From Pseudodesulfovibrio sediminis (GTDB taxonomy: Bacteria; Desulfobacterota; Desulfovibrionia; Desulfovibrionales; Desulfovibrionaceae), in assembly GCF_020886695.1 (NCBI RefSeq), contig NZ_AP024485.1:3167001-3231000 (forward strand): a DNA stretch of 64,000 nt. The letters are read 5' to 3'. Below are positions 1 to 64,000 of the stretch, one piece after another. Under the pieces are notes generated by a model that was given only the letters and a program-made list of their open reading frames with translations, was not told the DNA's origin and did no database searches. Every line of letters begins with the position of its first letter. The stretch's first letter is position 1. The position numbers were made by a program, and so were the translations under genes.

Positions 1-752
1 TTGTAGACCCAGAAACTGTCGTCCTTGATGTTGCCGATAAGCGTGATGCCGGTCTTGCGGGCCAGCTCTACCGAGAAGCTGGTGGCCACGGCCGTGGAGG
101 CCAGTATGGGCACACCAATACGGCATACTTTAAGGAGTATTTCCGAGGCTATACGTCCTGTTGAGACGATCATCTTGTTCTCCACGGAAACGTTGTCCAG
201 GAAGCACTGTCCACAGATCATGTCTATGGCATTGTGGCGTCCGATGTCCTCCCGGAACAGGAGCATTTTGTCCGGGGTACACAGGGATGAATTGTGGCAT
301 CCACGGGTGGTGTTGTAGAGGGTGGAGCGGCTGTGCAGTTCTCTGGCCAGGGAAAGAATTTGTTCCGGTGTGACTTTTATATCGCCTGTCAGTCTCCGTT
401 TGGAGATAGTGGTTACATTCCGACCGAAATTGGTTCCCTTGCCACACCCGGAGGTGATGGAGCGTTCCATGATCCGATCCTTCCACGGGTCATGGCAGGT
501 CTCGACTTCAGCGACCAGTCGATCCCCTTCGTCCCTGACGGTCAGGTCGGTGATCTGGTCCGGACTGGAGATGAATGCATCGGACTTCAGGAACCCGATA
601 GCCAGGTATTCAGGGTACTTTGCCGTGCAGAGCAGAGTGACGACCTCTCGCCCGTTAAGCATAATGGTCAGTCCGGTCTCCCGAATGGACGTGATATGCT
701 TTTTGGCAAAGCCTGTTTTGTACTCGTGAATATCGTAATCGAATGAATCCAT
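1..752 (-). CDS. fdhD: Formate dehydrogenase accessory sulfurtransferase FdhD (3' end outside window)
   Basis: FdhD carries sulfur from a cysteine desulfurase to the bis-MGD cofactor of formate dehydrogenase in the cytoplasm. The reading frame runs open from ATG 752 to the left edge (250 codons, no stop seen). It shows the family core: TSGCGKG near residue 100, TRGCHNSSLC in the middle, then REDIGRHNAIDM, STGRIASEI and PILASTAVATSFSVELA. The usual length is 250-280 residues, so little is missing. The start has GGAGGGAA about 7 nt upstream. The start codon lies in a long inverted repeat (742-810). No formate dehydrogenase subunit is visible in the window; it may lie beyond the edge. The family call is firm. 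I cannot tell which cysteine is catalytic. Confidence 0.93.
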   Translation of the reverse strand, partial: MDSFDYDIHEYKTGFAKKHITSIRETGLTIMLNGREVVTLLCTAKYPEYLAIGFLKSDAFISSPDQITDLTVRDEGDRLVAEVETCHDPWKDRIMERSITSGCGKGTNFGRNVTTISKRRLTGDIKVTPEQILSLARELHSRSTLYNTTRGCHNSSLCTPDKMLLFREDIGRHNAIDMICGQCFLDNVSVENKMIVSTGRIASEILLKVCRIGVPILASTAVATSFSVELARKTGITLIGNIKDDSFWVY

Positions 753-810
753 GCAGTTCCCTCCGGCCAGTGTGGCCTGCATGGTACGGAATATACCGCA
801 TGGATTCATT
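742..810 (-). promoter_or_regulatory. 13-bp inverted repeat pairing the fdhD start codon with its leader
   Basis: Bases 742-754 (AATGAATCCATGC) and 798-810 (GCATGGATTCATT) are exact reverse complements separated by 43 nt. In a minus-strand transcript the downstream arm contains the fdhD AUG (752-750) and the ribosome binding site lies in the loop. Folding would hide the start. A smaller hairpin (GGGGCA-ATCC-TGCCCC, 813-828) lies just upstream of it. The match is seen directly; translational control is inference. Confidence 0.5.
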
Positions 811-868
811 GTGGGGCAATCCTGCCCCATTTACCCCGGCTTTTACACCGAAGTGGATCGCCCCCCCG

Positions 869-2023
869 TTACTGATATTTTTTGTGTCCGTTGATAATGG
901 ACACCGCTGTCAGCAGGGCGCTGTGCATCATGGAGTCGGCAAACATGTATTCGTCCACGGTATGCAGCTTGCCGCCAAAGGGGCCGAGGCCATCCAGCAC
1001 CGGGATGCCGATTTCCGAAATGATGTTGGCGTCGGACCCGCCGCCGCGAAAGTTCGGGCGCACATCCATGCCCAGCTCCCGGGCCGAGGCTTCGACAACC
1101 GAGTACAACCCGAGGTTGGCCTCGGTTTCCATCATGGGCGGGCGTTCGATGACGATCTCCACATTGCAGGCTGTGCCGTCCACTTCGGTGGAGTTCACGA
1201 TATCGTTGATGGCCGCCCAGACGTGTGCGCGGTGCGCGGGAGAGGTGAACCGTGTCTCCACCCGTGCCGTGGCATGCGCGGCCACGGTGTTCGGCCCCAC
1301 GCCGCCTTCGATGACGCCGGAGTTCAGCGTGGTGCCGTCGTCGTACCCGTTCAGTTTTTCCATGGCCGTGATCTTGTGGGCCAGGGCCACGATGGCGCTG
1401 GGGCGGGGCACCGGACAGTGTCCGGCATGTGCCGCCTGCCCTGTGGCCGTGACGTCAAAGACGATGCGTCCCTTGCGTCCGGTGATGATCTCGCCGCCCG
1501 GGCCGCTGGACTCCATGACAAAACAGAAATCGGATTTTCTGGCTTCTTCAGTGATGAGTACGCGGGAATTGGGGGAGCCGGTTTCTTCATCCGAGTTGAA
1601 GACAAAGCCTAGAGGGATATCGTCCAGCCCTGCTGCCTGGAGTGCCCGGGCCGCAAATATGGCGGTGACGATGCCTGATTTCATGTCGATGACGCCGGGT
1701 CCGTAGATGGTGCCGCCGTCTTTGCGGTATGTATCGAACCCCATGTCCGGGGGAAAGACCGTGTCCATGTGCCCTATCAGGAGCGCGCCGCCGCCTGTAT
1801 TCAATCGAGCGGCGTTCGCGGCCACCACATGATCGCCGCTGACAGGCTGGGAGTCGATGCGGGTCGTGAACCCCATTTCTTTCACGGCACGCAGAAAGAC
1901 GTTCGCCACCGCGTCCACGCCCGGCTTGTTGGCTGTCCAACTGTTGATATTGATTACCTTCTCCAGGAGATCGAACATGGCCTGCTCGTTCTCTGTCAGA
2001 AACTGTTTAATGGTCTGTATCAT
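869..2023 (-). CDS. M20 family metallopeptidase (glutamate carboxypeptidase/ArgE-DapE type)
   Basis: Cytoplasmic zinc-dependent amidohydrolase or peptidase of 384 residues, the normal length for family M20. Metal-site motifs occur in order: GHMDTVF near residue 84, GPGVIDMKSG (bridging Asp) near 110, SDEETGS (catalytic Glu and ligand Glu) near 144, and a C-terminal LHTVDEY histidine near 357. The dimerisation domain (AAHAGHCP) sits between them. It resembles carboxypeptidase G2-like enzymes that cleave C-terminal glutamate or N-acyl amino acids, but the substrate cannot be read from sequence. It is monocistronic, and AGGAAT lies upstream of ATG 2023. The neighbours give no functional clue. 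Confidence 0.88.
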   Translation of the reverse strand: MIQTIKQFLTENEQAMFDLLEKVININSWTANKPGVDAVANVFLRAVKEMGFTTRIDSQPVSGDHVVAANAARLNTGGGALLIGHMDTVFPPDMGFDTYRKDGGTIYGPGVIDMKSGIVTAIFAARALQAAGLDDIPLGFVFNSDEETGSPNSRVLITEEARKSDFCFVMESSGPGGEIITGRKGRIVFDVTATGQAAHAGHCPVPRPSAIVALAHKITAMEKLNGYDDGTTLNSGVIEGGVGPNTVAAHATARVETRFTSPAHRAHVWAAINDIVNSTEVDGTACNVEIVIERPPMMETEANLGLYSVVEASARELGMDVRPNFRGGGSDANIISEIGIPVLDGLGPFGGKLHTVDEYMFADSMMHSALLTAVSIINGHKKYQ

Positions 2024-2351
2024 GGTCTGTATTCCTGTGTTCAGAAGCTGATAGTGCGATGTGGAGGGAGGGTACGCCCGGGCTGGACATTATTCAAGGG
2101 AACAGAAGGGATGGGCAGAGATATCTGAACAACTCCGCATGGAGAATGCTACTGCTTCATTTTGCAGGGTTTTCGCAAAGGAAAAGCCTGTGGTGTGAGC
2201 CACAGGCTTTTGTGGGGTGATGCGGGTGAACACGGGGAGAGCCGGTATATTCACATCACATCGGTTGCTACACTCGTTCAGTCGTTTGTCTATGCGTATC
2301 CTGTTGTGCGAACAGGCCCCACCTCTCAGCGCCTGAGTCGTCCTTGTGGTG
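2024..2351. other. Intergenic region holding one terminator, no convincing gene
   Basis: Between the M20 peptidase start and the receiver stop I see only the 2182-2211 terminator. The open frame on the minus strand (2090-2383) runs through that hairpin and has no family resemblance, so I do not call it. Confidence 0.6.
2182..2211 (-). terminator. Intrinsic terminator after the receiver gene
   Basis: Perfect 12-bp stem AAAAGCCTGTGG / CCACAGGCTTTT with a 6-nt loop. The arms end in A and T runs, so it can act in both directions. It lies downstream of the minus-strand receiver that ends at 2352. Confidence 0.85.
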
Positions 2352-2756
2352 TCAGCTGATCCGACACGGCGGCTTCTTGCCATACAGCGGCACGGGTTCG
2401 GCGGCGTTACGTATTACCGCTGTCAGAATGTCAACATGGACGGGCTTGGTCTGGTAATCGAAGGCTCCGGCCCTGAGGCAGTCCATGGTCTCCTTTGGGT
2501 TGTCGTCAGTGAGCATGATCACCTTCACGCCCGGAAAAGTGGCGCGGAGGACCTTGATCTGTTGCAATCCGCCGAGACCGGGCATGTTCATGTCGAGCAC
2601 AGCCACATGGCAAGGAGCCTCTTCCAGTCCGTTGAAGGTTTCATTGTAGTTCGTTGCCGTGTTTACGGTATAACCGTATTGTTCAAGTCTTTCGGTTAAA
2701 AGGCTGGCAAAGCCTGTGCCGTTGTCAAACACGAGAATGTGTACCTGATTGGCCAT
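2352..2756 (-). CDS. Stand-alone response regulator receiver, altered acidic pocket
   Basis: A single receiver domain of 134 residues with no output domain. The phospho-acceptor is Asp55 in VLDMNMPG, the switch Thr is in MLTDD, and the conserved Lys is in TKP. The usual acidic pair after strand beta-1 (DD or DE) reads Asp11-Asn12-Gly13, so one metal-binding acid is missing and Mg2+ binding or phosphorylation kinetics may be changed. I chose ATG 2756 because AAGGAGAA lies 4 nt upstream; an in-frame extension to 2783 lacks a site. It is divergent from the kinase operon at 3336 and shares its upstream region, including a sigma-54-like promoter (2800-2814). It may be a partner of that kinase. Confidence 0.88.
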   Translation of the reverse strand: MANQVHILVFDNGTGFASLLTERLEQYGYTVNTATNYNETFNGLEEAPCHVAVLDMNMPGLGGLQQIKVLRATFPGVKVIMLTDDNPKETMDCLRAGAFDYQTKPVHVDILTAVIRNAAEPVPLYGKKPPCRIS

Positions 2757-2799
2757 TGGTTCTCCTTGTCCTTCCCCTTTCATGTAATCAGGTCCAGAT

Positions 2800-2814
2800 A
2801 CAATGACCGTGCCA
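2800..2814 (-). promoter_or_regulatory. Candidate sigma-54 promoter for the receiver gene
   Basis: On the minus strand TGGCACG is followed by 4 nt and TTGT. The -24 half is perfect; the -12 half has T in place of C in the GC step. The predicted start near 2788 would give a ~32-nt leader before ATG 2756. Confidence 0.45.
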
Positions 2815-3062
2815 ATGGTTGGGCCAGTTCGAAATTTCTACAATAATATATTGAAGTAAATTCGCTCTGTTTATTCATTTAATTCAAGTTATTATATGGT
2901 CACTCGCGGAGTTTTCAGGGTTGAAGAATAAAATATTGTGTAAAGGGGAACAGAGAGTGTGTCGTCAAGGTTGAACGACAAAGTGGGGTGAAACGCCCCG
3001 TTTTTTGATGGCAGGAGCGAAAAATGAGGGGCTCAGTCGCTCTAGAGGTGCGTTTTATCTGT

Positions 3063-3097
3063 CGGTACATTTTGTACCGGTGATACAAATTGCACCG
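3063..3097. promoter_or_regulatory. Two palindromic elements, candidate activator sites
   Basis: CGGTACA-TTT-TGTACCG (3063-3079) is followed at once by CGGTG-N10-CACCG (3078-3097). They lie about 160-190 bp upstream of the 3255 promoter and about 250-300 bp upstream of the 2800 promoter, typical enhancer distances for sigma-54 activators. The binding protein is unknown; the NtrC-type regulator at 9904 is a natural candidate. Confidence 0.45.
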
Positions 3098-3254
3098 ATT
3101 CGTGTGAGGTCAATGTGATTAGCCCGCTTTTTCTGGCTGGGTAAAGGTGTGCCATCCTCAACGACGGGTGGAGAGAATTGTAAGCTAACACGCCATATTC
3201 CTTGTTATTAATGAAAATGTGTGGATTCTTCAGTGTAATCTGATATGTGAAAAG

Positions 3255-3269
3255 TGGCACATACTTTGC
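3255..3269 (+). promoter_or_regulatory. Sigma-54 (-24/-12) promoter of the TauE signalling operon
   Basis: TGGCAC-N5-TTGC with the exact 12-bp distance between the GG and GC steps. Predicted start near 3281, 55 nt before the kinase ATG at 3336. Confidence 0.8.
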
Positions 3270-3335
3270 CTATGTTTGTGCAGGAATCGGTTGGAGCCGG
3301 TGATGGAAGTCAGAGTGACATAAAGAGAGTGAGCC

Positions 3336-5054
3336 ATGCATCCAGAGAAAAAATCCTCATATGAAGGGTTGTCCCGCAACATTGTGTTGACCGTGATTAC
3401 TGTCTCCATGGCTCCGTTGATTCTCGTGGGTGGCCTGATTTTCCATCAATTCCGTTCCATATATAGAGTAAAGGTCTATTCGCATCTCTGCGAGGTGGTG
3501 GACAAGCACAAGGATACGGTAAACACGTTCCTGTTGGAAAAGCTCAATGAGGTGCAGTATCTCAGCCGCGCCTATTCCTATGCCGAACTGACAGCTCCCG
3601 GTGTCTTGAGTGAAACCCTGCGCGGCATGCAGCAGCAGTATGGCCGCATTTTTGTGGATCTCGGCATAGTAGACGAACAGGGCCGTCAGGTGAGCTATGC
3701 AGGGCCGTTCAATCTGCTCGATGCCGACTATGCCGAGGCGGACTGGTATGTGAACTCGCGCGACCGCGCATCTTCCATCAGTGATGTCTTCCTCGGGTTG
3801 CGCCAGTCGCCCCATTTCATCATTTCCATCAATAGTGAGGACGCGGATCGCAAGTGGACCCTGCGTGCCACCATAGATTTCCTGGCCTTCACCCATCTGG
3901 TGGAGAACATCCGTATCGGTGAAACCGGGTACGCCTATATTCTCAACTCCGAAGGCGTGTTTCAGACCCGGCATGCGGACAACCGCGAGCAGCGGCTGAC
4001 GCTGACGCCGGTCAAGAACATTCCCTATCCGGAAGCGCCCCAGGGGGTGACCATCAGCGAATCGGAAGGCAGCGACGGCGAGACCTATCTGACGATTTCC
4101 TCGGACCTGAAGAACGGTGAGTGGCAGTTGGTCTACCAGCAGAGCGTGGCCGATGCCTTTTCCGACATGTCCCGTACCGAAAACATTACGTTGCTGGTCT
4201 TTCTGCTGGGCGGTCTCTGCATCGTGGTCATGGCCGTTGTCGTCTCCCGCAAGTTGGTACATCGGTGCAAGTTCATTGATGCGGAATCCGAACTCCTGAA
4301 CAGGCAGATGGTCGAGACCGGCAAGCTGGCCGCCATTGGCGAGCTGGCAGCGGGCATAGCCCATGAAATCAATAATCCCGTGGCCATCATGATCGAGGAG
4401 GCGGGCTGGGTTTCCGATCTGCTTGAAGACGAAGGCGGGGAACTGCCGTCCTGCAGTGAGATTGACCGTGCCCTGGCTCAGGTGGCGACCCAGGGGCGTC
4501 GGTGCAAGGATATCACCCACAAACTGCTCAGTTTTGCCCGGCAGACCGATTCCAGGGTGGGCGAAGTCGATCTGCCTTTACTCATCCGTGAGGTGGTGGA
4601 GATATCCATGCAGCAGGCGCGCTGCGTGCGGGTGGAGTTCTCTCTTGATCTCGATGAGTCGGTGCCCTCGGTTCATGCCTCGGTCACGGAGTTGCAGCAG
4701 GTGCTGTTGAACCTGATCAACAACGCCATTCAGGCCATGGAATCCGATGGCGGAACCCTTGCCATTGCCTGTTTTGCCGACAGTAGTCATGCGATCATGG
4801 AAGTGGCTGACACCGGCCCCGGTATACCCGCCGCCAACCTGAGCCGGATATTCGACCCATTTTTCACCACCAAGCCGGTGGGCAAGGGGAGCGGCCTCGG
4901 CCTCTCCATATGTTTCGGAATCATCCATCAGATGGGTGGAGAGATAGATGTCGAGAGCACTGTGGGCGTGGGGACCCGATTCACCATTCGGTTGCCGCTT
5001 CCGCATGTCTCCCATGAACAGAAAACCGTAGCAAAGGAGATTCACCATGTCTGA
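3336..5054 (+). CDS. Membrane histidine kinase with periplasmic double-Cache sensor
   Basis: 572 residues. TM1 lies near 16-37, a periplasmic double-Cache sensor runs from ~40 to 280, and TM2 lies near 283-304. A HisKA domain follows with His343 in GIAHEINNP, then a HATPase domain with N box NLINNAIQAM, DTGPGIP, and GSGLGLS. This is an NtrB-like kinase. The Cache part (DLGIVDEQGRQVSYAGP, then SDVFLG, then TLRATIDF) matches the kinase at 61454 block by block, so the two are paralogues and may sense related small ligands. It is first in a run with three receivers and a TauE permease; its last 8 nt overlap the next gene. Confidence 0.92.
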   Translation: MHPEKKSSYEGLSRNIVLTVITVSMAPLILVGGLIFHQFRSIYRVKVYSHLCEVVDKHKDTVNTFLLEKLNEVQYLSRAYSYAELTAPGVLSETLRGMQQQYGRIFVDLGIVDEQGRQVSYAGPFNLLDADYAEADWYVNSRDRASSISDVFLGLRQSPHFIISINSEDADRKWTLRATIDFLAFTHLVENIRIGETGYAYILNSEGVFQTRHADNREQRLTLTPVKNIPYPEAPQGVTISESEGSDGETYLTISSDLKNGEWQLVYQQSVADAFSDMSRTENITLLVFLLGGLCIVVMAVVVSRKLVHRCKFIDAESELLNRQMVETGKLAAIGELAAGIAHEINNPVAIMIEEAGWVSDLLEDEGGELPSCSEIDRALAQVATQGRRCKDITHKLLSFARQTDSRVGEVDLPLLIREVVEISMQQARCVRVEFSLDLDESVPSVHASVTELQQVLLNLINNAIQAMESDGGTLAIACFADSSHAIMEVADTGPGIPAANLSRIFDPFFTTKPVGKGSGLGLSICFGIIHQMGGEIDVESTVGVGTRFTIRLPLPHVSHEQKTVAKEIHHV

Positions 5055-5478
5055 TGCCACCGTGCTTATTGTGGACGATGAGGTGGGGTTCGTCAGTACC
5101 ATGTCCAAGCGTTTGAACATGCGCGACATGGTCGTTTACACTGCGTACGAAGGGGCCGCTGCCATGCGGCAGCTCGCTGAGCACGCTGATATCCAGGTCG
5201 TCATTCTGGACATGAAAATGCCCGGCAAGGACGGGCTGACCGTGCTTCAGGAGATCAAGGAGCTCTACCCGCTGGTGGAGGTCATCATGCTTACGGGGCA
5301 CGCCACTGTCCCTACGGCTATCGAAGGTATTCAGCACGGCGCGTTCGATTATCTGATGAAACCCTGTAGTTTCGACGGGTTGACCGAGAAAATTCTGCAG
5401 GCCGTTGCGCTCAAGGAAGAGCATGAAGGTGAAGCGATTGAAGCGCGTGTAAGTGACATAGCCAATCGAATGGCGTAA
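5047..5478 (+). CDS. Stand-alone response regulator receiver
   Basis: 143 residues: one receiver domain (1-120) and a short tail. Asp10, Asp11 and Asp55 (VILDMKMPG) form the pocket, with MLTGH and MKP following. There is no output domain, so it must act by protein contact or pass phosphate on. Its start overlaps the kinase stop by 8 nt, which implies coupled translation, and it is the likely direct partner of the 3336 kinase. AAAGGAGATTCACC lies just before ATG 5047. Confidence 0.9.
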   Translation: MSDATVLIVDDEVGFVSTMSKRLNMRDMVVYTAYEGAAAMRQLAEHADIQVVILDMKMPGKDGLTVLQEIKELYPLVEVIMLTGHATVPTAIEGIQHGAFDYLMKPCSFDGLTEKILQAVALKEEHEGEAIEARVSDIANRMA

Positions 5479-5502
5479 TGGAACAGGTAATAGCGAATAC
5501 AA

Positions 5503-5889
5503 ATGACTGATCGCACGAACGTCAAATTGCTTGTTGTGGACGATGAAACCGGGTTTGCCGAGGTGCTGTGCAAGCGTATGACCCGTCGGGGTGTACACGC
5601 CATGCCGGTGGCCAGCGGCGAGGAAGGGGTGCGGCTTCTCAGGAAGCATGAGTTTGACGTCGCTATTGTGGACCTCAAGCTTCAAGGTATGGATGGCATT
5701 GAAATATTGAAATTATGTACGATACTGGCCCCGGAGATGGCCGTGCTCATGCTGACGGGGCACGGCAGCGTGGAAGCGCGGAATACGTGCATGAAGCTGG
5801 GTGCGGCCAGTTATCTGTCAAAGCCCGTTGATTTCGAGCGGCTGTACTTGAAGGTGCTGATGCTTGGGGGCGCGAAGGTGGATGCATGA
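5503..5889 (+). CDS. Stand-alone response regulator receiver
   Basis: 128 residues, a single receiver. Asp13, Asp14 and the acceptor Asp57 (VDLKLQG) are present, along with MLTGHGS and SKPVDF. The segment TGHGS, Arg, CM, LGA, YL, KPVD is close to the receiver at the end of the 60218 fusion protein, which suggests that the two regions share a receiver lineage. It overlaps the following receiver by 4 nt. The ribosome site is weak (AGGT 16 nt upstream), so expression may depend on the upstream gene. Confidence 0.88.
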   Translation: MTDRTNVKLLVVDDETGFAEVLCKRMTRRGVHAMPVASGEEGVRLLRKHEFDVAIVDLKLQGMDGIEILKLCTILAPEMAVLMLTGHGSVEARNTCMKLGAASYLSKPVDFERLYLKVLMLGGAKVDA

Positions 5890-6299
5890 ACAGGATCAGG
5901 GTTCTTCTGATCGACGACGAGGTCGATTTCACCGCTCCCCTGTCCAAGCGTTTGGGCAAACGGGGGTTCGCAGTGCGGACCGTCGCTGGCGGGCAGGAGG
6001 CCCTGCAGGCCCTGGCCGAAGAAGAACCGGAAGTCGTTTTGTTGGATATGAAGATGGCTGGCATGGATGGCATCAAGACCCTGAGCGCTCTCAAGCGGAG
6101 CCACCCTTTGGTGGAGGTCATCATGCTCACAGCGCATGCGAATACGGATATCGTTATCTCAAGCTTGGCGATGGGAGCGTTCGATTACCTCCTGAAGCCG
6201 GTGGAGTTGGAAAAATTGGTTCTCAAGATAGAGGATGCGGCATTTCAAAGAAAAAAGAACCTGAGACATGGCAATAGCTGTGACAACAGGCAAGAATAA
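5886..6299 (+). CDS. Stand-alone response regulator receiver
   Basis: 137 residues, the third single-domain receiver in the run. Asp10 and Asp11 form the acidic pair, the acceptor is Asp54 (LLDMKMAG), the switch Thr is in MLTAH and the Lys is in LKPVE. A basic tail (QRKKNLRHG) follows the receiver fold and is too short for a known DNA-binding domain. Start and previous stop overlap (ATGA). The permease gene begins 21 nt later. Confidence 0.88.
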   Translation: MNRIRVLLIDDEVDFTAPLSKRLGKRGFAVRTVAGGQEALQALAEEEPEVVLLDMKMAGMDGIKTLSALKRSHPLVEVIMLTAHANTDIVISSLAMGAFDYLLKPVELEKLVLKIEDAAFQRKKNLRHGNSCDNRQE

Positions 6300-6320
6300 C
6301 AAAAGAAAGAGAGGAGAGTT

Positions 6321-7601
6321 ATGCGTTTTTTTACTGAATGGGGAAGATTCATGATGGCCGGGGCAGGCGCCATGGCCAAGTGGGAGATAGCCAACGCGGA
6401 GTCCATTGTGAGCAGTCGTAAAAAGCTGTTGCTCATCGCACTGCTGGTCATCCCCATCATCCTGGGCGGTATCGCCTTTGCCGACGATATCGGACCGGTC
6501 CTGCCTAACCTGCTGGGCGGCAAGAAAGCCTACAGCCCGGCGTTCTACTCTCTGGGTATCTTTCTTGTTTCCATTGCCATCGGCGTGGGAGCGGGACTTA
6601 TTACCGGCTGTATCGGCGCGGGCGGCGGGTTCATCATCGCTCCGGCTCTCATGTCCGCCGGTATCAAGGGTATCCTGGCGGTGGGTACGGACCTGTTCCA
6701 TATCTTTGCCAAGGCGATCATGGGCAGCGTCATTCACCGCAAGCTCGGTAACGTCTCCGTGGCGTTGGCTGCCGTGTTCCTCATAGGAGCGGTCCTCGGT
6801 GCGACTGCGGGCGGCGTCATCAACCGTGTATTGTATGAGATCAACCCGGTTCTGTCCGACGCATTCATCACCTCCATCTATTCGCTCATGCTCGGCTTCC
6901 TGGGCTTCTATGCCCTGACCGACTTTCTGCGCTCCCGCAAGGCCGGTGGCGCAGGCGATGCGCATGGTGGCGAAGAAGGGGCCGACCTAGGCGCCATGTC
7001 CAGGTCCCTGCAGGACATCAAGTTCCCGCCCATGATCTCCTTTGACAAGGATCTGGTGCCCGGCGGACGCAGGATTTCCTGGATATTCCTGGTGCTGTCC
7101 GGTGCCCTCGTGGGTCTGGCTGCGGGCATCATGGGGGTCGGCGGCGGCTTCCTGACCTTCCCGATTTTCGTCTATGTCCTCGGTGTATCTTCCATGACCA
7201 CCGTTGGCACGGACATCTTCCAGATCGTGTTCACCGCAGGGTTTGCCTCGGTCTCACAGTATGCCATTTACGGCTTCATCTTCTACACATTGGCCATGGG
7301 CATGCTCATCGGCTCATTGCTCGGCATCCAGATCGGTGCGCTGGTCACCAAGGTCGTGCCTGGCATCACCATCCGTGGTTTTTATGCCATGGCCGTGCTG
7401 GCCGGTTTCATGAATCGTATCTTCGCACTGCCCGGCAAGCTGGGTGAAATGGGGGTCATACCTGTTTCTCCGGGGCTGGGTGCAATCTTGAGTGACATAG
7501 GCATATGGCTCTTCTTCATTGTCATCGGCGGGTTCTCTGTCTGGGTCATCGGCACGTTCCTCAAGAATATTCCTGCGCTCAAGCGCAAGGAGGTCCTTTA
7601 A
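6321..7601 (+). CDS. TauE/SafE family anion permease
   Basis: 426 residues, inner-membrane protein of the TauE/SafE (sulfite/sulfonate exporter) family. The two family repeats are clear: GAGGGFIIAPALM with VGTDLFHI near 95-130, and GVGGGFLTFPIFV with VGTDIFQI near 270-300. About eight to nine membrane helices, a first helix near 32-50 and a hydrophilic loop near 210-245 are visible. Family members move sulfite, sulfoacetate, taurine-related anions or other organic anions; this substrate is unknown. GAGAGGAGAGTT precedes ATG 6321. The flanking kinases and receivers suggest that permease expression or activity is tied to ligand sensing. Confidence 0.9.
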   Translation: MRFFTEWGRFMMAGAGAMAKWEIANAESIVSSRKKLLLIALLVIPIILGGIAFADDIGPVLPNLLGGKKAYSPAFYSLGIFLVSIAIGVGAGLITGCIGAGGGFIIAPALMSAGIKGILAVGTDLFHIFAKAIMGSVIHRKLGNVSVALAAVFLIGAVLGATAGGVINRVLYEINPVLSDAFITSIYSLMLGFLGFYALTDFLRSRKAGGAGDAHGGEEGADLGAMSRSLQDIKFPPMISFDKDLVPGGRRISWIFLVLSGALVGLAAGIMGVGGGFLTFPIFVYVLGVSSMTTVGTDIFQIVFTAGFASVSQYAIYGFIFYTLAMGMLIGSLLGIQIGALVTKVVPGITIRGFYAMAVLAGFMNRIFALPGKLGEMGVIPVSPGLGAILSDIGIWLFFIVIGGFSVWVIGTFLKNIPALKRKEVL

Positions 7602-7602
7602 A

Positions 7603-8289
7603 ATGATATATAACAAGAAAGAATTCTACGGTGGAGCCGTACTCCTGATAGCCTTCTTCGTGGTCTTGTATCTGATGTTCCAGCCGATGTTCTCAGGGCA
7701 TAATGCGATGGAATATCTCGATAACCTCTATAACTCGATTTCCAAGGGGTCGGTGTATTACATCCCTGCCCTCAAGGAAGAGGTGGCCCCGTATGCGAAC
7801 AAGCAGGTCTCCATGGATTTGGCGTATGACACCGAGATAGAGGCGTCACAGTCAGCCCTTCTGTTCACCCGGGCAGGGGCGCAGGCGCAGGTGGCAGGCA
7901 ACACGTTGCGGGTGTCCGGCTCTCTGGGGGGCATGCTGAATACCAGTCTGGCAGACGCTGAGGCCATGTATCACAATGATGGCAAGACCATCACCGCCAG
8001 GTATGACCTGGAACCCCGACGGGCCATGTTCAACTGGTGGACCAGTCTGAAGCTCATGGACAAGTCGCTGAAGTCCCATCGTGAATTCGCGGCGGCAAAG
8101 GTGATTGGCAATGTGGGCAAGAAGGCTGTTGAGGCTTCATATAACTATTTCAAGGTTGAACCTGTCCAGATCATGGATCAAATTGGAATGGTTGTTTTTT
8201 CACTGGCGTTTTATGTTTTCTATACTTTGTGGTATGGCTTTGCCATCCTCTTCCTTTTTGAAGGGTGGGGACTCAAGCTCAGTCATTAA
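7603..8289 (+). CDS. Two-helix membrane protein of unknown function
   Basis: 228 residues, not recognised. The protein has one membrane helix at residues ~10-30 (GGAVLLIAFFVVLYLMF) and one near the C terminus (~195-222, MVVFSLAFYVFYTLWYGFAILFLF). The ~165 residues between them are soluble, probably periplasmic. I chose ATG 7603 because AAGGAGG stands 8 nt upstream inside the end of the permease gene; the frame could extend to 7519 but without a site. One nucleotide separates it from the permease stop, so it is translationally coupled and probably a permease partner or accessory. No cysteines or metal motifs stand out. Confidence 0.75.
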   Translation: MIYNKKEFYGGAVLLIAFFVVLYLMFQPMFSGHNAMEYLDNLYNSISKGSVYYIPALKEEVAPYANKQVSMDLAYDTEIEASQSALLFTRAGAQAQVAGNTLRVSGSLGGMLNTSLADAEAMYHNDGKTITARYDLEPRRAMFNWWTSLKLMDKSLKSHREFAAAKVIGNVGKKAVEASYNYFKVEPVQIMDQIGMVVFSLAFYVFYTLWYGFAILFLFEGWGLKLSH

Positions 8290-8313
8290 TTCCCGTTAAT
8301 TCTACCATACCCA

Positions 8314-8365
8314 AACCAGGGTGCGGCTCGGCAGCCTCAGGGCGCCGGGTCGTACCCCCCTGGTT
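8314..8365 (+). other. Hairpin between membrane protein gene and PAS kinase
   Basis: AACCAGGG (8314-8321) and CCCTGGTT (8358-8365) can pair across a GC-rich 36-nt loop. No clear T-run follows, although the sequence after it is T-rich. It may be a weak terminator or an mRNA processing site dividing the run. Confidence 0.35.
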
Positions 8366-8416
8366 GGTTTACTTTCAAGGAATTTCATTTTATTTGAGGA
8401 TGATGAGGAGCGTACA

Positions 8417-9907
8417 ATGAACCTCCAGAATTACTACGAGACTGTCATGGAACTCAGCCATGGCATCGTGGTCACCCTCGATCTTGACGGGCGCATCATC
8501 CATGGCAACGCCGAACTGGAGGCGCTCTCCGGGTATTCCATACAGGAGCTTGCCGGCCGTGATTGGTTTGTCACCTTCATCCATAAGGGTGAGCGTCGGA
8601 TGGCGCGCCGCGCGTTGTTTGAGTCCGCACATGGTCAGGGCGTCTCCGCTTTTGCCGGAGTGATCACGGCCAAGGACGGCGATATCGTCTACGTCAACTG
8701 GAATCTCAAACCCCTGACGGATTACAACGGGGAGGCCGTTTCCCTGCTGTGCGTCGGTCAGGATGTGACAGACCTGGTCCTTCGCGAAAAAGGATTGTTG
8801 CGCGAGCGGTTTACGCTCCTTGAACGAACCAAGGAACTCAACTGCCTCTACGAACTCAGTTTGCTCTCAGCTGATGTTGATCAGGAGCTGGAAGTGCTGC
8901 TGACCAAGATGATCGACCTGTTGCCGTCCGCGTTTCAGAACCCGGCCATGACGTTTATCCGTCTGAAGCTGGACCAGCGCATCTGGGAAACGCCGGGATA
9001 TGTGGACACGGATCACATGCTTACCGAACAGATCATGGTCAACAAGGAGCGGCGTGGGGTGTTGTCCGTGGCCGTGCGAGAGAAGGGACGCGGCCGTGTC
9101 GCCTTCATTGAGGACGAGATGGATCTCTTTGCCACCGCGGCCCAGCAGATCGCCGTCACCATCGCCAAGAAAGAGACCCGCAAGGCCAAGCATGAGCTGG
9201 AGCGTCAGCTCAGGCAGTCCGACCGACTGGCCAAGATCGGGCAGTTCTCGGCCGGTGTGGCCCACGAGATCAACGAGCCTCTGGCCAATATTCTGGGTTT
9301 TGCCGAGCTGGCTCTGCAGACGCCCAACCTGTCCGGACAACTGGTCACGGACTTGAACAATATCGTGGATTCTTCCCTGCATGCCCGCGAGATCATTCGT
9401 AAGCTGATGTTCTTTGGCCGACAGTTGTCGCCGCAGTTCGTGACACTCAATTTCAATGAGGCCGTGGAGCAGGCGCTGCGAATCACCGAGGCAGGGGCCA
9501 TGCGGAATGACATCACGATCATCCGGGATTTTGATGTGTCCCAGCCCGTGGTCAGCGCGGACCCGCAGCACGTCAAGCAGGTGGTGGTCAATCTGGTGGT
9601 CAATTCCATCCAGGCCATGGAGCGTGGGGGCAAGGTGAACGTACGAACATGGTCCAATGATACGGATGTGTATCTCATTGTGGAGGACACCGGGACAGGG
9701 ATGGAGCCGGAAGTCCTCAAACAGATTTTCACTCCCTTTTATACCACCAAGGACGTGGACAAGGGATCAGGGCTTGGCCTTTCCGTGACACATGGTATAG
9801 TCAAGGCACATGGCGGGTTCATTCAAGTGGACAGCAGGCCCGGTGAGGGTACGCGGGTGGAAGTGGCCATCCCCTGTCCCAACAGCAACAAGGGTGTTGA
9901 CTCATGA
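8417..9907 (+). CDS. Cytoplasmic PAS histidine kinase
   Basis: 496 residues with no membrane helix. A PAS domain (5-120, VTLDLDGRIIHGNAEL) is followed by a GAF-like or linker region (~135-260), then HisKA with His283 and HATPase (NLVVNSIQAM, EDTGTGM, GSGLGLS). The H box reads HEINEPL instead of the usual HEINNPL. I chose ATG 8417 (GAGGAG 10 nt upstream); the frame extends to 8321 through the hairpin but lacks a site. The ATGA overlap with the sigma-54 regulator at 9904 makes these a kinase-regulator pair. Confidence 0.9.
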   Translation: MNLQNYYETVMELSHGIVVTLDLDGRIIHGNAELEALSGYSIQELAGRDWFVTFIHKGERRMARRALFESAHGQGVSAFAGVITAKDGDIVYVNWNLKPLTDYNGEAVSLLCVGQDVTDLVLREKGLLRERFTLLERTKELNCLYELSLLSADVDQELEVLLTKMIDLLPSAFQNPAMTFIRLKLDQRIWETPGYVDTDHMLTEQIMVNKERRGVLSVAVREKGRGRVAFIEDEMDLFATAAQQIAVTIAKKETRKAKHELERQLRQSDRLAKIGQFSAGVAHEINEPLANILGFAELALQTPNLSGQLVTDLNNIVDSSLHAREIIRKLMFFGRQLSPQFVTLNFNEAVEQALRITEAGAMRNDITIIRDFDVSQPVVSADPQHVKQVVVNLVVNSIQAMERGGKVNVRTWSNDTDVYLIVEDTGTGMEPEVLKQIFTPFYTTKDVDKGSGLGLSVTHGIVKAHGGFIQVDSRPGEGTRVEVAIPCPNSNKGVDS

Positions 9908-11244
9908 GTGATGCCATACGCATTCTGGCAGTAGATGATTCCAGGGCGACCCTCGAGGTGCTCAAGCGCAATCTTGAACCCGAAGGCTACCAGGTCTTTA
10001 CCTGTGAACGCGTGGATGAGGCGCTGTCTCTGCTCGATGAGTTGGACATAGACCTGGTGATCACGGACTACCGGATGCCCGAAGCCACCGGGCTGGACCT
10101 GATCAAGCACGTCCGAGCCAATCATCAGGACGTGGATATCATGATGATCACCGGGTATCCTTCCATCCCCGGCGCTGTCGAGGCCATCAAGGACGGCGCG
10201 GGCGAGTACCTGGCCAAGCCTTTTACCACCGAAGAGCTGTTATCGTCGGTCACGCGCATCGTTGACCGACTCCGCCGCAGACGCGTGCTCTCCACCTCGG
10301 ATACGCCCCCGGACAATTTTGGGATTATCGGTAACTCACCGGAAATGCAGCGAGTGTTCAGGCGCATACAAAAGGCCGCTTCCACAGACGCCAACGTGCT
10401 TATCTCAGGAGACTCCGGCACCGGCAAGGAGCTGGTGGCCCGTGCCGTGCATTACAACTCCAATCGGCGAACCGCATCATTCGTGCCCGTCAACTGCACG
10501 GCCATTCCAGACAGTCTGGTGGAATCCGAGTTGTTCGGTCACGTCAAGGGCGCGTTCACCGGCGCCAAGGATTCTCGGGCGGGATTCTTCGAGATCGCCC
10601 ACGGCGGTTCGATCTTTCTGGACGAGATCGGCGATGCCAGCCCCAACATGCAGGCCAAGCTGCTGCGCGTGATCCAGTCCAAGGAATTTTCCAAGGTCGG
10701 TTCCAGTCTGGTGCATACCGTGGACACCCGCATACTGGCCGCTTCGCACAAGGATTTGAAGCAGTTGGTGGAGGAAGGGGGCTTTCGTGAGGATCTCTAT
10801 TACCGCATCAACGTGGTGGATATCCCGGTTCCGCGCCTGTGTGAGCGGGGTGATGACATTCTGGTGCTCATCAATCTGTTCCTGACCAAGTTTTCACAGG
10901 CCATGAACCGTGTGCCGCCCAACCTGACGGATGAGGCCCTGCATGCGTTGCGTACCCATGCCTGGCCCGGCAATGTTCGTGAACTGGAGAATCTCATTCA
11001 GCGGCTGGTGGTCATTGTGGACCATGACCCCATCGAGGTCACTGACCTGCCTGATTCCATGCGCTTCAGCCTGCCAGTGGAGGGGAGCGTCAACCGTTCC
11101 CTGGCCGAGGTGGAGTACGAGCATATCCGCAATGTGCTGACCATGGTCCGGGGCAACAAGACCCGCGCGGCAGAGGTGCTGGGCATCAACCGCAAAACCC
11201 TGCGGGAGAAGCTGAAGAAGATGGAGAGCGGGAAGGGGCAATAG
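9904..11244 (+). CDS. NtrC-family sigma-54-dependent response regulator
   Basis: 446 residues. The receiver (1-120) has Asp11, Asp12 and acceptor Asp55 (VITDYRMP). An AAA+ domain follows (~140-375) with GDSGTGKE Walker A, GAFTGA sigma-54 loop, FLDEIGD Walker B and the DLYYRINV/GNVRELENL regions. A Fis-type helix-turn-helix closes the protein (NKTRAAEVLGINRKTLREKL). It is the output protein for the 8417 kinase and probably drives the sigma-54 promoters at 3255 and 2800; that link is inferred from position only. Confidence 0.93.
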   Translation: MSDAIRILAVDDSRATLEVLKRNLEPEGYQVFTCERVDEALSLLDELDIDLVITDYRMPEATGLDLIKHVRANHQDVDIMMITGYPSIPGAVEAIKDGAGEYLAKPFTTEELLSSVTRIVDRLRRRRVLSTSDTPPDNFGIIGNSPEMQRVFRRIQKAASTDANVLISGDSGTGKELVARAVHYNSNRRTASFVPVNCTAIPDSLVESELFGHVKGAFTGAKDSRAGFFEIAHGGSIFLDEIGDASPNMQAKLLRVIQSKEFSKVGSSLVHTVDTRILAASHKDLKQLVEEGGFREDLYYRINVVDIPVPRLCERGDDILVLINLFLTKFSQAMNRVPPNLTDEALHALRTHAWPGNVRELENLIQRLVVIVDHDPIEVTDLPDSMRFSLPVEGSVNRSLAEVEYEHIRNVLTMVRGNKTRAAEVLGINRKTLREKLKKMESGKGQ

Positions 11245-11275
11245 GGTGCCATTTTCCCGGTGCAGTCCTCGGGGA

Positions 11276-12553
11276 CTATCCCAGCGAGCCTGACTTGATG
11301 TGCAGATCGCGCTGCGGGAAGGGGATCTCGATGTCATTTTCCTTGAACAGATCCCAGATATTGAACAGGACTTCACTGGTGACGTTGCCCACACCGTCTT
11401 CGGCGTCTGCAATCCAGACACATAACTCCATGTCCACAGAGCTGTCTCCAAAGCCGGAAAGGCGGGCCAGTGGAGGTGGGGTGCGCAGTATGCGTTTGAT
11501 GCCCTTTGTGGCGTCTTCCATGATTTTTTTGACTTGATGGATGTCGGACGCATAGGACACGCCCACCGGAATGACCAGACGGACATTGGTATTGGAGTAA
11601 GACCAGTTGATGACCTCATTGGTGATGAGTTTCTCATTGGGAATGAGGTATTCCTTGCCGCTGCGGGTCAGGACCGATGCGTAGCGGGCGTGCATGTAGC
11701 GAACCGTACCGAAAACGCCGACCAGTTCGATGACATCGCCGGGCTTGATGGACTTGTCGAGCAGCAGCAGGATGCCGGAAATATAGTTGGCAAAAATGGT
11801 GCGCAGGCCGAAACCGACGCCGACACCAAGGGCGCTGGAGAAGATGGTCAGGCTGGTCAGGTCGAGTCCGATGCTGGACAGGGTGAAGAGCAGGGCCGCG
11901 GTATACAGGCCGATGTTGATGAGTTTGTTGATCAACACCTGCAGTGAGGGAGACAGGGTGTGTGAAGTCTCGATCCGTTTGGCCGTGAAGGTGGAGATGA
12001 CCCGGGCCAGTTGCAGGCAGATGGCCGCCAGAATCAACCCCTTGATCATGCCGTAGACCGAGATGGTGTTGCCGCCCATGGACAGGGACATGGTCTGGAG
12101 ATAGCTGGTGATATAGCCGAGCAGGCCGACGATGTGGAGCAGGGCCAGCCCCCAGACGCAGAAGGCCACCAGCCGGGAAATCGCCCTGTTGGGAATGATG
12201 TAGGTGGACAGTCGGATAGCCACCCAGGCGATGGATAGATCGCTGGCGGCAATGATCCAGCGGGGAAAGTCATCCTTCATGACAAAGAAGCTGATGCATA
12301 TCTGGGAGTACAGGAAGAAGGTCAGGCTATGGGTTACGGAGGCGGTCACCGAGAAGAGGGAGCGCAGGAACTCGTTGGAGACAGAGGCTTTGACCCAGCG
12401 ACGGAACATGGGGCCGATGACAAGACCGAGTGAAAAGACCAGCACGACACCGAACAGAATGCATACCCACTGCGTTATGGCGTTGGGGGTGAGGAAATTG
12501 GTTTGCAACCAGTTCAGGAGGTTGTCGAGGTAGATTTCGAGGTTCTTCTGCAT
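11276..12553 (-). CDS. MscS-family mechanosensitive channel
   Basis: 425 residues, inner membrane. Several helices (~30-190) precede the conserved pore helix and MscS core (~235-300: SALGVGVGFGLRTIFANYISGILLL, then DKSIKPGDVIELVG), a beta domain (IPNEKLITNEVINWS) and a C-terminal alpha/beta domain. It is longer than E. coli MscS (286) because of extra N-terminal helices. ATG 12553 is preferred, with AAGGA 7 nt upstream; the frame reaches 12694 but the extra part is hydrophilic and lacks a site. It would release solutes during osmotic downshock. It is convergent with the sigma-54 regulator gene and separated from the polyamine operon by a terminator. Confidence 0.88.
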   Translation of the reverse strand: MQKNLEIYLDNLLNWLQTNFLTPNAITQWVCILFGVVLVFSLGLVIGPMFRRWVKASVSNEFLRSLFSVTASVTHSLTFFLYSQICISFFVMKDDFPRWIIAASDLSIAWVAIRLSTYIIPNRAISRLVAFCVWGLALLHIVGLLGYITSYLQTMSLSMGGNTISVYGMIKGLILAAICLQLARVISTFTAKRIETSHTLSPSLQVLINKLINIGLYTAALLFTLSSIGLDLTSLTIFSSALGVGVGFGLRTIFANYISGILLLLDKSIKPGDVIELVGVFGTVRYMHARYASVLTRSGKEYLIPNEKLITNEVINWSYSNTNVRLVIPVGVSYASDIHQVKKIMEDATKGIKRILRTPPPLARLSGFGDSSVDMELCVWIADAEDGVGNVTSEVLFNIWDLFKENDIEIPFPQRDLHIKSGSLG

Positions 12554-12747
12554 TTCATTCCTTGAGTGCATTGGCGGTAGGGACCGAGCGTCCTTTCTGC
12601 TGTCCGATGCATGTCGAATCCAATCCGGATTGACATGGAAATCTTTGTGGACGTCCCCATTCTTAGCGCATCCCGAAAAAATTTCCAATGGCAAATGGTG
12701 CGGTCCGGCGTCATGAGGGAGCAGTCAACCATCCCACGGCGTACACG

Positions 12748-12778
12748 AAAAAGCCCCGCAGCAAAGAAGAACTGCGGG
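12748..12778 (-). terminator. Intrinsic terminator of the polyamine operon
   Basis: CCCGCAG / CTGCGGG stem with a 10-nt loop. On the minus strand the stem is followed by GGCTTTTTCG. It stands 21 nt after the stop of the last polyamine gene (12799). Confidence 0.8.
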
Positions 12779-12798
12779 ACCTGATGGAGAGTCTGTTG

Positions 12799-13680
12799 TT
12801 ATCCGATCTTTGTTTTCCCATCCAGCGTCATGACCGGTGCATAGTGCTGAGGCCTGCGATCACGGAAAAAACCCCAGCCCGCGCGGAAGTTGCGAATTTC
12901 GTCGAAATCCACTTCTGCCAACAGCACCCCTTCGGTCACGCGGTCGGCATCGGCGATGAGTTCGCCCATAGGATCGGTGATGTAGGATGAGCCATAGAAG
13001 GTCAACTCGACATCGTCGTCTATTTCTGTGCCGATGCGGTTGGATGCACACACAGGCATGACGTTGGCGGCGGCGTGACCCTGTTGGGTCCGTCGCCAAT
13101 GGGGCATGGAGTCACACTCCGGCATGGTCGGTTCGGAACCGATGGCCGTGGGGTACATGAGTACGTCCGCGCCCATGAGCGCCATGGCACGGGCGGCCTC
13201 CGGGTACCACTGGTCCCAGCAGATGCCCACGCCGACGTTGCCATGGGCCGTTTCCCACACCTTGAATCCGGTGTCTCCGGGGTTGAAGTAGTATTTCTCT
13301 TCGTATCCCGGCCCTTGGGGGATATGGGTTTTGCGGTAGAGGCCGAGCATGGTCCCGTCCGCGTCCATCATGGCCATGGAGTTGTAGTATGCCTTGCCTG
13401 CGCGCTCAAAGAAACTCACAGGCAGGACCACGCCCAACTCCTGTGCCAGAGTGGAGAATCGTGCCAGAAGCGAATCTTTCAGAGTTGCTTCGTGGGCGTA
13501 GGCAAAATAGTCATGTTTCTGGGTTTTGCAGAAGTAGGGCCCCTCGAACAGCTCCTGCAGGAGGATGATCTGAGCACCCGAGGACGCGGCCTTGCGTACC
13601 AGGGATTCCGCCTTGTCCACGTTGGTGGCAAAGTCGTCGCCGCACGCCATCTGGGTGACGGCCAATGTCGTTTTACTCAT
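12799..13680 (-). CDS. aguB: N-carbamoylputrescine amidase
   Basis: 293 residues of the carbon-nitrogen hydrolase (nitrilase) superfamily. It hydrolyses N-carbamoylputrescine to putrescine, CO2 and ammonia in the cytoplasm. The Glu43-Lys117-Cys154 triad is visible in LQELFEGPYFC, YRKTHIPQGPGY and GICWDQWYPE, which are the signatures of the AguB branch. Full length. It follows agmatine deiminase by 9 nt, as in other aguAB pairs, and closes the operon before the terminator at 12748. Confidence 0.93.
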   Translation of the reverse strand: MSKTTLAVTQMACGDDFATNVDKAESLVRKAASSGAQIILLQELFEGPYFCKTQKHDYFAYAHEATLKDSLLARFSTLAQELGVVLPVSFFERAGKAYYNSMAMMDADGTMLGLYRKTHIPQGPGYEEKYYFNPGDTGFKVWETAHGNVGVGICWDQWYPEAARAMALMGADVLMYPTAIGSEPTMPECDSMPHWRRTQQGHAAANVMPVCASNRIGTEIDDDVELTFYGSSYITDPMGELIADADRVTEGVLLAEVDFDEIRNFRAGWGFFRDRRPQHYAPVMTLDGKTKIG

Positions 13681-13689
13681 TGCGCGCTC

Positions 13690-14757
13690 CTAAAACACGG
13701 GCAGCGGTGCGCCTTTGGGCTGCTGCTGGGTAATGCAGTGGATACCGCCGCCACCGGCGAAGATGTCGATACTTGGTATCTGGATGACTTCGCGGGTGGG
13801 GAAGGCGTCGCACAGTATCTTGTAGGCCACTTCATCCATGGGATCATCAAAGGAAGACATGATGATGCCTCCGTTGCACATGTAGAAGTTGATGTAGCTC
13901 AGGTCCATGCGCCAGTCCCCGTGGTAGCGCGGAGCGGGTTCGGGGATACGGATGATTTCAAGGGAGCGGCCCTTGGCATCCGTGGCTGCTTCAAGCCGTT
14001 TGATGGCGTCCTGGGTGACCGCGTAGTTGTTGTTCTCCGGGTCGGTGCAATCATGCACCATGACCACACCGGGACGAACGAAACAGGCGAGGATATCCAC
14101 ATGCCCGTTGGTCTCGTCATCCTCCAGACCATTGCCGAGCCAGATGACCTTTTCCGTACCGAGGTAGGCATGGAAGAGGTCTTCGAAGTCCGTGGCGGAG
14201 AAGCCCGCGTTGCGGTTGGGGTCGAACTGCACCTGCTCAGTGGTGAGCAGGGTGCCTTCGCCGTCAGTGTGGAGACCACCCCCTTCGATAATGAAGGGAG
14301 CAGCATACCTGCGCATGTTCAGGTGTTCCAGCACATGCAGCCCCATGGGTTCATCATATTTGCCTTCATATCGAGCTATGTGACCCCAGTCATTGAATAT
14401 CCAGTCGACTCCGGCCACGCCGCCCCTGCCGTCCACCACAAAGGTGGGAGCCGAGTCGCGGGCCCAGGAGTCGCGGGTGTCCATGGGAACCAGCGTGGTG
14501 AAATCGCCGCAGTAGTACCTGGCGTCCTCCAGCAGCTCCGGGCGGCACATCATGTAGACCGGCTCGAACCGGGAGATCGCCTTGGCGACTTCCGCATAGG
14601 CGCAACGGGGTTTCTCCATGCCGCGCCAGACGCCCGGCTTGCATGGCCAGATCATCCATGTGGCTTCATGCTCGGCCCATTCGGCAGGCATGTGCAGACC
14701 GTCGCAGATGGGCGCACGGACGGGGATACGGATAGGTGTAACAGGAGTGTTCGCCAT
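13690..14757 (-). CDS. aguA: Agmatine deiminase
   Basis: 355 residues, guanidino-modifying enzyme family (peptidyl-arginine-deiminase-like fold). It converts agmatine to N-carbamoylputrescine and ammonia. Family segments include MPAEWAEHEATWMIWP at the N terminus, RDSAPTFVV, FIIEGGGLHTDGEGT, GHVDILACF and the catalytic Cys341 in GGGGIHCITQQQPKG. I chose ATG 14757 with AAGGAA 5 nt upstream, not the longer frame from 14784. With aguB it supplies putrescine to the aminotransferase encoded upstream in the same run. Confidence 0.94.
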   Translation of the reverse strand: MANTPVTPIRIPVRAPICDGLHMPAEWAEHEATWMIWPCKPGVWRGMEKPRCAYAEVAKAISRFEPVYMMCRPELLEDARYYCGDFTTLVPMDTRDSWARDSAPTFVVDGRGGVAGVDWIFNDWGHIARYEGKYDEPMGLHVLEHLNMRRYAAPFIIEGGGLHTDGEGTLLTTEQVQFDPNRNAGFSATDFEDLFHAYLGTEKVIWLGNGLEDDETNGHVDILACFVRPGVVMVHDCTDPENNNYAVTQDAIKRLEAATDAKGRSLEIIRIPEPAPRYHGDWRMDLSYINFYMCNGGIIMSSFDDPMDEVAYKILCDAFPTREVIQIPSIDIFAGGGGIHCITQQQPKGAPLPVF

Positions 14758-14776
14758 GGGTATTCCTTCAGTATTA

Positions 14777-16210
14777 CTAATCAACGGTGTTGATCATGAC
14801 ATGTTTGGTGACCAGATAATCGCCCACCGCCTCGGCAGAGAGATCCTTGCCGAACCCTGACTGTTTGAAACCGCCATGCGGGGTCTCGGAAGCCAGCGGC
14901 AGGTGGTCGTTGACCCATACCGTGCCGAACTCCAGAGCGCGGCAGACGCGCATGGTCCGGGCGACATCGCGAGTGAAGACAGAGGAGGCCAGCCCGAAGT
15001 CGACGTCATTGCCCAGGGCAACGGCTTCTTTTTCGTCCCCGAAACTCTGGATGGTTATCACGGGACCGAAGACTTCTTTTTGCACGATTTCGGAATCCTG
15101 GGCAACGTCGGCGATCACCGTGGGCTGGAAAAAAGCGCCGGGACCGTCAATGACCTTACCGCCGCACAGGATGGAAGCACCGTCTTTTTCGGCGCGCTCC
15201 ACAAACCCGGAAACCATGTCCAGGTGTCTGGCGGAGATCATGGAACCCATTTCAGTGGATGCGTCGAACGGATCGCCGACCTTGACCTTTTCCATGGCCG
15301 CGACCATGGCCTCGCGGACATCCGATTCAATGGATGTGTGACAGATGATGCGGGTGGCGGCGGTGCAGTCCTGGCCGGAGTTGCAGTACGCGGCCAGTGA
15401 CAGTTTCTCGGCCACAAGGGAGATATCGGCGTCTTCAAAGACAAGGGCCGGGGCCTTGCCGCCCAGCTCCAGGTGCACGCGCTTGACGGTGTCTGCCGCG
15501 CTTTTCATGACCGCCACGCCCGTCTCGGTGGCACCGGTCAGGCTGACCATCCTGATGTCGGGATGGGTGGTGAGCATGTGGCCTACATTGCCCGCGACCA
15601 CGTTGACCACGCCGTCAGGGATGCCTGCCTCGGCAGTCAGCTCTCCAAGCATGAGGGAGGTGCGCGGGGTCAGGGACGCGGGTTTGAGTACGGCTGTGCA
15701 TCCGGCGGCCAGGGCAGGGCCGATTTTCCAGACGCCCATGAGCAGCGGGTAGTTCCACGGCGCGATCTGTCCGACCACGCCCACGGGGTCGCGGCGGTAG
15801 ATGGAGGTGTATCCTTCGGCAAATTCACCGGCATGATGGCCACCTGTATCTCGGGCGGCGGCCGCAAAGAAGCGCAGATTGTCTATGCAGAAGGGCAGGT
15901 CCGCACCCAGGCTGAGGAATTCATAGGGCTTGCCTGTGTCTTCCGATTCCACCCGCGCAAATTCTTCCATGCGGGCCTCAAGCAGGTCGGCCAGCTTCCA
16001 GAGGGTCGCGGACCGGTCGGCCGGGGTCAGCCCGGACCAGCGACCGTCCTCAAAGGCGGTCTTGGCGGATTCCACTGCACGGAGGACGTCCTTCTCCCCT
16101 GCCTTGGCCACAGAGGCCACCACAGCCCCGGTAGCCGGATTCTCAACATCCATCTGCGCGCCGTCGGCGGCGTCAGTCCATTGGCCGTTGATCCATAATT
16201 TCATATCCAT
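14777..16210 (-). CDS. patD: Gamma-aminobutyraldehyde dehydrogenase (aldehyde dehydrogenase family)
   Basis: 477 residues, NAD(P)-dependent aldehyde dehydrogenase. Glu248 (LELGGK) and the nucleophile Cys282 are present. Cys282 lies in NSGQDCTAATR; the GQDCTAA form is typical of E. coli YdcW-type gamma-aminobutyraldehyde dehydrogenases and differs from the common GQVC or GQRC. The N-terminal folding motif IAPWNYPL is intact. It would oxidise 4-aminobutanal to GABA. GGAGACC precedes ATG 16210. It sits between agmatine deiminase and putrescine aminotransferase, which fits the pathway exactly. Betaine-aldehyde activity cannot be excluded. Confidence 0.88.
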   Translation of the reverse strand: MDMKLWINGQWTDAADGAQMDVENPATGAVVASVAKAGEKDVLRAVESAKTAFEDGRWSGLTPADRSATLWKLADLLEARMEEFARVESEDTGKPYEFLSLGADLPFCIDNLRFFAAAARDTGGHHAGEFAEGYTSIYRRDPVGVVGQIAPWNYPLLMGVWKIGPALAAGCTAVLKPASLTPRTSLMLGELTAEAGIPDGVVNVVAGNVGHMLTTHPDIRMVSLTGATETGVAVMKSAADTVKRVHLELGGKAPALVFEDADISLVAEKLSLAAYCNSGQDCTAATRIICHTSIESDVREAMVAAMEKVKVGDPFDASTEMGSMISARHLDMVSGFVERAEKDGASILCGGKVIDGPGAFFQPTVIADVAQDSEIVQKEVFGPVITIQSFGDEKEAVALGNDVDFGLASSVFTRDVARTMRVCRALEFGTVWVNDHLPLASETPHGGFKQSGFGKDLSAEAVGDYLVTKHVMINTVD

Positions 16211-16221
16211 AGCGGGTCTCC

Positions 16222-17577
16222 TTAGTTCTTGGGCAGGGTCTTGATGACGTCTTCCATCTTGTTCAGCGCTTCATCCAGCAGTTCGTAGGGGATGTTCAGC
16301 GCAGGCTCGAAACGGATGCACTTGGCGTTGGTCAGGGTGCCTGCGGTGATGACGCCGCGGGCGAACAGACCGGACGCCACGGCGTAGCCGATTTCATCGC
16401 TGACGAACTGCATGCCGATGAGCAGACCGCGACCGGAGATGGTGTCGAAGATTCCGGGGTAGGTGTCAGCCATCTCGTTCAGCCGTTTCTTGACGTACTC
16501 GCCCTTTTCCTTGGCCTGTCTGGGCAGATCTTCCTCATGCATGACCGTAAGGGCGGCGAGGGCAGACGCGCAGGCAAGCGGGTTGCCGCCTGTGGTCGTG
16601 GTGTGCATGAACGGGTTCGGTTCCATGACTTCCCAGATCTTGGGGGTGGAGAAAAAACCGGACATGGGCACCACGCCGCCGCCGAGGGCCTTGCCGAAGC
16701 ACATGATGTCAGGGGTCACATCCCAGTGATCCACGCCGAAGATTTCACCGGTGCGGCCAAATCCGGTCTGGACTTCATCGGCGATGAGCAGCACGCCGTA
16801 TTTGTCGCAGATCTCACGCAGACGCGGCCAGTAGTCATCCGGGGGCACGATGGCACCGGCTTCACCCTGGATGGGTTCGGCCACGACACCGGCGATGTCG
16901 TCGCCCACGGCCAGGGCGTTCTTCAATTCCTGCTCGACAGCGTCGGCATCACCAAAGGGGACGTGGCGCACACCTTCCAGCAGGGGCAGGAGCGGGGCGC
17001 GGTAGTCGTTCTTGCCCATGAGGGACAGGGACCCCAGCGTCTTGCCGTGGAACCCCTTGAGCATGGAGATGAACCCTTTCTTGCCGGTGTAGAACTTGGC
17101 CAGTTTCATGGCACCTTCAACGGCCTCGGTGCCGGAGTTGGCAAAGAAACCGTACTGGATGTCGCCGGGGGTGAGGTGGGCGATGACGCGGGCGAGTTTG
17201 GCACGCAGCGGGTCGAGCATTTCCTGGGAGTACTGGGGCGAGCGATCGAGCTGTGCCTTGACGGCTTCCACGATCTTGGGGTGGCGGATGCCGTAGCTGT
17301 AGAGACCGAAACCGCCGAGGATATCGATATATTCGCGCTCAAGAGCGTCTACCAGTATGGAACCCTGCCCTGTCCATTCGGTCACGGCAAAGGAACCGGC
17401 CTCGGTGACGGACTTGCGGTATTCCAGAAAACCTTTGTTGATGTAGTCGCGGAAGTTTTCGACAGTCTCCGTGGCAATGGCCTTGCGGTCGTCGAGTGAA
17501 ACTTCACCGACAGGTTGCTTGATGATGTCCACAAAGTCTGTCGCTTCCTGAAAGGCTTTCTTGATGTCGCGTGTCAT
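16222..17577 (-). CDS. patA: Putrescine aminotransferase (class III PLP)
   Basis: 451 residues, close to the length of E. coli PatA (459). It transfers an amino group from putrescine to 2-oxoglutarate, giving 4-aminobutanal. PLP-fold features are NSGTEAVEGAMKLA, FHGKTLGSLS, ADEVQTGFGRTG (Asp268 contacts PLP nitrogen) and Lys296 in FGKALGGGVVPMSG. The N-terminal AVTEWTGQGS block and C-terminal half also match PatA more than GABA or ornithine aminotransferases. GGAGAAGAATC precedes the ATG. The gene order with the aldehyde dehydrogenase supports the assignment. Confidence 0.88.
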   Translation of the reverse strand: MTRDIKKAFQEATDFVDIIKQPVGEVSLDDRKAIATETVENFRDYINKGFLEYRKSVTEAGSFAVTEWTGQGSILVDALEREYIDILGGFGLYSYGIRHPKIVEAVKAQLDRSPQYSQEMLDPLRAKLARVIAHLTPGDIQYGFFANSGTEAVEGAMKLAKFYTGKKGFISMLKGFHGKTLGSLSLMGKNDYRAPLLPLLEGVRHVPFGDADAVEQELKNALAVGDDIAGVVAEPIQGEAGAIVPPDDYWPRLREICDKYGVLLIADEVQTGFGRTGEIFGVDHWDVTPDIMCFGKALGGGVVPMSGFFSTPKIWEVMEPNPFMHTTTTGGNPLACASALAALTVMHEEDLPRQAKEKGEYVKKRLNEMADTYPGIFDTISGRGLLIGMQFVSDEIGYAVASGLFARGVITAGTLTNAKCIRFEPALNIPYELLDEALNKMEDVIKTLPKN

Positions 17578-17629
17578 GATTCTTCTCCGAACTGTTTATC
17601 TATTTGTATTTATGTGCTTTTGATTGATT

Positions 17630-19192
17630 CTAGTTGGCATTGGAGTCAGGCCCGTCCCTGACGTCTTCCACGGGTTTTCCCTCCACGATGGTCTTAATGA
17701 TCTTGATGTCCCGGATAGCTTCCGGGGCCACGGTCGTGGGGTCGTGGGCCAGGATCACGAGGTCGGCATATTTACCTGGCTCGATGCTGCCGCGCTCTTT
17801 TTCTTCGAACGCACTGTAGGCGGCGTCGATGGTGAACATGCGGATGGCCTCCGTGGGCGTGAGCCGCTCCTCTTCGATGGGGTGAAGGACGGCGGCCTGG
17901 ATGCCGGTCAGCGGGCCGTGGGGGGTGACAGGACAGTCTGAACCACCGCACATGACCACGCCTTCTTCACGCATGGTCCGGTATGGGTGAATCCAGCGCA
18001 GACGCTCCTTGCCGAACCTGAGTTCGTAGTCGTCCATGTCAACCAGATAGGGGAAAAATGCGGGCTGCATGCCAGCCAGAATGCCGGCCCTGCCCATACG
18101 CTCCACCTGATCCCGTGTCGGGATTTCACAGTGCTCGATGCGGTGGCGATGGTCGTCGCGGGGGTGTGCTGCGAGGGCTTTTTCCATGGCAGAGAGGACC
18201 TGCTCAATGGCGGCGTCGGTTTCGCAGTGGATGGCTACCTGCAATCCCTGCTTGTGAGCGCGCAGGATGAAGTCGTCCATGACCTCCTGCGAGAAATTCA
18301 ATGTGCCGCAGTTGCCCGGCTGATCAAGGTACGGCTCGAACAGGGCGGCGGTATAGGCGTCGATGGCGCCGTCTGCGCAGATGCAGCCGCCGATGCGGGT
18401 GAGGTCCAGATCCACTGTCTCTTCAATGTCCATGACCTGATTCCAGAGCACGGTATGCACCGGGAGTTGGTCCGTGTTCCTGATCACCATCTGGGTGTCG
18501 CCGGGGCCGAACTCGCCGCCTTCCAGACAATGCAGGGTAGTGATGCCCTGTCGGATGGCCGCTTCGCATGCCTTGCGGAAGCTGGCCATTTTGACGTCTT
18601 CGGGCGTGAGGGAGGAAACAGCCGGGAACACATGGGTCACGGCGCCGGGGTCGCGCACCACGCCGGTGGGCTTGCCGTCGTCACCGAGGTCCATGCCGGG
18701 CAGGTCGGGCGGCAGGTTCAGAATATCCAGCGCCGTGGAATTGAGCGCACACATGTGCCATGAGGAATGGACCACCATGATGGGGTTGTCCGTGCAGACC
18801 GCATCCAGTTCTTCCTTGAGCGGAAGGCGCTTCTCCTTCAGCCCAAAGTCGTTCAGTGTGTACCCGAGAATCCAGGCACCCGGCTTGGCCTGTGCAGCGA
18901 CTGCGCCGACCTTTTCATAGACAGTGTCCAGCGTCCTGGTGTTCAGAAAATCGATGCCGTTCAGGACCTGGCCAGTGAGACCAAGGTGCTGGTGGGAGTC
19001 AATGAAACCGGGAAGGACAGTGTGTCCTTCAAGGTCAATGACAGGCCACTTCTCGTCCATAAAGGCGGCCATGTCGGAGGTGGAGCCGACACTGCGGATA
19101 CGTCCGTTTTCCACGGCTACGGCCGTGTGGCGGGAGTCCTTGTCATCCATAGTGAGGATGGTTCCATTCAAAAGCAGATAGCGATCATTCAT
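17630..19192 (-). CDS. Metal-dependent amidohydrolase (YtcJ-like)
   Basis: 520 residues of the amidohydrolase superfamily, YtcJ/N-substituted formamide deformylase branch. Metal-site motifs appear in order: GFIDSHQHLG, AIHCETD, HRIEHCEI and GGSDCPVTPHGP, with a composite beta-sandwich at both ends (HTVLPG, KYADLVILAHDP). The substrate is unknown. It lies inside the polyamine run between potD and patA, so an N-acylated or carbamoylated polyamine is a reasonable guess, not a demonstrated one. ATG 19192 has no strong ribosome site and lies just after the 19207-19234 hairpin. Confidence 0.85.
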   Translation of the reverse strand: MNDRYLLLNGTILTMDDKDSRHTAVAVENGRIRSVGSTSDMAAFMDEKWPVIDLEGHTVLPGFIDSHQHLGLTGQVLNGIDFLNTRTLDTVYEKVGAVAAQAKPGAWILGYTLNDFGLKEKRLPLKEELDAVCTDNPIMVVHSSWHMCALNSTALDILNLPPDLPGMDLGDDGKPTGVVRDPGAVTHVFPAVSSLTPEDVKMASFRKACEAAIRQGITTLHCLEGGEFGPGDTQMVIRNTDQLPVHTVLWNQVMDIEETVDLDLTRIGGCICADGAIDAYTAALFEPYLDQPGNCGTLNFSQEVMDDFILRAHKQGLQVAIHCETDAAIEQVLSAMEKALAAHPRDDHRHRIEHCEIPTRDQVERMGRAGILAGMQPAFFPYLVDMDDYELRFGKERLRWIHPYRTMREEGVVMCGGSDCPVTPHGPLTGIQAAVLHPIEEERLTPTEAIRMFTIDAAYSAFEEKERGSIEPGKYADLVILAHDPTTVAPEAIRDIKIIKTIVEGKPVEDVRDGPDSNAN

Positions 19193-19206
19193 GATAGTTG
19201 TGGGGT

Positions 19207-19234
19207 GGTGGCCGGAGCATGCGCTCCGACCACC
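19207..19234 (-). other. Hairpin between potD and the amidohydrolase gene
   Basis: GGTGGCCGGAGC (19207-19218) and GCTCCGACCACC (19223-19234) form a 12-bp stem with one mismatch and a 4-nt loop. On the minus strand no T-run follows, so it is more likely an mRNA stabilising or processing element after potD than a full terminator. It may set the high level of binding protein compared with downstream genes. Confidence 0.45.
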
Positions 19235-19249
19235 GGTTTTATTGATGAA

Positions 19250-20299
19250 TTAACGGGATTTAACCATGGTCCAGATTTGATCATACATCTTGTTGTCATT
19301 GCCCAGATCCTTGATGAACTGCAAGGACGGCATGTAGGATTCTTCAGGATAGATGGCCGGATTTTTGAAGTCTTCAGGTGTAATGAACGGGAAGGCGGCC
19401 TTATTCGGGGTGGCGTACTGGGTCCAGTTGGACAGCTTTGCGCCGACTTCGGGTTTCAGTACCCAGTTGATGAAGGTGTATGCCAGGTCCGGGTGGGGGG
19501 CGCCGATGGGAATGGACATGTTGTCCACCCAACCGATGGTGCCGCCCTTGGGGTTCACGAAAGCGCAGGTGTCCGGGTTATCGGCCACGGCGCGCAGGGC
19601 GTCACCATTGTAGACGATAGCGGCAATGGCGGTGCCTGCTGCAACCTTGGAACGGCCACCGGTACCGACGTCAAAGCCAGCAAAGTACTTGTCGTGTTTG
19701 GCTTCAAGCATCTTGTCCATGAGTTTCTTGAGTTCGGTCTTGTCCGTGGTGTTGACGTCCATGCCCATGTAACACTGGGCCACGCCGAGCATCTCGCGCA
19801 CGGAGTCGATGAAGATGAACGCACCTTCACGTTTGGCGGCATCGAACATGACGGACCATGTGCCGTCGAAATCCTTGATCTTGTCCTTGCGGTACATGAG
19901 TCCCAGGGTGCCCCACTGATAGGCCACGGTGTACTTGTTGCCGTCATCCCATGCCGGGTTGATGAAGGTGTCCTGCAGGTTCTTCAGGTTGGGAAGCTTG
20001 GAGTGATCCAGTTCCTTGAGCAGATCGAGTTTGATCATGGCGGGGATGATGTAATCGGAGGGGACCACCACGTCATACTGGTTTTTGCCGCCGGCCTGGA
20101 GCTTGGCGACCATCTCTTCCATGGACTCGTAGTATTCCACCCTGACCTTGATTCCGGTGTCTTTCTCGAAATCGGTCAAAAAGTCTTCAGGCATGTACTC
20201 ACTCCAGATGAGCAGCCGCATCTCCTCGGCGGCAAAGGCGCTGGGAACCAGCATCAGAACAGTCAGGACCATCATGGCAGCGAACAGAAGTTTACGCAT
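19250..20299 (-). CDS. potD: Spermidine/putrescine ABC transporter, periplasmic binding protein
   Basis: 349 residues with a signal peptide (MRKLLFAAMMVLTVLMLVPSAFA, cut before AEE). The mature protein has the PotD/PotF pattern: LLIWSEYMPEDFLTDFEKDTGIKVRVEYYES, then YDVVVPSDYIIPAM and the PKGGTIGWVDNMSIP region, where Trp and Asp usually hold the amine. ATG 20299 is chosen because AAGGAG lies 8 nt upstream; the longer frame has no site. The start overlaps potC by 8 nt. It delivers polyamine to PotBC. The exact preference (putrescine, spermidine, agmatine) is not readable. Confidence 0.92.
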   Translation of the reverse strand: MRKLLFAAMMVLTVLMLVPSAFAAEEMRLLIWSEYMPEDFLTDFEKDTGIKVRVEYYESMEEMVAKLQAGGKNQYDVVVPSDYIIPAMIKLDLLKELDHSKLPNLKNLQDTFINPAWDDGNKYTVAYQWGTLGLMYRKDKIKDFDGTWSVMFDAAKREGAFIFIDSVREMLGVAQCYMGMDVNTTDKTELKKLMDKMLEAKHDKYFAGFDVGTGGRSKVAAGTAIAAIVYNGDALRAVADNPDTCAFVNPKGGTIGWVDNMSIPIGAPHPDLAYTFINWVLKPEVGAKLSNWTQYATPNKAAFPFITPEDFKNPAIYPEESYMPSLQFIKDLGNDNKMYDQIWTMVKSR

Positions 20300-21110
20300 G
20301 GGAGTTCTCCTTCTTTTTGGAATTGTTGGATATTTTCTCAGAAATGACAACCAGTAGTATTGTCGCCAGCAACCCGACAGTGGACAGGGCGTGAATCCTC
20401 GGCGTAATGCCGCGATGCACTTCCGCGTATATGTACAGCGGCAGGGTTACCGAGGTGGGACCGGCGGTGAAGAAACTGATGATGAAGTCATCAAGGGAAA
20501 GGGTGAAGGCAAGCATGGCGCCGGACACGATGCCGGGGGTGAGCATGGGCAGTATGACCTTGCGCATGGTGTACCAGTTGCTTGCGTAGAGATCTCTGGA
20601 CGCTTCCTCGATCTCGTTGTTGAAGGCGGCAAGGCGGCTCTTGACCACCAGCGCCACAAAGGCGACCTGGAAGGTGACATGGCCGATGATCATGTTCAGC
20701 AGGCCGGGTTCGAAAATGGACGAGACATAGCGCAGGGTGGCAAAGGCGATCACCAGTGCGCCTGCGAAAACGATTTCCGGTGTGATGACCGGCATATACA
20801 GGTTGAATTCGAAAAAGGCCGACGTCTTTTTGTTCCAGGGAAAGCGGCTCATGCCGATGGCCAGAGCCGTGCCCACGACCGTGGCGATGATGGTGGACAC
20901 GAAACCGAGGATCAGGGTGTTCCAGACAGCTTCCAGAATCTGCTCGTTACGGAACAGCTCCAGATACCACTTCCAGGTGAATCCCTGCCAGGTCAGTCCG
21001 AAACGGGAGTTGTTCACCGAGAACGAGGCCACGGCCATGAGCGGGACATAGAGAAATGCCAGTGTGCCCAGTGCGCAGGCCGGGATGAAGAATGATCGTG
21101 TTTTTCTCAT
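20292..21110 (-). CDS. potC: Spermidine/putrescine ABC transporter permease
   Basis: 272 residues, six membrane helices. The EAA loop that touches the ATPase is visible (IEEASRDLYASNWYTMRKVILPMLTPGI). It resembles PotC/PotI (LDDFIISFFTAGP near the C terminus). It pairs with the PotB-like subunit, whose stop lies 1 nt downstream of this start region in the operon order potA-potB-potC-potD. Confidence 0.92.
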   Translation of the reverse strand: MRKTRSFFIPACALGTLAFLYVPLMAVASFSVNNSRFGLTWQGFTWKWYLELFRNEQILEAVWNTLILGFVSTIIATVVGTALAIGMSRFPWNKKTSAFFEFNLYMPVITPEIVFAGALVIAFATLRYVSSIFEPGLLNMIIGHVTFQVAFVALVVKSRLAAFNNEIEEASRDLYASNWYTMRKVILPMLTPGIVSGAMLAFTLSLDDFIISFFTAGPTSVTLPLYIYAEVHRGITPRIHALSTVGLLATILLVVISEKISNNSKKKENSHA

Positions 21111-21111
21111 G

Positions 21112-22032
21112 CTAGACCACCTCGATGTCTTGGCCTTTACGGCGGAACAGGAACAGACCGATGAGCGTCAGGGCCATGAGGGCGAGGGAGACCGCCGCAC
21201 CAAAGGGCCAGTCGCGGCTCTTGCCGAACTGCTGCTGGATGAGGTTACCCACCAGCATGTATTTTGCGCCGCCCAGGAAGTCGGGGATGAGGAACATGCC
21301 CATGGCCGGGACAAAGGTCAGTATGGCTCCGACTGACAGACCGGGCAGGGTCTGGGGCAGGATGGCCTGCATGAAGACCCGGCGCTTGTCGGAGTAAAGG
21401 TCGTAGGCCGCCTCGACCAGCGACCAGTCAAGCTTCTCCACGCTGGAGTAGAGCGGCAGGACGATAAACGGCAGGAAGGCGGAGATCATGCCCATGTATA
21501 CGGCAAAGGATGACGGATAGAGCGGGCTGCCGGCAGGGATGAGCCCGAGCACGGCCGCGAATTTGGCGATGGGCAGGTCCGGAGACAGGACGAGCTGCCA
21601 CGCATAGGTGCGGATGACCAGGTTGGTCCAGAACGGGATGATCACCAGCGTCAGCCAGATATACCGTGTATGCTTGGGCTTTTTGGCAATATAAAAGGAC
21701 AGCGGAAACGCCAGGGCCGTGCAGACGACCGTGGTCACCAGCGCCACCCACAAGGAGCGCGCCAGGATATAGAGATAGTCCGGGGACCAGCCGAACAGGC
21801 CGTACCCGGCCAGTCGGGTGTAGTTCTCGAAGGTGAAGATCCACTGAATCTCGCCATATCCGCCGCGCGTGGCAAAGGACAGGGCGATGAGGGCCAGGGC
21901 CGGAATGGTCAGGAACATGAGAATCCAGAACAGCCCCGGAGTGATGTGGAGCAGTCCGCGACGCCTGAGGGCGCGCCGGGTGGTCATTTCGCCGAACCAG
22001 ATGCGGGTGCTTGATTGTGTGTGTTTAGTCAT
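21112..22032 (-). CDS. potB: Spermidine/putrescine ABC transporter permease
   Basis: 306 residues after choosing ATG 22032, which overlaps the potA stop (ATGACTAA). The longer frame to 22212 reads through potA in another frame and is not credible. Six helices follow a short basic N terminus (TTRRALRRRGLLH). The EAA motif is EAAYDLYSDKRRVFMQAILPQTLPGL. PotB/PotH type. It forms the channel with PotC. Confidence 0.92.
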   Translation of the reverse strand: MTKHTQSSTRIWFGEMTTRRALRRRGLLHITPGLFWILMFLTIPALALIALSFATRGGYGEIQWIFTFENYTRLAGYGLFGWSPDYLYILARSLWVALVTTVVCTALAFPLSFYIAKKPKHTRYIWLTLVIIPFWTNLVIRTYAWQLVLSPDLPIAKFAAVLGLIPAGSPLYPSSFAVYMGMISAFLPFIVLPLYSSVEKLDWSLVEAAYDLYSDKRRVFMQAILPQTLPGLSVGAILTFVPAMGMFLIPDFLGGAKYMLVGNLIQQQFGKSRDWPFGAAVSLALMALTLIGLFLFRRKGQDIEVV

Positions 22033-23047
22033 CGATGGCCACCAGTGCTTCCTCAAGCAGTTCGACCCAGACCTTGTCGCCCACGGCAAGTTTCTTGTGC
22101 GGTGCGCAGCGCATGCGCAGTTGGCCCGGTTCCAGGGTGATGTCCAGGAAGGTGCCGCGATAGAATGTCTCCGTGATCGTGGCCAGTACGCCGTTTTTTT
22201 TCGGCTCTTCATCGCGCAGACGGATGCCTTCCGGCCGGATGACCAGTGCGCCCCGTTTCCACTGGGGCAGGGTCGGCAGGGTCAGTTTGCCCACAGACGT
22301 GATGATCTGGTCGTTGCGGCGTTCCGCTTCCAGAATGTTGGCCGTCCCGATGAATTCGGCAACGAACCGGCAGTTGGGGCGATCGTAGATGGCGCGGGGT
22401 GAGCCACATTGGAGCACCTCGCCATCCTTCATGACCGCGATGCGGTCGGATACGGTCAGCGCCTCGTCCTGGTCATGGGTGACGAGGATGAAGGTCTTGT
22501 TCAGTTTTTGCTGAAGGCGTCTGAGCTGAACCTGCAACTGGGTACGCAGCTTGGCGTCCAGAGCGGACATGGGTTCGTCTAGGAGCAGCAGTTCCGGCTG
22601 GCAGACCAGTGCGCGGGCCATGGCCACACGCTGACGCTGCCCGCCCGAGAGCTGGTCCGGGAAGCGGTCGCCGAAGTCGGACAGCTCCATCATGTCCAGT
22701 GTCTTCTGGACCTTCTGTTTGATCTCGGACTCAGGCTTCTTTTGGGAACGAAGGCCAAAGGCCACGTTGTCCGCGTTGGTCATGTGTGGAAAGAGGGCAT
22801 AGCTTTGAAAGACCGTGTTCACGGGCCGTTCGTTTGCGGGTTTGTCTGTGATGGGCAGTCCGTTCAGGAAGACGGAGCCGGAGTCGGCCTGCTCAAGGCC
22901 CGCGATGATGCGCAGCAGGGTGGTCTTGCCGCAGCCTGACGGGCCGAGCAAGGTGAAAAGTTCGCCTTTCTTAACCGTTATATCCACGTTCTTGAGCGCC
23001 TGGACGTCACCGTAACTCTTGTGAACCGCGTATGCTTCTAAGGTCAT
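22025..23047 (-). CDS. potA: Spermidine/putrescine ABC transporter ATPase
   Basis: 340 residues. Walker A GPSGCGKTT (35-43), Q loop, signature LSGGQRQR, Walker B LLLDEPMSALD and the H loop (VTHDQDEAL) are intact. A C-terminal TOBE-type regulatory domain (~240-340) follows. The start ATG 23047 has GGAGAAGAG upstream inside the end of the AOR gene region. It powers PotBC at the inner membrane. The potABCD order is complete, so the cell can probably import polyamines as substrates for the genes around it. Confidence 0.93.
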   Translation of the reverse strand: MTLEAYAVHKSYGDVQALKNVDITVKKGELFTLLGPSGCGKTTLLRIIAGLEQADSGSVFLNGLPITDKPANERPVNTVFQSYALFPHMTNADNVAFGLRSQKKPESEIKQKVQKTLDMMELSDFGDRFPDQLSGGQRQRVAMARALVCQPELLLLDEPMSALDAKLRTQLQVQLRRLQQKLNKTFILVTHDQDEALTVSDRIAVMKDGEVLQCGSPRAIYDRPNCRFVAEFIGTANILEAERRNDQIITSVGKLTLPTLPQWKRGALVIRPEGIRLRDEEPKKNGVLATITETFYRGTFLDITLEPGQLRMRCAPHKKLAVGDKVWVELLEEALVAIDD

Positions 23048-23058
23048 AATCTCTTCTC

Positions 23059-24840
23059 CTACTTGGTGGTTGCCGTGGGTTCGGACTGGGGATTCCCGGA
23101 AATGTCCCAACCGCGCAGGCTGTAGTAATCGCTCAACAGGAGGGCGTATTCCTCCCGGGTTATAACGTGGCCCGTGGGCAGCGCTTCATGCAGTTTTCGT
23201 GGCAGTAAATCGTGGTCGGGCGTGAGCCCTTCCTGGATGTTGAAGCGGCGGGTGTTGTCCACCACGTCGGACGCTGCCTTGCGGAGGGCCGCCTCGGTCC
23301 ATGTCTCTCCCGTTATCAGGGTGAGCAGTTCGGCAAGCTGTTCCCAACCATACATGTCGCGGTAAAAGCGGCAGAGTATGAGACAGTCGAACAGAACCAG
23401 CCGGTCTTCAAAATTGATGAGCATATCCGCTTTGCCGTCTATGGTCTCCGGCGGAATCATGCCGGACAGTTCCGGCTTGTAGAACGTGGTCCGCAGATGG
23501 CAGGCGCCGCGCGGAGAGGTGCCGTAGGACAATCCCATGCCCTTGAGAACGCGAGGGTCGTATCCGGCAGGCTCCATGCCCTTGACGTGGACGGCCATGT
23601 CTTCGAGGTCGAGTTTTTTGGCGGCTTTGGCAATGCCGTCCGCCAGGATGTCCCCCAGCCCATCGCGGTTGGCGATCTGATCGAGCAGGGCGGAGATGGC
23701 TTCGCCGTCACCGTAGGTCAGTGGCGCATCCAGTCGGCCCTGGCTTGACGCTTCGGCCACGAGGCCGCACAGGTTTCCGGCGGAGATCGTGTCCATGCCG
23801 AGGCGGTCGCAGAGATCATTGAGGTGGGCGATTTCATCCATGCCCCTGATCATGCACAGGCCGCCGAAGGCGTAGATGGTCTCGTACTCGGGGCCTTCGA
23901 TCTGGAGCCCTTTGTGGGGGCCGGAGACGATGCGCGCCTTGCGTCCGCACGCCATGAAACACTTGAGGCACGCATGGGGCGTGATGTCATGTTGCTCGTG
24001 AAAGGTGTCGCCGCTGATATGTTCCCAGTGATCGCAGGTGCCGGATGACCAGTAGCGGGTCGGGAAGGCCCCGGCCGTGTTCATGAGCTCGACCATCAGG
24101 GTCGTGCCGCGAGCCTTGTACGCTTTGGTTGCCGGAGAATCCCTGTGTTCGGTGATGAACTGCTTGGCAAAGGCCTTCAGCCCCTTGGGGTCGGCTATTT
24201 CCCGTTTGCGGTCGCCGCAGAACACGATGCCTTTGACTTTCTTGGAGCCGAGGACCGCACCCATGCCGCTACGACCGGCAGAGCGCCAGTAGTCGTTTTC
24301 GATGACCGAGAAGCTGACCAGATTTTCACCGGCCGGTCCGATGACCATGGCGCCGGGTTTGCCGAATCCGTCCCCTGTGGGAGCGAACCGGGCCAGTATC
24401 TCGTCTTCGGTCTGATAGGTCTCCACTCCGGCCAGGTCGGGAACGTCATGGAAATCACAGCCGTCCGGGTGGACCGCCAGGGCGAGCAGCGTATCGGACG
24501 CGCCCGTGATGATGACGGCATCAAAACCTGTTCGGTCGATGGCTTCAGGCGTTTTTCCCCCTGAATAGGACTCTGCGTAGAACCCTGTCTGCGGAGATTT
24601 GGAGTAAACGCCGTAGCGGCTTCCGCCCCATGCCGAGGTGCCGCAGCAGGGGCCTGTGGTCACGATCAGGTAGTTGCCTGGGGCAAGGGGGTCGACACCC
24701 GGCGTGTTCAGCTCCAGGAGCAACCGGGTGCCAAGCGCCTTGCCTCCGGGCAGAGGCAGGCCGAGGTCGGGCAGCGGATCAATGGAAAATGTCCGCGTGG
24801 TGACATCGATGGTAAGTACGCGACCGAAGATCCCTTTCAT
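23059..24840 (-). CDS. aor: Aldehyde:ferredoxin oxidoreductase (tungsten/molybdenum bis-pterin)
   Basis: 593 residues, close to the ~605 of characterised AORs. It oxidises aldehydes to acids with ferredoxin as acceptor, or the reverse. Seen are the N-terminal pterin domain (GGKALGTRLLLELNTPGVDPLAPGN, GPCCGTSAWGGSRYGVYSKSP), the WRSAGRSGMGAVLGSKKVK block and the [4Fe-4S] ligands Cys291, Cys294 and Cys298 (HACLKCFMACGRK), with a fourth candidate in DCLILCRF. It lies 3 nt after gabT. This suggests oxidation of succinate semialdehyde from GABA transamination, but AORs are promiscuous and the substrate is inference. Confidence 0.92.
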   Translation of the reverse strand: MKGIFGRVLTIDVTTRTFSIDPLPDLGLPLPGGKALGTRLLLELNTPGVDPLAPGNYLIVTTGPCCGTSAWGGSRYGVYSKSPQTGFYAESYSGGKTPEAIDRTGFDAVIITGASDTLLALAVHPDGCDFHDVPDLAGVETYQTEDEILARFAPTGDGFGKPGAMVIGPAGENLVSFSVIENDYWRSAGRSGMGAVLGSKKVKGIVFCGDRKREIADPKGLKAFAKQFITEHRDSPATKAYKARGTTLMVELMNTAGAFPTRYWSSGTCDHWEHISGDTFHEQHDITPHACLKCFMACGRKARIVSGPHKGLQIEGPEYETIYAFGGLCMIRGMDEIAHLNDLCDRLGMDTISAGNLCGLVAEASSQGRLDAPLTYGDGEAISALLDQIANRDGLGDILADGIAKAAKKLDLEDMAVHVKGMEPAGYDPRVLKGMGLSYGTSPRGACHLRTTFYKPELSGMIPPETIDGKADMLINFEDRLVLFDCLILCRFYRDMYGWEQLAELLTLITGETWTEAALRKAASDVVDNTRRFNIQEGLTPDHDLLPRKLHEALPTGHVITREEYALLLSDYYSLRGWDISGNPQSEPTATTK

Positions 24841-24843
24841 GGA

Positions 24844-26148
24844 TTAACCCTTGGTTACCGTCTCAAAGGCCGCTTCCATGATGGAGAGGCCGCGTTCAAG
24901 CTCTGCGTCGGTGATGGTCAGGGGCATGAGCGTGCGGATGACGTTGCCGCCATTGCCGCAGGAGAGCAGAACGAGTCCGTTTTTGGCGCACTCCGCCACC
25001 ACGGCCTTGGTCAGATCCGGGGCAACGGTCTTGGTCGTGCGGTCATGGACCAGCTCCAGGGCAAGCATGGAACCCAAACCGCGGATATCGCCGATGCAGT
25101 CGAATTTCCTGGCCCAGTCTTCAAAGACGGCTCTGACCGTGGTGCCGAGTTTCCGAGATTGTCCGGGCAGGTCGTCGCGCTGGGCGATTTCCAGAGCCGC
25201 GAGGGACGCGGCACAGCTGACGGGGTTGCCGCCGTATGTGCCGCCCAGACCGCCGGGTTGCGGGGCGTTCATGAGATCGGCGCGTCCCGTACAGGCGGAG
25301 ATGGGCATACCGCCGCCCAGGGACTTGGCCGATGTCAGCAGATCAGGGATCATGTCCCACTGTTCTATGGCGAACATGGTGCCGGTGCGGCCGATGCCGG
25401 ACTGGACTTCATCCGCGATGAACAGGATGCCGAACTCTTCACAGATTTCCTTGATGCGGGGGAAATATTCCTTGGGAGGCACCACGAACCCACCTTCTCC
25501 GGCCACCGGTTCCAGAATGATGGCGGCCACGGATTCCGGGTCCACCATGTCCACAAACCGTTTCTTCAGCAGTTCCGCACATTCGATGTTGCAGCTCGGG
25601 TAGGAACAGCCCACGGGACAGCGGTAACAGTATGCGTAGGGAATGCGGTAGACTTCAGGGGCATAGGGGCCGAAACCGGCCTTGTAGGGCTTGATCTTCG
25701 CGGTCAGGGTGGAGGCCAGCAGGGTGCGGCCATGGAACCCGGAGCCGGATGCGATGATGGCGGGGCGACCGGTGGCGTAGCGGGCGACCTTGATGGCGTT
25801 TTCAACGGCTTCCGCGCCGGAGTTGAATAATCCGGTCATCTTGTCGAAATCGCCGGGCGTCAGCGCATTGAGTTTTTCCGCTACCGCGACATAGCCTTCA
25901 TACGGCATGACGTGGAAACAGGTGTGCAGCATCTTGGCTGCCTGTTTCTGCACCGCGCTGACCACTTCGGGATGGCAATGCCCCACATTGTTGACGCCGA
26001 TGCCGCTGGCAAAGTCTATATATGTATTGCCCTCTACATCGGTTACCGTGGCGTTGCTGGCCGAGTCTGCATAAATGGAAGTGAGGTTGATCACGCCGCG
26101 GGGAACGGCTTTGTTTCGTCTCTGAAGTAACTCATCTGTTTTGATCAT
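24844..26148 (-). CDS. gabT: 4-aminobutyrate aminotransferase
   Basis: 434 residues, class III PLP aminotransferase. It moves the amino group of GABA to 2-oxoglutarate, giving succinate semialdehyde. NSGAEAVENAIKVAR, SGFHGRTLLA, ADEVQSGIGRTG and Lys275 (SAKSLGGGMPIS) are present. A cysteine-rich loop (Cys174, 177, 181, 186, 190) matches a form common in GabT homologues of anaerobes. It is the first gene of the polyamine run, behind a candidate sigma-54 promoter (26200-26213) and two upstream palindromes, so the whole pathway may be induced from here. Confidence 0.9.
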   Translation of the reverse strand: MIKTDELLQRRNKAVPRGVINLTSIYADSASNATVTDVEGNTYIDFASGIGVNNVGHCHPEVVSAVQKQAAKMLHTCFHVMPYEGYVAVAEKLNALTPGDFDKMTGLFNSGAEAVENAIKVARYATGRPAIIASGSGFHGRTLLASTLTAKIKPYKAGFGPYAPEVYRIPYAYCYRCPVGCSYPSCNIECAELLKKRFVDMVDPESVAAIILEPVAGEGGFVVPPKEYFPRIKEICEEFGILFIADEVQSGIGRTGTMFAIEQWDMIPDLLTSAKSLGGGMPISACTGRADLMNAPQPGGLGGTYGGNPVSCAASLAALEIAQRDDLPGQSRKLGTTVRAVFEDWARKFDCIGDIRGLGSMLALELVHDRTTKTVAPDLTKAVVAECAKNGLVLLSCGNGGNVIRTLMPLTITDAELERGLSIMEAAFETVTKG

Positions 26149-26199
26149 GATTTCACCATTAGTATATCGTGTTGGAATGCATTGACTGACGATATAATA

Positions 26200-26213
26200 G
26201 CAAATGGTGGTCC
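26200..26213 (-). promoter_or_regulatory. Candidate sigma-54 promoter of the polyamine operon
   Basis: On the minus strand GG-N10-GC with the -12 half TTTGCT and the -24 half GGGACC. The essential GG and GC steps have exact spacing; the -24 half is otherwise loose. Predicted start near 26188, 40 nt before gabT. Confidence 0.5.
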
Positions 26214-26278
26214 CGTTAGTATTTCTCCTTTTATATTAAGATGTTATGCATATGGCAGGGAAGGCGCTTCCCCTGTGT

Positions 26279-26296
26279 TGATTCAGTATTGAATCG
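26279..26296. promoter_or_regulatory. Activator palindrome, copy 1
   Basis: TGATTCAGTATTGAATCG: half-sites GATTCA and TGAATC around a 4-bp centre. Its centre is about 100 bp upstream of the predicted gabT transcription start. Confidence 0.7.
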
Positions 26297-26336
26297 AACA
26301 ACAAGGCTAAATTATTTAAATTATTAGATTAAATGT

Positions 26337-26354
26337 TGATTCAATTATGAATCA
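26337..26354. promoter_or_regulatory. Activator palindrome, copy 2
   Basis: TGATTCAATTATGAATCA, same half-sites as copy 1 and 58 bp from it centre to centre. Confidence 0.7.
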
Positions 26355-26516
26355 AAGCGATAATTTACAAGATTGTTACTGTTGATTGGTAAATCAGCAA
26401 TTATATGAGGGGAATTGAACATAAAGTGTCAAAAAAGATAAAGCCTGCACTTCATTATTGTGTATTGCGACGATGATTGTCAAAAATGTCAATTTAGCTA
26501 CATTTTCAAATTTCTT

Positions 26517-26534
26517 TGATTCAATATTGAATCA
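26517..26534. promoter_or_regulatory. Activator palindrome, copy 3, overlapping the regulator stop codon
   Basis: TGATTCAATATTGAATCA, a perfect 18-bp palindrome. It covers the stop codon of the 26532 regulator gene and lies about 340 bp upstream of the predicted gabT start site. Confidence 0.65.
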
Positions 26535-28238
26535 AGCGTCGCGCAGATTGTATCGCTTCATTTTTCGGACGACCGTGGGCTGGCTGATGCCCAGATATCC
26601 GGCCATCTCTCGCGTGTTGTTGCAGGCGGTCATGGCCTGTCGGAGCATCTTGCGCTCCAGTCGTCCTACCTCTTCAGACATGGTCCCGATTTCACGGCCT
26701 TTTTCGCCTGTTCGTTCAAAGATGTCTTCAAGATATTCGTCCAGATTATCTTCTTCGCAGATGACCACGGCTTTCTTGAGTACGCCGATGAGTTCGCGGA
26801 CATTGCCGGGAAACGGGTGTTTTTGCATGATTTTCATGCCGGCCGTCCCGATTCGTTTCGAGGTTTTGAAGATAGTATTGAATTGATTGAGGTAATGGTT
26901 GGTCAGCTCGAACACGTCTTCAGGACGTTGTCTTAGCGGTGGTATGTTCACAGTGAAGGTGTTGAGCCTGTATAACAAATCCCGGCGAAATTCCTTGTGC
27001 TCGACAAGAGCTTTCAGGTTGCGGTTGGTGGCCGCGACAATGATGCAGTTGACGCGTTTCGGCTGGCTCGCTCCCAAGGGGTAATATTCGTGATCATCCA
27101 GGCATTTGAGCAGCTTGGCCTGCATGTCCAGAGGGATTTCACCCACTTCATCCAAAAAGAAGGTCCCTCCGGCAGCCAACTCAAACATGCCTGATTTGCC
27201 TTGCTCCGATGCCCCGGTAAACGCGCCTTTCTCATAGCCGAAGAGTTCGGCCTCAAATAATGTTTCCGGCAGGGTGGCGCAGTTTACCTGAATAAAGGGC
27301 TTGTCTCTGCGGGGGCTGGTGTCATGGATGAACTTGGCGAGCAGCCCTTTGCCGGTGCCGGATTCGCCCATGAGCAGGATCTCCGATGTTTCGAATTTGG
27401 CGAGTTTTTGCGCGGTTTCCATGGCCTTGCGCATGGATGTGCTCTCGGCCACCACATGTCCCTTCTTGAGTTCCATGAGGGAGAGGCCGGTCAGCTCGGC
27501 TTCGGCTTTTTCCTTGGCTTTGCGGGTCTGGGCCAGCGTGCTGCGGAGTTCGTTGAGATCGGTGATATCCCGTTCATTGAGCACGACAAGGCGTATGCTC
27601 CCGTCTTCATTGAATGTGGGAGTGCCGGTCACGATGAGTTGGCGTCCGGTCTTGCGGACTTGCTGCAGGACAGAGATGCGCCGTTTTTTCTTGAGCACTT
27701 CAAGGGTGGCGGATCTGTCTATGAAGCTTTCCTTGACGAGTTCCGCGACATTCTTCCCGATGGCCTGAGCCGCATAGATCGAGTTGAGGTTCTCGGAGGC
27801 CTTGTTGATGTCCAGCACCACGCCATCGCCATCTGTTATCCAGATGCCGTCACTGGACGTCTCGAACACCGCTTCCATGTGCGCGGCCAATCGTTTGTAT
27901 TCCTTTGTCTGGGTAACGCCGCTTTCCTCATTGCTCGGGTGAACGGATATGAGGGTGCCCACTATCTCGTCGTTCATGAGAATGGGATTGGTGACCACAG
28001 TGAATTTCCCGGCTGTGGCGTGTTCGAATTCCGTGTCTGTCGTCTGGTCGACATCGATACCAGGGATTATCCGGGCCAGTTCAAGGCCGTACATCTCGCC
28101 GGGTTCATAGTCGAAAGCCTGATCGGCAGATGGTGTCGCGTACACAACCTTCCGGTCGAGAGCCACGGCAATGACCGGGACATCAAGATGGGAGAGAATC
28201 AAATGAAAAGGTATATCAACCGAGGGGTTATGCGGCAT
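26532..28238 (-). CDS. Sigma-54-dependent transcriptional activator with PAS sensors
   Basis: 568 residues. Two PAS-like regions (~8-115 and ~125-230; the second has [19 protein letters not shown]) replace a receiver, so the signal is probably a small molecule. The AAA+ domain (~260-490) has [23 protein letters not shown] and [11 protein letters not shown] TyrR/RocR-like helix-turn-helix ends the protein ([21 protein letters not shown]). It sits directly upstream of the gabT promoter in the same direction, with GATTCA-N4-TGAATC palindromes on both sides of the gene. It is the likely inducer of the polyamine operon, with self-control through the copy at 28263. Ligand unknown. Confidence 0.92.
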
Positions 28239-28262
28239 TTTTTCGGCTCCTGAAAGCGGTGC

Positions 28263-28280
28263 TGATTCAATAATGAATCG
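28263..28280. promoter_or_regulatory. Activator palindrome, copy 4, before the regulator gene
   Basis: TGATTCAATAATGAATCG, 25 bp upstream of the regulator ATG. At this position a bound protein would more likely block than assist polymerase, so negative autoregulation is suggested. Confidence 0.65.
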
Positions 28281-28283
28281 TTT

Positions 28284-28297
28284 GTTTCTATAGAAAC
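28284..28297. promoter_or_regulatory. 14-bp perfect palindrome beside copy 4
   Basis: GTTTCTATAGAAAC reads the same on both strands. It is unlike the GATTCA palindromes, so another protein may bind here, or the AT-rich centre may be part of a promoter. Confidence 0.3.
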
Positions 28298-28448
28298 TCC
28301 ATGCCTGTGTCCAACCCTATTCGAGTCAGAGATGTACGCATATTAGGAAACCACCAGGAATAGATAGACAGAATCTATCCATTGCACCCCCGTTTTTAAG
28401 TAATTCAATTTGTTGCAGGTATTGCAGCATGGTAGTTGTTGGTGCATC

Positions 28449-28922
28449 ATGCATCGTATTGTTTTGTTCTTCACATCCATCTGGACCTATCGGGTTGCGC
28501 GTCTCGTGCTCGGCCTGATGTTTGTTGTTGCCGGCGTTATCAAGCTCGCTGGGCCATACCAGTTTGCCATCGTCATTGACGCCTTCGGTCTGGTCCCTCG
28601 TTTTGCCCTTATGCCTCTGGCCTATCTCATCCCTGCCATCGAAGTAATCGCCGGGATTGGATTGATTCTGGACAAGCGCGGTAGTCTTCCTGTCATCGGG
28701 GGGATGACCGTGCTGTTCCTGTTCGTGTTGGGATATGGGTTGCATCTGGGGCTGGACATCGATTGCGGGTGCTACGGTCCCGGCGATCCGGAAGCAGAAG
28801 CCTTCAGTAGTTTGCGTGATTCTTTCTACCGTGATTTGTGGCTATTGACCGGGGTGGTGTTCTGTTATTGGTGGCGATGGATGTCAGTGCGGGGCCAACC
28901 CGCTTCATCGTCTGAATCGTAA
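28449..28922 (+). CDS. MauE/DoxX-like membrane protein
   Basis: 157 residues, four hydrophobic helices. The motif DIDCGCYGPGDPE after helix three is typical of the MauE/DoxX-like family, whose members often sit with thioredoxin-like or rhodanese proteins and are thought to move reducing power or help disulfide chemistry in the envelope. ATG 28449 starts the conserved hydrophobic N terminus; no strong ribosome site is visible. The exported rhodanese follows 22 nt later, which supports a joint role in periplasmic sulfur or thiol handling. Confidence 0.78.
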   Translation: MHRIVLFFTSIWTYRVARLVLGLMFVVAGVIKLAGPYQFAIVIDAFGLVPRFALMPLAYLIPAIEVIAGIGLILDKRGSLPVIGGMTVLFLFVLGYGLHLGLDIDCGCYGPGDPEAEAFSSLRDSFYRDLWLLTGVVFCYWWRWMSVRGQPASSSES

Positions 28923-28944
28923 AGAAGTTCCTAGGAGGAAACAT

Positions 28945-29478
28945 ATGTTGAGTAAATTGAAATTGATTGCATTTGTGGCTGTGTGTTGTGTCATGGTTGC
29001 CGGTACGGCCTTTGCGGGCTTCTTTGGCGACAAATTCGAAGACGAGGTCGTCAAGGAAACAGGCGCAGTGAAGCTGGTCCGTGAAGTTCAGAAAGGTGGA
29101 TACGACGTCGTCACCACTGAAGAGCTCAAAGGATGGATTGACGCCGGCAAGAAAATGATCATCGTGGACACCATGCCGTATGAAGCCAGTTACAAGAAAG
29201 GGCATGTACCCGGCGCAGTGCCGTTTGAATTTCCTGTTCCTGACATGACCGAGTGGGACACTGCCAAGACCGCAGACAAGACCCAGGCAGATTACGAAGC
29301 ATTGCTCGGCGCTGACAAGGATGCACTCATCGTTGTTTACTGCGGGTTCGTGAAATGCACGCGCAGTCACAATGGCGCGGTGTGGGCCAAGAAGCTTGGC
29401 TATACCAACGTTGTTCGTTACCCTGGTGGCATCTTTGCCTGGAAGGGTATGGACTACCCCGTCGAAACGGCAGAATAA
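28945..29478 (+). CDS. Exported rhodanese-domain protein
   Basis: 177 residues. A signal peptide (cleaved after AGTAFA, residue ~24) is followed by a single rhodanese domain (TTEELKGWIDAGKKMIIVDTM, GHVPGAVPFEFP). The active-site region VVYCGFVKCTRSH has two cysteines, the first at the usual catalytic position. It would act in the periplasm as a sulfur carrier or transferase. AGGAGG stands 6 nt before ATG 28945. It is coupled by position to the MauE-like gene. Confidence 0.87.
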   Translation: MLSKLKLIAFVAVCCVMVAGTAFAGFFGDKFEDEVVKETGAVKLVREVQKGGYDVVTTEELKGWIDAGKKMIIVDTMPYEASYKKGHVPGAVPFEFPVPDMTEWDTAKTADKTQADYEALLGADKDALIVVYCGFVKCTRSHNGAVWAKKLGYTNVVRYPGGIFAWKGMDYPVETAE

Positions 29479-29488
29479 TTAAAGGAGA

Positions 29489-29516
29489 CTGCCCCGTATC
29501 ACATGATGCGGGGCAG
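29489..29516 (+). other. Strong hairpin between rhodanese and C_GCAxxG_C_C genes
   Basis: Thirteen-base arms (29489-29501 and 29504-29516) pair with a single T-G wobble around CA. The right arm ends in the AGGA that would serve as ribosome site for ATG 29524. It could be a terminator without a good T-run, or it could restrict translation of the next gene. Confidence 0.45.
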
Positions 29517-29523
29517 GATTTGT

Positions 29524-30072
29524 ATGCTGAAAGAATCACAGCTTGTACTCAGTGAGACCGTAGCCAAAAAGGCCGAGTCTCTGTACCGCTCGCGGCAACA
29601 CCTCTGTGCTGACGCCATGTTGCTGGCGTTCAACGGAGCCTTTGACGGTGGATTGACCGAGCAGCAGGCCGTGGGACTGACTTCAGGCATGTCCATAGGC
29701 CAGGGCGATTCCGGCTGTCTGTGCGGGGCCGTGGCCAGCGGTGCGCTGGTGCTGGGGTTGTTTCTGGGCAAGGATGGCGCCTATCGCAATGCAGCCACGA
29801 TACGGTCGGCGGTCAACGATCTCCACACCCGTTTTAAACGGGTGAACAAGTCCACCTGCTGTCGGGTATTGACCAAGAAGGTCAAAGATGACCAGAAGGC
29901 GCATTTCGAGCAGTGTGCCCGGTACACTGGCGAGGCCGCGGGTATTGTGGCCGATATTCTTTTCGAACGCCGCCCTGAGTTGATTGATCGCATCAATCAG
30001 GCGTATGTCACCAAACACGACTCCAAAACCACGGGCATTATTCGTCTTCTCTTCAATCGTCTCTTCCGCTAA
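29524..30072 (+). CDS. C_GCAxxG_C_C family probable redox protein
   Basis: 182 residues. Family cysteines are present: HLCADAMLLAFNGAF, then GDSGCLCGAVASGALVLG, then STCCRVLT and EQCARYTGEAA. The family is small, often found in anaerobes and near thiol or metal redox genes, and has no firm biochemical role. ATG 29524 is preferred (AGGA 6 nt upstream); ATG 29503 is possible but lies in the loop of the hairpin. Cytoplasmic, no signal peptide. Confidence 0.82.
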   Translation: MLKESQLVLSETVAKKAESLYRSRQHLCADAMLLAFNGAFDGGLTEQQAVGLTSGMSIGQGDSGCLCGAVASGALVLGLFLGKDGAYRNAATIRSAVNDLHTRFKRVNKSTCCRVLTKKVKDDQKAHFEQCARYTGEAAGIVADILFERRPELIDRINQAYVTKHDSKTTGIIRLLFNRLFR

Positions 30073-30095
30073 TTCTCCATATATTCCATGGGCCC

Positions 30096-31016
30096 CTAGT
30101 GTGAGGCGGCCTGTCTGAATGCCTCGGCTGCGTGTCTGAGGTTGTTGGCCCAGTCGTCCGAGAGCGGGTCCAGAGGGATGACCTGCGCGTCCAGTTCCGT
30201 GGCGATGACCTGTGCGCTCTTCTGTGAGAATTGCGGTTGGACAAAGACTACGTGAACGCCCTGTTCGCGGCCATGTTTGATGATTTCGATGAGATGGCGC
30301 GGGCTGGGAGTATTGCCGTTTGCCTCAATGGGGAGCTGATGCAGATTATAGCGTGCGGCAAAGTAGCCCCACGAAGGGTGGAAGACCATGAAGGATCGTC
30401 TGTCCTCGGGCAGAGTGGCGAGCGTCTTGGCAATGGCACTGTCGAGCTGGTTGATCTCGTCAAGGAGCGCAGCCAGGTTGGCTTCGTAAACCGACGCATG
30501 TTCCGGGTCGATCAAGGCCAACCCCTTGCAGGTGTTTTCAGCGATGGTCCGCGCCCGCATAGGGTCCAACCAGATGTGCGGATCAAGAATCCCGTTGTCT
30601 TCATGGTCTTCGTGGTCATGCTCCATCGCCTTGTTGTCATGGTGGTCATGCTCTGCCATGGGCAGTTTTTGGATACCGTCCTGGGTGTTGATGACCCGCA
30701 GTTCCCTATTGGCCGCCCGGATGCGATCCAGCCAGACCGCTTCAAGGTTGATGCCAATGGCAAAATACGCTTTGGACTTGGAGAGCGCGGCCATTTGTCT
30801 GGGGGACGGCTCATACATGTGCGGATTGGCTGCCGGGCCGACAAGAACGTCCACCTGGACCATCTCCCCACCGATTTTCTGTACGAAATATTTCTGCGGC
30901 ATGATGGAAACGAAAACCTGCATCCCGGCGTGAGCGAATGTCGGGTAGAGGGGCAACAAGGTCCCGAGCAGGCAGGCTGCGATAAGGATTCTGGAAAGGG
31001 GGATACGTGTGTTCAT
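30096..31016 (-). CDS. Zinc/manganese ABC transporter substrate-binding protein (ZnuA/TroA type)
   Basis: 306 residues with a signal peptide (NTRIPLSRILIAACLLGTLLP, cut near FAHA). Cluster A-1 motifs are clear: PHMYEPSPRQM, DPHIWLDP, FHPSWGYFAARY, and a His/Asp-rich loop (AEHDHHDNK, EHDHEDHED) typical of zinc binders. ATG 31016 is supported by AAGGAAGTATC. No permease or ATPase gene is next to it, so it must share a transporter encoded elsewhere or serve as a zinc store. Convergent with the redox gene that ends at 30072. Confidence 0.88.
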   Translation of the reverse strand: MNTRIPLSRILIAACLLGTLLPLYPTFAHAGMQVFVSIMPQKYFVQKIGGEMVQVDVLVGPAANPHMYEPSPRQMAALSKSKAYFAIGINLEAVWLDRIRAANRELRVINTQDGIQKLPMAEHDHHDNKAMEHDHEDHEDNGILDPHIWLDPMRARTIAENTCKGLALIDPEHASVYEANLAALLDEINQLDSAIAKTLATLPEDRRSFMVFHPSWGYFAARYNLHQLPIEANGNTPSPRHLIEIIKHGREQGVHVVFVQPQFSQKSAQVIATELDAQVIPLDPLSDDWANNLRHAAEAFRQAASH

Positions 31017-31217
31017 GATACTTCCTTGACGCTGTATGATTGAAACCATGCAGTACTATGCAACAGGTTTGTTCGGAGGAGTCAAGCAGTAATGAATACC
31101 AAAAGTGCATCCCCTGATACATCGCCAAGAGTGTGTGTGAGATCTCGGCGCGAGAGCAGGGGATGGGCTTGATGGGCTCAGGCTGTTCAGACCTGATGGG
31201 AGAGATCGGCTAACGTC

Positions 31218-31478
31218 TTAATCGGCCTCCACTAGCTCACGAATTTTATCTTTTTTAAACCCCAGCACAACATCGTCGCCAATGACTATGGTGGGGAATG
31301 AAAGTTCTGAATTGACGCTGCGCAACATACGCATGGTGTCGTTTCGTTCATCACCGGACAAGCGGTCGGTGAAAACACATTTGAAACCGTCAATGCCAAG
31401 CATTTCGGTCAGAAAGTCACGGGTATTATGGCAATGGACACAGGTGCTCAGCGCGTAGAGGGTGACATCTTTACTCAT
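31218..31478 (-). CDS. Glutaredoxin-like thiol protein
   Basis: 86 residues, thioredoxin fold. The redox motif CVHC (Cys13, Cys16) lies in YALSTCVHCHNTRDFL, and the cis-Pro segment is SFPTIVIG, followed by GFKKDKIREL. This fits the NrdH/glutaredoxin-like group. ATG 31478 has GGAGAGAACT upstream; a longer frame to 31574 overlaps nadB and is not credible. It follows L-aspartate oxidase by 11 nt, so the two are co-transcribed. Confidence 0.87.
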   Translation of the reverse strand: MSKDVTLYALSTCVHCHNTRDFLTEMLGIDGFKCVFTDRLSGDERNDTMRMLRSVNSELSFPTIVIGDDVVLGFKKDKIRELVEAD

Positions 31479-31489
31479 AGTTCTCTCCG

Positions 31490-33076
31490 TTATCCGTTGT
31501 CCTGCAGATGGTGGCATCCGAGGGATCGCTTGTTGCTCAAGGCAGACATGGCGACAATGTTGGCCGCAAAACATCCGTGGTAGAGGTCAATGAGCGGCTT
31601 GGAAAGCGGCGTGGTCTTGTAGAAAAGAGTCAGGTCCTTGATAAGAACGCGCAGATCCTCGCAGGCGCGTGACAGGCGCTGGTCCGTGCGGTTGATGCCC
31701 GCATAGTTCCACATGGTGGAGCGGATGTTCATCCAATCCTGGGCGATGAGTGCGGGGTCTTCATTCTGCGTTTGCCCCGGGTGCTGCCAGTCAGGGATGG
31801 AGTCCTTGAGCCGACGGTTCACGCCACGTTTCGAGGTCAGTTTCTTGCCGATGGAGTCACCGGCGTTACAACCCCAGAGTACGCCTTCAAGCAGCGAGGT
31901 GCTGGCCAGACGGTTGGCGCCATGCACCCCAGTGCATGAGCATTCGCCGATGGCGTACAGACGCTCCAGGCTGGTCAGCCCGTTGAGGTCGGAGTAGACG
32001 CCGCCGCAGTGGTAATGCGCCGCCGGGACCACCGGGATGGGGTCGTTGTCGATGTTGATTCCCAAGTCCAGGCATCGTTTGTAGATGGTGGGGAATCGCT
32101 GGGAAAGATTGTGTTCCACCGGACGGCAATCCAGGAAGACGCAGTCTTCGCCGGAGCGGTGCAGCGTATCCACGATGGCCCGTGACACGACGTCGCGGGG
32201 GGCAAGTTCCAGGCGCGGGTCATAGCGGGACATGAACCGTTCGCCCTTGCTGTTGACCAGATGTGCGCCTTCTCCGCGCATGGCCTCGGTAATGAGGAAG
32301 AGGCGTTTGGAGCGGTGGAAGAGGGCCGTGGGGTGAAATTGGACATACTCGGCGTTCATGAGTCGGACACCGGCCCGATGGGCCATGGCCAGGGCTGACC
32401 CCAGCGAGCACTTGGCATTGGTGGAGTGCAGGAACAGCCTGCCGGCACCACCTGTGGCCAAGACCGTGTAGTCGGCCAGGAGAGTCTCCACCGTGTTGTT
32501 CGACTCGTTGTAGACATAGGCGCCGAGACACTGGTTGGTCCGGCTGTATCTGAAAGAGAGCGACGTGGTGTGATGCAGGCTGGTGACCAGGTCCACGGCG
32601 GTACGGCCGGACAGGACCTTGATGTTGGGTTCGGCCTGGATCGCTTCGGTCAGCTTTTCCATGATGGCCTTGCCGGTGTAGTCGCCGCAGTAGAGCACCC
32701 GGTAGGCGGAGTGCGCTCCTTCACGGGTCATGTCCAAATCGCCGTTTTCCTTGCGTGCAAAGGGAACGCCGATGCGGTCGATGAGCATCTTTTGCACCGC
32801 ACCGGGGCCGTGCTTGGACAGATGATTCACTGCTTTGGTGCGATTGTGTTTGCAACCGGCCTTGAGGATGTCCTTACTCAAAAGAGCCGGGCTGTCATCA
32901 TAGCCGCGTGCGACAATGCCACCTTGAGCATAGGCGGTGTTGCCGTCTCCGAGGTTGTCCCCGGCGGTGAGCAGCAGGACTTCGTGTCCCTGCGCTGCGA
33001 TATTGAGAGCACAACAGGCACCGGCGATACCTGAACCGATGACCAGCGCCTGTGTTGTAAATCTGGATTGAAGCAT
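31490..33076 (-). CDS. nadB: L-aspartate oxidase
   Basis: 528 residues, FAD enzyme that makes iminoaspartate from aspartate for NAD synthesis; in anaerobes fumarate is the acceptor. Seen are the dinucleotide motif VIGSGIAGACCAL, NTAYAQGGI, the REGAHSAYRVLYCGDYTG active-site block, EYVQFHPTAL, GGVYSDLNG and GECSCTGVHGANRLASTSLLEGVLWG. ATG 33076 is chosen (TAAGG upstream); the longer frame overlaps the preceding gene. nadA and nadC are not nearby. It begins 7 nt after the TrfA-like gene. Confidence 0.9.
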   Translation of the reverse strand: MLQSRFTTQALVIGSGIAGACCALNIAAQGHEVLLLTAGDNLGDGNTAYAQGGIVARGYDDSPALLSKDILKAGCKHNRTKAVNHLSKHGPGAVQKMLIDRIGVPFARKENGDLDMTREGAHSAYRVLYCGDYTGKAIMEKLTEAIQAEPNIKVLSGRTAVDLVTSLHHTTSLSFRYSRTNQCLGAYVYNESNNTVETLLADYTVLATGGAGRLFLHSTNAKCSLGSALAMAHRAGVRLMNAEYVQFHPTALFHRSKRLFLITEAMRGEGAHLVNSKGERFMSRYDPRLELAPRDVVSRAIVDTLHRSGEDCVFLDCRPVEHNLSQRFPTIYKRCLDLGINIDNDPIPVVPAAHYHCGGVYSDLNGLTSLERLYAIGECSCTGVHGANRLASTSLLEGVLWGCNAGDSIGKKLTSKRGVNRRLKDSIPDWQHPGQTQNEDPALIAQDWMNIRSTMWNYAGINRTDQRLSRACEDLRVLIKDLTLFYKTTPLSKPLIDLYHGCFAANIVAMSALSNKRSLGCHHLQDNG

Positions 33077-33083
33077 GAGTGCC

Positions 33084-33950
33084 TTACTTAATACAGGTTG
33101 GAGAGATATATCCGCAGGCAATACCATTATTGCGCATGCAATTCGGCACGACCATAACGCTGTTCTCTTCAACCTTCCAGCTTTTGATTGCGCAACATTC
33201 TTCCATGATCTCAAGGGCTTTTATAAGCCTTGTCGGGAACAGATGTTTGGACCTGGCAGGAGCGCCGCACAACGCGTGCAGACTGTCGGTATCGGCCACG
33301 AATCCGCCCTTGAATGTCATGACCGCGCCATGGAGCCATTTGGCTAGGCCGTTGCGTCTGAAATAATTTCTTGTTTCCACATCCAGAGACAGATTGCGTT
33401 CGTGTTTCAATGAAGAAACGATGTCCGTGTTGACTTCAACCAGGCAGTTGCCTTCCTTTTCGTCAAGGAGAACCCGGTCGATGAGCCGTGTCATGTAGCG
33501 GTATCCTTTGCCGATGATCATGATGGATCCGGTGTGCAGGCGCCACAGGCTGGAGAAAACGTGATCCTGATTCATCTCGGTGTTGCGCAGGTTCATGGAG
33601 CGCAGCAATTTGCCCGGCTCGATGAGGACCTTCTGCGTGTGGCCATTGACCACGGAAGAGCGGGTCACGCAATGGATGAGGACATCCAGATCCCACTGGT
33701 CGAAGGTCTCGCCCGTGTAGGTCGTGGTTTTGTCGCGGGCCAAGGTGACCAGCCGTTTATCGTGAACAAATTCGGATGCGGACATGAAACCCGCAGTGAA
33801 CAGATCTGAGAGAAGGTAGACCCCGAGCCGCTGCTGGCGGAAACTCGTGCTATCCTGCACGGTGCCGAAAAGATCTCTACGCCCGGACGCGTAAGAACTG
33901 AGCTGGGTGTTCATGCCTATTGAATCGTTAACATTCATAGTATCAAACAT
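33084..33950 (-). CDS. TrfA-like replication initiator homologue
   Basis: 288 residues after choosing ATG 33950 (GGAGG 5 nt upstream). The centre (YTGETFDQWDLDVLIHCVTRSS, then LEP-like GKLLRSMNL and a hydrophobic SSLWRLHTGSIMI) resembles the winged-helix plasmid replication initiators of the TrfA family. I infer this from pattern and general layout, not from an alignment. No other plasmid genes are nearby, and the gene is in tandem with nadB, so it may be a domesticated chromosomal copy or a DNA-binding regulator. The 490 bp upstream are rich in short inverted repeats. Confidence 0.55.
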   Translation of the reverse strand: MFDTMNVNDSIGMNTQLSSYASGRRDLFGTVQDSTSFRQQRLGVYLLSDLFTAGFMSASEFVHDKRLVTLARDKTTTYTGETFDQWDLDVLIHCVTRSSVVNGHTQKVLIEPGKLLRSMNLRNTEMNQDHVFSSLWRLHTGSIMIIGKGYRYMTRLIDRVLLDEKEGNCLVEVNTDIVSSLKHERNLSLDVETRNYFRRNGLAKWLHGAVMTFKGGFVADTDSLHALCGAPARSKHLFPTRLIKALEIMEECCAIKSWKVEENSVMVVPNCMRNNGIACGYISPTCIK

Positions 33951-34440
33951 ACTTCCCTCCATCAAAACCGGGGTTGTTACCGGTTCGTCAGTCGTCATTT
34001 TCCAACAGTTATATTTGCAGAAAATCAGGGGCATTTGGCAATGCCGCTACCAATTTCCACATGTCGACAAATGTCTTGTCGTTAATCTCAACTGAGTGAG
34101 ATGTAATAATATAGTATTTGGTTGCCGGTCAGGCAACACCTTAAAGTGGTCCGTCGGAAAAAAAACACCAAATTTCAAATAGTTTCGGATCAATTTTCTG
34201 CTTAGAAAACTGAATGATTTCGATATGAAAAGCGCGATCATGGCGCGCCACTGGTGCAAGGGAACGAAGATGGAGGGCGCTTGCGTACGGACACTCAGCA
34301 ATGTCTGCTGCGATGCTACTCTAGGTAGTATGTCCTGATAGCTGTACATTTGTAAGCCCTTCGGCGGTGAGAGGTTAATGTGAGTCCGGCCCGGAAGGGG
34401 GGAAAGTTCCCCCCTTCCTGGGACGGGGTTATAGTGGAGG
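33951..34440. other. Inverted-repeat-rich region upstream of the TrfA-like gene
   Basis: 490 bp with no convincing gene. Four short inverted repeats lie in about 180 bp: GGCATT-TGGC-AATGCC (34030-34045), CGACAA-ATGTC-TTGTCG (34065-34081), GTTGCC-GGTCA-GGCAAC (34121-34137) and TTTTCT-GCTT-AGAAAA (34194-34209). AT-rich sequence lies between them, and a strong hairpin is at 34393-34418. The frame 34047-34463 on the minus strand runs through all of these and is not called. Confidence 0.5.
34393..34418. other. Perfect GC-rich hairpin
   Basis: GGAAGGGGGGAA and TTCCCCCCTTCC are exact complements around AG. It follows the unknown gene ending at 34441 (minus strand). Neither side has a T-run, so terminator function is uncertain. 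Confidence 0.4.
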
Positions 34441-34785
34441 TTAGAAGGCGAATGGTTGGTCAAGGGGCTTCAGCGACACGAGGCTGACCAGCGGATGCGG
34501 GATCAGTTGTTCACAAGAGAAGTCCTTGAGGTCTCTGTCGTACTCCGTGGAGGGACAGATAGGTAATTGCGATTCGATGTAGTCATCGAACTTGAAGAAA
34601 TTTTGCGTTACTACATAGTCGTCGCAGTGATCTGTGATGAGTGTGAGAGCGGTAATGGAGGCGTTTTTTCTACGCGTGTAAATGCGGTGATCATCCTGGG
34701 CATTGCGCTGCACGATGATGTTGCGACTGGCGTTAGCGCAGTCGGCATCGGGAGTCCCAAGGTTGATATGGTAGATCTTTTTCAT
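34441..34785 (-). CDS. Hypothetical protein
   Basis: 114 residues, not recognised. GGAGG lies 6 nt upstream of ATG 34785, which is the main support for a real gene. The protein is hydrophilic, with no signal peptide or membrane helix; the tract QRNAQDDHRIYTRRKNAS is charged. Three cysteines are spread without a motif. It stands alone between the TrfA-like gene and rubrerythrin. It could be a short lineage-specific protein. Confidence 0.5.
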   Translation of the reverse strand: MKKIYHINLGTPDADCANASRNIIVQRNAQDDHRIYTRRKNASITALTLITDHCDDYVVTQNFFKFDDYIESQLPICPSTEYDRDLKDFSCEQLIPHPLVSLVSLKPLDQPFAF

Positions 34786-34878
34786 CAAAAGCCTCCAATG
34801 TGTTGATACAATCGCTTGTCAGGCAGGTGAATGTCTGTAAGCGCGCTTCCCCCAGTCAACGTCAACCACCGGAATCAA

Positions 34879-34910
34879 GGGTTTTGCCTGCATTCCAGTA
34901 GGCAAAACCC
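34879..34910 (-). terminator. Intrinsic terminator after rubrerythrin
   Basis: GGGTTTTGCCT / AGGCAAAACCC, an 11-bp perfect stem with a 10-nt loop, 13 nt after the rubrerythrin stop. T-run after the stem is short (CCCTTGATT). Confidence 0.65.
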
Positions 34911-34922
34911 TGAATACCGATT

Positions 34923-35399
34923 TTAGGAATTAAGGCGTTCCTTTAACTGACGAAGGTGATTGCGTTCTTCGTCAGCACACTGCTGTACCGCATCTTTTTC
35001 AGATTCGGGTACGAGCTCCTTCATTTCCAAGAAGAAGAGCAATGTGTCTTTTTCAAAGCTCATGGCCATACGAATGGCTGTGTCTTCATCAGCGGCATCA
35101 GCCATGTATTTTTCAGCCAGGCCGCCACTGAACAATGCGTGCGAATCAATCAGTGCATTGAGATAGGTGGTATATTCTTCTTCATTGGACCAGGCAGGAA
35201 GTTCAACCGAACCCAGGCGTTCAAGCAGGGCACTGAAGATTTCTTCGTGCTTGGTTTCTTCTTCTGCCAGGTAGCGGAACAGATCTTTGGTCTCTTCCGA
35301 CTGGGCAGCGTCAGCGGCGCGGTTGTAAAACTGCCGGCCTTTCCTTTCTATCTCGACGGCAACTTTTGCAATTTCATTTGCATGAAAAAAGTGAGCCAT
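34923..35399 (-). CDS. Rubrerythrin-like diiron protein (no rubredoxin domain)
   Basis: 158 residues, ferritin-like four-helix bundle. Iron-ligand motifs VEIERKGRQFYNRAA, EEETKHEEIF, MSFEKDTLLFF and ADEERNHLRQL are in the order expected for rubrerythrin. The C-terminal rubredoxin domain found in classical rubrerythrins is absent. These proteins remove peroxide in anaerobes. CAGGAGAAATC precedes ATG 35399. It lies downstream of the flx operon terminator and so is probably transcribed separately. Confidence 0.88.
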   Translation of the reverse strand: MAHFFHANEIAKVAVEIERKGRQFYNRAADAAQSEETKDLFRYLAEEETKHEEIFSALLERLGSVELPAWSNEEEYTTYLNALIDSHALFSGGLAEKYMADAADEDTAIRMAMSFEKDTLLFFLEMKELVPESEKDAVQQCADEERNHLRQLKERLNS

Positions 35400-35442
35400 G
35401 ATTTCTCCTGTCGATTCTAGTATATTTCAAAATGGTTAATAA

Positions 35443-35476
35443 GGCTGAAGCGGGCGGTTGAAAGACCGCTTCAGCC
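35443..35476 (-). terminator. Terminator of the flx-hdr operon
   Basis: GGCTGAAGCGG / CCGCTTCAGCC stem (11 bp) with a 12-nt loop, 10 nt after the flxA stop. On the minus strand it is followed by TTATTAACC. Confidence 0.7.
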
Positions 35477-35485
35477 TGTTCATTC

Positions 35486-36322
35486 TTACAGTTCGTTCGG
35501 GATTTCCTTGAGTTCCTTGTAGGTGAACACAGGGCCGTCGATGCAGACGTACTTGTCGCCGATGTTGCAACGACCACAGATACCGATGCCGCACTTCATG
35601 CGCTTTTCAAGGGTGGTCAGGATCTGTTCGTCCTGGAAGCCGAGTTTTGCCAGGGCCTGCAGGGTGAACTTGATCATGATCGGAGGACCACAGGTGATGG
35701 CCACGGTGTTTTCCGGGGACGGGTTCATTTCCAGCAATACGTTGGGAATGAGGCCCACGGAGTGTTCCCAGCCTTCGGCTTCGGCATCGATGGTCAGGCG
35801 GCATTCGAGGTTGTCGGCCGCGGACCATTCGGGGACTTCGTACTTGAAGGCCATGTCCTGAGGAGAACGTGCGCCGTAGAGTACGGAGATTTTGCCGTAG
35901 TCTGCACGGTTGTCCAGCATGTACAGCAGGAGCGTACGCAGGGGAGCCATACCGATACCACCGCCGACGAAGACGATGTCTTTACCCTTGAGTTCTTCAT
36001 ACGGGAACCAGCCGCCCAACGGGGCGCGGACGCCAACCTGATCACCTGCGGACAGGGAGTGCAGTTTGGAAGTCACTTCACCGCAGCGCATGACGCTGAA
36101 CTGCAGGTAGTCCATGCGGGTCGGCGGCGAATTGATGACAAAAGTGGACTCACCGGTGCCGAACACCGAGAGCTGGCCTACTTGTCCGGGATGGAACTTG
36201 AAGTTCTTCATCTCTTCCTCATCGTTGAGCACGATGCGGAAGGTTTTGATATTCGGTGTTTCCTGAATGGTCTCAATAATGGTCCCAATGGCAGGAAGAT
36301 ACGGATTGGACGCGTTAGTCAT
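35486..36322 (-). CDS. flxA: FlxA, NAD(P)H/FAD oxidoreductase subunit
   Basis: 278 residues, ferredoxin-NADP reductase-like. An FAD-binding barrel (FHPGQVGQLSVFG, FVINSPP) and an NAD(P)-binding half (VFVGGGIGMAPLRTLL, CGPPIMIKF) are followed by a C-terminal [2Fe-2S]-type cysteine cluster (KCGIGICGRCNIGDKYVCIDGP). It is the entry point for NADH in the Flx-Hdr complex. ATG 36322 is supported by CAGGAAT. It is the last gene of the operon, before the terminator. Confidence 0.9.
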   Translation of the reverse strand: MTNASNPYLPAIGTIIETIQETPNIKTFRIVLNDEEEMKNFKFHPGQVGQLSVFGTGESTFVINSPPTRMDYLQFSVMRCGEVTSKLHSLSAGDQVGVRAPLGGWFPYEELKGKDIVFVGGGIGMAPLRTLLLYMLDNRADYGKISVLYGARSPQDMAFKYEVPEWSAADNLECRLTIDAEAEGWEHSVGLIPNVLLEMNPSPENTVAITCGPPIMIKFTLQALAKLGFQDEQILTTLEKRMKCGIGICGRCNIGDKYVCIDGPVFTYKELKEIPNEL

Positions 36323-36343
36323 GGTAGATTCCTGTAACAAGGG

Positions 36344-37399
36344 TTAACCCTCCTGCGGTGCAGGAGCGGCAATGGCGTTCAGCACAATGGCCCTGATATC
36401 CACGGATGCCGGACAGCTCTTGATGCAGCGACCGCAGCCGACACAGGCGATGTTGTCGCCATGCAGGGAGGGGTAGTAGCTGAACTTGTGTCCAACACGG
36501 TTTTTCAGTCGATGAGCCTTGGTGGGCCTGGGGTTGTGACCACTGGCCTCCATGGTGAACTGGGAGGACATGCAGTTATCCCAAGTGCGCAGTCTCACGC
36601 CTTTCATACCGAATTTTTCATCGGTGATGTTGAAGCAGTAGCAGGTGGGGCACAGGTAGGTGCATGTGCCGCAACTGATACATTTGGCCGACTGGGCTTC
36701 CCAGAAGTCCGCGTCGTCGAACAGCTCCAGGAGTTTGTCCTTGGCGGCCGATACATCCTGGGCTTCGCCCATGGCTGCGTTGGCAGCGTCCTTGACGGAG
36801 CCGGCTTCAGCGCTCTTGTCTGCGCCATCGGGCAGGGAGCCTTCATTGAGCATCGCCTCGCCACGATCGGTGACAGACTCAAGCAGCCAGCCGCCGTTGA
36901 CTGGAATCATCTGGACATCGGAACCAACGGGATCGGCAGGGCCGCCGCCAACCCAGTTGCAGAAACAGGTGGTGGCGGGTTTGGTGCAGATCAGGCTCAC
37001 AAACAAGGTATTCTCACGGCGTGCCAGGTAGTTGAGGTCTTTGATGGTGTCGGTTTCGTACACTCTGTCGAATGTATTGAATCCGGCGGCATCACAGGGA
37101 CGTCCACCAACCACAACGGCGGGGGTGTCGTCTCTGCGTTCAGTGACTTCGACCATCACCTTGGCAGGCTGTTCGGGATCTTTTTTGTATTCAAAGGTCA
37201 GCAGAGGGTCACACTGCGGGAAGACCGAGCCTCTGGGAGCAGCCGTAGGGCGAACCTCAAGCACGGGGGCCACGGATTCCTGGAAGGGGCTGAATACAAC
37301 GGCATCGCCTTCACGCATGGGAACCAGGGTGCGGTACTTCCCGTTGAGCTCTGCCAGCCACGGGACGAGTTGGTCAGTTGCAAGGAATTTGGCAGCCAT
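36344..37399 (-). CDS. flxB: FlxB, iron-sulfur subunit
   Basis: 351 residues. The N-terminal half contains GRPCDAAGFNTFDRVY and CNWVGGGP. The C-terminal half carries two 4Fe-4S cluster motifs (CISCGTCTYLCPTCYC and CVGCGRCIKSCPASVD). This fits the ferredoxin-like FlxB that passes electrons between FlxA and the HdrABC-FlxD part. The start ATG 37399 shares one base with the flxC stop (TAATG). The earlier TTG is not preferred. Confidence 0.88.
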   Translation of the reverse strand: MAAKFLATDQLVPWLAELNGKYRTLVPMREGDAVVFSPFQESVAPVLEVRPTAAPRGSVFPQCDPLLTFEYKKDPEQPAKVMVEVTERRDDTPAVVVGGRPCDAAGFNTFDRVYETDTIKDLNYLARRENTLFVSLICTKPATTCFCNWVGGGPADPVGSDVQMIPVNGGWLLESVTDRGEAMLNEGSLPDGADKSAEAGSVKDAANAAMGEAQDVSAAKDKLLELFDDADFWEAQSAKCISCGTCTYLCPTCYCFNITDEKFGMKGVRLRTWDNCMSSQFTMEASGHNPRPTKAHRLKNRVGHKFSYYPSLHGDNIACVGCGRCIKSCPASVDIRAIVLNAIAAPAPQEG

Positions 37400-38352
37400 T
37401 ACCAACCTCTCTCATTGATGTTGTCTTCTTCGACCTTGAATGCCATCAGCGGCGGCTTGGCATCGATCTTGGTGCCGGCCTGGTAGTCGAAGGTGTTCTT
37501 GATTTCTTTATTCATCTTGCGGCGGAGCAGCAGGAGCGGGATTCCTACGGGGCAGGAACGTTCGCATTCGCCACATTCGGTGCAGCGACCGGCAAGGTGC
37601 ATGGTGTGGATCATCTGGAAGAACCACTTGTTCTGCACCGAGTCGTCCTGGGAGAGCCAGTGAGGATCACGGCTCTGAGCTACGCAGTGATCGCGGCAGA
37701 CACACATGGGGCAGGCGTTGCGGCATGCATAGCAGCGTACACAACGGTCCATCTGGGCGAGCCAGAAGTCCATGCGTTCTTCGCGGGGCTTTTCTTCGAA
37801 GTCCAGAACATCCTGATACGGGTCATCGATTTCTGTAGGTGTGCTGTCACCGATGAACACGTCGGACACCAGCGCGCTGTGGAATTCGCAGCGAGTGCAC
37901 TTGTCTGCGCCGACATCTGCCAGGGAAAGCTCCTTGGTTGCGCCGTCAGCAGTGACAGTGATGGACTTCGGAGTCACATCGACCTTTTCTATATAGTCCA
38001 GGGTGCCGATGGTGCGGGCGACCTTCTTGGTGGAGATGACGCCTTCGCAGGGCAGACCGAAAATGGTCAGGTCTTCCCGTACGAGCAGTTTTTCCTGGAG
38101 CAGCTCGATGATGGAGCGGCTGTCGCAACCCTTGACCACGATACCGACTTTCTTGCCTTTGAGGCCGGTCAGATATGTGGACAGGTTGTGCACGCACAGC
38201 GGTCCCCAGGTCAGCTTGTCCACGTCTTCCTCTGTCCGCATGAACAGCGGGGTGGCGCGCAGGGGGTCAAATCCCTGTTCCCAACCGATGACCACATCCA
38301 GATCGGGAAGCTTTTCTTTTATCTTTGCTTTTAATTCGTCCAAATATTGCAT
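37399..38352 (-). CDS. flxC: FlxC, iron-sulfur subunit
   Basis: 317 residues. The N-terminal region (KGCDSRSIIELLQEKL, IFGLPCEGVIS) resembles FrhB/FdhB-like proteins. A CTRCEFH site near residue 158 is followed by CVRCYACRNACPMCVC and CTECGECERSCPVGIP. It is an electron-carrying partner of FlxB. ATG 38352 (GGAG 9 nt upstream) is used; the longer frame to 38448 overlaps flxD in another frame. Gene order flxD-flxC-flxB-flxA downstream of hdrA is as in Desulfovibrio. Confidence 0.88.
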   Translation of the reverse strand: MQYLDELKAKIKEKLPDLDVVIGWEQGFDPLRATPLFMRTEEDVDKLTWGPLCVHNLSTYLTGLKGKKVGIVVKGCDSRSIIELLQEKLLVREDLTIFGLPCEGVISTKKVARTIGTLDYIEKVDVTPKSITVTADGATKELSLADVGADKCTRCEFHSALVSDVFIGDSTPTEIDDPYQDVLDFEEKPREERMDFWLAQMDRCVRCYACRNACPMCVCRDHCVAQSRDPHWLSQDDSVQNKWFFQMIHTMHLAGRCTECGECERSCPVGIPLLLLRRKMNKEIKNTFDYQAGTKIDAKPPLMAFKVEEDNINERGW

Positions 38353-38374
38353 GTAATTACTCCATTGAGACCGG

Positions 38375-38836
38375 TTACATCGCTGCCATGGCGGCTTTGG
38401 CCTGAGCCAGCCGTTCGGCGTTGATCTGGGGAGCATGGCCGAGTTCATGAATTTCCTCGGTGAACTTGCTGACCACGGTCTGCCACTTCTGGCCTTCGGA
38501 TGCCGATACCCATGTGTATGAGAAGCGGCGTTCGTCTATGCCCAGGATGGGAAGGAAGTTTTTCAGGGCTTCCAACCTGCGCCTGGCGTAGAAGTTTCCT
38601 TCCGAGTAGTGACAATCACGAGGGTGACAGCCGGAGACCAGCACCCCGTCCGCTCCGTTGATCAGGCTCTTCATAATGAAGAGCGGATCGATGCGGCCTG
38701 AACAAGGAACCCTGATGACGCGAAGGTCGGTGGGTTGCTGAAAACGGCCTACACCTGCGGTGTCGGCACCGCCATAGGAGCACCAGTTACAGAGAAATCC
38801 GACTATTCGAAGCTCTGTTGCAGCGTCTGCTGACAT
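38375..38836 (-). CDS. flxD: FlxD, MvhD-like electron-transfer subunit
   Basis: 153 residues. MvhD signature cysteines are CNWCSYGGADTAG, PCSGRID and GCHPRDCHYSEGN, which hold a [2Fe-2S] cluster and link electron input to HdrA. The ATG at 38836 overlaps the end of hdrA by 34 nt, with GGAGG 9 nt upstream inside hdrA, so the two are translationally coupled. The overlap is longer than usual. Confidence 0.92.
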   Translation of the reverse strand: MSADAATELRIVGFLCNWCSYGGADTAGVGRFQQPTDLRVIRVPCSGRIDPLFIMKSLINGADGVLVSGCHPRDCHYSEGNFYARRRLEALKNFLPILGIDERRFSYTWVSASEGQKWQTVVSKFTEEIHELGHAPQINAERLAQAKAAMAAM

Positions 38837-40782
38837 AAGACATTGACCTCCGCGAGAATCTGATTATCGGTGAAGTGTTGCAATTGAATGGCCCCCTGCG
38901 GGCAGGTGGAGGTGCAGATACCACACCCCTGGCAAATGGTCTCGATGACGTTGGCCTTGGGCATGCCGCGGAAATCTATCTCTTCGATAGCGCCGAACGG
39001 ACATGTCTCAATGCACTTGCCGCAGCCGATACACCGTTTGATGTCGACTTCCGAGATCTGGGGATCGCTTTCCAGCTGATCCTTGGAGAAGAGTGCCAGC
39101 ACCTTGGCGGCCGAGGCGCTGCCTTGACCGACTGAAGTGGGAATGTCCTTGGGACCCTGGCAACAACCGGCGAGATACACACCAGCGGTGTTTGTCTCAA
39201 CAGGCTTCAGCTTGGGATGGCTCTCCATGTAGAATCCATAGGAGTCGTAGGAGATGCGCAGTTTCTCGGCCAACTGGGGTGCGCCCTTGGATGCCTCGGC
39301 ACCAACGGCCAGGACCACCATATCGGCTTCGACTTCAACCTGAGTACCCATGAGGGTATCGGCGCCGCGGACGATGTATTTATCGCCCATGGGGTAGATC
39401 ATGGAAACACGGCCGCGAATATACTTGGTGCCGTATTCTTCCATGGCACGACGGGTGAACTCGTCGTACATCTTGCCCGGAGCGCGGATGTCCATGTAAA
39501 ATACATAGGACTGGGACTCGGGCATGTGGTCCTTGGTCAGGATGGCCTGCTTTGCAGTATACATGCAGCAGAAACCGGAACAGTAGGGACGTCCAACGGA
39601 CTTGTCGCGTGAGCCGACACATTGGATGAAGACCACGTTCTTGGGTTCCTTGCCATCGGAGGGACGCTTGACGTGTCCGCCGGTGGGCCCGGAAGCCGAG
39701 AGCAGCCGCTCATATTGCATGGATGTGATGACGTCGGCGTAGCGGCCGCCCCCGTACTCCCCGTAGCGAGTATGGTCGAAGAGATCGTACCCGGTGGCGA
39801 CGACTATGGCGCCGACAGATTCGGATACGGGCTCGTCCTGCTGCTCGAAGCGAATTGCCTTGGTCGGGCAAATCTTTTCACAGACACCGCATTTGCCATT
39901 GGTCAGCTTGCGGCAGAATTCTGCATCAATAGTTGCTTTTTTCGGAATGGCCTGCGGGAACGGAATGTTGATCGCCGTGGTTGTTCCGATTTCTTCGTTG
40001 AACACATCGCGGGATTTTTTGGAGGGACATTTTTCCGTGCACAGACCGCAACCGGTGCAGGCTTCCCAATCCACGTACGACGCTTTCTTGTTCACTGTAA
40101 TATCAAAGTTGCCGACGTAGCCCTGAATTTCGGCTATCTCAGCGTTTGTGTACAAGGTGATGTTCGGGTGCTGGGCGATGTCGACCATCTTGGGGCCGAG
40201 AATACAGCTCGAACAGTCAACGGTGGGGAAGGTCTTGTCCAGTTTGGACATCTTGCCACCGATAGAGGGGGTCTTTTCGACCAGAACGACTTCCAGTCCG
40301 CCGTCCGCACAGTCCAGAGCCGCCTGGATACCGGCGACGCCGCCGCCGACGACCATGACGCGCTTGTTGACGCTGAAGGACTTCGGGGTAAGACCCTTGT
40401 TGTGAACCAGCTTGGCAGCAGCCATACTCACAAGGTCAATGGCCTTTGCGGTATTGGCTTCGGTGTCCTTGCCGATCCAGGAAACATGTTCGCGGATGTT
40501 GGCCATCTCAAACATGTATTTATTCAGTCCGGCCCTTTCCACCGTGCGGCGGAAAGTGGGCTCATGCATGCGGGGTGTACAGGAAGCAACGACGACGCCG
40601 TCAAGTTTGTGTTCCTTGATGGCTTCGATGATGCCGTCCTGACCCGGTTCCGAGCAGGCGTACATTGTATCGCTTGCAAATGCCACATCAGGCATTTTTC
40701 GGGCCTCTTTGGCCACTGTTGCGACATCGACGGTACCTGCAATGTTGCTACCGCAATGACAAACAAAAACTCCTATCTTCAT
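38803..40782 (-). CDS. hdrA: HdrA, FAD and iron-sulfur subunit of heterodisulfide reductase
   Basis: 659 residues. FAD motif VVGGGVAGIQAALD near 147 and a dense set of cluster motifs: CTGCGLCTEKCPSKK, CGVCEKICPTKA, and at the C terminus CIGCGKCIETCPFG and CQGCGICTSTCPQG. HdrA is the flavin subunit thought to split electrons between a low-potential (ferredoxin) and a high-potential (disulfide) path. In sulfate reducers the disulfide acceptor is probably DsrC, not CoM-S-S-CoB. GGAGCGTCGAGTAGC precedes the ATG. Full length, with the expected neighbours. Confidence 0.94.
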   Translation of the reverse strand: MKIGVFVCHCGSNIAGTVDVATVAKEARKMPDVAFASDTMYACSEPGQDGIIEAIKEHKLDGVVVASCTPRMHEPTFRRTVERAGLNKYMFEMANIREHVSWIGKDTEANTAKAIDLVSMAAAKLVHNKGLTPKSFSVNKRVMVVGGGVAGIQAALDCADGGLEVVLVEKTPSIGGKMSKLDKTFPTVDCSSCILGPKMVDIAQHPNITLYTNAEIAEIQGYVGNFDITVNKKASYVDWEACTGCGLCTEKCPSKKSRDVFNEEIGTTTAINIPFPQAIPKKATIDAEFCRKLTNGKCGVCEKICPTKAIRFEQQDEPVSESVGAIVVATGYDLFDHTRYGEYGGGRYADVITSMQYERLLSASGPTGGHVKRPSDGKEPKNVVFIQCVGSRDKSVGRPYCSGFCCMYTAKQAILTKDHMPESQSYVFYMDIRAPGKMYDEFTRRAMEEYGTKYIRGRVSMIYPMGDKYIVRGADTLMGTQVEVEADMVVLAVGAEASKGAPQLAEKLRISYDSYGFYMESHPKLKPVETNTAGVYLAGCCQGPKDIPTSVGQGSASAAKVLALFSKDQLESDPQISEVDIKRCIGCGKCIETCPFGAIEEIDFRGMPKANVIETICQGCGICTSTCPQGAIQLQHFTDNQILAEVNVLCQQTLQQSFE

Positions 40783-40813
40783 GCTACTCGACGCTCCTTA
40801 GCAGTTCAGCTCG

Positions 40814-41713
40814 TTATGAGGCGTTAGCCTGTTGCGCTTCTTCCATTTTACGAAACGCCTTGGAGGGCGGAACGCACAGCTTGTCCATCTGCAAGCTCTT
40901 GGCATCCAGGCCCAGGGCCTTGCCGATGAGCTGTGTATAGTAGAATACCGGCATGTCGTGCTTGCTGCCTGTGAGCGAATTGACCTGGCTCTGTCTGAGG
41001 TCCAGGTTCATCTGACACAGCGGGCATGCAGTGACAAAGGCGTGGGCTTCCACGTCTTCGGCGGCGTCCAGCAGTTTGCCGGACAACTTGGCGACGATGT
41101 CCTTGCGGGCAACGCCGAAAGATGCGCCACAACATTCAACCTTCAAGGGGAAAGGAGCCACATCTGCGCCCAGGGCGGCCATGAGTTCGTCCATGGCGAT
41201 GGGGTTCTCACAGTCGTCGAAGTTCATGACTTCAGGCGGTCTGTTCATGATGCAGCCATAATAGGGAGCGAGTCGGAGCCCTTCCAGGGGCTTGACCACT
41301 TTTTCGGCGACTTTTTCCACGCCGACCTGCTCGTGAAGGAGCTGAAGGACGGACATGATGGGCAGTTTGTTTTCAACCGGCTTTTCCAGCAGTTTGTTGA
41401 CCTTTTCCTTGAATGCTTCGTCTTCCATACGGTGACTGGCAGTCTTCAGGTTGGTCAAACAGCTGGGGCAAGGCGTGATGATACCCTGTACGTCCAGTTC
41501 TTCGGCCTGGGCAATATTGCGGGCCGAGAGCGCGGAGGAAAGAGTGTGGTCCACGGTGTGTGCCGGGGTCGAGCCACAACAGCTCCAATCGGGAATATCC
41601 ACCAGTTCGACACCCAGAGCCGCACAGATGGCGCGGGTGGATGTGTCGTACTCGAGGGATGTTCCTAGCCCGGAACAGCCAGGGTAGTATGCGAAAGTAA
41701 GGGAAGAACTCAC
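40814..41713 (-). CDS. hdrB: HdrB, CCG-domain subunit of heterodisulfide reductase
   Basis: 299 residues. Two CCG domains (DWSCCGST with CPSC, and VECCGASF with CPLC) hold the non-cubane cluster pair at the disulfide-reducing site; YYPGCSG opens the protein. It is cytoplasmic, working with HdrC and HdrA. The ATG overlaps the hdrC stop (ATGA). Confidence 0.94.
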   Translation of the reverse strand: MSSSLTFAYYPGCSGLGTSLEYDTSTRAICAALGVELVDIPDWSCCGSTPAHTVDHTLSSALSARNIAQAEELDVQGIITPCPSCLTNLKTASHRMEDEAFKEKVNKLLEKPVENKLPIMSVLQLLHEQVGVEKVAEKVVKPLEGLRLAPYYGCIMNRPPEVMNFDDCENPIAMDELMAALGADVAPFPLKVECCGASFGVARKDIVAKLSGKLLDAAEDVEAHAFVTACPLCQMNLDLRQSQVNSLTGSKHDMPVFYYTQLIGKALGLDAKSLQMDKLCVPPSKAFRKMEEAQQANAS

Positions 41714-42270
41714 GAGTCGCGCTCCTCATTGTAGCGTTTGAATATATTGGCCACTTCCTGCTTGCCGACGATGCCATGCGGCGTGAAGGCGAGCTTGCCT
41801 TTGGGCAAAATTTTGGGGGCCAGATCCGAATCGGTCATGAGCCGACCGGTCTTGGTCATGTAGGAAACCATCAGGCCCATTTCAAAAACCCGTCCGTGCT
41901 TTTCCACAGAAGCGAGGAAACTGTCGGTAAAGGTCTTGACCTGAGGTTCGGGTGCCTTGCCTGCGCGGCGGGCCATGTGACGCAGGACGTCCATGATGCG
42001 GGCCACATCAATTTCGTTGGGGCACCGGGTCGTGCAGGATTCGCACGTGGCGCACAGCCAGAGGGATTTGCAGGAAAGAACGGTTTCTCGTTGTCCGGCC
42101 TGCACAAGGCGCATGATCTGACTGACGGGAATATCATAAAAAGAGGTATACGGGCACCCCGCTGTACAGTTGCCGCATTGGTAGCAAAGACTAACGTTCT
42201 GCTTGCTTTCCTTCTCCACTTCGTCGACGAAGTCGGCGTCATAGGAGTTGCTCAGAGATACTATGTTCAT
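41710..42270 (-). CDS. hdrC: HdrC, iron-sulfur subunit of heterodisulfide reductase
   Basis: 186 residues. Two 4Fe-4S motifs, CYQCGNCTAGCP near 30 and CATCESCTTRCP near 73, followed by helices. It wires HdrA to HdrB. It is the first gene of the hdr-flx run. Upstream lie the adh terminator (42403) and two palindromes (42293, 42340). No sigma-54 site was found in this gap, so expression is either by read-through from adh or from an unidentified promoter. Confidence 0.93.
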   Translation of the reverse strand: MNIVSLSNSYDADFVDEVEKESKQNVSLCYQCGNCTAGCPYTSFYDIPVSQIMRLVQAGQRETVLSCKSLWLCATCESCTTRCPNEIDVARIMDVLRHMARRAGKAPEPQVKTFTDSFLASVEKHGRVFEMGLMVSYMTKTGRLMTDSDLAPKILPKGKLAFTPHGIVGKQEVANIFKRYNEERDS

Positions 42271-42292
42271 ATGGTGTGTCCGCAGGGTTTTC

Positions 42293-42310
42293 GAAGGATG
42301 GACATCCTTC
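42293..42310 (-). promoter_or_regulatory. 18-bp palindrome before hdrC
   Basis: GAAGGATG-GA-CATCCTTC, perfect 8-bp arms, 23 bp upstream of the hdrC ATG. It may be an operator or a leader hairpin. Confidence 0.45.
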
Positions 42311-42339
42311 AGGTTGAGGTGAATCCGGGCCGCGTTCTC

Positions 42340-42351
42340 GCAACGCGTTGC
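42340..42351. promoter_or_regulatory. 12-bp perfect palindrome in the adh-hdrC gap
   Basis: GCAACGCGTTGC is self-complementary. Function unknown; GC-rich, so it could also be a small hairpin in the transcript. Confidence 0.3.
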
Positions 42352-42402
42352 ACGCTGCCGCAGGCCTGGTTGCCTGAATGAAATGAACTAGTAAAATAAA
42401 AG

Positions 42403-42429
42403 CCCGGGGAAGGGCAACCCTTCCCCGGG
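42403..42429 (-). terminator. Intrinsic terminator after adh
   Basis: CCCGGGGAAGGG / CCCTTCCCCGGG, a 12-bp perfect stem with a 3-nt loop. On the minus strand CTTTTATTTT follows. It separates adh from hdrC and should cut read-through into the hdr-flx genes. Confidence 0.9.
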
Positions 42430-42446
42430 AAATCTAAACAGTTTTT

Positions 42447-43628
42447 TTACAGAGCGGCCTCGTAAATGGCGGCAACGTCTGCATCGGTAGGACAACGGGG
42501 GTTAGTGAAACCACAAGCGTCTTTCTGTGCGTTACCAGTCATGGTAGCGATGTCTTTAGCCTTGACGTCCTTGCCGTACTTCTTGCCAAGAGCAACCAAG
42601 CCATCGGGGATACCGACGTCGAGGGACAGCTTCTTGATAGCGTCGAGAGCCAGTTCAGCAGCGGCGCGCGGGGACATACCATCGACGTTCTCACCCATGA
42701 TTTCGGCCATCTTCACGAAGCGGTCGACTTTGGCGATCAGGTTGAAGGCTTCAACATGAGGCAGCAGGATTGCGTTGCATTCGCCGTGGGGCAGGTCGTA
42801 GAAGCCACCCAGCTGGTGAGCCATTGCGTGAACGTGACCCAGAGAAGCGTTGTTGAATGCCATACCTGCGAGGTACTGTGCGAAACACATGCCTTCACGA
42901 GCAACGATGTCGGAACCGTTGGCAACTGCGGGACGCAGGTGAGTGAAGATCAGTTCGATGGCTTTTTCAGCACAAGCGTCGGTCATCGGGGTAGCGATGG
43001 TGGAGACGTAGGCTTCAACGGCGTGAGTCAGGGCGTCCATACCAGTGGCCGCGGTCAGTGCCGGGGGCATGCCAACCATCAGCAGGGGATCATCAAGAGC
43101 GATACCAGGAGTGACGCGCCAGTCGACGATAGCCATCTTAACCTTGCGGGAAAGATCGGTGATGATGCAGAAACGAGTCATTTCAGAAGCAGTACCAGCA
43201 GTGGTGTTCACTGCAACGTAAGGAGGCATGGGGTTGGTGGACTTGTCCACGCCTTCGTAGTCGTGAATGGTGCCGCCGTTAGCGACGACCAGGCCAACGC
43301 CCTTACCGCAGTCGTGAGAGGAACCGCCACCCAGGGTGATCAGGCTGTCGCACTTGCCTTTCTTGTAGACTTCAACACCTTCAGCAACGTTGGCGTCGGT
43401 CGGGTTCGGGATGGTCTTGTCGTAGACTTCGTATTTGACTTTGGCGTCATCGAGGATGTCGGTGATCTGTTTCAGGATACCGGTGGCAACGATGCCGGGG
43501 TCGGTAACGATCAGGGGCTTTTTGCCGCCGAGAGCAGAAATCTTACCGGGGATCTCTTTGGATGCTCCGATACCGATGAGAGTAACGCTGGGAATGAAGA
43601 AACCGTTAACTTGTTCTACTACTGCCAT
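42447..43628 (-). CDS. adh: Iron-containing alcohol dehydrogenase
   Basis: 393 residues, group III (iron-dependent) alcohol dehydrogenase. Seen are the NAD motif LGGGSSHDCGKG, LNTTAGT-like AVNTTAGTASEMTRFCIITD, and the metal site HAVEAYVS, GHVHAMAHQLGGFYDLPHGECNA. It converts ethanol to acetaldehyde with NAD+. ATG 43628 is preferred (AGGAGTTGTATC upstream) over the longer frame. It has a near-perfect sigma-54 promoter at 43711. It sits before hdrC, the arrangement seen in Desulfovibrio, where NADH from ethanol feeds Flx-Hdr. Confidence 0.94.
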   Translation of the reverse strand: MAVVEQVNGFFIPSVTLIGIGASKEIPGKISALGGKKPLIVTDPGIVATGILKQITDILDDAKVKYEVYDKTIPNPTDANVAEGVEVYKKGKCDSLITLGGGSSHDCGKGVGLVVANGGTIHDYEGVDKSTNPMPPYVAVNTTAGTASEMTRFCIITDLSRKVKMAIVDWRVTPGIALDDPLLMVGMPPALTAATGMDALTHAVEAYVSTIATPMTDACAEKAIELIFTHLRPAVANGSDIVAREGMCFAQYLAGMAFNNASLGHVHAMAHQLGGFYDLPHGECNAILLPHVEAFNLIAKVDRFVKMAEIMGENVDGMSPRAAAELALDAIKKLSLDVGIPDGLVALGKKYGKDVKAKDIATMTGNAQKDACGFTNPRCPTDADVAAIYEAAL

Positions 43629-43936
43629 GATACAACTCCTGAAATAGGGTTTAGGGTGAGAAACGGATAAATTCCGTAAAAAATAACCTACGCAGTTGGG
43701 TCCTCTTAGAGCAAAGCGTGTGCCAAAAGTAAAAGCCCTTGTTAAACAGGCGGTTATCTTTTTAGGATGGATTTCCCATTTCAAGTTTGGGGCAAAATGG
43801 CCCATGTAATTGATGGAGCTTGTACTATGTTAGTCGTAGTCGAGAAACTTTTTCTCCGAATGTACAGTGACTTGGAGAGCTGTGTGTCGTTTTGATACAG
43901 TTTTTGGGGGAGGATGGGTCAAAATGTCTTGAGGGG
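43629..43936. other. adh control region
   Basis: 308 bp without a gene. It contains the sigma-54 promoter (43711-43725) and a GAGAAA-CTT-TTTCTC inverted repeat (43842-43856) about 150 bp upstream of the predicted start. The repeat could serve the regulator encoded just upstream. Confidence 0.55.
43711..43725 (-). promoter_or_regulatory. Sigma-54 promoter of adh
   Basis: TGGCACACGCTTTGC on the minus strand: TGGCAC-N5-TTGC, exact consensus steps and spacing. The predicted start near 43699 gives a leader of about 70 nt before ATG 43628. Confidence 0.85.
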
Positions 43937-45286
43937 CTATACGCTTTCGATCCCGTATTTTTGAATCTTGCGGTAGAGTGTTTTTCTACCGATCCCAAGA
44001 GCGTCGGCAGCCTTTTGCCGGTTGCCAGTATATATAGATAATACACGAATGATGTGCTCGCGTTCAACGCTTTCGAGAGACATGGGAGGACTTGTCGGTT
44101 CAGGGTCGTTGCAGGTTCCGACGACCTCGGGGGGAAGGGTGTTGTCCGTGATCACGTTGGTGTCAGACAGAATCAGGGCGCGCTCCAGAACATTGCGCAA
44201 CTCCCGGACATTGCCCGGCCAGTCGTAATTGAGCAGGTGGTGCAAGGTCTTTTGCGGCATGACAGCCGGTTCCTGGCCCGGGCTCAGCAGATTCAGGAAG
44301 TGCTCGACCAGCAGGGGGATGTCCTCTTTCCGCTTTGAGAGTCGCGGAATGTGGATGTTGAAGACATTGATGCGATGGTACAGCGCCTCGTTGAACTCGC
44401 CCTTTTCCACGGCCTTGCCCAGATCGCGGTTGGTGGCAAACAGGAAGCGGACGTCAGCCAGGCGTTCTTCGTTGTCGCCCATACGGCGATAGGTCTTTGT
44501 TTCCAACAGGCGGAGCAGGGAGGCCTGTACGTCGTCCGGCAGATCGCCTATTTCATCCAGAAAGAGGGTACCCTTGTGCGCAACGGAGATGAGGCCGTCG
44601 TGGCCTTCTGATGCGCCGGTGAACGAGCCTTTCTTGTGACCGAAAAGCTCGGACCGGACCATCTCCCGTTGCAGCATGGCGCAGTTCTTGATGATCAGGG
44701 GGTGAGCGGAGCGCTTGGAACGGCTGTGGATGGCGTGGGCCACCACGTCCTTGCCTGCGCCGCTTTCGCCGGTGATGAGGACCGGCACTTCCGACGGGGT
44801 CAGCTTCTCAATAAGAAAATTGATGCCCTTGATGGGGTCGGAACGACCGATGAGGTGGGTTTTCTGGGTGGTGTTTTCCTGAGTGTGTCGCAGCCCGCGG
44901 TTTTCACGGTGCAGACATACCCGTTGGTAGGCGCGATCCAGAACCAGCTCCATGCGGTCGAGCTTGAAGGGCTTGGTGATGTAATCAAAGACGCCCAGAC
45001 GCATGGCCTCCACAGCGCTGTCTATGTCTCCGTGACCCGTGATGAGCACGAACTCCAGATCCTGCTGGGTCGATTTGAACTCAGTATATAAATCCATGCC
45101 GTCTGCGTCTGGCAGGCGGATATCCAGAATGATGACGTCATACCGCGTCTTGGACAGAAGCTGGCGTGCTCGCTTGGCGTCTTCAGCGGTGTGCAGGATG
45201 CGTTCGCTGGATTCGAGCTCCCTTTTCAGGAGTCTGCGGATGGATCGTTCATCATCCACGACAAGGACATTATAGGGTGACGGCAT
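43937..45286 (-). CDS. Sigma-54-dependent response regulator with GSFTGA loop
   Basis: 449 residues. Receiver (1-120) with Asp11, Asp12 and acceptor Asp55 (IILDIRLPD); AAA+ domain (~145-385) with GESGAGKD Walker A and FLDEIGDLP Walker B; Fis-type helix-turn-helix at the end (NRQKAADALGIGRKTLYRKI). The loop that contacts sigma-54 reads GSFTGA instead of GAFTGA. The gene is 3 nt after its kinase and directly upstream of adh, so it is the likely activator of both alcohol dehydrogenase promoters. Confidence 0.93.
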   Translation of the reverse strand: MPSPYNVLVVDDERSIRRLLKRELESSERILHTAEDAKRARQLLSKTRYDVIILDIRLPDADGMDLYTEFKSTQQDLEFVLITGHGDIDSAVEAMRLGVFDYITKPFKLDRMELVLDRAYQRVCLHRENRGLRHTQENTTQKTHLIGRSDPIKGINFLIEKLTPSEVPVLITGESGAGKDVVAHAIHSRSKRSAHPLIIKNCAMLQREMVRSELFGHKKGSFTGASEGHDGLISVAHKGTLFLDEIGDLPDDVQASLLRLLETKTYRRMGDNEERLADVRFLFATNRDLGKAVEKGEFNEALYHRINVFNIHIPRLSKRKEDIPLLVEHFLNLLSPGQEPAVMPQKTLHHLLNYDWPGNVRELRNVLERALILSDTNVITDNTLPPEVVGTCNDPEPTSPPMSLESVEREHIIRVLSIYTGNRQKAADALGIGRKTLYRKIQKYGIESV

Positions 45287-45289
45287 GCA

Positions 45290-46486
45290 CTAATCCTGTT
45301 GAATGGGAAGGGTTACCCTGAATAGTGAGCCTTTCCCGGTTTCACTGAGCACGTCAATTTCGCCGTTGTGCTCCTTGACGATGTTGTAGCAGGTGGACAG
45401 CCCGATACCGATGCCTTTGCCAACCGGTTTGGTGGTAAAGAACGGGTCGAACAGGCGATCCTGGATCGCGGGCGAGATACCCGATCCGGAATCCTCCACT
45501 TCAAAGACGATGGCGCCGCTGCTGATCATGCGGGTGCGGACGCTGATGGTGCCTTCCTTGCCCTGCAGGGCGTCGGTGGCGTTGGTCATCAGGTTGAGCA
45601 TGACCTGTTTCAGCCGGGGTTCATCCGCATAGATGAGCGGCAGGTCTTCACTCAGGTCGATGTCCAGAGTGAGCTTGCGCGAGCGTTTCAGGTGGTAGCC
45701 CAGGATGTTGAGCGTTTCCTTGACGACACCGTTGACGTTGACGATGCCGAACACCGAGTTGGCCGGATGCCCGAAGTTGAGCAGGCTTTTCACGATTTCC
45801 TGGCAACGGTTGCACTCTTTGAGAATGGTATCCGTGTATTCTGCGAACTCTTCCTTAAGGTCTGTGGGAACGTCTTCGGGGAGCTTGTCCAGACGGCGTT
45901 GGATGCCCTCGGCGTAGCCTGAAATGGCCATGAGCGGGTTGTTGACCTCATGGGCGACGCCTGTGGCCAGGGTGCCGACCGTGGCCATTTTTTCTGCCTG
46001 ATAATATTTGGCCTGGTATTCTTTTTCCATGGTCACATCGCGCTTGAAAATGAGTACCCGGTTTTCCGAGCTGCCCGTGCTTTTCAGCGGAGACGCGATC
46101 ATTTCGAACTGGTGTTTTCTTCCATCGATGCGGAAGAAGGCCAGCTCCTTGCACACCTTGTTTGTGGACAGGGAGCGGAATGCCGGACACTCGGGACAGG
46201 CGTCAACCGAGTTGCGGAACAGTTCGTAACAATACTTGCCTTCAGGCTCTACACCCTTGAACAGTTTGCGAAAGACGTGGTTCACGGAGATGATGCGCAG
46301 ATTTTCCGAGAGAACCATCATGACGTCGGTAATGCCGTCCAGGATGGCTGCGATTTCCCTGCGCTGGCTTTCGGATTCCTCGTTGGCCGCTTGCAACTCC
46401 TCGATGGTGTGCTGGAGTTCCTGGAAGAAACCGAGCTTTGAGTGCTCGATGCCTATTAGGTCACTGAGTGTCGTTGACGGAGTCAT
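45290..46486 (-). CDS. Cytoplasmic PAS histidine kinase with cysteine cluster
   Basis: 398 residues, no membrane helix. An N-terminal coiled coil (~20-45) leads to a PAS domain (~45-155). Inside it four cysteines (Cys86, Cys97, Cys100, Cys112) are grouped as CYELF, CPEC and VCKE, enough to hold a metal or Fe-S centre. HisKA has His179 (GVAHEVNNP); HATPase has NLMTNATDAL, EDSGSGI and GKGIGIGLS. The first base of its ATG is the last base of the adh2 stop. It probably reports redox or alcohol status to the sigma-54 regulator downstream. Confidence 0.92.
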   Translation of the reverse strand: MTPSTTLSDLIGIEHSKLGFFQELQHTIEELQAANEESESQRREIAAILDGITDVMMVLSENLRIISVNHVFRKLFKGVEPEGKYCYELFRNSVDACPECPAFRSLSTNKVCKELAFFRIDGRKHQFEMIASPLKSTGSSENRVLIFKRDVTMEKEYQAKYYQAEKMATVGTLATGVAHEVNNPLMAISGYAEGIQRRLDKLPEDVPTDLKEEFAEYTDTILKECNRCQEIVKSLLNFGHPANSVFGIVNVNGVVKETLNILGYHLKRSRKLTLDIDLSEDLPLIYADEPRLKQVMLNLMTNATDALQGKEGTISVRTRMISSGAIVFEVEDSGSGISPAIQDRLFDPFFTTKPVGKGIGIGLSTCYNIVKEHNGEIDVLSETGKGSLFRVTLPIQQD

Positions 46487-47628
46487 TACCAGGCCTCCTC
46501 ACAGATGGTCATGAGATCTTCCCAGGTTGCCGGTCTCGGGTTAGTGAGATGGCAGGCGTCATGGGTGGCCGTGACACAGATTTTTTTCAAAGTTTCCTTC
46601 TCGGGCACGAGGTCGCGTAAACGGGTGTTGATGCCCAACTCCACAAACAGCTTTTCAAGGCAGTCTATGCCCAGCACCGCTGCTTCCTTGGTGGAGCAGA
46701 TGTGGGAGCCGGAGATGATCCTGCCGATTTCGCCCATTTTGCCGACGCAGGAGGGGAGGTTGTAGCGCATGACCTCTGGCAGGAGCACGGGGTGGACCCA
46801 GCCGTGGAGCACATCGCAGATACCACCCAGAGAGTGGGCCAGGGCGTGAAGCGATCCAAGACCCGCGTTGCTGAAGGACATGCCCGCAGCGGTAGAGGCG
46901 ATGGACATCTGCTCCAGCGCCTTGAGGTCGCGGTCTTCGGCAGCGGGCTTGATGTTGTTGATGATCAGTTCGATGGCCTTGAGCGCCTGCATTTCAGTGA
47001 ACGGGGAGGCGAGCTTGGAGACATAGGATTCCACGGCGTGTGCCAGGGCGTCAATGCCTGCCGCCAGAATGAGGCTGCGGCTCTGTGTGATCAGGAGTTG
47101 CGGGTCGATGATGGAAATGTTCGGAACGAGGGAGCGGCTGATGATGGACATTTTCACTTCGCGCTCAACATCGGTGATGATGCAGAATTGGGAAATGTCC
47201 GAGCTGGAGCCTGCGGTGCTTGGTATAAGGATCATGGGCGGCAGGGGCCGCATGATGCGGTTGGCGCCTTCGTAGTCGCGAATCTGGCCGCCATTGCCCG
47301 CTATGATGCCGATGCCTTTGGCTGTGTCCATGGCGCTGCCGCCACCGAGTGCGATGATGACATCACACCGTGCTTCGAGGTACTGCTTGGCGCCGCTGTG
47401 AACCTGTCTGTCACGTGGGTTGGAGTTGACGTCATTGAAGTAGACACACTCCAGATTGTTGGCTCGCAGGATGCCCTTGACCAGATCAACCCAGCCTGAC
47501 TCCTCAACGCCTGAATCGCTGACAAAAAAGATTTTCTGCGCACCTACGCGCTTGGCACACTCTGCCAGATGCGTAATGGAACCGCTGCCGAAAATAATAT
47601 CCGGGATGGCAAATTTTGTACTGATCAT
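46486..47628 (-). CDS. Second iron-containing alcohol dehydrogenase
   Basis: 380 residues, group III iron alcohol dehydrogenase. GGGSAMDTAKGIG (NAD), STAGSSSDISQFCIITD, and the metal-site region HAVESYVS, GSLHALAHSLGGICDVLHGWVHPVL are visible. It is clearly related to the enzyme at 42447 but diverged. It heads an operon with the kinase and sigma-54 regulator, behind a candidate sigma-54 promoter at 47725, so the regulatory pair may be autoregulated. The substrate may be another short alcohol or diol. Confidence 0.9.
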   Translation of the reverse strand: MISTKFAIPDIIFGSGSITHLAECAKRVGAQKIFFVSDSGVEESGWVDLVKGILRANNLECVYFNDVNSNPRDRQVHSGAKQYLEARCDVIIALGGGSAMDTAKGIGIIAGNGGQIRDYEGANRIMRPLPPMILIPSTAGSSSDISQFCIITDVEREVKMSIISRSLVPNISIIDPQLLITQSRSLILAAGIDALAHAVESYVSKLASPFTEMQALKAIELIINNIKPAAEDRDLKALEQMSIASTAAGMSFSNAGLGSLHALAHSLGGICDVLHGWVHPVLLPEVMRYNLPSCVGKMGEIGRIISGSHICSTKEAAVLGIDCLEKLFVELGINTRLRDLVPEKETLKKICVTATHDACHLTNPRPATWEDLMTICEEAW

Positions 47629-47724
47629 GATGGATAATCCTGCTCCCTGATCGTCGATGTGTGGCGATCATATAGTGATAATACCGAATTTCGCCGCCAC
47701 AGTGAACGTCATTTCAGGGCAATT

Positions 47725-47740
47725 TGCAATATCTTTCCCA
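47725..47740 (-). promoter_or_regulatory. Candidate sigma-54 promoter of the adh2-kinase-regulator operon
   Basis: TGGGAAAGATATTGCA on the minus strand. GG and GC steps have exact spacing and the -12 half TTGCA is perfect; the -24 half is TGGGA instead of TGGCA. Predicted start near 47713, about 85 nt before ATG 47628. Confidence 0.6.
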
Positions 47741-47808
47741 CGAGGCTCCTGATCCGTACAGCAGAGAGACTGGGGTGTCCGTTCATTGATAAGGGCGTTT
47801 GAAGAACC

Positions 47809-47824
47809 CGAAAAGGGCCCTTTT
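47809..47824. promoter_or_regulatory. 16-bp perfect palindrome
   Basis: GAAAAGGGCCCTTTTC is self-complementary. It lies about 95-110 bp upstream of the predicted adh2 start site, a fitting place for an activator, and equally between the divergent genes. Confidence 0.4.
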
Positions 47825-47995
47825 CCCTTGTTTGATCTATTGCTGAACGGAGTTCGGCGGTTGGAGACAACGCCTTTGGCGGTGCAGGTCTGGTGAACCG
47901 CATATTTCTTTTTTCAGTTCCAATCTATAATTGTATTTTAGTGAGTCCTCTCTACCATGGAGAGAGTTGTTTATCAGAGTATGGTGGAGGGTAGA

Positions 47996-50900
47996 ATGAA
48001 ACGCATTAGTGCGCTTTTGGGATGGGGCATAATACTTGTCGGGGCATACTGGTTGTCGCGCTTGAATGTGGTCGTGTTTCATTCCGCCATTGAGCTTTTC
48101 AGCATTACCGTTTCCATCTGTGCGTTCATGGTTGGTTGGAACTCGCGCCACTTGAACAAGAATTCGTATCTGGTTTTCATTTCCATCAGCCTCCTGCCCA
48201 TCGCCGTGCTGGGCTTCCTGCATACTATTTCGCTGGAATCCATGGACGTTTTTCCCGGACACGGCGCAGACATCCCGATACAGTTCTGGGTCATTACCCG
48301 ATATCTCATCGCCATCAGTTTTCTTCTGGCTCCCGTTGTCATCGGCAAACAGGTTCGATTCGTAGCCGTATTGGTCGGATTTTCCGCGGTGGCCGCGTTA
48401 GCCTCGGCCGCTGTTTTCCTTAATGCGTTCCCTGTGTGCTACCAGAAAGGCGTTGGATATACACCGTTTAGAATCTTTTCCGAATACATCATGATCGGCC
48501 TGTTTTGTCTCGCTGCATGGTCGCTCTACAGAAAACGTCATGTGTTACTCAACGATATCTGTGGTCTGACGCTTGGCGCGATGGCGCTCTTTATCATGCG
48601 AGGATTGGTTTTTGTCGGTTTTCAGGGAACCTATGATTTTGTTTATTATCTGGAACATGTCTTCGAACTCATTGCCTATTACCTGTTGTATCTCGCCATT
48701 GTCAGGACCGGTATCAAAAAGCCGTATGAGAGCCTTTCGAGAGACCTGATCAGCAGTGAACATCGGTATCGGACGCTTTTTGCGTTCAGTCCTTTCGGGA
48801 TCATTCTCATTGAACCGAAGACCCGGGCCATCCATATGGCAAATGACAGTTCCCGGAACATGTTCGGGTGTGGGCCGGATGACCTCCCCTTTGAATGTGT
48901 GGAGGATTTGCATTCGGATGAATTTCGTCAGTCAGCCATGGAGGTCTATGCCGAACACGCGAGTAGGAAGACCTGCAAAACAAGCGGTGTGCTCTTTCGC
49001 AAGGTGGACGGAACAACCTTTTATGCCGATGTAACGACCTCGGCCATGGAAATGAACGGCAAGGTTCTGTTGGTCGTCTTCCTTGAAGATGTGACAGAGA
49101 GCCGTGTTGCGCAGGAAAAGCTGCGAAAGAGCGAACGGAGGAGCAAGGAATTTGTCGCCGCTTCGCCTGTCGGTATTTTCGCCATAGATGAGCATGGATG
49201 GTATAAGGAGATCAATCCGGCTGGGTGCGCCATGCTCGGGTATACGTCCGAGGAACTGCTGACCATGAATATGGCGGATGTCGATGCTTCGGGCGAGGGC
49301 GATCTCGACAACATGCTGGAGACGCTTTTTGACGCCGGCCAGTTCAAGGGCGAGCTGCGGGTGAGACGTAAAGACGGTTCCTACAGGGATGTCATGCTGG
49401 ACGCGGTCTTGCTTGATGACGGGTTCTTGCTCGCTTTTTGCGAGGACATCAGCGACCAGAAACAAGCGGAGCGGAAGCTGCGTGAGAGCGAAGAACGTTT
49501 CAAGGCGCTGCACAACGCCTCTTTTGGCGGGATTGCCATCCATGACAAGGGGATCATTCTGGAGTGCAATCAAGGCTTGGCCGAGACCACGGGATATACG
49601 CTTGAAGAGTTGACAGGCATGGATGGGTTGCTGTTGATCGACGAGTCCTATCGGGATCAGGTCATGGCAAATATCCTTGCTGAAAACGAGGAGCCTTACG
49701 AAGTCCAGGGCGTGCGAAAGTCCGGGGAAGTGTACCCTGTGCGGCTCGAAGGGAGAAATATTCCTTACAAGGGAAAGCGGGTCCGTACGGTTGAATTCCG
49801 GGACATCACCCAGCAGAAACAGGCTGAGAAGGCGCTGCTGGAGAGTGAAGCCCGATTCCGCTTGCTCTATATGGACGCGCCCGTTCCCTACCAGTCGCTG
49901 GACGCCAAAGGGAACATTCTCGAAGTCAACAGGAAGTATTGCGACGTTCTAGGCTATGAACGGGAGGAACTGCTGGGCAGGAACTTCAGCGAATTGCTGC
50001 ACCCGGAGTGGCAACAGCATTTTGTTGATAATTTCCCACGTTTCAAGGCTGTTGGTGAGATTCTGGGGGTTGAATTTGAAATGCAGCGAAAGGATGGAGA
50101 GTATATTCTCGTAACCTTTAACGGGCGTATCGGAAAGCAGCCCGACGGCCAGTTTCTCCAAACCCACTGTGTGTTCCGGGATATTTCAACGGAACGGGCT
50201 ACCGAAGATCATTTGATTCAGGCAAAGAATGCAGCCGAGGCGGCCAGTCAGAGCAAATCCGAATTCCTTGCCAACATGAGTCATGAGATTCGCACTCCGC
50301 TCAATGGCGTGCTGGGTATGCTGCAACTGCTGCAGACCACTTCCCTTGATTCGGAGCAGCATGAATATATCCATCTGGCTGTCCAGTCATCCAGGCGATT
50401 GACCCGTTTGTTGTCGGATATACTGGACTTGTCCAGAGTGGAGGCCGGGAAGCTGGTTCTGTTGAACGAAGCGTTCAGCCTGAAGGAGAAGCTGGAGGAA
50501 GCCGTTGAATTGTATCGCCCCTTGGCCATGCAGGCGGGCATTGAACTGCTTTTGAATCTGGACCCCGAACTTCCTTCTTGGGTGACGGGAGACCCAACAC
50601 GTTTGCAGCAGGTGCTGGCCAATCTGGTGGGTAATTCCATCAAGTTTACCACGGAGGGGAGTGTGTCGGTCTCCGTCACTCCCTTGTCCGACGCGTATGT
50701 CGACAATCCGGGCATTCTTTTCTCGGTGGTTGATACCGGTATCGGGATACCGGATGACAAACTCGGCAAACTCTTTTCGGCGTTCACCCAGGTCAGCGAA
50801 GGGTACTCGAGAAAGTTCCAGGGTGCCGGGTTGGGTCTGTCCATCTGCAAGCGACTCGTGGACCTCATGGGTGGGGGCATCGCCGTTGAGAGCGAAGTCG

Positions 50901-51394
50901 GCACAGGAACGTCCGTGCATTTTCGCATCCCGTTTCGTGAGGTGGCGGCTCCGGTTGAGGACACGCCCGGCACGGATATTCCTGCTCAAAAGTCCATTCA
51001 TTCGGCTGGTTCATCATCCTTGTATATCCTGTTGGCCGAAGACGACCGCGTCAGTCGACTGACTGCCATGCGTCAACTGGAAAAGATGGGACATATGGTT
51101 GTGCCTGTCGTCAATGGAAAAGACGCCATTTCCGCATTGAAGGAGAGTCGTTTTGATCTGATTTTGATGGACGTGCAGATGCCGGTCATGGATGGCCTTG
51201 AGGCCACCCGAACCATTCGTGACGGTGCAGTAGGCGACCGCGCCAGGGATATCCCTATCGTGGCGTTGACCGCCTATGTCATGGATGGCGACAAGGAACA
51301 CTTCATGAAGGCCGGAATGACCAACTATCTTTCCAAACCGGTGGACATGCAGAAATTGACGAAAGTGCTTGAAAAACTGTTTCCTGACACCTGA
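47996..51394 (+). CDS. MASE3-PAS hybrid histidine kinase
   Basis: 1132 residues. A MASE3-type membrane sensor with about seven to eight helices (~5-235, with LVFISISLLPIAVLGFLHTISLE) is followed by four PAS domains (~250-740), HisKA with His763 (SHEIRTPLNG), HATPase (NLVGNSIKFT, DTGIGIP, GLGLSI) and a C-terminal receiver with acceptor Asp1059 (LMDVQMPVMDG). GGAGGG precedes ATG 47996; the longer frame is not needed. No histidine phosphotransfer domain or output regulator is adjacent, so it needs a partner elsewhere. A strong terminator follows at 51434. Confidence 0.92.
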   Translation: MKRISALLGWGIILVGAYWLSRLNVVVFHSAIELFSITVSICAFMVGWNSRHLNKNSYLVFISISLLPIAVLGFLHTISLESMDVFPGHGADIPIQFWVITRYLIAISFLLAPVVIGKQVRFVAVLVGFSAVAALASAAVFLNAFPVCYQKGVGYTPFRIFSEYIMIGLFCLAAWSLYRKRHVLLNDICGLTLGAMALFIMRGLVFVGFQGTYDFVYYLEHVFELIAYYLLYLAIVRTGIKKPYESLSRDLISSEHRYRTLFAFSPFGIILIEPKTRAIHMANDSSRNMFGCGPDDLPFECVEDLHSDEFRQSAMEVYAEHASRKTCKTSGVLFRKVDGTTFYADVTTSAMEMNGKVLLVVFLEDVTESRVAQEKLRKSERRSKEFVAASPVGIFAIDEHGWYKEINPAGCAMLGYTSEELLTMNMADVDASGEGDLDNMLETLFDAGQFKGELRVRRKDGSYRDVMLDAVLLDDGFLLAFCEDISDQKQAERKLRESEERFKALHNASFGGIAIHDKGIILECNQGLAETTGYTLEELTGMDGLLLIDESYRDQVMANILAENEEPYEVQGVRKSGEVYPVRLEGRNIPYKGKRVRTVEFRDITQQKQAEKALLESEARFRLLYMDAPVPYQSLDAKGNILEVNRKYCDVLGYEREELLGRNFSELLHPEWQQHFVDNFPRFKAVGEILGVEFEMQRKDGEYILVTFNGRIGKQPDGQFLQTHCVFRDISTERATEDHLIQAKNAAEAASQSKSEFLANMSHEIRTPLNGVLGMLQLLQTTSLDSEQHEYIHLAVQSSRRLTRLLSDILDLSRVEAGKLVLLNEAFSLKEKLEEAVELYRPLAMQAGIELLLNLDPELPSWVTGDPTRLQQVLANLVGNSIKFTTEGSVSVSVTPLSDAYVDNPGILFSVVDTGIGIPDDKLGKLFSAFTQVSEGYSRKFQGAGLGLSICKRLVDLMGGGIAVESEVGTGTSVHFRIPFREVAAPVEDTPGTDIPAQKSIHSAGSSSLYILLAEDDRVSRLTAMRQLEKMGHMVVPVVNGKDAISALKESRFDLILMDVQMPVMDGLEATRTIRDGAVGDRARDIPIVALTAYVMDGDKEHFMKAGMTNYLSKPVDMQKLTKVLEKLFPDT

Positions 51395-51433
51395 TGTCTG
51401 TCGGCCACCCCAGGCTGACGTGAAAGCATAAGG

Positions 51434-51473
51434 CAGTGCCCCGCAGAGAATGGTCTCTGCGGGGCACTGTTTT
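51434..51473 (+). terminator. Intrinsic terminator after the hybrid kinase
   Basis: A 16-bp perfect stem (51434-51449 with 51454-51469), 4-nt loop, then TTTTG on the + strand. It lies between convergent genes. Confidence 0.9.
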
Positions 51474-51487
51474 GTTCGGCTTCAGGG

Positions 51488-54400
51488 TTAGTTCTGTTTC
51501 ATGGGGATGTCGCTCCCCTTTTTGACCACGGCCGGGTCCCATGCATAGCCCTTGAATCCCTGTTTGAAGAACAGGGCATACAGGACCGGGCAGAGGACCA
51601 GGGTCAGGATCGTGGCAACGGCCAGGCCGGACATGATCAGGTTGGCCATGGGGCGCCACATTTCGCCGCCCTGCAATGAGAGCGGGATCATGCCGATGAT
51701 GGTGGTCGTGGCGGTCATGATGATGGGACGCGAGCGTTCCATGGCCGAAAGCACGATGGCATCGGCCAGCTCAAGCCCTCGGCCACGCTGAATCTCTATG
51801 CGGTCAATGAGCATGATGGCGTTGTTCACGATGATGCCCAATAGCGAGATCATGCCGAGCATGGGCATGAACCCGAAGGGCGCGTTGGTGGCCAGCATGC
51901 CTGTGGAGATGCCGATCATCATGGGCGGCAGGGTCAGCAGGATGATGAGCGGGCGTCTGATCGAGTTGAACTGGAAGATGAGGACGAGCACGAGCAGGCC
52001 CATGGCCAAGGGCATGTTGGCGTTGATGGCCGCCTGGGATTCCGCACTCTTTTCGAACTCGCCGCCGTACTCGACCGTATAGCCAATGGGCCATTGATCA
52101 TCGGCCATATAGGTTTCCAGAACCGGACGGACGTTGCGGAGGATGGAGAGGGCAAAATACCCGTCGGCCACATCCGCCTTGATGGTGATGGCCCGTGACT
52201 GATCCCTTCGTCTGATGTCGGACGGCTGCCAATCCAGCCGTGTGGTGGCTATCTGGCTCAGGGGTACGCTGGTGCCGTTTTCATAGGAATAGACATTGAG
52301 GCTTTCGAGCTTGTCCAGGTGCCCACGGAAACCGCCGTCGTTACGCAGCATGATCGGGATGACCGTGTCGCCGTCGCGATAGTCCGAGGCACGCAGGCCG
52401 CTCATGGAGGTCTGGAGGCTGACGGCTACGTCAAAGCTGGACAGTCCTGCTTCACGCGCCTTGTCCTGATCGACCTCCACCATCATTTTCTTTGTCCATT
52501 GGCCCCAGTCGTCCCAGACACGGGTGATGCCCGGCTGGTCTTCGACCACCCCCACGATCTTGTCACGCAGGGCGTACAGGGTGGAGATGTCCGGGCCGGA
52601 GAGCCTGATTTGAATGGGCGCGCCCACCGGCGGGCCGTTCATGAGTTTCTTGAGGCTGACGTCGGCATCCGGGAAGTTGGTATCCAGTTCTGCCCGGGTA
52701 CGCTTGATGATGCCGTCGACGGATTCAACTGATTTCGTGTTGACCACGAACGTTGCCAGGTTGTCGTTCTGTTGTTCCAGGTTCACAGGCAGGTACCAGC
52801 GGGGGCCGCCATGGCCCACGAAGACACCGACGCTGGCCACGTCTTCATCGGCCAGCAGGAATTTCTCCAACCGGGCCACACGTCTGTTGGTGGTGGTGAT
52901 ATCCGTGCCGTAAGGCTGCCAGAAATCAATGGTGAACTGGGCTCGCTCGTTTGGAGGGAAGAACATCTTGGGTACGAATTTAAAGGCCCAGAACGCCACG
53001 CCGCAGCACAGGAACATGCCCACGATGAACGCGGTCCGATTGCGCAGGCAGGCCAGCAGGAGAGCGCGATATGCGCGGTACAAACGGCTGGTATAGGTCT
53101 GTATGATGATCTTCGGCTTGAGAATGTAGTAGCACAACATGGGCACCATGGACATGGACAGCCCCCAGGAGCAGACCAGTGTCAGGGAGACCACCACGAA
53201 CAGGGATGCACAGAATTCGCCGACCGGATGTTCGGCCATGGGAATGGGCAGAAAGGCGAACACGGTGGTCAGGGACGCGGCCAGCAGCGGCATCCACAGC
53301 TCGGACACAGCGCCGGTCACGGCCTTGAGGCGGTCTTCGCCTGAAGCCAGACGGACCAGGATGGCTTCGGAGACCACGACCCCGTTATCCACCAGAATAC
53401 CCAGTGAGATGATGAGCGAGGCAATGGAGATGCGTTGGAGGCCTACGTCGAAATAGGGCATGAGCGCGATGCACCCGAGCATGGCCATGGGCACCAGCGA
53501 ACCGGCGATGAAGCCGGTGCGCAGTCCGGCAAACAGCAGGATGATGACTACAACAAAGACAAATGATTCCACAAGGTTGATCATGAAATCGTTGATAGCC
53601 GCGTTGACGTAGTCCGGTTGGAAGACCACGATTTCGGCATCGAGCCCCTGATACATGTCGGCGCGCAGTTCTTCGAGGCGTTTGGACACGCGGTCACCCA
53701 GTTCGGTGATGTTGCCGCCGTCTGCCATGGATACGGCCAGCATCAGGCCGGGTTTGCCGTTGAACCGGGTCATGTTGGACGGCGGGTCGGCAAAACCGCG
53801 GGAAACGGTCGTCATGTCGCTGAGACGAACGGAACTCTTTTGTCCCGGAGGCCGCAGGGCCAGGGAGTATATGTCCTCCACGCCGTTGAACTCGCCGGTC
53901 GGTTCGATGGTGATCCGTTCCGGGCCGACCTGGCTGGAACCACTGGGCTGGATGGTGTTCTGGCTTTCGATCATCTGGGCCAGCGCAAAGGGGCTGATGC
54001 CGGCGGCAGCCATGCGCGAGTTCGTGAAATCGACATAGATGCGTTCGGCCTGGACGCCCCAGCGGTCCACCTTGCCCACGCCTTTGATCTTGAGCAGTTG
54101 ATCGCGCATGTCGTCTGCCGCGTCCTTGAGCTCTCGGTAGGAAAACCCATCGCCGGTCAGGGAGATGACAATGCCGAAGACGTCGCCGAATTCGTCATTG
54201 ACCATAGGAGTGTAGGCCTCGTCTGGCAGATTGGGTTTGGCGTCGTCCACCTTGTTGCGGAGTTTCTGCCAGATGGGGGTCATGTTCTTGATGGAGTCGA
54301 GGAACTCCACCTTGACGATGGACAGCCCGGTCATGGACTGGGATTCAACGGTCTTGACTTCGCTGATTTCGCGGATCTTCTCTTCAAGCTTGTCCGTGAC

Positions 54401-54586
54401 GAGCTCTTCAACGCGCTGGGGGGATGCACCGGGGAACACCGTGGTGACAATGGCCGTGCGGATGATGAAATCAGGGTCTTCATCCTTTGGAATGGAGAAG
54501 AACGTCATCACTCCGCTGACCGCGATGATCAGGAAGAGTGCTATGGAGGTGCGATTGTTTTCAATGCACCATCTGGCGAGATTCAT
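51488..54586 (-). CDS. RND multidrug efflux pump, inner-membrane subunit
   Basis: 1032 residues, the standard size of AcrB/MdtB-type pumps, with twelve helices and two large periplasmic loops. The N-terminal SIPKDEDPDFIIRTAIV and PGASPQRVEELVTDKLE are typical. The proton-relay helix reads LGILVDNGVVVSEA, so the second acid of the usual DD pair is Asn, as in some RND branches. It starts 2 nt after the adaptor gene. No outer-membrane factor gene is present, so a shared TolC-like protein must serve. Substrate unknown. Confidence 0.92.
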   Translation of the reverse strand: MNLARWCIENNRTSIALFLIIAVSGVMTFFSIPKDEDPDFIIRTAIVTTVFPGASPQRVEELVTDKLEEKIREISEVKTVESQSMTGLSIVKVEFLDSIKNMTPIWQKLRNKVDDAKPNLPDEAYTPMVNDEFGDVFGIVISLTGDGFSYRELKDAADDMRDQLLKIKGVGKVDRWGVQAERIYVDFTNSRMAAAGISPFALAQMIESQNTIQPSGSSQVGPERITIEPTGEFNGVEDIYSLALRPPGQKSSVRLSDMTTVSRGFADPPSNMTRFNGKPGLMLAVSMADGGNITELGDRVSKRLEELRADMYQGLDAEIVVFQPDYVNAAINDFMINLVESFVFVVVIILLFAGLRTGFIAGSLVPMAMLGCIALMPYFDVGLQRISIASLIISLGILVDNGVVVSEAILVRLASGEDRLKAVTGAVSELWMPLLAASLTTVFAFLPIPMAEHPVGEFCASLFVVVSLTLVCSWGLSMSMVPMLCYYILKPKIIIQTYTSRLYRAYRALLLACLRNRTAFIVGMFLCCGVAFWAFKFVPKMFFPPNERAQFTIDFWQPYGTDITTTNRRVARLEKFLLADEDVASVGVFVGHGGPRWYLPVNLEQQNDNLATFVVNTKSVESVDGIIKRTRAELDTNFPDADVSLKKLMNGPPVGAPIQIRLSGPDISTLYALRDKIVGVVEDQPGITRVWDDWGQWTKKMMVEVDQDKAREAGLSSFDVAVSLQTSMSGLRASDYRDGDTVIPIMLRNDGGFRGHLDKLESLNVYSYENGTSVPLSQIATTRLDWQPSDIRRRDQSRAITIKADVADGYFALSILRNVRPVLETYMADDQWPIGYTVEYGGEFEKSAESQAAINANMPLAMGLLVLVLIFQFNSIRRPLIILLTLPPMMIGISTGMLATNAPFGFMPMLGMISLLGIIVNNAIMLIDRIEIQRGRGLELADAIVLSAMERSRPIIMTATTTIIGMIPLSLQGGEMWRPMANLIMSGLAVATILTLVLCPVLYALFFKQGFKGYAWDPAVVKKGSDIPMKQN

Positions 54587-54588
54587 GG

Positions 54589-55680
54589 CTAGCCTTCCTC
54601 ACCGTTTTTATGAAAGCGCACCTGAAGCCCTTCCTTGAGTCGGTGCACGCCGCGGATGACGATGATGTCTCCGGGGTTGACGCCTTCACGAATTTCAAGG
54701 CCCTGTGAGGAGAGATCGCCCACTACCACCGTTTTCTTGGAAACTGTGGAGTCCTTGGTGTTCACCACCCAGATGGAGCGGGTGCCGTCGGTTTCGCCGA
54801 GGACCGCTACTGCGGGCAGGTAATACACATCTGTTGTTGATTCCCGTCCAAGGAAATCCACATGGCCGGACATGCCGCTTCGGACCAGCTTCTCCTTGTT
54901 GTCGAGGTAGACTTTGACCGGGTAGGTTGACCCGGAGGCGGAGTCCACGCTGACTTCCATGACCGTGCCTTTCATCCTGTGCCCCGGCAGGGCGTCGAAC
55001 AGCACTTCCACGGGATCGCCTTCGTGCACCTGCGAGATCAGAATGTCGGGAATGGCCACGTACATCTTCATCTGGCGGCCTGCGTTGAACGACGCCACGG
55101 ACTGTCCCGCAGAGACGTTCTGGTGAATTTTGCTTTCCACTTTGCCGATCCATCCATCAAAGGGGGCGCGCAGTGTCGTGTAGTTCAGGTGTTTGCGCGC
55201 TATTTCGAGTTTTTTGGACGAGGCACTGAGTTGGGCTTCATACGATTTGAAGTCCGCTTCTATCTGGTCCAGTTCGCCTCGGGAAATGACCCCGCGCACA
55301 AACAGCTCGGTGTTGCGTTTCATGTCGGCTTTTGCGCGGACGTAGTTGGCGCGGATCTGTTCCAGGTTGGCGTTGGCCTGCCGTACTTCCAGTTCATAAT
55401 CAGCGGGATCAAGCCGGGCTATGATTGCGTTCTTGCTGAATCGACGGCCTATCTGATCACCGGGGAAGGCTATGATCTTGCCCCCCACCCGAAAGGAAAG
55501 GTCCGTCTCAAGGGCGTCTTCGGCGACGCCTGCGAAAGTCCACTGCTTGCCCTGGTTGAATGCGCTGACGGTCATGGTCTTGACCGGGCGAATCGGGGCT
55601 TTCACTTCGGCCGGTTTCTTGTTGCAGCCCTGTATGATGAACAGGGAAAGCACAATGGCGAGAACGGTGAATTTATGCAT
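54589..55680 (-). CDS. RND periplasmic adaptor lipoprotein (membrane fusion protein)
   Basis: 363 residues with a lipoprotein signal (LSLFIIQGC, lipobox Cys near residue 19). The order is barrel-sandwich hybrid (FRVGGKIIAFP, GDQIGRRFSKNAIIARLD), a coiled-coil hairpin (~90-165), the second lipoyl half (LRAPFDGWIGKV), then beta-barrel and membrane-proximal domains. It links the RND pump to an outer-membrane channel. ATG 55680 overlaps the TetR stop by 1 nt (TAATG); the longer frame overlaps tetR and is rejected. Confidence 0.92.
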   Translation of the reverse strand: MHKFTVLAIVLSLFIIQGCNKKPAEVKAPIRPVKTMTVSAFNQGKQWTFAGVAEDALETDLSFRVGGKIIAFPGDQIGRRFSKNAIIARLDPADYELEVRQANANLEQIRANYVRAKADMKRNTELFVRGVISRGELDQIEADFKSYEAQLSASSKKLEIARKHLNYTTLRAPFDGWIGKVESKIHQNVSAGQSVASFNAGRQMKMYVAIPDILISQVHEGDPVEVLFDALPGHRMKGTVMEVSVDSASGSTYPVKVYLDNKEKLVRSGMSGHVDFLGRESTTDVYYLPAVAVLGETDGTRSIWVVNTKDSTVSKKTVVVGDLSSQGLEIREGVNPGDIIVIRGVHRLKEGLQVRFHKNGEEG

Positions 55681-56348
55681 TATGCAATCTCCATATGCAG
55701 CCCGAGAAGGCCGCGGATGCGTGTTTGCAGGATGGGGGTGATGGTCTCCAGATGGTCCGCGTATGAAGTCCACCCAAGACGTTTGGTTATGATGGATTGG
55801 CATTCGAGAAATTTGATGATGATGCCGATGATGCAGTGAGAGCTGATAAGCACATTTTCTTTTGGAGTATCGGGCGGAAGGACCGTTTTAACGAGTATCC
55901 GCAAAGCGCTCAGGGTTGGATCAAAGAACTCTCTTTCCAGCTTGGGATAGAGTTCGGAAGGGTACGCCATTTCCCGCGAAATAATGACTGCCCGCCAGAG
56001 GTAATTGATATCAGACAGGAGCGTGTTCACCAGCTGGCCGACAAACCAGTTGACAACCAGCGCTTTTTTGGCCGTATCGGAGCCTGCCTTGTCCAGCCTT
56101 TCCTGTACCTCTTCGTATGACGGGAATATTTCATCCCGCACCTCTATGATCTCTTGCATTATGGCTTCGTACAGTCCGGCCTTGCCGCCGAAATGATAAC
56201 TCACCGTGGCGAGATTGACCTCGGCCTCGGTGGCCAGCGTGCGCATGCTGACGCCGCTGTATCCGTATTGGGCGAATAACCGCGCACCGGTCTCCAGCAA
56301 CGTGGCCCTGGTTTCTTCGCCCTGAATTTTTTTACTGACCTGTGACAT
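55680..56348 (-). CDS. TetR-family repressor of the efflux operon
   Basis: 222 residues. N-terminal helix-turn-helix (TRATLLETGARLFAQYGYSGVSMRTLATEAEVNLATVSYHF) and a ligand domain that resembles the CerR/DUF1956 group. ATG 56348 has AGGAG upstream. It is first in the tetR-adaptor-pump operon and presumably represses it; a candidate operator is at 56424. The inducer is not known. Confidence 0.88.
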   Translation of the reverse strand: MSQVSKKIQGEETRATLLETGARLFAQYGYSGVSMRTLATEAEVNLATVSYHFGGKAGLYEAIMQEIIEVRDEIFPSYEEVQERLDKAGSDTAKKALVVNWFVGQLVNTLLSDINYLWRAVIISREMAYPSELYPKLEREFFDPTLSALRILVKTVLPPDTPKENVLISSHCIIGIIIKFLECQSIITKRLGWTSYADHLETITPILQTRIRGLLGLHMEIA

Positions 56349-56423
56349 ACTCGATACTCCTGAATGCGGCATGCGATTTTGCCATGCTTTAAGGGAATTC
56401 TTACAGCTATACATAGATTATGT

Positions 56424-56438
56424 CAAACGTTCGTTTTG
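56424..56438 (-). promoter_or_regulatory. Candidate operator of the efflux TetR protein
   Basis: CAAACGTTCGTTTTG is nearly palindromic (AACG-TT-CGTT core). On the minus strand it lies just before a -10-like CATAAT, in the position where TetR proteins often block polymerase. Confidence 0.4.
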
Positions 56439-56601
56439 TATAAAATTAAAAAATAATAATTGTATAAAGGTAATAAAATTAGTGTGTTATGTTTGTATTG
56501 GCGCGCAGCGAGAGATCGAAAGTGGGTTTTTTGCATACTGTTTTGGAGCCGGAGGCAGGCGCGTAGTGCGCTCGATGCCCGACGCGTTATTTTGGCTCAG
56601 T

Positions 56602-57081
56602 TCAGCACTTGATGCCTTCGATCGAGAGGAGTTTTTTCTTGGTTTCCAAGCCAAGGGCATAGCCGGTGAGTGTGCCGTTGCTGCCGATGACACGGTGGCA
56701 GGGCACGATGATCGGGATGGGGTTTTTAGCGTTGGCCATACCGACGGCCCGGCAGGCGTTGGGGTTGCCAATGCTGATGGCAATGTCCTTGTAGCTGCGA
56801 ACCTGACCAAAGGGAATGGCGCGCAATGCAGCCCAGACCTGTTGCTGGAATGCGGTCCCCTGTGGATTGAGAAGGACGTCGAATCGAGTCAGTCGGCCAT
56901 CGAAGTAAGCCAAAAGCTGTTCTTTTATCCCGGCAAAAAAAGTCTCGTCCTGCACCCAGTCCTTGTTGATTTCAACAGTCCGGCTACTCTGTTCGGTGTT
57001 CATGTGCAGGGTGGTCAGACCTTCTTCGTTACCCACTAAGGCTATCTCGCCGACGATTGTATTGAATCGGGTGTACCGCAT
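56602..57081 (-). CDS. ogt: Methylated-DNA-protein-cysteine methyltransferase
   Basis: 159 residues. It repairs O6-alkylguanine by transfer to its own cysteine. The acceptor Cys128 lies in PIIVPCHRVIG; the Arg-finger helix region (GTAFQQQVWAALRAIPFGQVRSY) and the C-terminal YALGLETKKKLL are conserved. The N-terminal domain is short, as in Ogt. GGAGAACCGAG precedes ATG 57081. Monocistronic; 187 bp separate it from the tetR gene downstream on the same strand. Confidence 0.92.
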   Translation of the reverse strand: MRYTRFNTIVGEIALVGNEEGLTTLHMNTEQSSRTVEINKDWVQDETFFAGIKEQLLAYFDGRLTRFDVLLNPQGTAFQQQVWAALRAIPFGQVRSYKDIAISIGNPNACRAVGMANAKNPIPIIVPCHRVIGSNGTLTGYALGLETKKKLLSIEGIKC

Positions 57082-57353
57082 CTCGGTTCTCCATTTTCGG
57101 TTTTTGACAAGGCCGGAGGCACAGGCTGTTTATTGTTGTCGTGTGCGCCGGTTTGCATAGGGACCGCATAAAAATCCGCGTCCCGGTGTAGGATCCAGGG
57201 TTTTCCCGCTCTCTGCAAGTGGTTTTTGCAAGGGAGGGGATGATTGTAAAAAATCCAAATTTCACAATTGAAAGAGCATTTTTTTCCAAATTTTTTACTT
57301 AGCAATGATGGGGAGAGTGTGTTTAATCAATGATTATAGGTCGATCTTCATAA

Positions 57354-57375
57354 AAACTGAGCGTATACTCAGTTT
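57354..57375. promoter_or_regulatory. TetR operator A of the SulP operon
   Basis: AAACTGAG-CGTATA-CTCAGTTT: perfect 8-bp arms. It lies upstream of the -35 element at 57387. Confidence 0.7.
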
Positions 57376-57386
57376 GGGAGTTTTCT

Positions 57387-57416
57387 TTGACATGTGAAGA
57401 AAAGAACAAGTACAAG
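57387..57416 (+). promoter_or_regulatory. Sigma-70-like promoter of the SulP operon
   Basis: TTGACA (57387-57392), 18-bp spacer, TACAAG (57411-57416). The -35 is perfect and the -10 is 4 of 6. It lies between the two operators. Confidence 0.55.
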
Positions 57417-57423
57417 CGAAGAG

Positions 57424-57445
57424 AAACTGAGTGAGCACTCGGTTT
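57424..57445. promoter_or_regulatory. TetR operator B of the SulP operon
   Basis: AAACTGAG-TGAGCA-CTCGGTTT: arms match operator A except for one base. It falls on the predicted transcription start and lies 70 bp centre to centre from operator A. Confidence 0.7.
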
Positions 57446-57470
57446 TCGAGAATAAGGATGGATACGCCAC

Positions 57471-58055
57471 TTGAAGAAGAAAGAAGCCATACTCAAAGTA
57501 GCCACGGTGCTGTTTGCGCATCAGGGGTTTGCAGATACGTCGGTTCATGAACTGGCAAAGCTGACCGAGGTTGCCGAGGGAACCATCTTCTATCATTTCA
57601 AGAGCAAAGAAGGGTTGCTGCTGGCTATCCTGGAGAAGACCAGAGACGAGATAGTTAACCAGTTCGAACAGTTTTTTGAGAACAGACCGTTCGAGTCCGG
57701 TTTCGAGATGGCAGAGGAGGTCGTCTCGTTTTATCTTTATCTGGCTGGATTCATGGAAGACAAGTTCCTTTTGCTGCACAGGCATTTTCTCTACAAATTC
57801 TCCGAGTCCAATCCGGAGTTCAGGGAAAACCTTGAGGCAATTTACAACTGTTTGGTCGATATCTTCGAGAAAGCTATCACCAAAGGACAGGAAGACGGTT
57901 CCATAAATCAGGAAATCCATTCCCGAAAATCCGCGCTCATTCTTTTTACCATGGTAGATGGTCTGGTTCGGTTCAAAAACTACAACTTGTATGATGCGGG
58001 TGCGTTGTTCAACGAATTAATGCGAACATGTCGTAGAATGTTGCAGGCTTCATAG
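57471..58055 (+). CDS. TetR-family regulator of the SulP operon (TTG start)
   Basis: 194 residues. Helix-turn-helix KEAILKVATVLFAHQGFADTSVHELAKLTEVAEGTIFYHF, then a helical ligand domain. The only credible start is TTG 57471: upstream in-frame codons run into a stop and the nearby ATG 57458 is in another frame. AAGGAT is 13 nt upstream, so translation may be weak. SulP follows 13 nt later, so it most likely controls its own operon through the two operators. The ligand is unknown. Confidence 0.85.
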   Translation: MKKKEAILKVATVLFAHQGFADTSVHELAKLTEVAEGTIFYHFKSKEGLLLAILEKTRDEIVNQFEQFFENRPFESGFEMAEEVVSFYLYLAGFMEDKFLLLHRHFLYKFSESNPEFRENLEAIYNCLVDIFEKAITKGQEDGSINQEIHSRKSALILFTMVDGLVRFKNYNLYDAGALFNELMRTCRRMLQAS

Positions 58056-58068
58056 AGGAAGAGGTTGA

Positions 58069-60195
58069 ATGCTTACTAAAATTTTCCCGTTTATTGACTG
58101 GTTCAAAGGGTACAACATGGCAGCGTTTCGCGCGGATGCCATTGCAGGGCTGACTGTTGCCCTGGTGCTCATTCCACAATCCATGGCGTATGCTCAACTG
58201 GCCGGTATGCCCGCATATTACGGTCTGTACGCTTCTTTTCTTCCACCGCTCGTCGCTGCGCTGTTCGGCTCCAGCCGTCAGTTGGCTACCGGTCCGGTGG
58301 CTGTTGTCTCACTCATGACGGCAGCATCGCTGGAACCGCTAGCCACGGCCGGAAGTGAAGGGTACATCGCCTACGCCATCCTGCTCGCGCTCATGGTCGG
58401 TCTGTTCCAGCTCCTGCTCGGCGTGCTCAAGCTCGGGTTGGTGGTCAACTTTCTGTCGCACCCGGTGGTTAACGGCTTCACCAATGCCGCGGCCATCATC
58501 ATTGCCTCTTCCCAGCTCTCCAAGATGTTTGGCGTGTATGTGGACAAGGCAGAGCATCATTACGAAACGATCATTCGTGTGGTGGAAGGGGCTTTTCACT
58601 ATACCCACTGGCCAACATTGGGCATGGGGGTACTCGCTTTTGCCATCATGATCGTGCTTAAACGGTTGAATCCGAAGATTCCCAACGTGCTGGTCGCGGT
58701 TGTCGTGACCACGGCGCTGTCCTGGGGCCTGGGTTTCAATCATGATGCCAATGTCTCCGTGGCAAGCATTCAGGATACTGCGATTCAGCAGTCCATCACA
58801 CAGTTCAATTCCACCATCTCGGGGATTGAAGCTCTGTCAACCGAGCGTACCGCGCTCAACGGCCAGTTGGACAAAGCCAAAACCGACAAAGACCCCGTGC
58901 GTGTTCTCGACATGGAGCACGACATCAATGTGGTCAACGTCCAGATTTCCCGACTCAAACTTGAGGCGCACACGCTCCGTGAAGCGCTGCGTTCCACGTT
59001 GTTTGAAGGCGTGGAAGAAGCGGGCGGAAACATGGCCTTCTATGTCCAGGGCGCAGTACCTGCCGGTATGGAAGGCGATGGTCGAGTCTGGCGCGTGAAG
59101 GTGGGAAACAACACGCTTGATACCTCCAAGCTGAAGATGATGGGCGGCGGCGCAGTTGTTGGCACGGTGCCCTCCGGTATCCCGTCCATCTCCGCACCGA
59201 AGCTGGACCTGAAGGTCATGCTGCACCTGTTGCCTTTTGCGGCCATCATTTCTCTGCTCGGTTTCATGGAAGCCATTTCCATCGCCAAGGCCATGGCCGC
59301 CAAGACCGGGCAACGTCTTGATCCCAACCAGGAACTTATCGGTCAGGGCCTCGGCAACATCCTCGGCGCCTGTGGCAAGTCCTACCCCGCATCCGGTTCA
59401 TTCTCCCGATCGGCGGTCAACCTGCAGGCCGGGGCTGTCTCCGGTATGTCCAGCGTCTTTACCTCGCTCATGGTCGTTATTGCCCTGCTGTTCTTCACGC
59501 CGCTGCTCTATCATCTGCCTCAGGCAGTGCTGGCCGCAGTCATCATGATGGCCGTCATCGGGCTGATCAACGCCTCAGGTTTCATCCACGCATGGAAAGC
59601 ACAGTGGTATGATGGCGCCATCTCCATTCTCTCCTTTGTCTGCACATTGGCTTTTGCCCCTCATCTGGACAAGGGCATCATGGTCGGTGTGGCGCTTTCC
59701 CTGGCAGTATTCCTGTACAAGTCCATGCGTCCCAAGGTCGCCAACCTGTCCCGCACCGAGGACAAAGCCCTGCGTGACGCCACAGCACACGGTCTTCGTG
59801 AATGCCAGCACATCGCGCTGGTCCGTTTCGATGGCCCGCTGTTTTTTGCAAATGCCAGTTTTCTGGAAGACCAGATCACTGATCGTATGGTAGCAAGTGA
59901 CAAGCTCAGACATATCATTATCGTGGCCAACGGCATAAACGACATCGACGCATCGGGCGAGGAAGCGCTCTCCCTCATTGTGGATCGAGTTCGCGCTTCC
60001 GGCCTGGATATCTCCATGTGCGGTGTTAACGAGGCGGTCATGGCCGTGCTTGAACGCACCCACCTGTTGGAGAAGATCGGTGAAGATCATGTCTATCCGA
60101 CCATGGAATCCGCCATCTGTGCCACGCACGAAAATGCACACAGGGATGGCCTGGAAGATAACTGCCCGCTGACAACCGTTTGCCGTCTCACCTAG
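58069..60195 (+). CDS. SulP family anion permease with coiled-coil-like insertion and STAS domain
   Basis: 708 residues, longer than the usual 550-600. The SulP signature is AYYGLYASFLPPLVAALFGSSRQLATGPVAVVS; later AISIAKAMAAKTGQRLDPNQELIGQG. A C-terminal STAS domain (~570-700, with DIDASGEEALSLI) is present. Residues ~226-360, between SWGLGF and VVGTVPSGIP, are an insertion rich in heptad-like, charged sequence (TAIQQSITQFNSTIS, ALNGQLDKAKTDKD, ISRLKLEAHTLREAL) not seen in ordinary SulP proteins. Sulfate or another oxyanion, or bicarbonate, is the likely cargo. GGAAGAGGTTGA precedes the ATG. Confidence 0.9.
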   Translation: MLTKIFPFIDWFKGYNMAAFRADAIAGLTVALVLIPQSMAYAQLAGMPAYYGLYASFLPPLVAALFGSSRQLATGPVAVVSLMTAASLEPLATAGSEGYIAYAILLALMVGLFQLLLGVLKLGLVVNFLSHPVVNGFTNAAAIIIASSQLSKMFGVYVDKAEHHYETIIRVVEGAFHYTHWPTLGMGVLAFAIMIVLKRLNPKIPNVLVAVVVTTALSWGLGFNHDANVSVASIQDTAIQQSITQFNSTISGIEALSTERTALNGQLDKAKTDKDPVRVLDMEHDINVVNVQISRLKLEAHTLREALRSTLFEGVEEAGGNMAFYVQGAVPAGMEGDGRVWRVKVGNNTLDTSKLKMMGGGAVVGTVPSGIPSISAPKLDLKVMLHLLPFAAIISLLGFMEAISIAKAMAAKTGQRLDPNQELIGQGLGNILGACGKSYPASGSFSRSAVNLQAGAVSGMSSVFTSLMVVIALLFFTPLLYHLPQAVLAAVIMMAVIGLINASGFIHAWKAQWYDGAISILSFVCTLAFAPHLDKGIMVGVALSLAVFLYKSMRPKVANLSRTEDKALRDATAHGLRECQHIALVRFDGPLFFANASFLEDQITDRMVASDKLRHIIIVANGINDIDASGEEALSLIVDRVRASGLDISMCGVNEAVMAVLERTHLLEKIGEDHVYPTMESAICATHENAHRDGLEDNCPLTTVCRLT

Positions 60196-60217
60196 TCGGG
60201 ACGAAAAGGGAGTAAAT

Positions 60218-61435
60218 ATGTCTGTAATTACCGCATTCAACGGCCTTTTCTCAGAAGCTGGAGTCGTGATCAAGCGCGTCCTTGACGCCACCGATTACCG
60301 GCTCATCACCGATCAGGAGATCGTGGCTGACGCCGCAAAGCTCTCCGGCATGTCCGAGGGCAAGATCGCCCGAGCCTTTCAGGCCAAGGCTTCCGTATTC
60401 AACGCATTCAGTCATGAAAAGGAGCGGGCCATTGCCTGGCTCCGTCTGGCCATGGCGCACAAGCTCATTGACCAGGACAAGCTGTTGTTTTCCGGTTTCG
60501 TTGCTCATTTACCTTCGGTCAATATTGATCACATCCTGAAGGTTTGTCTCATCTCCGAGATGAAAGACCGTCTGGCTGTGGCCGAACGCACGGAAGGGTA
60601 TGCCGAGAAGCACGCCGCGAAACTCATTCACAAGGATGACGAAGACCGCGTCATGTGGGTCAAGAACCTCAAGGACACCGATGATCCCTGGGCCGGTTCG
60701 CTCTATGATCTCGTGGTGCCTGTGGGCGCTTCCGGCGTGGAGCAGAGCGCCGACCTCATCGTGGAACAGCTGGCCAACGCTGCTGTTCAGGTGACGGACG
60801 CCTCCCAGGCTCAGGTCGCTGACTTCCTGCTGGCTGCCAAGGTCGGAACCGTGCTGGCCGGTGAAGGCCACAACGTCCTTGTCTCCGCCTCGGGTACAGC
60901 CGTGACCCTGACCATCAACAAGCATGTTCTGATGTTGGAACGGCTCGAACGCGAGCTGTCTGAAATCGTGAGCAAGGTCGATGGCGTGGAGTCGGTTGAA
61001 ACGCATGTGGGCAAGGGCTTCCACCAGACCGACATCTATCGCAAGGCGGATTTCGATATCCCGTCCAAGGTGCTGCTGGTCGATGATGAACGTGAGTTCG
61101 TCCAGACCCTGTCCGAGCGTCTGATGATGCGCGACATGGGTTCTGCTGTCGTCTACGACGGTGAAGCCGCGCTGAATCTGATGCAGGAAGACGAGCCGGA
61201 AGTCATGATCCTCGACCTGAAGATGCCCGGCATCGACGGTATTGAGGTGCTGCGCCGCGTCAAAAACGACTACCCCAATATCCAGGTGATCATTCTGACA
61301 GGTCATGGGTCTGAAAAGGATCGTGAAATCTGCATGGAGTTGGGCGCATTTGCCTATCTGCACAAGCCCGTGGACATCGATGTGTTGAGCGAGACGCTCA
61401 AGGCAGCCAACGAAAAGGTCCAGAGCAAAGGATAA
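60218..61435 (+). CDS. Cytidylate-kinase-like, BON-like and receiver fusion protein
   Basis: 405 residues. Residues 1-~185 follow the cytidylate-kinase-like (Cytidylate_kin2) pattern: RVLDATDYRLITDQEIVADAAKLSGMSE, then FSGFVAHLP, DRLAVAERTEGYAEKHAAKLIHKDDEDRVMWV and DPWAGSLYDLVV. The P-loop position reads AFNGLFSEAGV, without GxxGxGK, so kinase activity is doubtful. Residues ~195-275 look BON-like (ADFLLAAKVGTVL, VDGVESVETHV). Residues ~282-400 are a receiver with acceptor Asp333 (MILDLKMPG). GGGAGTAAAT precedes the ATG. It probably couples a nucleotide-like or stress input to phosphorylation by the neighbouring kinase. Confidence 0.75.
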   Translation: MSVITAFNGLFSEAGVVIKRVLDATDYRLITDQEIVADAAKLSGMSEGKIARAFQAKASVFNAFSHEKERAIAWLRLAMAHKLIDQDKLLFSGFVAHLPSVNIDHILKVCLISEMKDRLAVAERTEGYAEKHAAKLIHKDDEDRVMWVKNLKDTDDPWAGSLYDLVVPVGASGVEQSADLIVEQLANAAVQVTDASQAQVADFLLAAKVGTVLAGEGHNVLVSASGTAVTLTINKHVLMLERLERELSEIVSKVDGVESVETHVGKGFHQTDIYRKADFDIPSKVLLVDDEREFVQTLSERLMMRDMGSAVVYDGEAALNLMQEDEPEVMILDLKMPGIDGIEVLRRVKNDYPNIQVIILTGHGSEKDREICMELGAFAYLHKPVDIDVLSETLKAANEKVQSKG

Positions 61436-61453
61436 CTATAACCGGGTGGCGTT

Positions 61454-63181
61454 ATGTCGATATTCAACAAGATCAGACCACAGTTCTGGGAGACCGGCTC
61501 CAATGTCGGCCCAGGCAAGTCGCTGTTCAACTACCGTCGCATTTGGCGTATCGCCATTGCCGTACTGGCAGTTGTTGCCCTTGTCCCCCTGTGCGTCATG
61601 GCTGTTATCGATTATAACGTCACCCGGAATTCGCTTGAATCCGAGTCGCTACTGCGCACGGCCCGGACCACTTCCAACACCCGCCGTACGGTAGCGTTCT
61701 TCTTGCAGGAGCGCCAACAGGCACTCGATTTTCTGGCCATGCACCAGGGGCTTGAAGCGCTGCGGGATTGCGAGAATCTCGGGCGGGTGCTTGATTCCCT
61801 GAAGAGCAGCTTCGGCGGTTTCGTGGATATCGGCATTATCAACGATCAGGGGCTGCAGATCGCCTACATCGGTCCGTATGATCTGATCGGCCGCAATTAC
61901 CGTGATCAGGAGTGGTTTTCAAACACAATGGGACAGGGGGATTACATCAGTGGCGTTTTTCTCGGATTCCGAGATGAACCGCATCTGGTTATTGCCCGCA
62001 AGATCGTGGATGAAAAATCAGGCAAGAGTTTTATTTTAAGAGCGACGCTCGACACGGAACAGTTCAATTCCATTCTGTGGTCTTTGGATCTCCCCAAGGG
62101 GGGCGATGCCTTTATCGTGGACCGGGAAGGTGTTCTGCAAACGCCGTCAAGACTGCACGGGTCATTGCTGACCCAGGTGAGTCTGGCTGTTCCGGGATAT
62201 TCCGAGAAGACCAGTGTCGAACAGATCGTGGACAAGGACGGCACGGACTTGACCGTTGGATATGTCTACATTCGCGGCACGCCGTTTATTGTCATGGTGG
62301 TCAAGAAAACCCGGGAGCTGATGAGCCTGCTGCAGACCATTCGCATGGAACTCATGTGGCTCATGGCTGTCAGCATCGCGATTATACTGCTTGTTATCGT
62401 GTGGGTCGCCACTTACATGGTCAACAAGATCTATATTGCGGACCAGACCCGGGCACAGGCGCTGCACCGTATGGAACACACGAATCGCATGGCCTCCATT
62501 GGCCGACTGGCAGCGGGCGTGGCCCATGAAATCAACAATCCGCTGGCCATCATCAACGAGAAGGCCGGTCTCATCAATGACCTCTTCGAGTTCAAGGAAG
62601 AGTACGTTCATGACGAGCGCCTGTTGAATAATATCAAGTCGATTATTGACTCTGTGCAGCGATGTGGCAAAATTACCAAACGTCTGCTCAGCTTCGCGCG
62701 TCACATAGATATTGATATGGATGCCATCAAGTTCAAGGAGCTGGCAGAGGAAGTTATTGATTTTCTGCGCAAAGAGGCGGAGTATCGGAGTATCTCAATC
62801 ACTATGGATATTCCAGAGAATCTGCCGGAGTTCATATCCGACCGCGGCAAGTTGCAGCAGATTTTTTTGAATTTGGTCAACAACGCCTTCCAGGCCATGA
62901 ACGATGGCGGCAACCTCGCCATCAGCGCGACGCCTTCTGATAAGGACTCGCTGGTGTTCACGGTTCGGGACGATGGCTGCGGCATCCCGGCGGAAGACAA
63001 GAAACGTATTTTCGACCCCTTCTTCTCCACCAAGAAGAGAACGGGCGGCACCGGGCTGGGGCTCTCCATTACCTATGGATTGGTCCAGGAGCTGGGCGGC
63101 TCCATGTCAGTGGAGAGCGAGGTCGGCGTCGGAACGGAATTTATCATAACCATGCCCTTGAAGGCCCCGGAAAAGGCTTAA
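61454..63181 (+). CDS. Membrane histidine kinase with periplasmic double-Cache sensor
   Basis: 575 residues. TM1 near 36-56, Cache sensor ~60-295 (FVDIGIINDQGLQIAYIGPYD, SGVFLGFRDEPHLVIARK, FIVDREGVLQT), TM2 near 298-320, HisKA with His358 (GVAHEINNP), HATPase with NLVNNAFQAM, DDGCGIP and GGTGLGLS. The sensor matches the 3336 kinase block by block. It starts 18 nt after the fusion gene and is followed 4 nt later by a receiver. Best candidate donor for the 60218 and 63186 receivers. Confidence 0.92.
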   Translation: MSIFNKIRPQFWETGSNVGPGKSLFNYRRIWRIAIAVLAVVALVPLCVMAVIDYNVTRNSLESESLLRTARTTSNTRRTVAFFLQERQQALDFLAMHQGLEALRDCENLGRVLDSLKSSFGGFVDIGIINDQGLQIAYIGPYDLIGRNYRDQEWFSNTMGQGDYISGVFLGFRDEPHLVIARKIVDEKSGKSFILRATLDTEQFNSILWSLDLPKGGDAFIVDREGVLQTPSRLHGSLLTQVSLAVPGYSEKTSVEQIVDKDGTDLTVGYVYIRGTPFIVMVVKKTRELMSLLQTIRMELMWLMAVSIAIILLVIVWVATYMVNKIYIADQTRAQALHRMEHTNRMASIGRLAAGVAHEINNPLAIINEKAGLINDLFEFKEEYVHDERLLNNIKSIIDSVQRCGKITKRLLSFARHIDIDMDAIKFKELAEEVIDFLRKEAEYRSISITMDIPENLPEFISDRGKLQQIFLNLVNNAFQAMNDGGNLAISATPSDKDSLVFTVRDDGCGIPAEDKKRIFDPFFSTKKRTGGTGLGLSITYGLVQELGGSMSVESEVGVGTEFIITMPLKAPEKA

Positions 63182-63185
63182 TGAT

Positions 63186-63536
63186 ATGAAGATTTTATTA
63201 GTTGATGACGAAGTTGAGCTGGTCTCGGCAATGGCCGAACGTCTTTCGTTCCGCAGCGTGGATGCGGACTGGACCGACAACGGTGAGACAGCCCTGAAAA
63301 TGGCTGCGGAAACCGACTATGCCGTGGCGGTTCTGGATATGAAAATGCCCAAAATGGGTGGTCTTGAACTCCAGGAATCATTGGCTGCCGAGCATCCGGA
63401 TATGAAGTTCATCTTCCTTTCCGGCCATGGGTCCGAATCCGATTTCAAGGCCGGTTGTGCCGCTGGATGCAACTATCTGATCAAACCCGTGCAGATCGAG
63501 AGTTTGATGGATAAAATACAGGAAGCTCTTGCTTAG
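63186..63536 (+). CDS. Stand-alone response regulator receiver
   Basis: 116 residues, a single receiver. Asp7, Asp8 and acceptor Asp51 (VLDMKMPKMGG); the switch position is Ser in FLSGHGSES, which is allowed; Lys in IKPVQ. No output domain. It begins 4 nt after the kinase stop and 14 nt before a second kinase, so it may be an intermediate in a phosphorelay. Confidence 0.9.
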   Translation: MKILLVDDEVELVSAMAERLSFRSVDADWTDNGETALKMAAETDYAVAVLDMKMPKMGGLELQESLAAEHPDMKFIFLSGHGSESDFKAGCAAGCNYLIKPVQIESLMDKIQEALA

Positions 63537-63550
63537 GCAGAGGAGACAAA

Positions 63551-64000
63551 ATGACTCAGACACCAGCCGACACCCGCCAGGGGCTGCAATTTTTCGGTCG
63601 CATCAGCGCCTCTGTGTCTCATGAGATCAAGAATGTCTTTGCCGTCATTAACGAAGCGGCGGGATTGATCGAAGATTTTACGCTCATGGCCGAGCGTGGC
63701 ATGCCTATCGACCCGGAACGGTTGAAAAAGGCGGCCAACTCCATTCAGGGCCAGATTCGACGCGGTGACGGCATCGTGAAGAATATGAATGCCTTTGCAC
63801 ATTCCACGGATGAGGATGTTCGCGAAATTGACCTCGTGGACACGCTCTCACTGACCGTGGCCCTGACAACCCGTCTCGCCGACATGAAACAGGTCAGCCT
63901 GTCCATGGGAGAATGTCCCCCTGTCTCCCTGCGGGCCAATGCCTTTGATTTGATGCAGTTGCTCCACTCCTTCATTGCAGCTGCTCTCGAAAACTTGACA
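63551..64000 (+). CDS. Histidine kinase-like protein (3' end outside window)
   Basis: Open from ATG 63551 to the right edge (150 codons). AGGAGACAAA precedes it. The protein starts almost directly with a HisKA-like segment, FFGRISASVSHEIKNVFAVINEAAGLIED, with the H box HEIKN and no N-terminal sensor domain. A helical hairpin follows (RLKKAANSIQGQIRRGDGIVKNMNAFAHS), then the start of a HATPase-like region (SLRANAFDLMQLLHSFI). It may be a soluble kinase or phosphotransfer partner for the receiver before it. The catalytic end is not visible. Confidence 0.8.
   Translation, partial: MTQTPADTRQGLQFFGRISASVSHEIKNVFAVINEAAGLIEDFTLMAERGMPIDPERLKKAANSIQGQIRRGDGIVKNMNAFAHSTDEDVREIDLVDTLSLTVALTTRLADMKQVSLSMGECPPVSLRANAFDLMQLLHSFIAAALENLT

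Follow-up and report, generated by a model that had tools for sequence, protein, structure and literature searches.

A receiver-fused, kinase-like protein encoded beside a SulP permease in Pseudodesulfovibrio sediminis: a candidate permease adaptor

What might a response regulator act on when its receiver is joined to a kinase-like domain and its gene lies directly behind that of a SulP permease? The question is raised by an open reading frame at 60218-61435 (+) (ATG at 60218, stop ending at 61435, 405 aa) in a 64,000-nucleotide stretch of the Pseudodesulfovibrio sediminis genome (contig NZ_AP024485.1), hereafter the window. A first-pass annotation made from the sequence had read the product as a degenerate cytidylate-kinase-like domain that keeps the later motifs of its family but lacks a P-loop, followed by a BON-like segment and a full C-terminal receiver, and had placed the gene between a SulP permease and a Cache kinase; this account of the parts and their order was upheld by the analysis described here. 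Sulfate respiration begins with the uptake of sulfate; how these bacteria regulate that step is unsettled, and extensive molecular studies on it are called for in PMC5840216. The features of the locus are as follows.

57356-57373 and 57426-57443 (no strand): two TetR-operator-like palindromes 5' of tetR, pattern ACTGAGYGNNNRCTCRGT
57471-58055 (+): TetR-family regulator (Pfam TetR_N, E 5.5e-15); TTG start as listed, start codon uncertain
58069-60195 (+): SulP permease with a C-terminal STAS domain, 708 aa (Pfam Sulfate_transp 1.9e-103, STAS 4.5e-16; NCBIfam TIGR00815 above cut-off)
60218-61435 (+): putative pseudokinase - BON-like - receiver protein (P0001), 405 aa (open reading frame list, Pfam, AlphaFold2)
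60218-60787 (+): Cytidylate_kin2-fold domain without P-loop, residues 1-190 (Pfam, fold comparison, residue counts)
60797-61027 (+): BON-like domain, residues ~194-270, including the block VTLTINKHVLML at residues 229-240 (AlphaFold2 topology, Pfam BON in relatives, conservation)
61070-61399 (+): receiver domain, residues 285-394, with D289, D290, D333, T361 and K383 (Pfam)
61454-63181 (+): dCache sensor histidine kinase (Pfam dCache_1 1.6e-15, HisKA 1.6e-8, HATPase_c 2e-28)
63186-63536 (+): stand-alone receiver without output domain, 116 aa (Pfam Response_reg 8e-21, residues 3-112)

The five genes from tetR to the lone receiver run on the same strand with gaps of 13, 22, 18 and 4 bp, so that a single transcript is likely. 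The pattern ACTGAGYGNNNRCTCRGT was found at two sites, on both strands at each, with at most one mismatch, against a mean of 0.74 matches in shuffled sequence and four or more matches in 2 of 100 shuffles, values that apply to the window and to a pattern taken post hoc from the very sequence that it scores. These ACTGAG...CTCAGT-type palindromes ahead of tetR are predicted, and likely, autoregulatory operators. A promoter and terminator scan stayed at chance level (4 and 6 sites against 4.1 and 6.7 expected). The window SulP carries an insertion at residues ~237-355 that splits its Sulfate_transp match into two stretches and that was spanned by the best tblastn match of this permease in most relative loci; in length and description, on which the comparison was made, it resembles SulP group Ci of Marietou et al. 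2018, whose members owe their length of about 710 aa to an inserted stretch of ~90 aa (PMC5840216). Upstream of the operon, and as a sequence impression, stand a 1032 aa open reading frame resembling an RND efflux pump, a 404 aa one resembling its adaptor and a further TetR-like one, the three together at 51488-55803 and 55680-56414.

One scan of the species-genome collection returned 74 loci, 73 of them with true relatives of the window protein (the one dropped, L074, matched in the receiver only). Matches extended from residue 1 to at least residue 399 in 69 of the 73, with identities of 46-84% in 72 relatives and 39% in one, by which a chance open reading frame was rejected; a frameshift or fusion artefact was likewise rejected because the architecture is identical throughout alignment A1, whose 62 rows were chosen as full-length (61 of the 73 relatives plus the window protein). 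The protein is real, conserved and under-described, and it is its mechanism that we infer below. By record labels the relatives are mostly deltaproteobacterial (Desulfobacterota), the other labelled hosts being two Nitrospirae and single Thermodesulfovibrionales, Acidobacteria, Thermoanaerobaculales and gammaproteobacterial metagenome-assembled genomes. A search with the N-terminal part gave matches at E <= 0.001 in 32 of 41 genomes including the window's own, some of them through paralogues only, and in a sample of the phylum the family was matched in 114 of 297 genomes (E <= 1e-10); a receiver followed in the same frame in all 30 best loci of that sample, the window among them.

Conservation with sulP, on which the first-pass annotation had made its reading depend, was pronounced: of 72 testable loci, 70 had a SulP gene directly upstream. 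The distance to the end of the SulP match was 24-53 bp in 63 of these and never exceeded 477 bp. The two loci at which SulP was not found were L056, with TetR alone upstream, and L049, with 367 bp of flank. Of the loci testable for each further neighbour, 58 of 68 had a histidine kinase directly downstream, 47 of 62 had both the kinase and the lone receiver, and 48 of 60 had TetR ahead of sulP, all counted by tblastn thresholds at which diverged neighbours may be missed; among the 10 loci without a kinase directly downstream, five (L053, L054, L058, L059 and L071) had a kinase homologue upstream. The tightest bond seen at these loci is thus that of the permease with the putative adaptor. Operon neighbourhood by itself can reflect shared expression. 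Eleven receiver-fused genes in further regions extended the association, six adjoining SulP, three adjoining DASS, one with DASS within 5 kb and one with none; fused forms beside DASS were seen at L092, L093 and L094. Also in the fused clade are longer proteins (L089:2827-4635, L095:3166-4785, L088 and L090) that carry a second BON-like repeat and whose receiver has diverged or is missing; three of the four adjoin another kind of SulP (24-25% identity over the second half of that permease).

The gene cluster as such is already in print. A sulP-TCS-TetR cluster has been described in Desulfobacteraceae (Sci Adv 2025, PMC11887813), with the same gene content as far as its text, rather than gene maps, allows comparison, and Desulfonema magnum, one of the six strains of that study, carries a cluster of the window type (L023). 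Such sulP clusters are reported to have a palindrome of 16 bp ahead of the transcription start (PMC11887813). The words cytidylate, BON, kinase-like and STAS are absent from the main text of PMC11887813, as are kinase, response regulator and two-component from that of PMC5840216, and no description of a pseudokinase-BON-receiver module or of its three-permease link was found in open-licence PMC papers, supplements aside. Where the kinase-like family did occur in those papers, it was in one case as a gene-list entry, and PF13189 was absent from the main text of the DolP paper (PMC7806268). A D. vulgaris regulator survey (PMC3333781) and a mutant-library paper on D. vulgaris (PMC10102598) yielded nothing usable for this gene.

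The nature of the N-terminal part was approached by profile and by structure. Pfam assigned residues 27-167 to Cytidylate_kin2 (PF13189; E 7.6e-12, 46.2 bits against a cut-off of 28), covering positions 25-172 of the 176 in the profile and leaving its P-loop end unmatched. An AlphaFold2 model of the whole protein from the 62 rows of A1 had a pLDDT of 85.8 and a pTM of 0.79, with a weak linker at residues 271-280, and a model of residues 1-280 alone (51 rows) had a pLDDT of 91.8. The latter model matched 3fdi_A (VIA Z 19.0, 160 residues, 1.8 Å) and 3hdt_A (VIA Z 18.9, 164 residues, 2.1 Å), with the next-best folds, true CMP kinases among them, at Z 12.3 and about 12; both checks proposed for this domain, by HMM and by structure prediction, therefore returned Cytidylate_kin2 and not an unrelated fold. 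The family sequence profile also reached the PDB pair 3fdi and 3hdt (E 4e-5 and 1.6e-4). A phmmer search of PDB with the single sequence of residues 1-283 gave no significant match, and in a fold search with the whole-protein model receivers filled the list, leaving the N-terminal part uninformed.

Residue counts separated the receiver-fused branch from its receiver-less relatives. An R or K at position 8 was present in 0 of 81 fused rows against 76 of 100 receiver-less rows, and G14 with K or R at 15 in 1 of 81 against 61 of 100 (counted by position without gaps in 181 of 183 rows, with L070, L089 and L090 taken as receiver-less). In a shared alignment position 110 was R in 44 of the 49 main receiver-less rows and C in eight of nine fused rows, and position 32 was R in 34 of the 49 and D in all nine; A1 gave C110 in 62 of 62 rows and D32 in 59. 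The later motifs mostly stay in the fused branch (R118 in 61 of the 62 rows, D141 in 55, Y163 in 57 and D164 in 62). In the alignments 3fdi and 3hdt themselves show a GSGG loop that lacks the Walker lysine, so that the missing canonical P-loop is partly a trait of the wider Cytidylate_kin2 family; what is special to the fused branch is the loss of the entire loop together with basic positions (R8, G14-K15, R32 and R110). The window protein shares with that family the fold and the later motifs, among them a Y-D pair close to residue 164, and differs from it in having neither a GSGG nor a GK loop, in the lost basic positions and in the fused BON-like and receiver parts. An active CMP or NMP kinase was rejected on the loss of the expected phosphate-binding residues (positions 8 and 14-15 lost, 32 and 110 replaced). 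The kinase part of the window protein is most likely a pseudokinase that retains the fold, and phosphoryl transfer by it is unlikely because the whole loop and the basic positions have been lost; from the fold, the lost residues would be expected to have made the phosphate contacts.

The same residues bear on the suggestion in the first-pass annotation of a new signalling output or a nucleotide sensor. As a sensor, the kinase fold would bind a small molecule, either a nucleotide or a product of sulfate activation such as APS, in a residual acceptor site and, modulated by the receiver, would report metabolic state to the permease. The retention of R118, D141, Y163 and D164 is what such a site would call for, and many receiver-less relatives with a variant P-loop (GSYSxGKE) may bind nucleotide; in the fused branch, however, positions 8 and 14-15 have been given up almost without exception and D32 and C110 stand where most receiver-less rows have R, so that the expected phosphate contacts are gone, and ligand sensing by this branch is unlikely. 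The nucleotide-sensor half of the suggestion therefore lost ground, whereas the half concerning an unusual, apparently non-DNA-binding output held.

The segment that follows was predicted by AlphaFold2 as helix-strand-strand-helix-strand (H194-215, E221-225, E228-233, H240-251 and E259-264), in line with the BON-like assignment of the first-pass annotation. The HMM check proposed for it gave a divided answer, Pfam BON (PF04972) being unmatched in the window protein but found at E <= 1 in 33 of 75 family members scanned (best 3.2e-14). An hhalign comparison of the fused branch with the seven BON matches of the same genome, five of which exceed the Pfam cut-off, was weak (probability 5%, E 0.0076), and BON structures were absent among the best 50 matches of each fold search with residues 1-280, in which the kinase fold filled the lists. 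A BON domain thus appears to hold for part of the family, and for the window protein it is a prediction from topology and relatives. Within this part the block VTLTINKHVLML has a conservation of 0.946 against 0.954 in the receiver core, as would be expected of a binding surface, and we regard it as a candidate contact surface.

BON domains invite a further explanation, in which this part would bind lipid or ions, the receiver would control recruitment to the membrane or a scaffold and SulP would be a mere neighbour. Precedents are DolP, a dual-BON protein that binds phospholipid (PMC7806268), and Kbp, a BON protein termed a cytoplasmic potassium sensor in the title of a cited paper. Such a role would leave the near-constant adjacency of SulP unexplained and would build on a BON assignment that is itself weak in the fused branch, and we consider it decidedly unlikely.

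The C-terminal part is a receiver (Pfam Response_reg, residues 285-394, E 9.5e-28), with the response-regulator active-site residues D289, D290, D333, T361 and K383 invariant in all 62 aligned rows. For the lone receiver, too, the match covers the whole length of the profile. Pfam found no DNA-binding domain in either regulator, and the best 25 of 102 and best 25 of 92 NCBIfam matches for the fused protein and the lone receiver covered receiver residues only, those of the fused protein lying far below cut-off. By its domain content the fused protein therefore does not appear to be a DNA-binding response regulator of the OmpR/WalR, NtrC or NarL classes.

This bears directly on the published scheme, worded as one that "may operate", in which the kinase would act through "WalR type" response regulators of the cluster, with arrows to the sulP and DASS promoters (PMC11887813). 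A TetR regulator and operator-like palindromes are indeed present in the window and would suit transcriptional control. The two window regulators, by contrast with those named WalR-type and promoter-acting in that study, have no recognised DNA-binding domain in Pfam or in their best NCBIfam matches, the paper's own genes being compared by description, and according to the same paper Ds. variabilis makes the SulP of such a cluster constitutively and in abundance (PMC11887813). Judged by domain content, the published transcription model does not fit these two regulators, and we consider a circuit of this kind very unlikely here. A repressor-based variant would have the phosphorylated pseudokinase-BON body bind the TetR protein and so derepress the operon. 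It would accord with an output without a recognised DNA-binding domain and with the 48 of 60 testable loci that have tetR in the same run, but a match to the window TetR was missing at the other 12, which have adaptor and SulP, and near the DASS-linked fused forms L092, L093 and L094, in both cases with the reservation that the search could have overlooked a TetR from a different subfamily; its chances seem very slim.

Action on the permease is the simplest reading to be drawn from the sequence, because an intact receiver, no recognised DNA-binding domain, a Cache kinase alongside and a near-constant permease neighbour occur together. We put somewhat below even, at roughly 0.45, the probability that the protein is a response regulator whose kinase-fold/BON adaptor output acts post-translationally on the adjacent SulP. 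In such a system the dCache kinase would respond to a ligand in the periplasm, which may be the transported anion itself, and, given its adjacency and the intact sites, would pass phosphate to D333 of the fused protein, to the lone receiver or to both. Phosphorylation would alter the binding of the pseudokinase-BON part to SulP, at the STAS domain or another cytoplasmic face, and the altered binding would raise or lower uptake; TetR would set the amount of the operon's products, and the lone receiver may share or drain phosphate. Protein contacts made by the STAS domain may serve to regulate transport by SulP (PMC5840216). Besides the constitutive formation of SulP in Ds. variabilis, expression of HRM2_33490, a SulP of a sulfate-reducing bacterium taken here irrespective of its gene context, was unchanged between low and high sulfate (PMC5840216), and both observations are compatible with a control that acts on activity. 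That the transported anion would be sulfate, and not some other, is taken from published annotation.

PII-type control of ammonium channels is a familiar parallel, in which a soluble signalling protein whose gene accompanies that of the permease adjusts the permease's activity. The folds of PII and of the pseudokinase-BON protein are unrelated, and the signal proposed here would be receiver phosphorylation. Were the proposal correct, a receiver-controlled permease adaptor would constitute a post-translational control point in sulfate uptake, would question the assumption that the regulators of these clusters bind promoters and would provide a role open to testing for a family that over a third of the sampled genomes of the phylum contain.

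The fused proteins belong to a wider family with the same kinase family followed by BON or a BON-like part, and many of the matches listed in the phylum sample were open frames of 260-350 aa without a receiver. Unlike the fused branch, many of these have a variant P-loop, the full R8-G14-K/R15 set being kept in 56 of 100 receiver-less rows, typically as ITISRGSYSxGKE, and some have anion permeases and two-component genes as neighbours. A tree was made of 128 N-terminal domains (one fused row in four from set A, quick search, SH-aLRT support only), and in it all 29 receiver fusions fell in one clade of 32 with an SH-aLRT of 100. Its other three members were L070, cut by a contig end, and L089 and L090, with the receiver below threshold or missing; since these three sit in the fused clade, the receiver label needs four changes on the tree. 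As all 29 fused rows share this strongly supported clade, the receiver fusion probably arose once, on the branch on which the P-loop residues were lost.

Permease neighbours were counted for 65 receiver-less genes, hand-picked down the hit list before their neighbours were seen, with tandem pairs visible from the coordinates; this is a fairer sample than a larger set of 95, which includes regions chosen for tandem and long forms. Twelve adjoined a permease on the same strand (11 DASS, one TSUP), 10 more had one within 5 kb, 37 had none and six lay near an end; by locus (58 in all) the figures were 12, 4, 36 and 6. The permease HMMs derive from neighbours that had come up before the count, MFS and Nramp fall outside the count, and DASS here denotes a best Pfam model of CitMHS with Na_sulph_symp second, and TSUP denotes TauE, examples of which, together with USP, were checked by Pfam. 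In ten genomes holding the family, the SulP, DASS and TSUP families gave 149 matches in ~40.6 Mb, a background share of ~0.4% of genes when a gene is counted per kb. Adjacent permeases are well above this background, and more than half of the receiver-less genes are without any, so that the family has other uses.

Among the neighbourhoods that recurred, two link receiver-less genes to permeases. One reads large receiver protein-USP-DASS-CMKBON-CMKBON(degenerate)-REC-HK (L134, L139, L161, L163, L174 and L181; some incomplete), the large receiver protein being NtrC-like by length alone; the other reads receiver protein-USP-long CMKBON-TSUP-REC-HK (L144, L145, L149 and others, in part). In the tandem pairs by DASS at the six loci of the first kind the second copy has a degenerate P-loop, and the two copies are possibly an enzyme-pseudoenzyme pair. 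Tentatively, and with the odds leaning against so broad a claim, pseudokinase-BON and kinase-BON proteins may serve sulfate reducers quite generally as permease adaptors, coupled to the unrelated anion-permease families SulP, DASS and TSUP, with the fused branch as a two-component switch of sulfate uptake without transcription and the paired receiver-less copies by DASS as its enzyme-pseudoenzyme version.

Several smaller observations concern the wider family. Long CMK-BON proteins (open frames of 505-586 aa) adjoin TSUP at L144:5571-7106, L145:4557-6122, L146, L149 and L150, and in that of L145, the one scanned singly, Pfam assigned nothing beyond residue 166. A protein resembling PPDK_N/PEP-utilisers recurs near CMK-BON genes (L092, L150, L172, L193 and L201), a link unrelated to permeases. 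The window's own genome holds a receiver-less CMK-BON paralogue (L087:4267-5097, C1:1043266; 27% identity) with the variant P-loop GSYSRGK, whose neighbours are a glutamate-synthase-domain protein (Pfam) and, as an impression, a protein resembling a cyclic-nucleotide-binding regulator.
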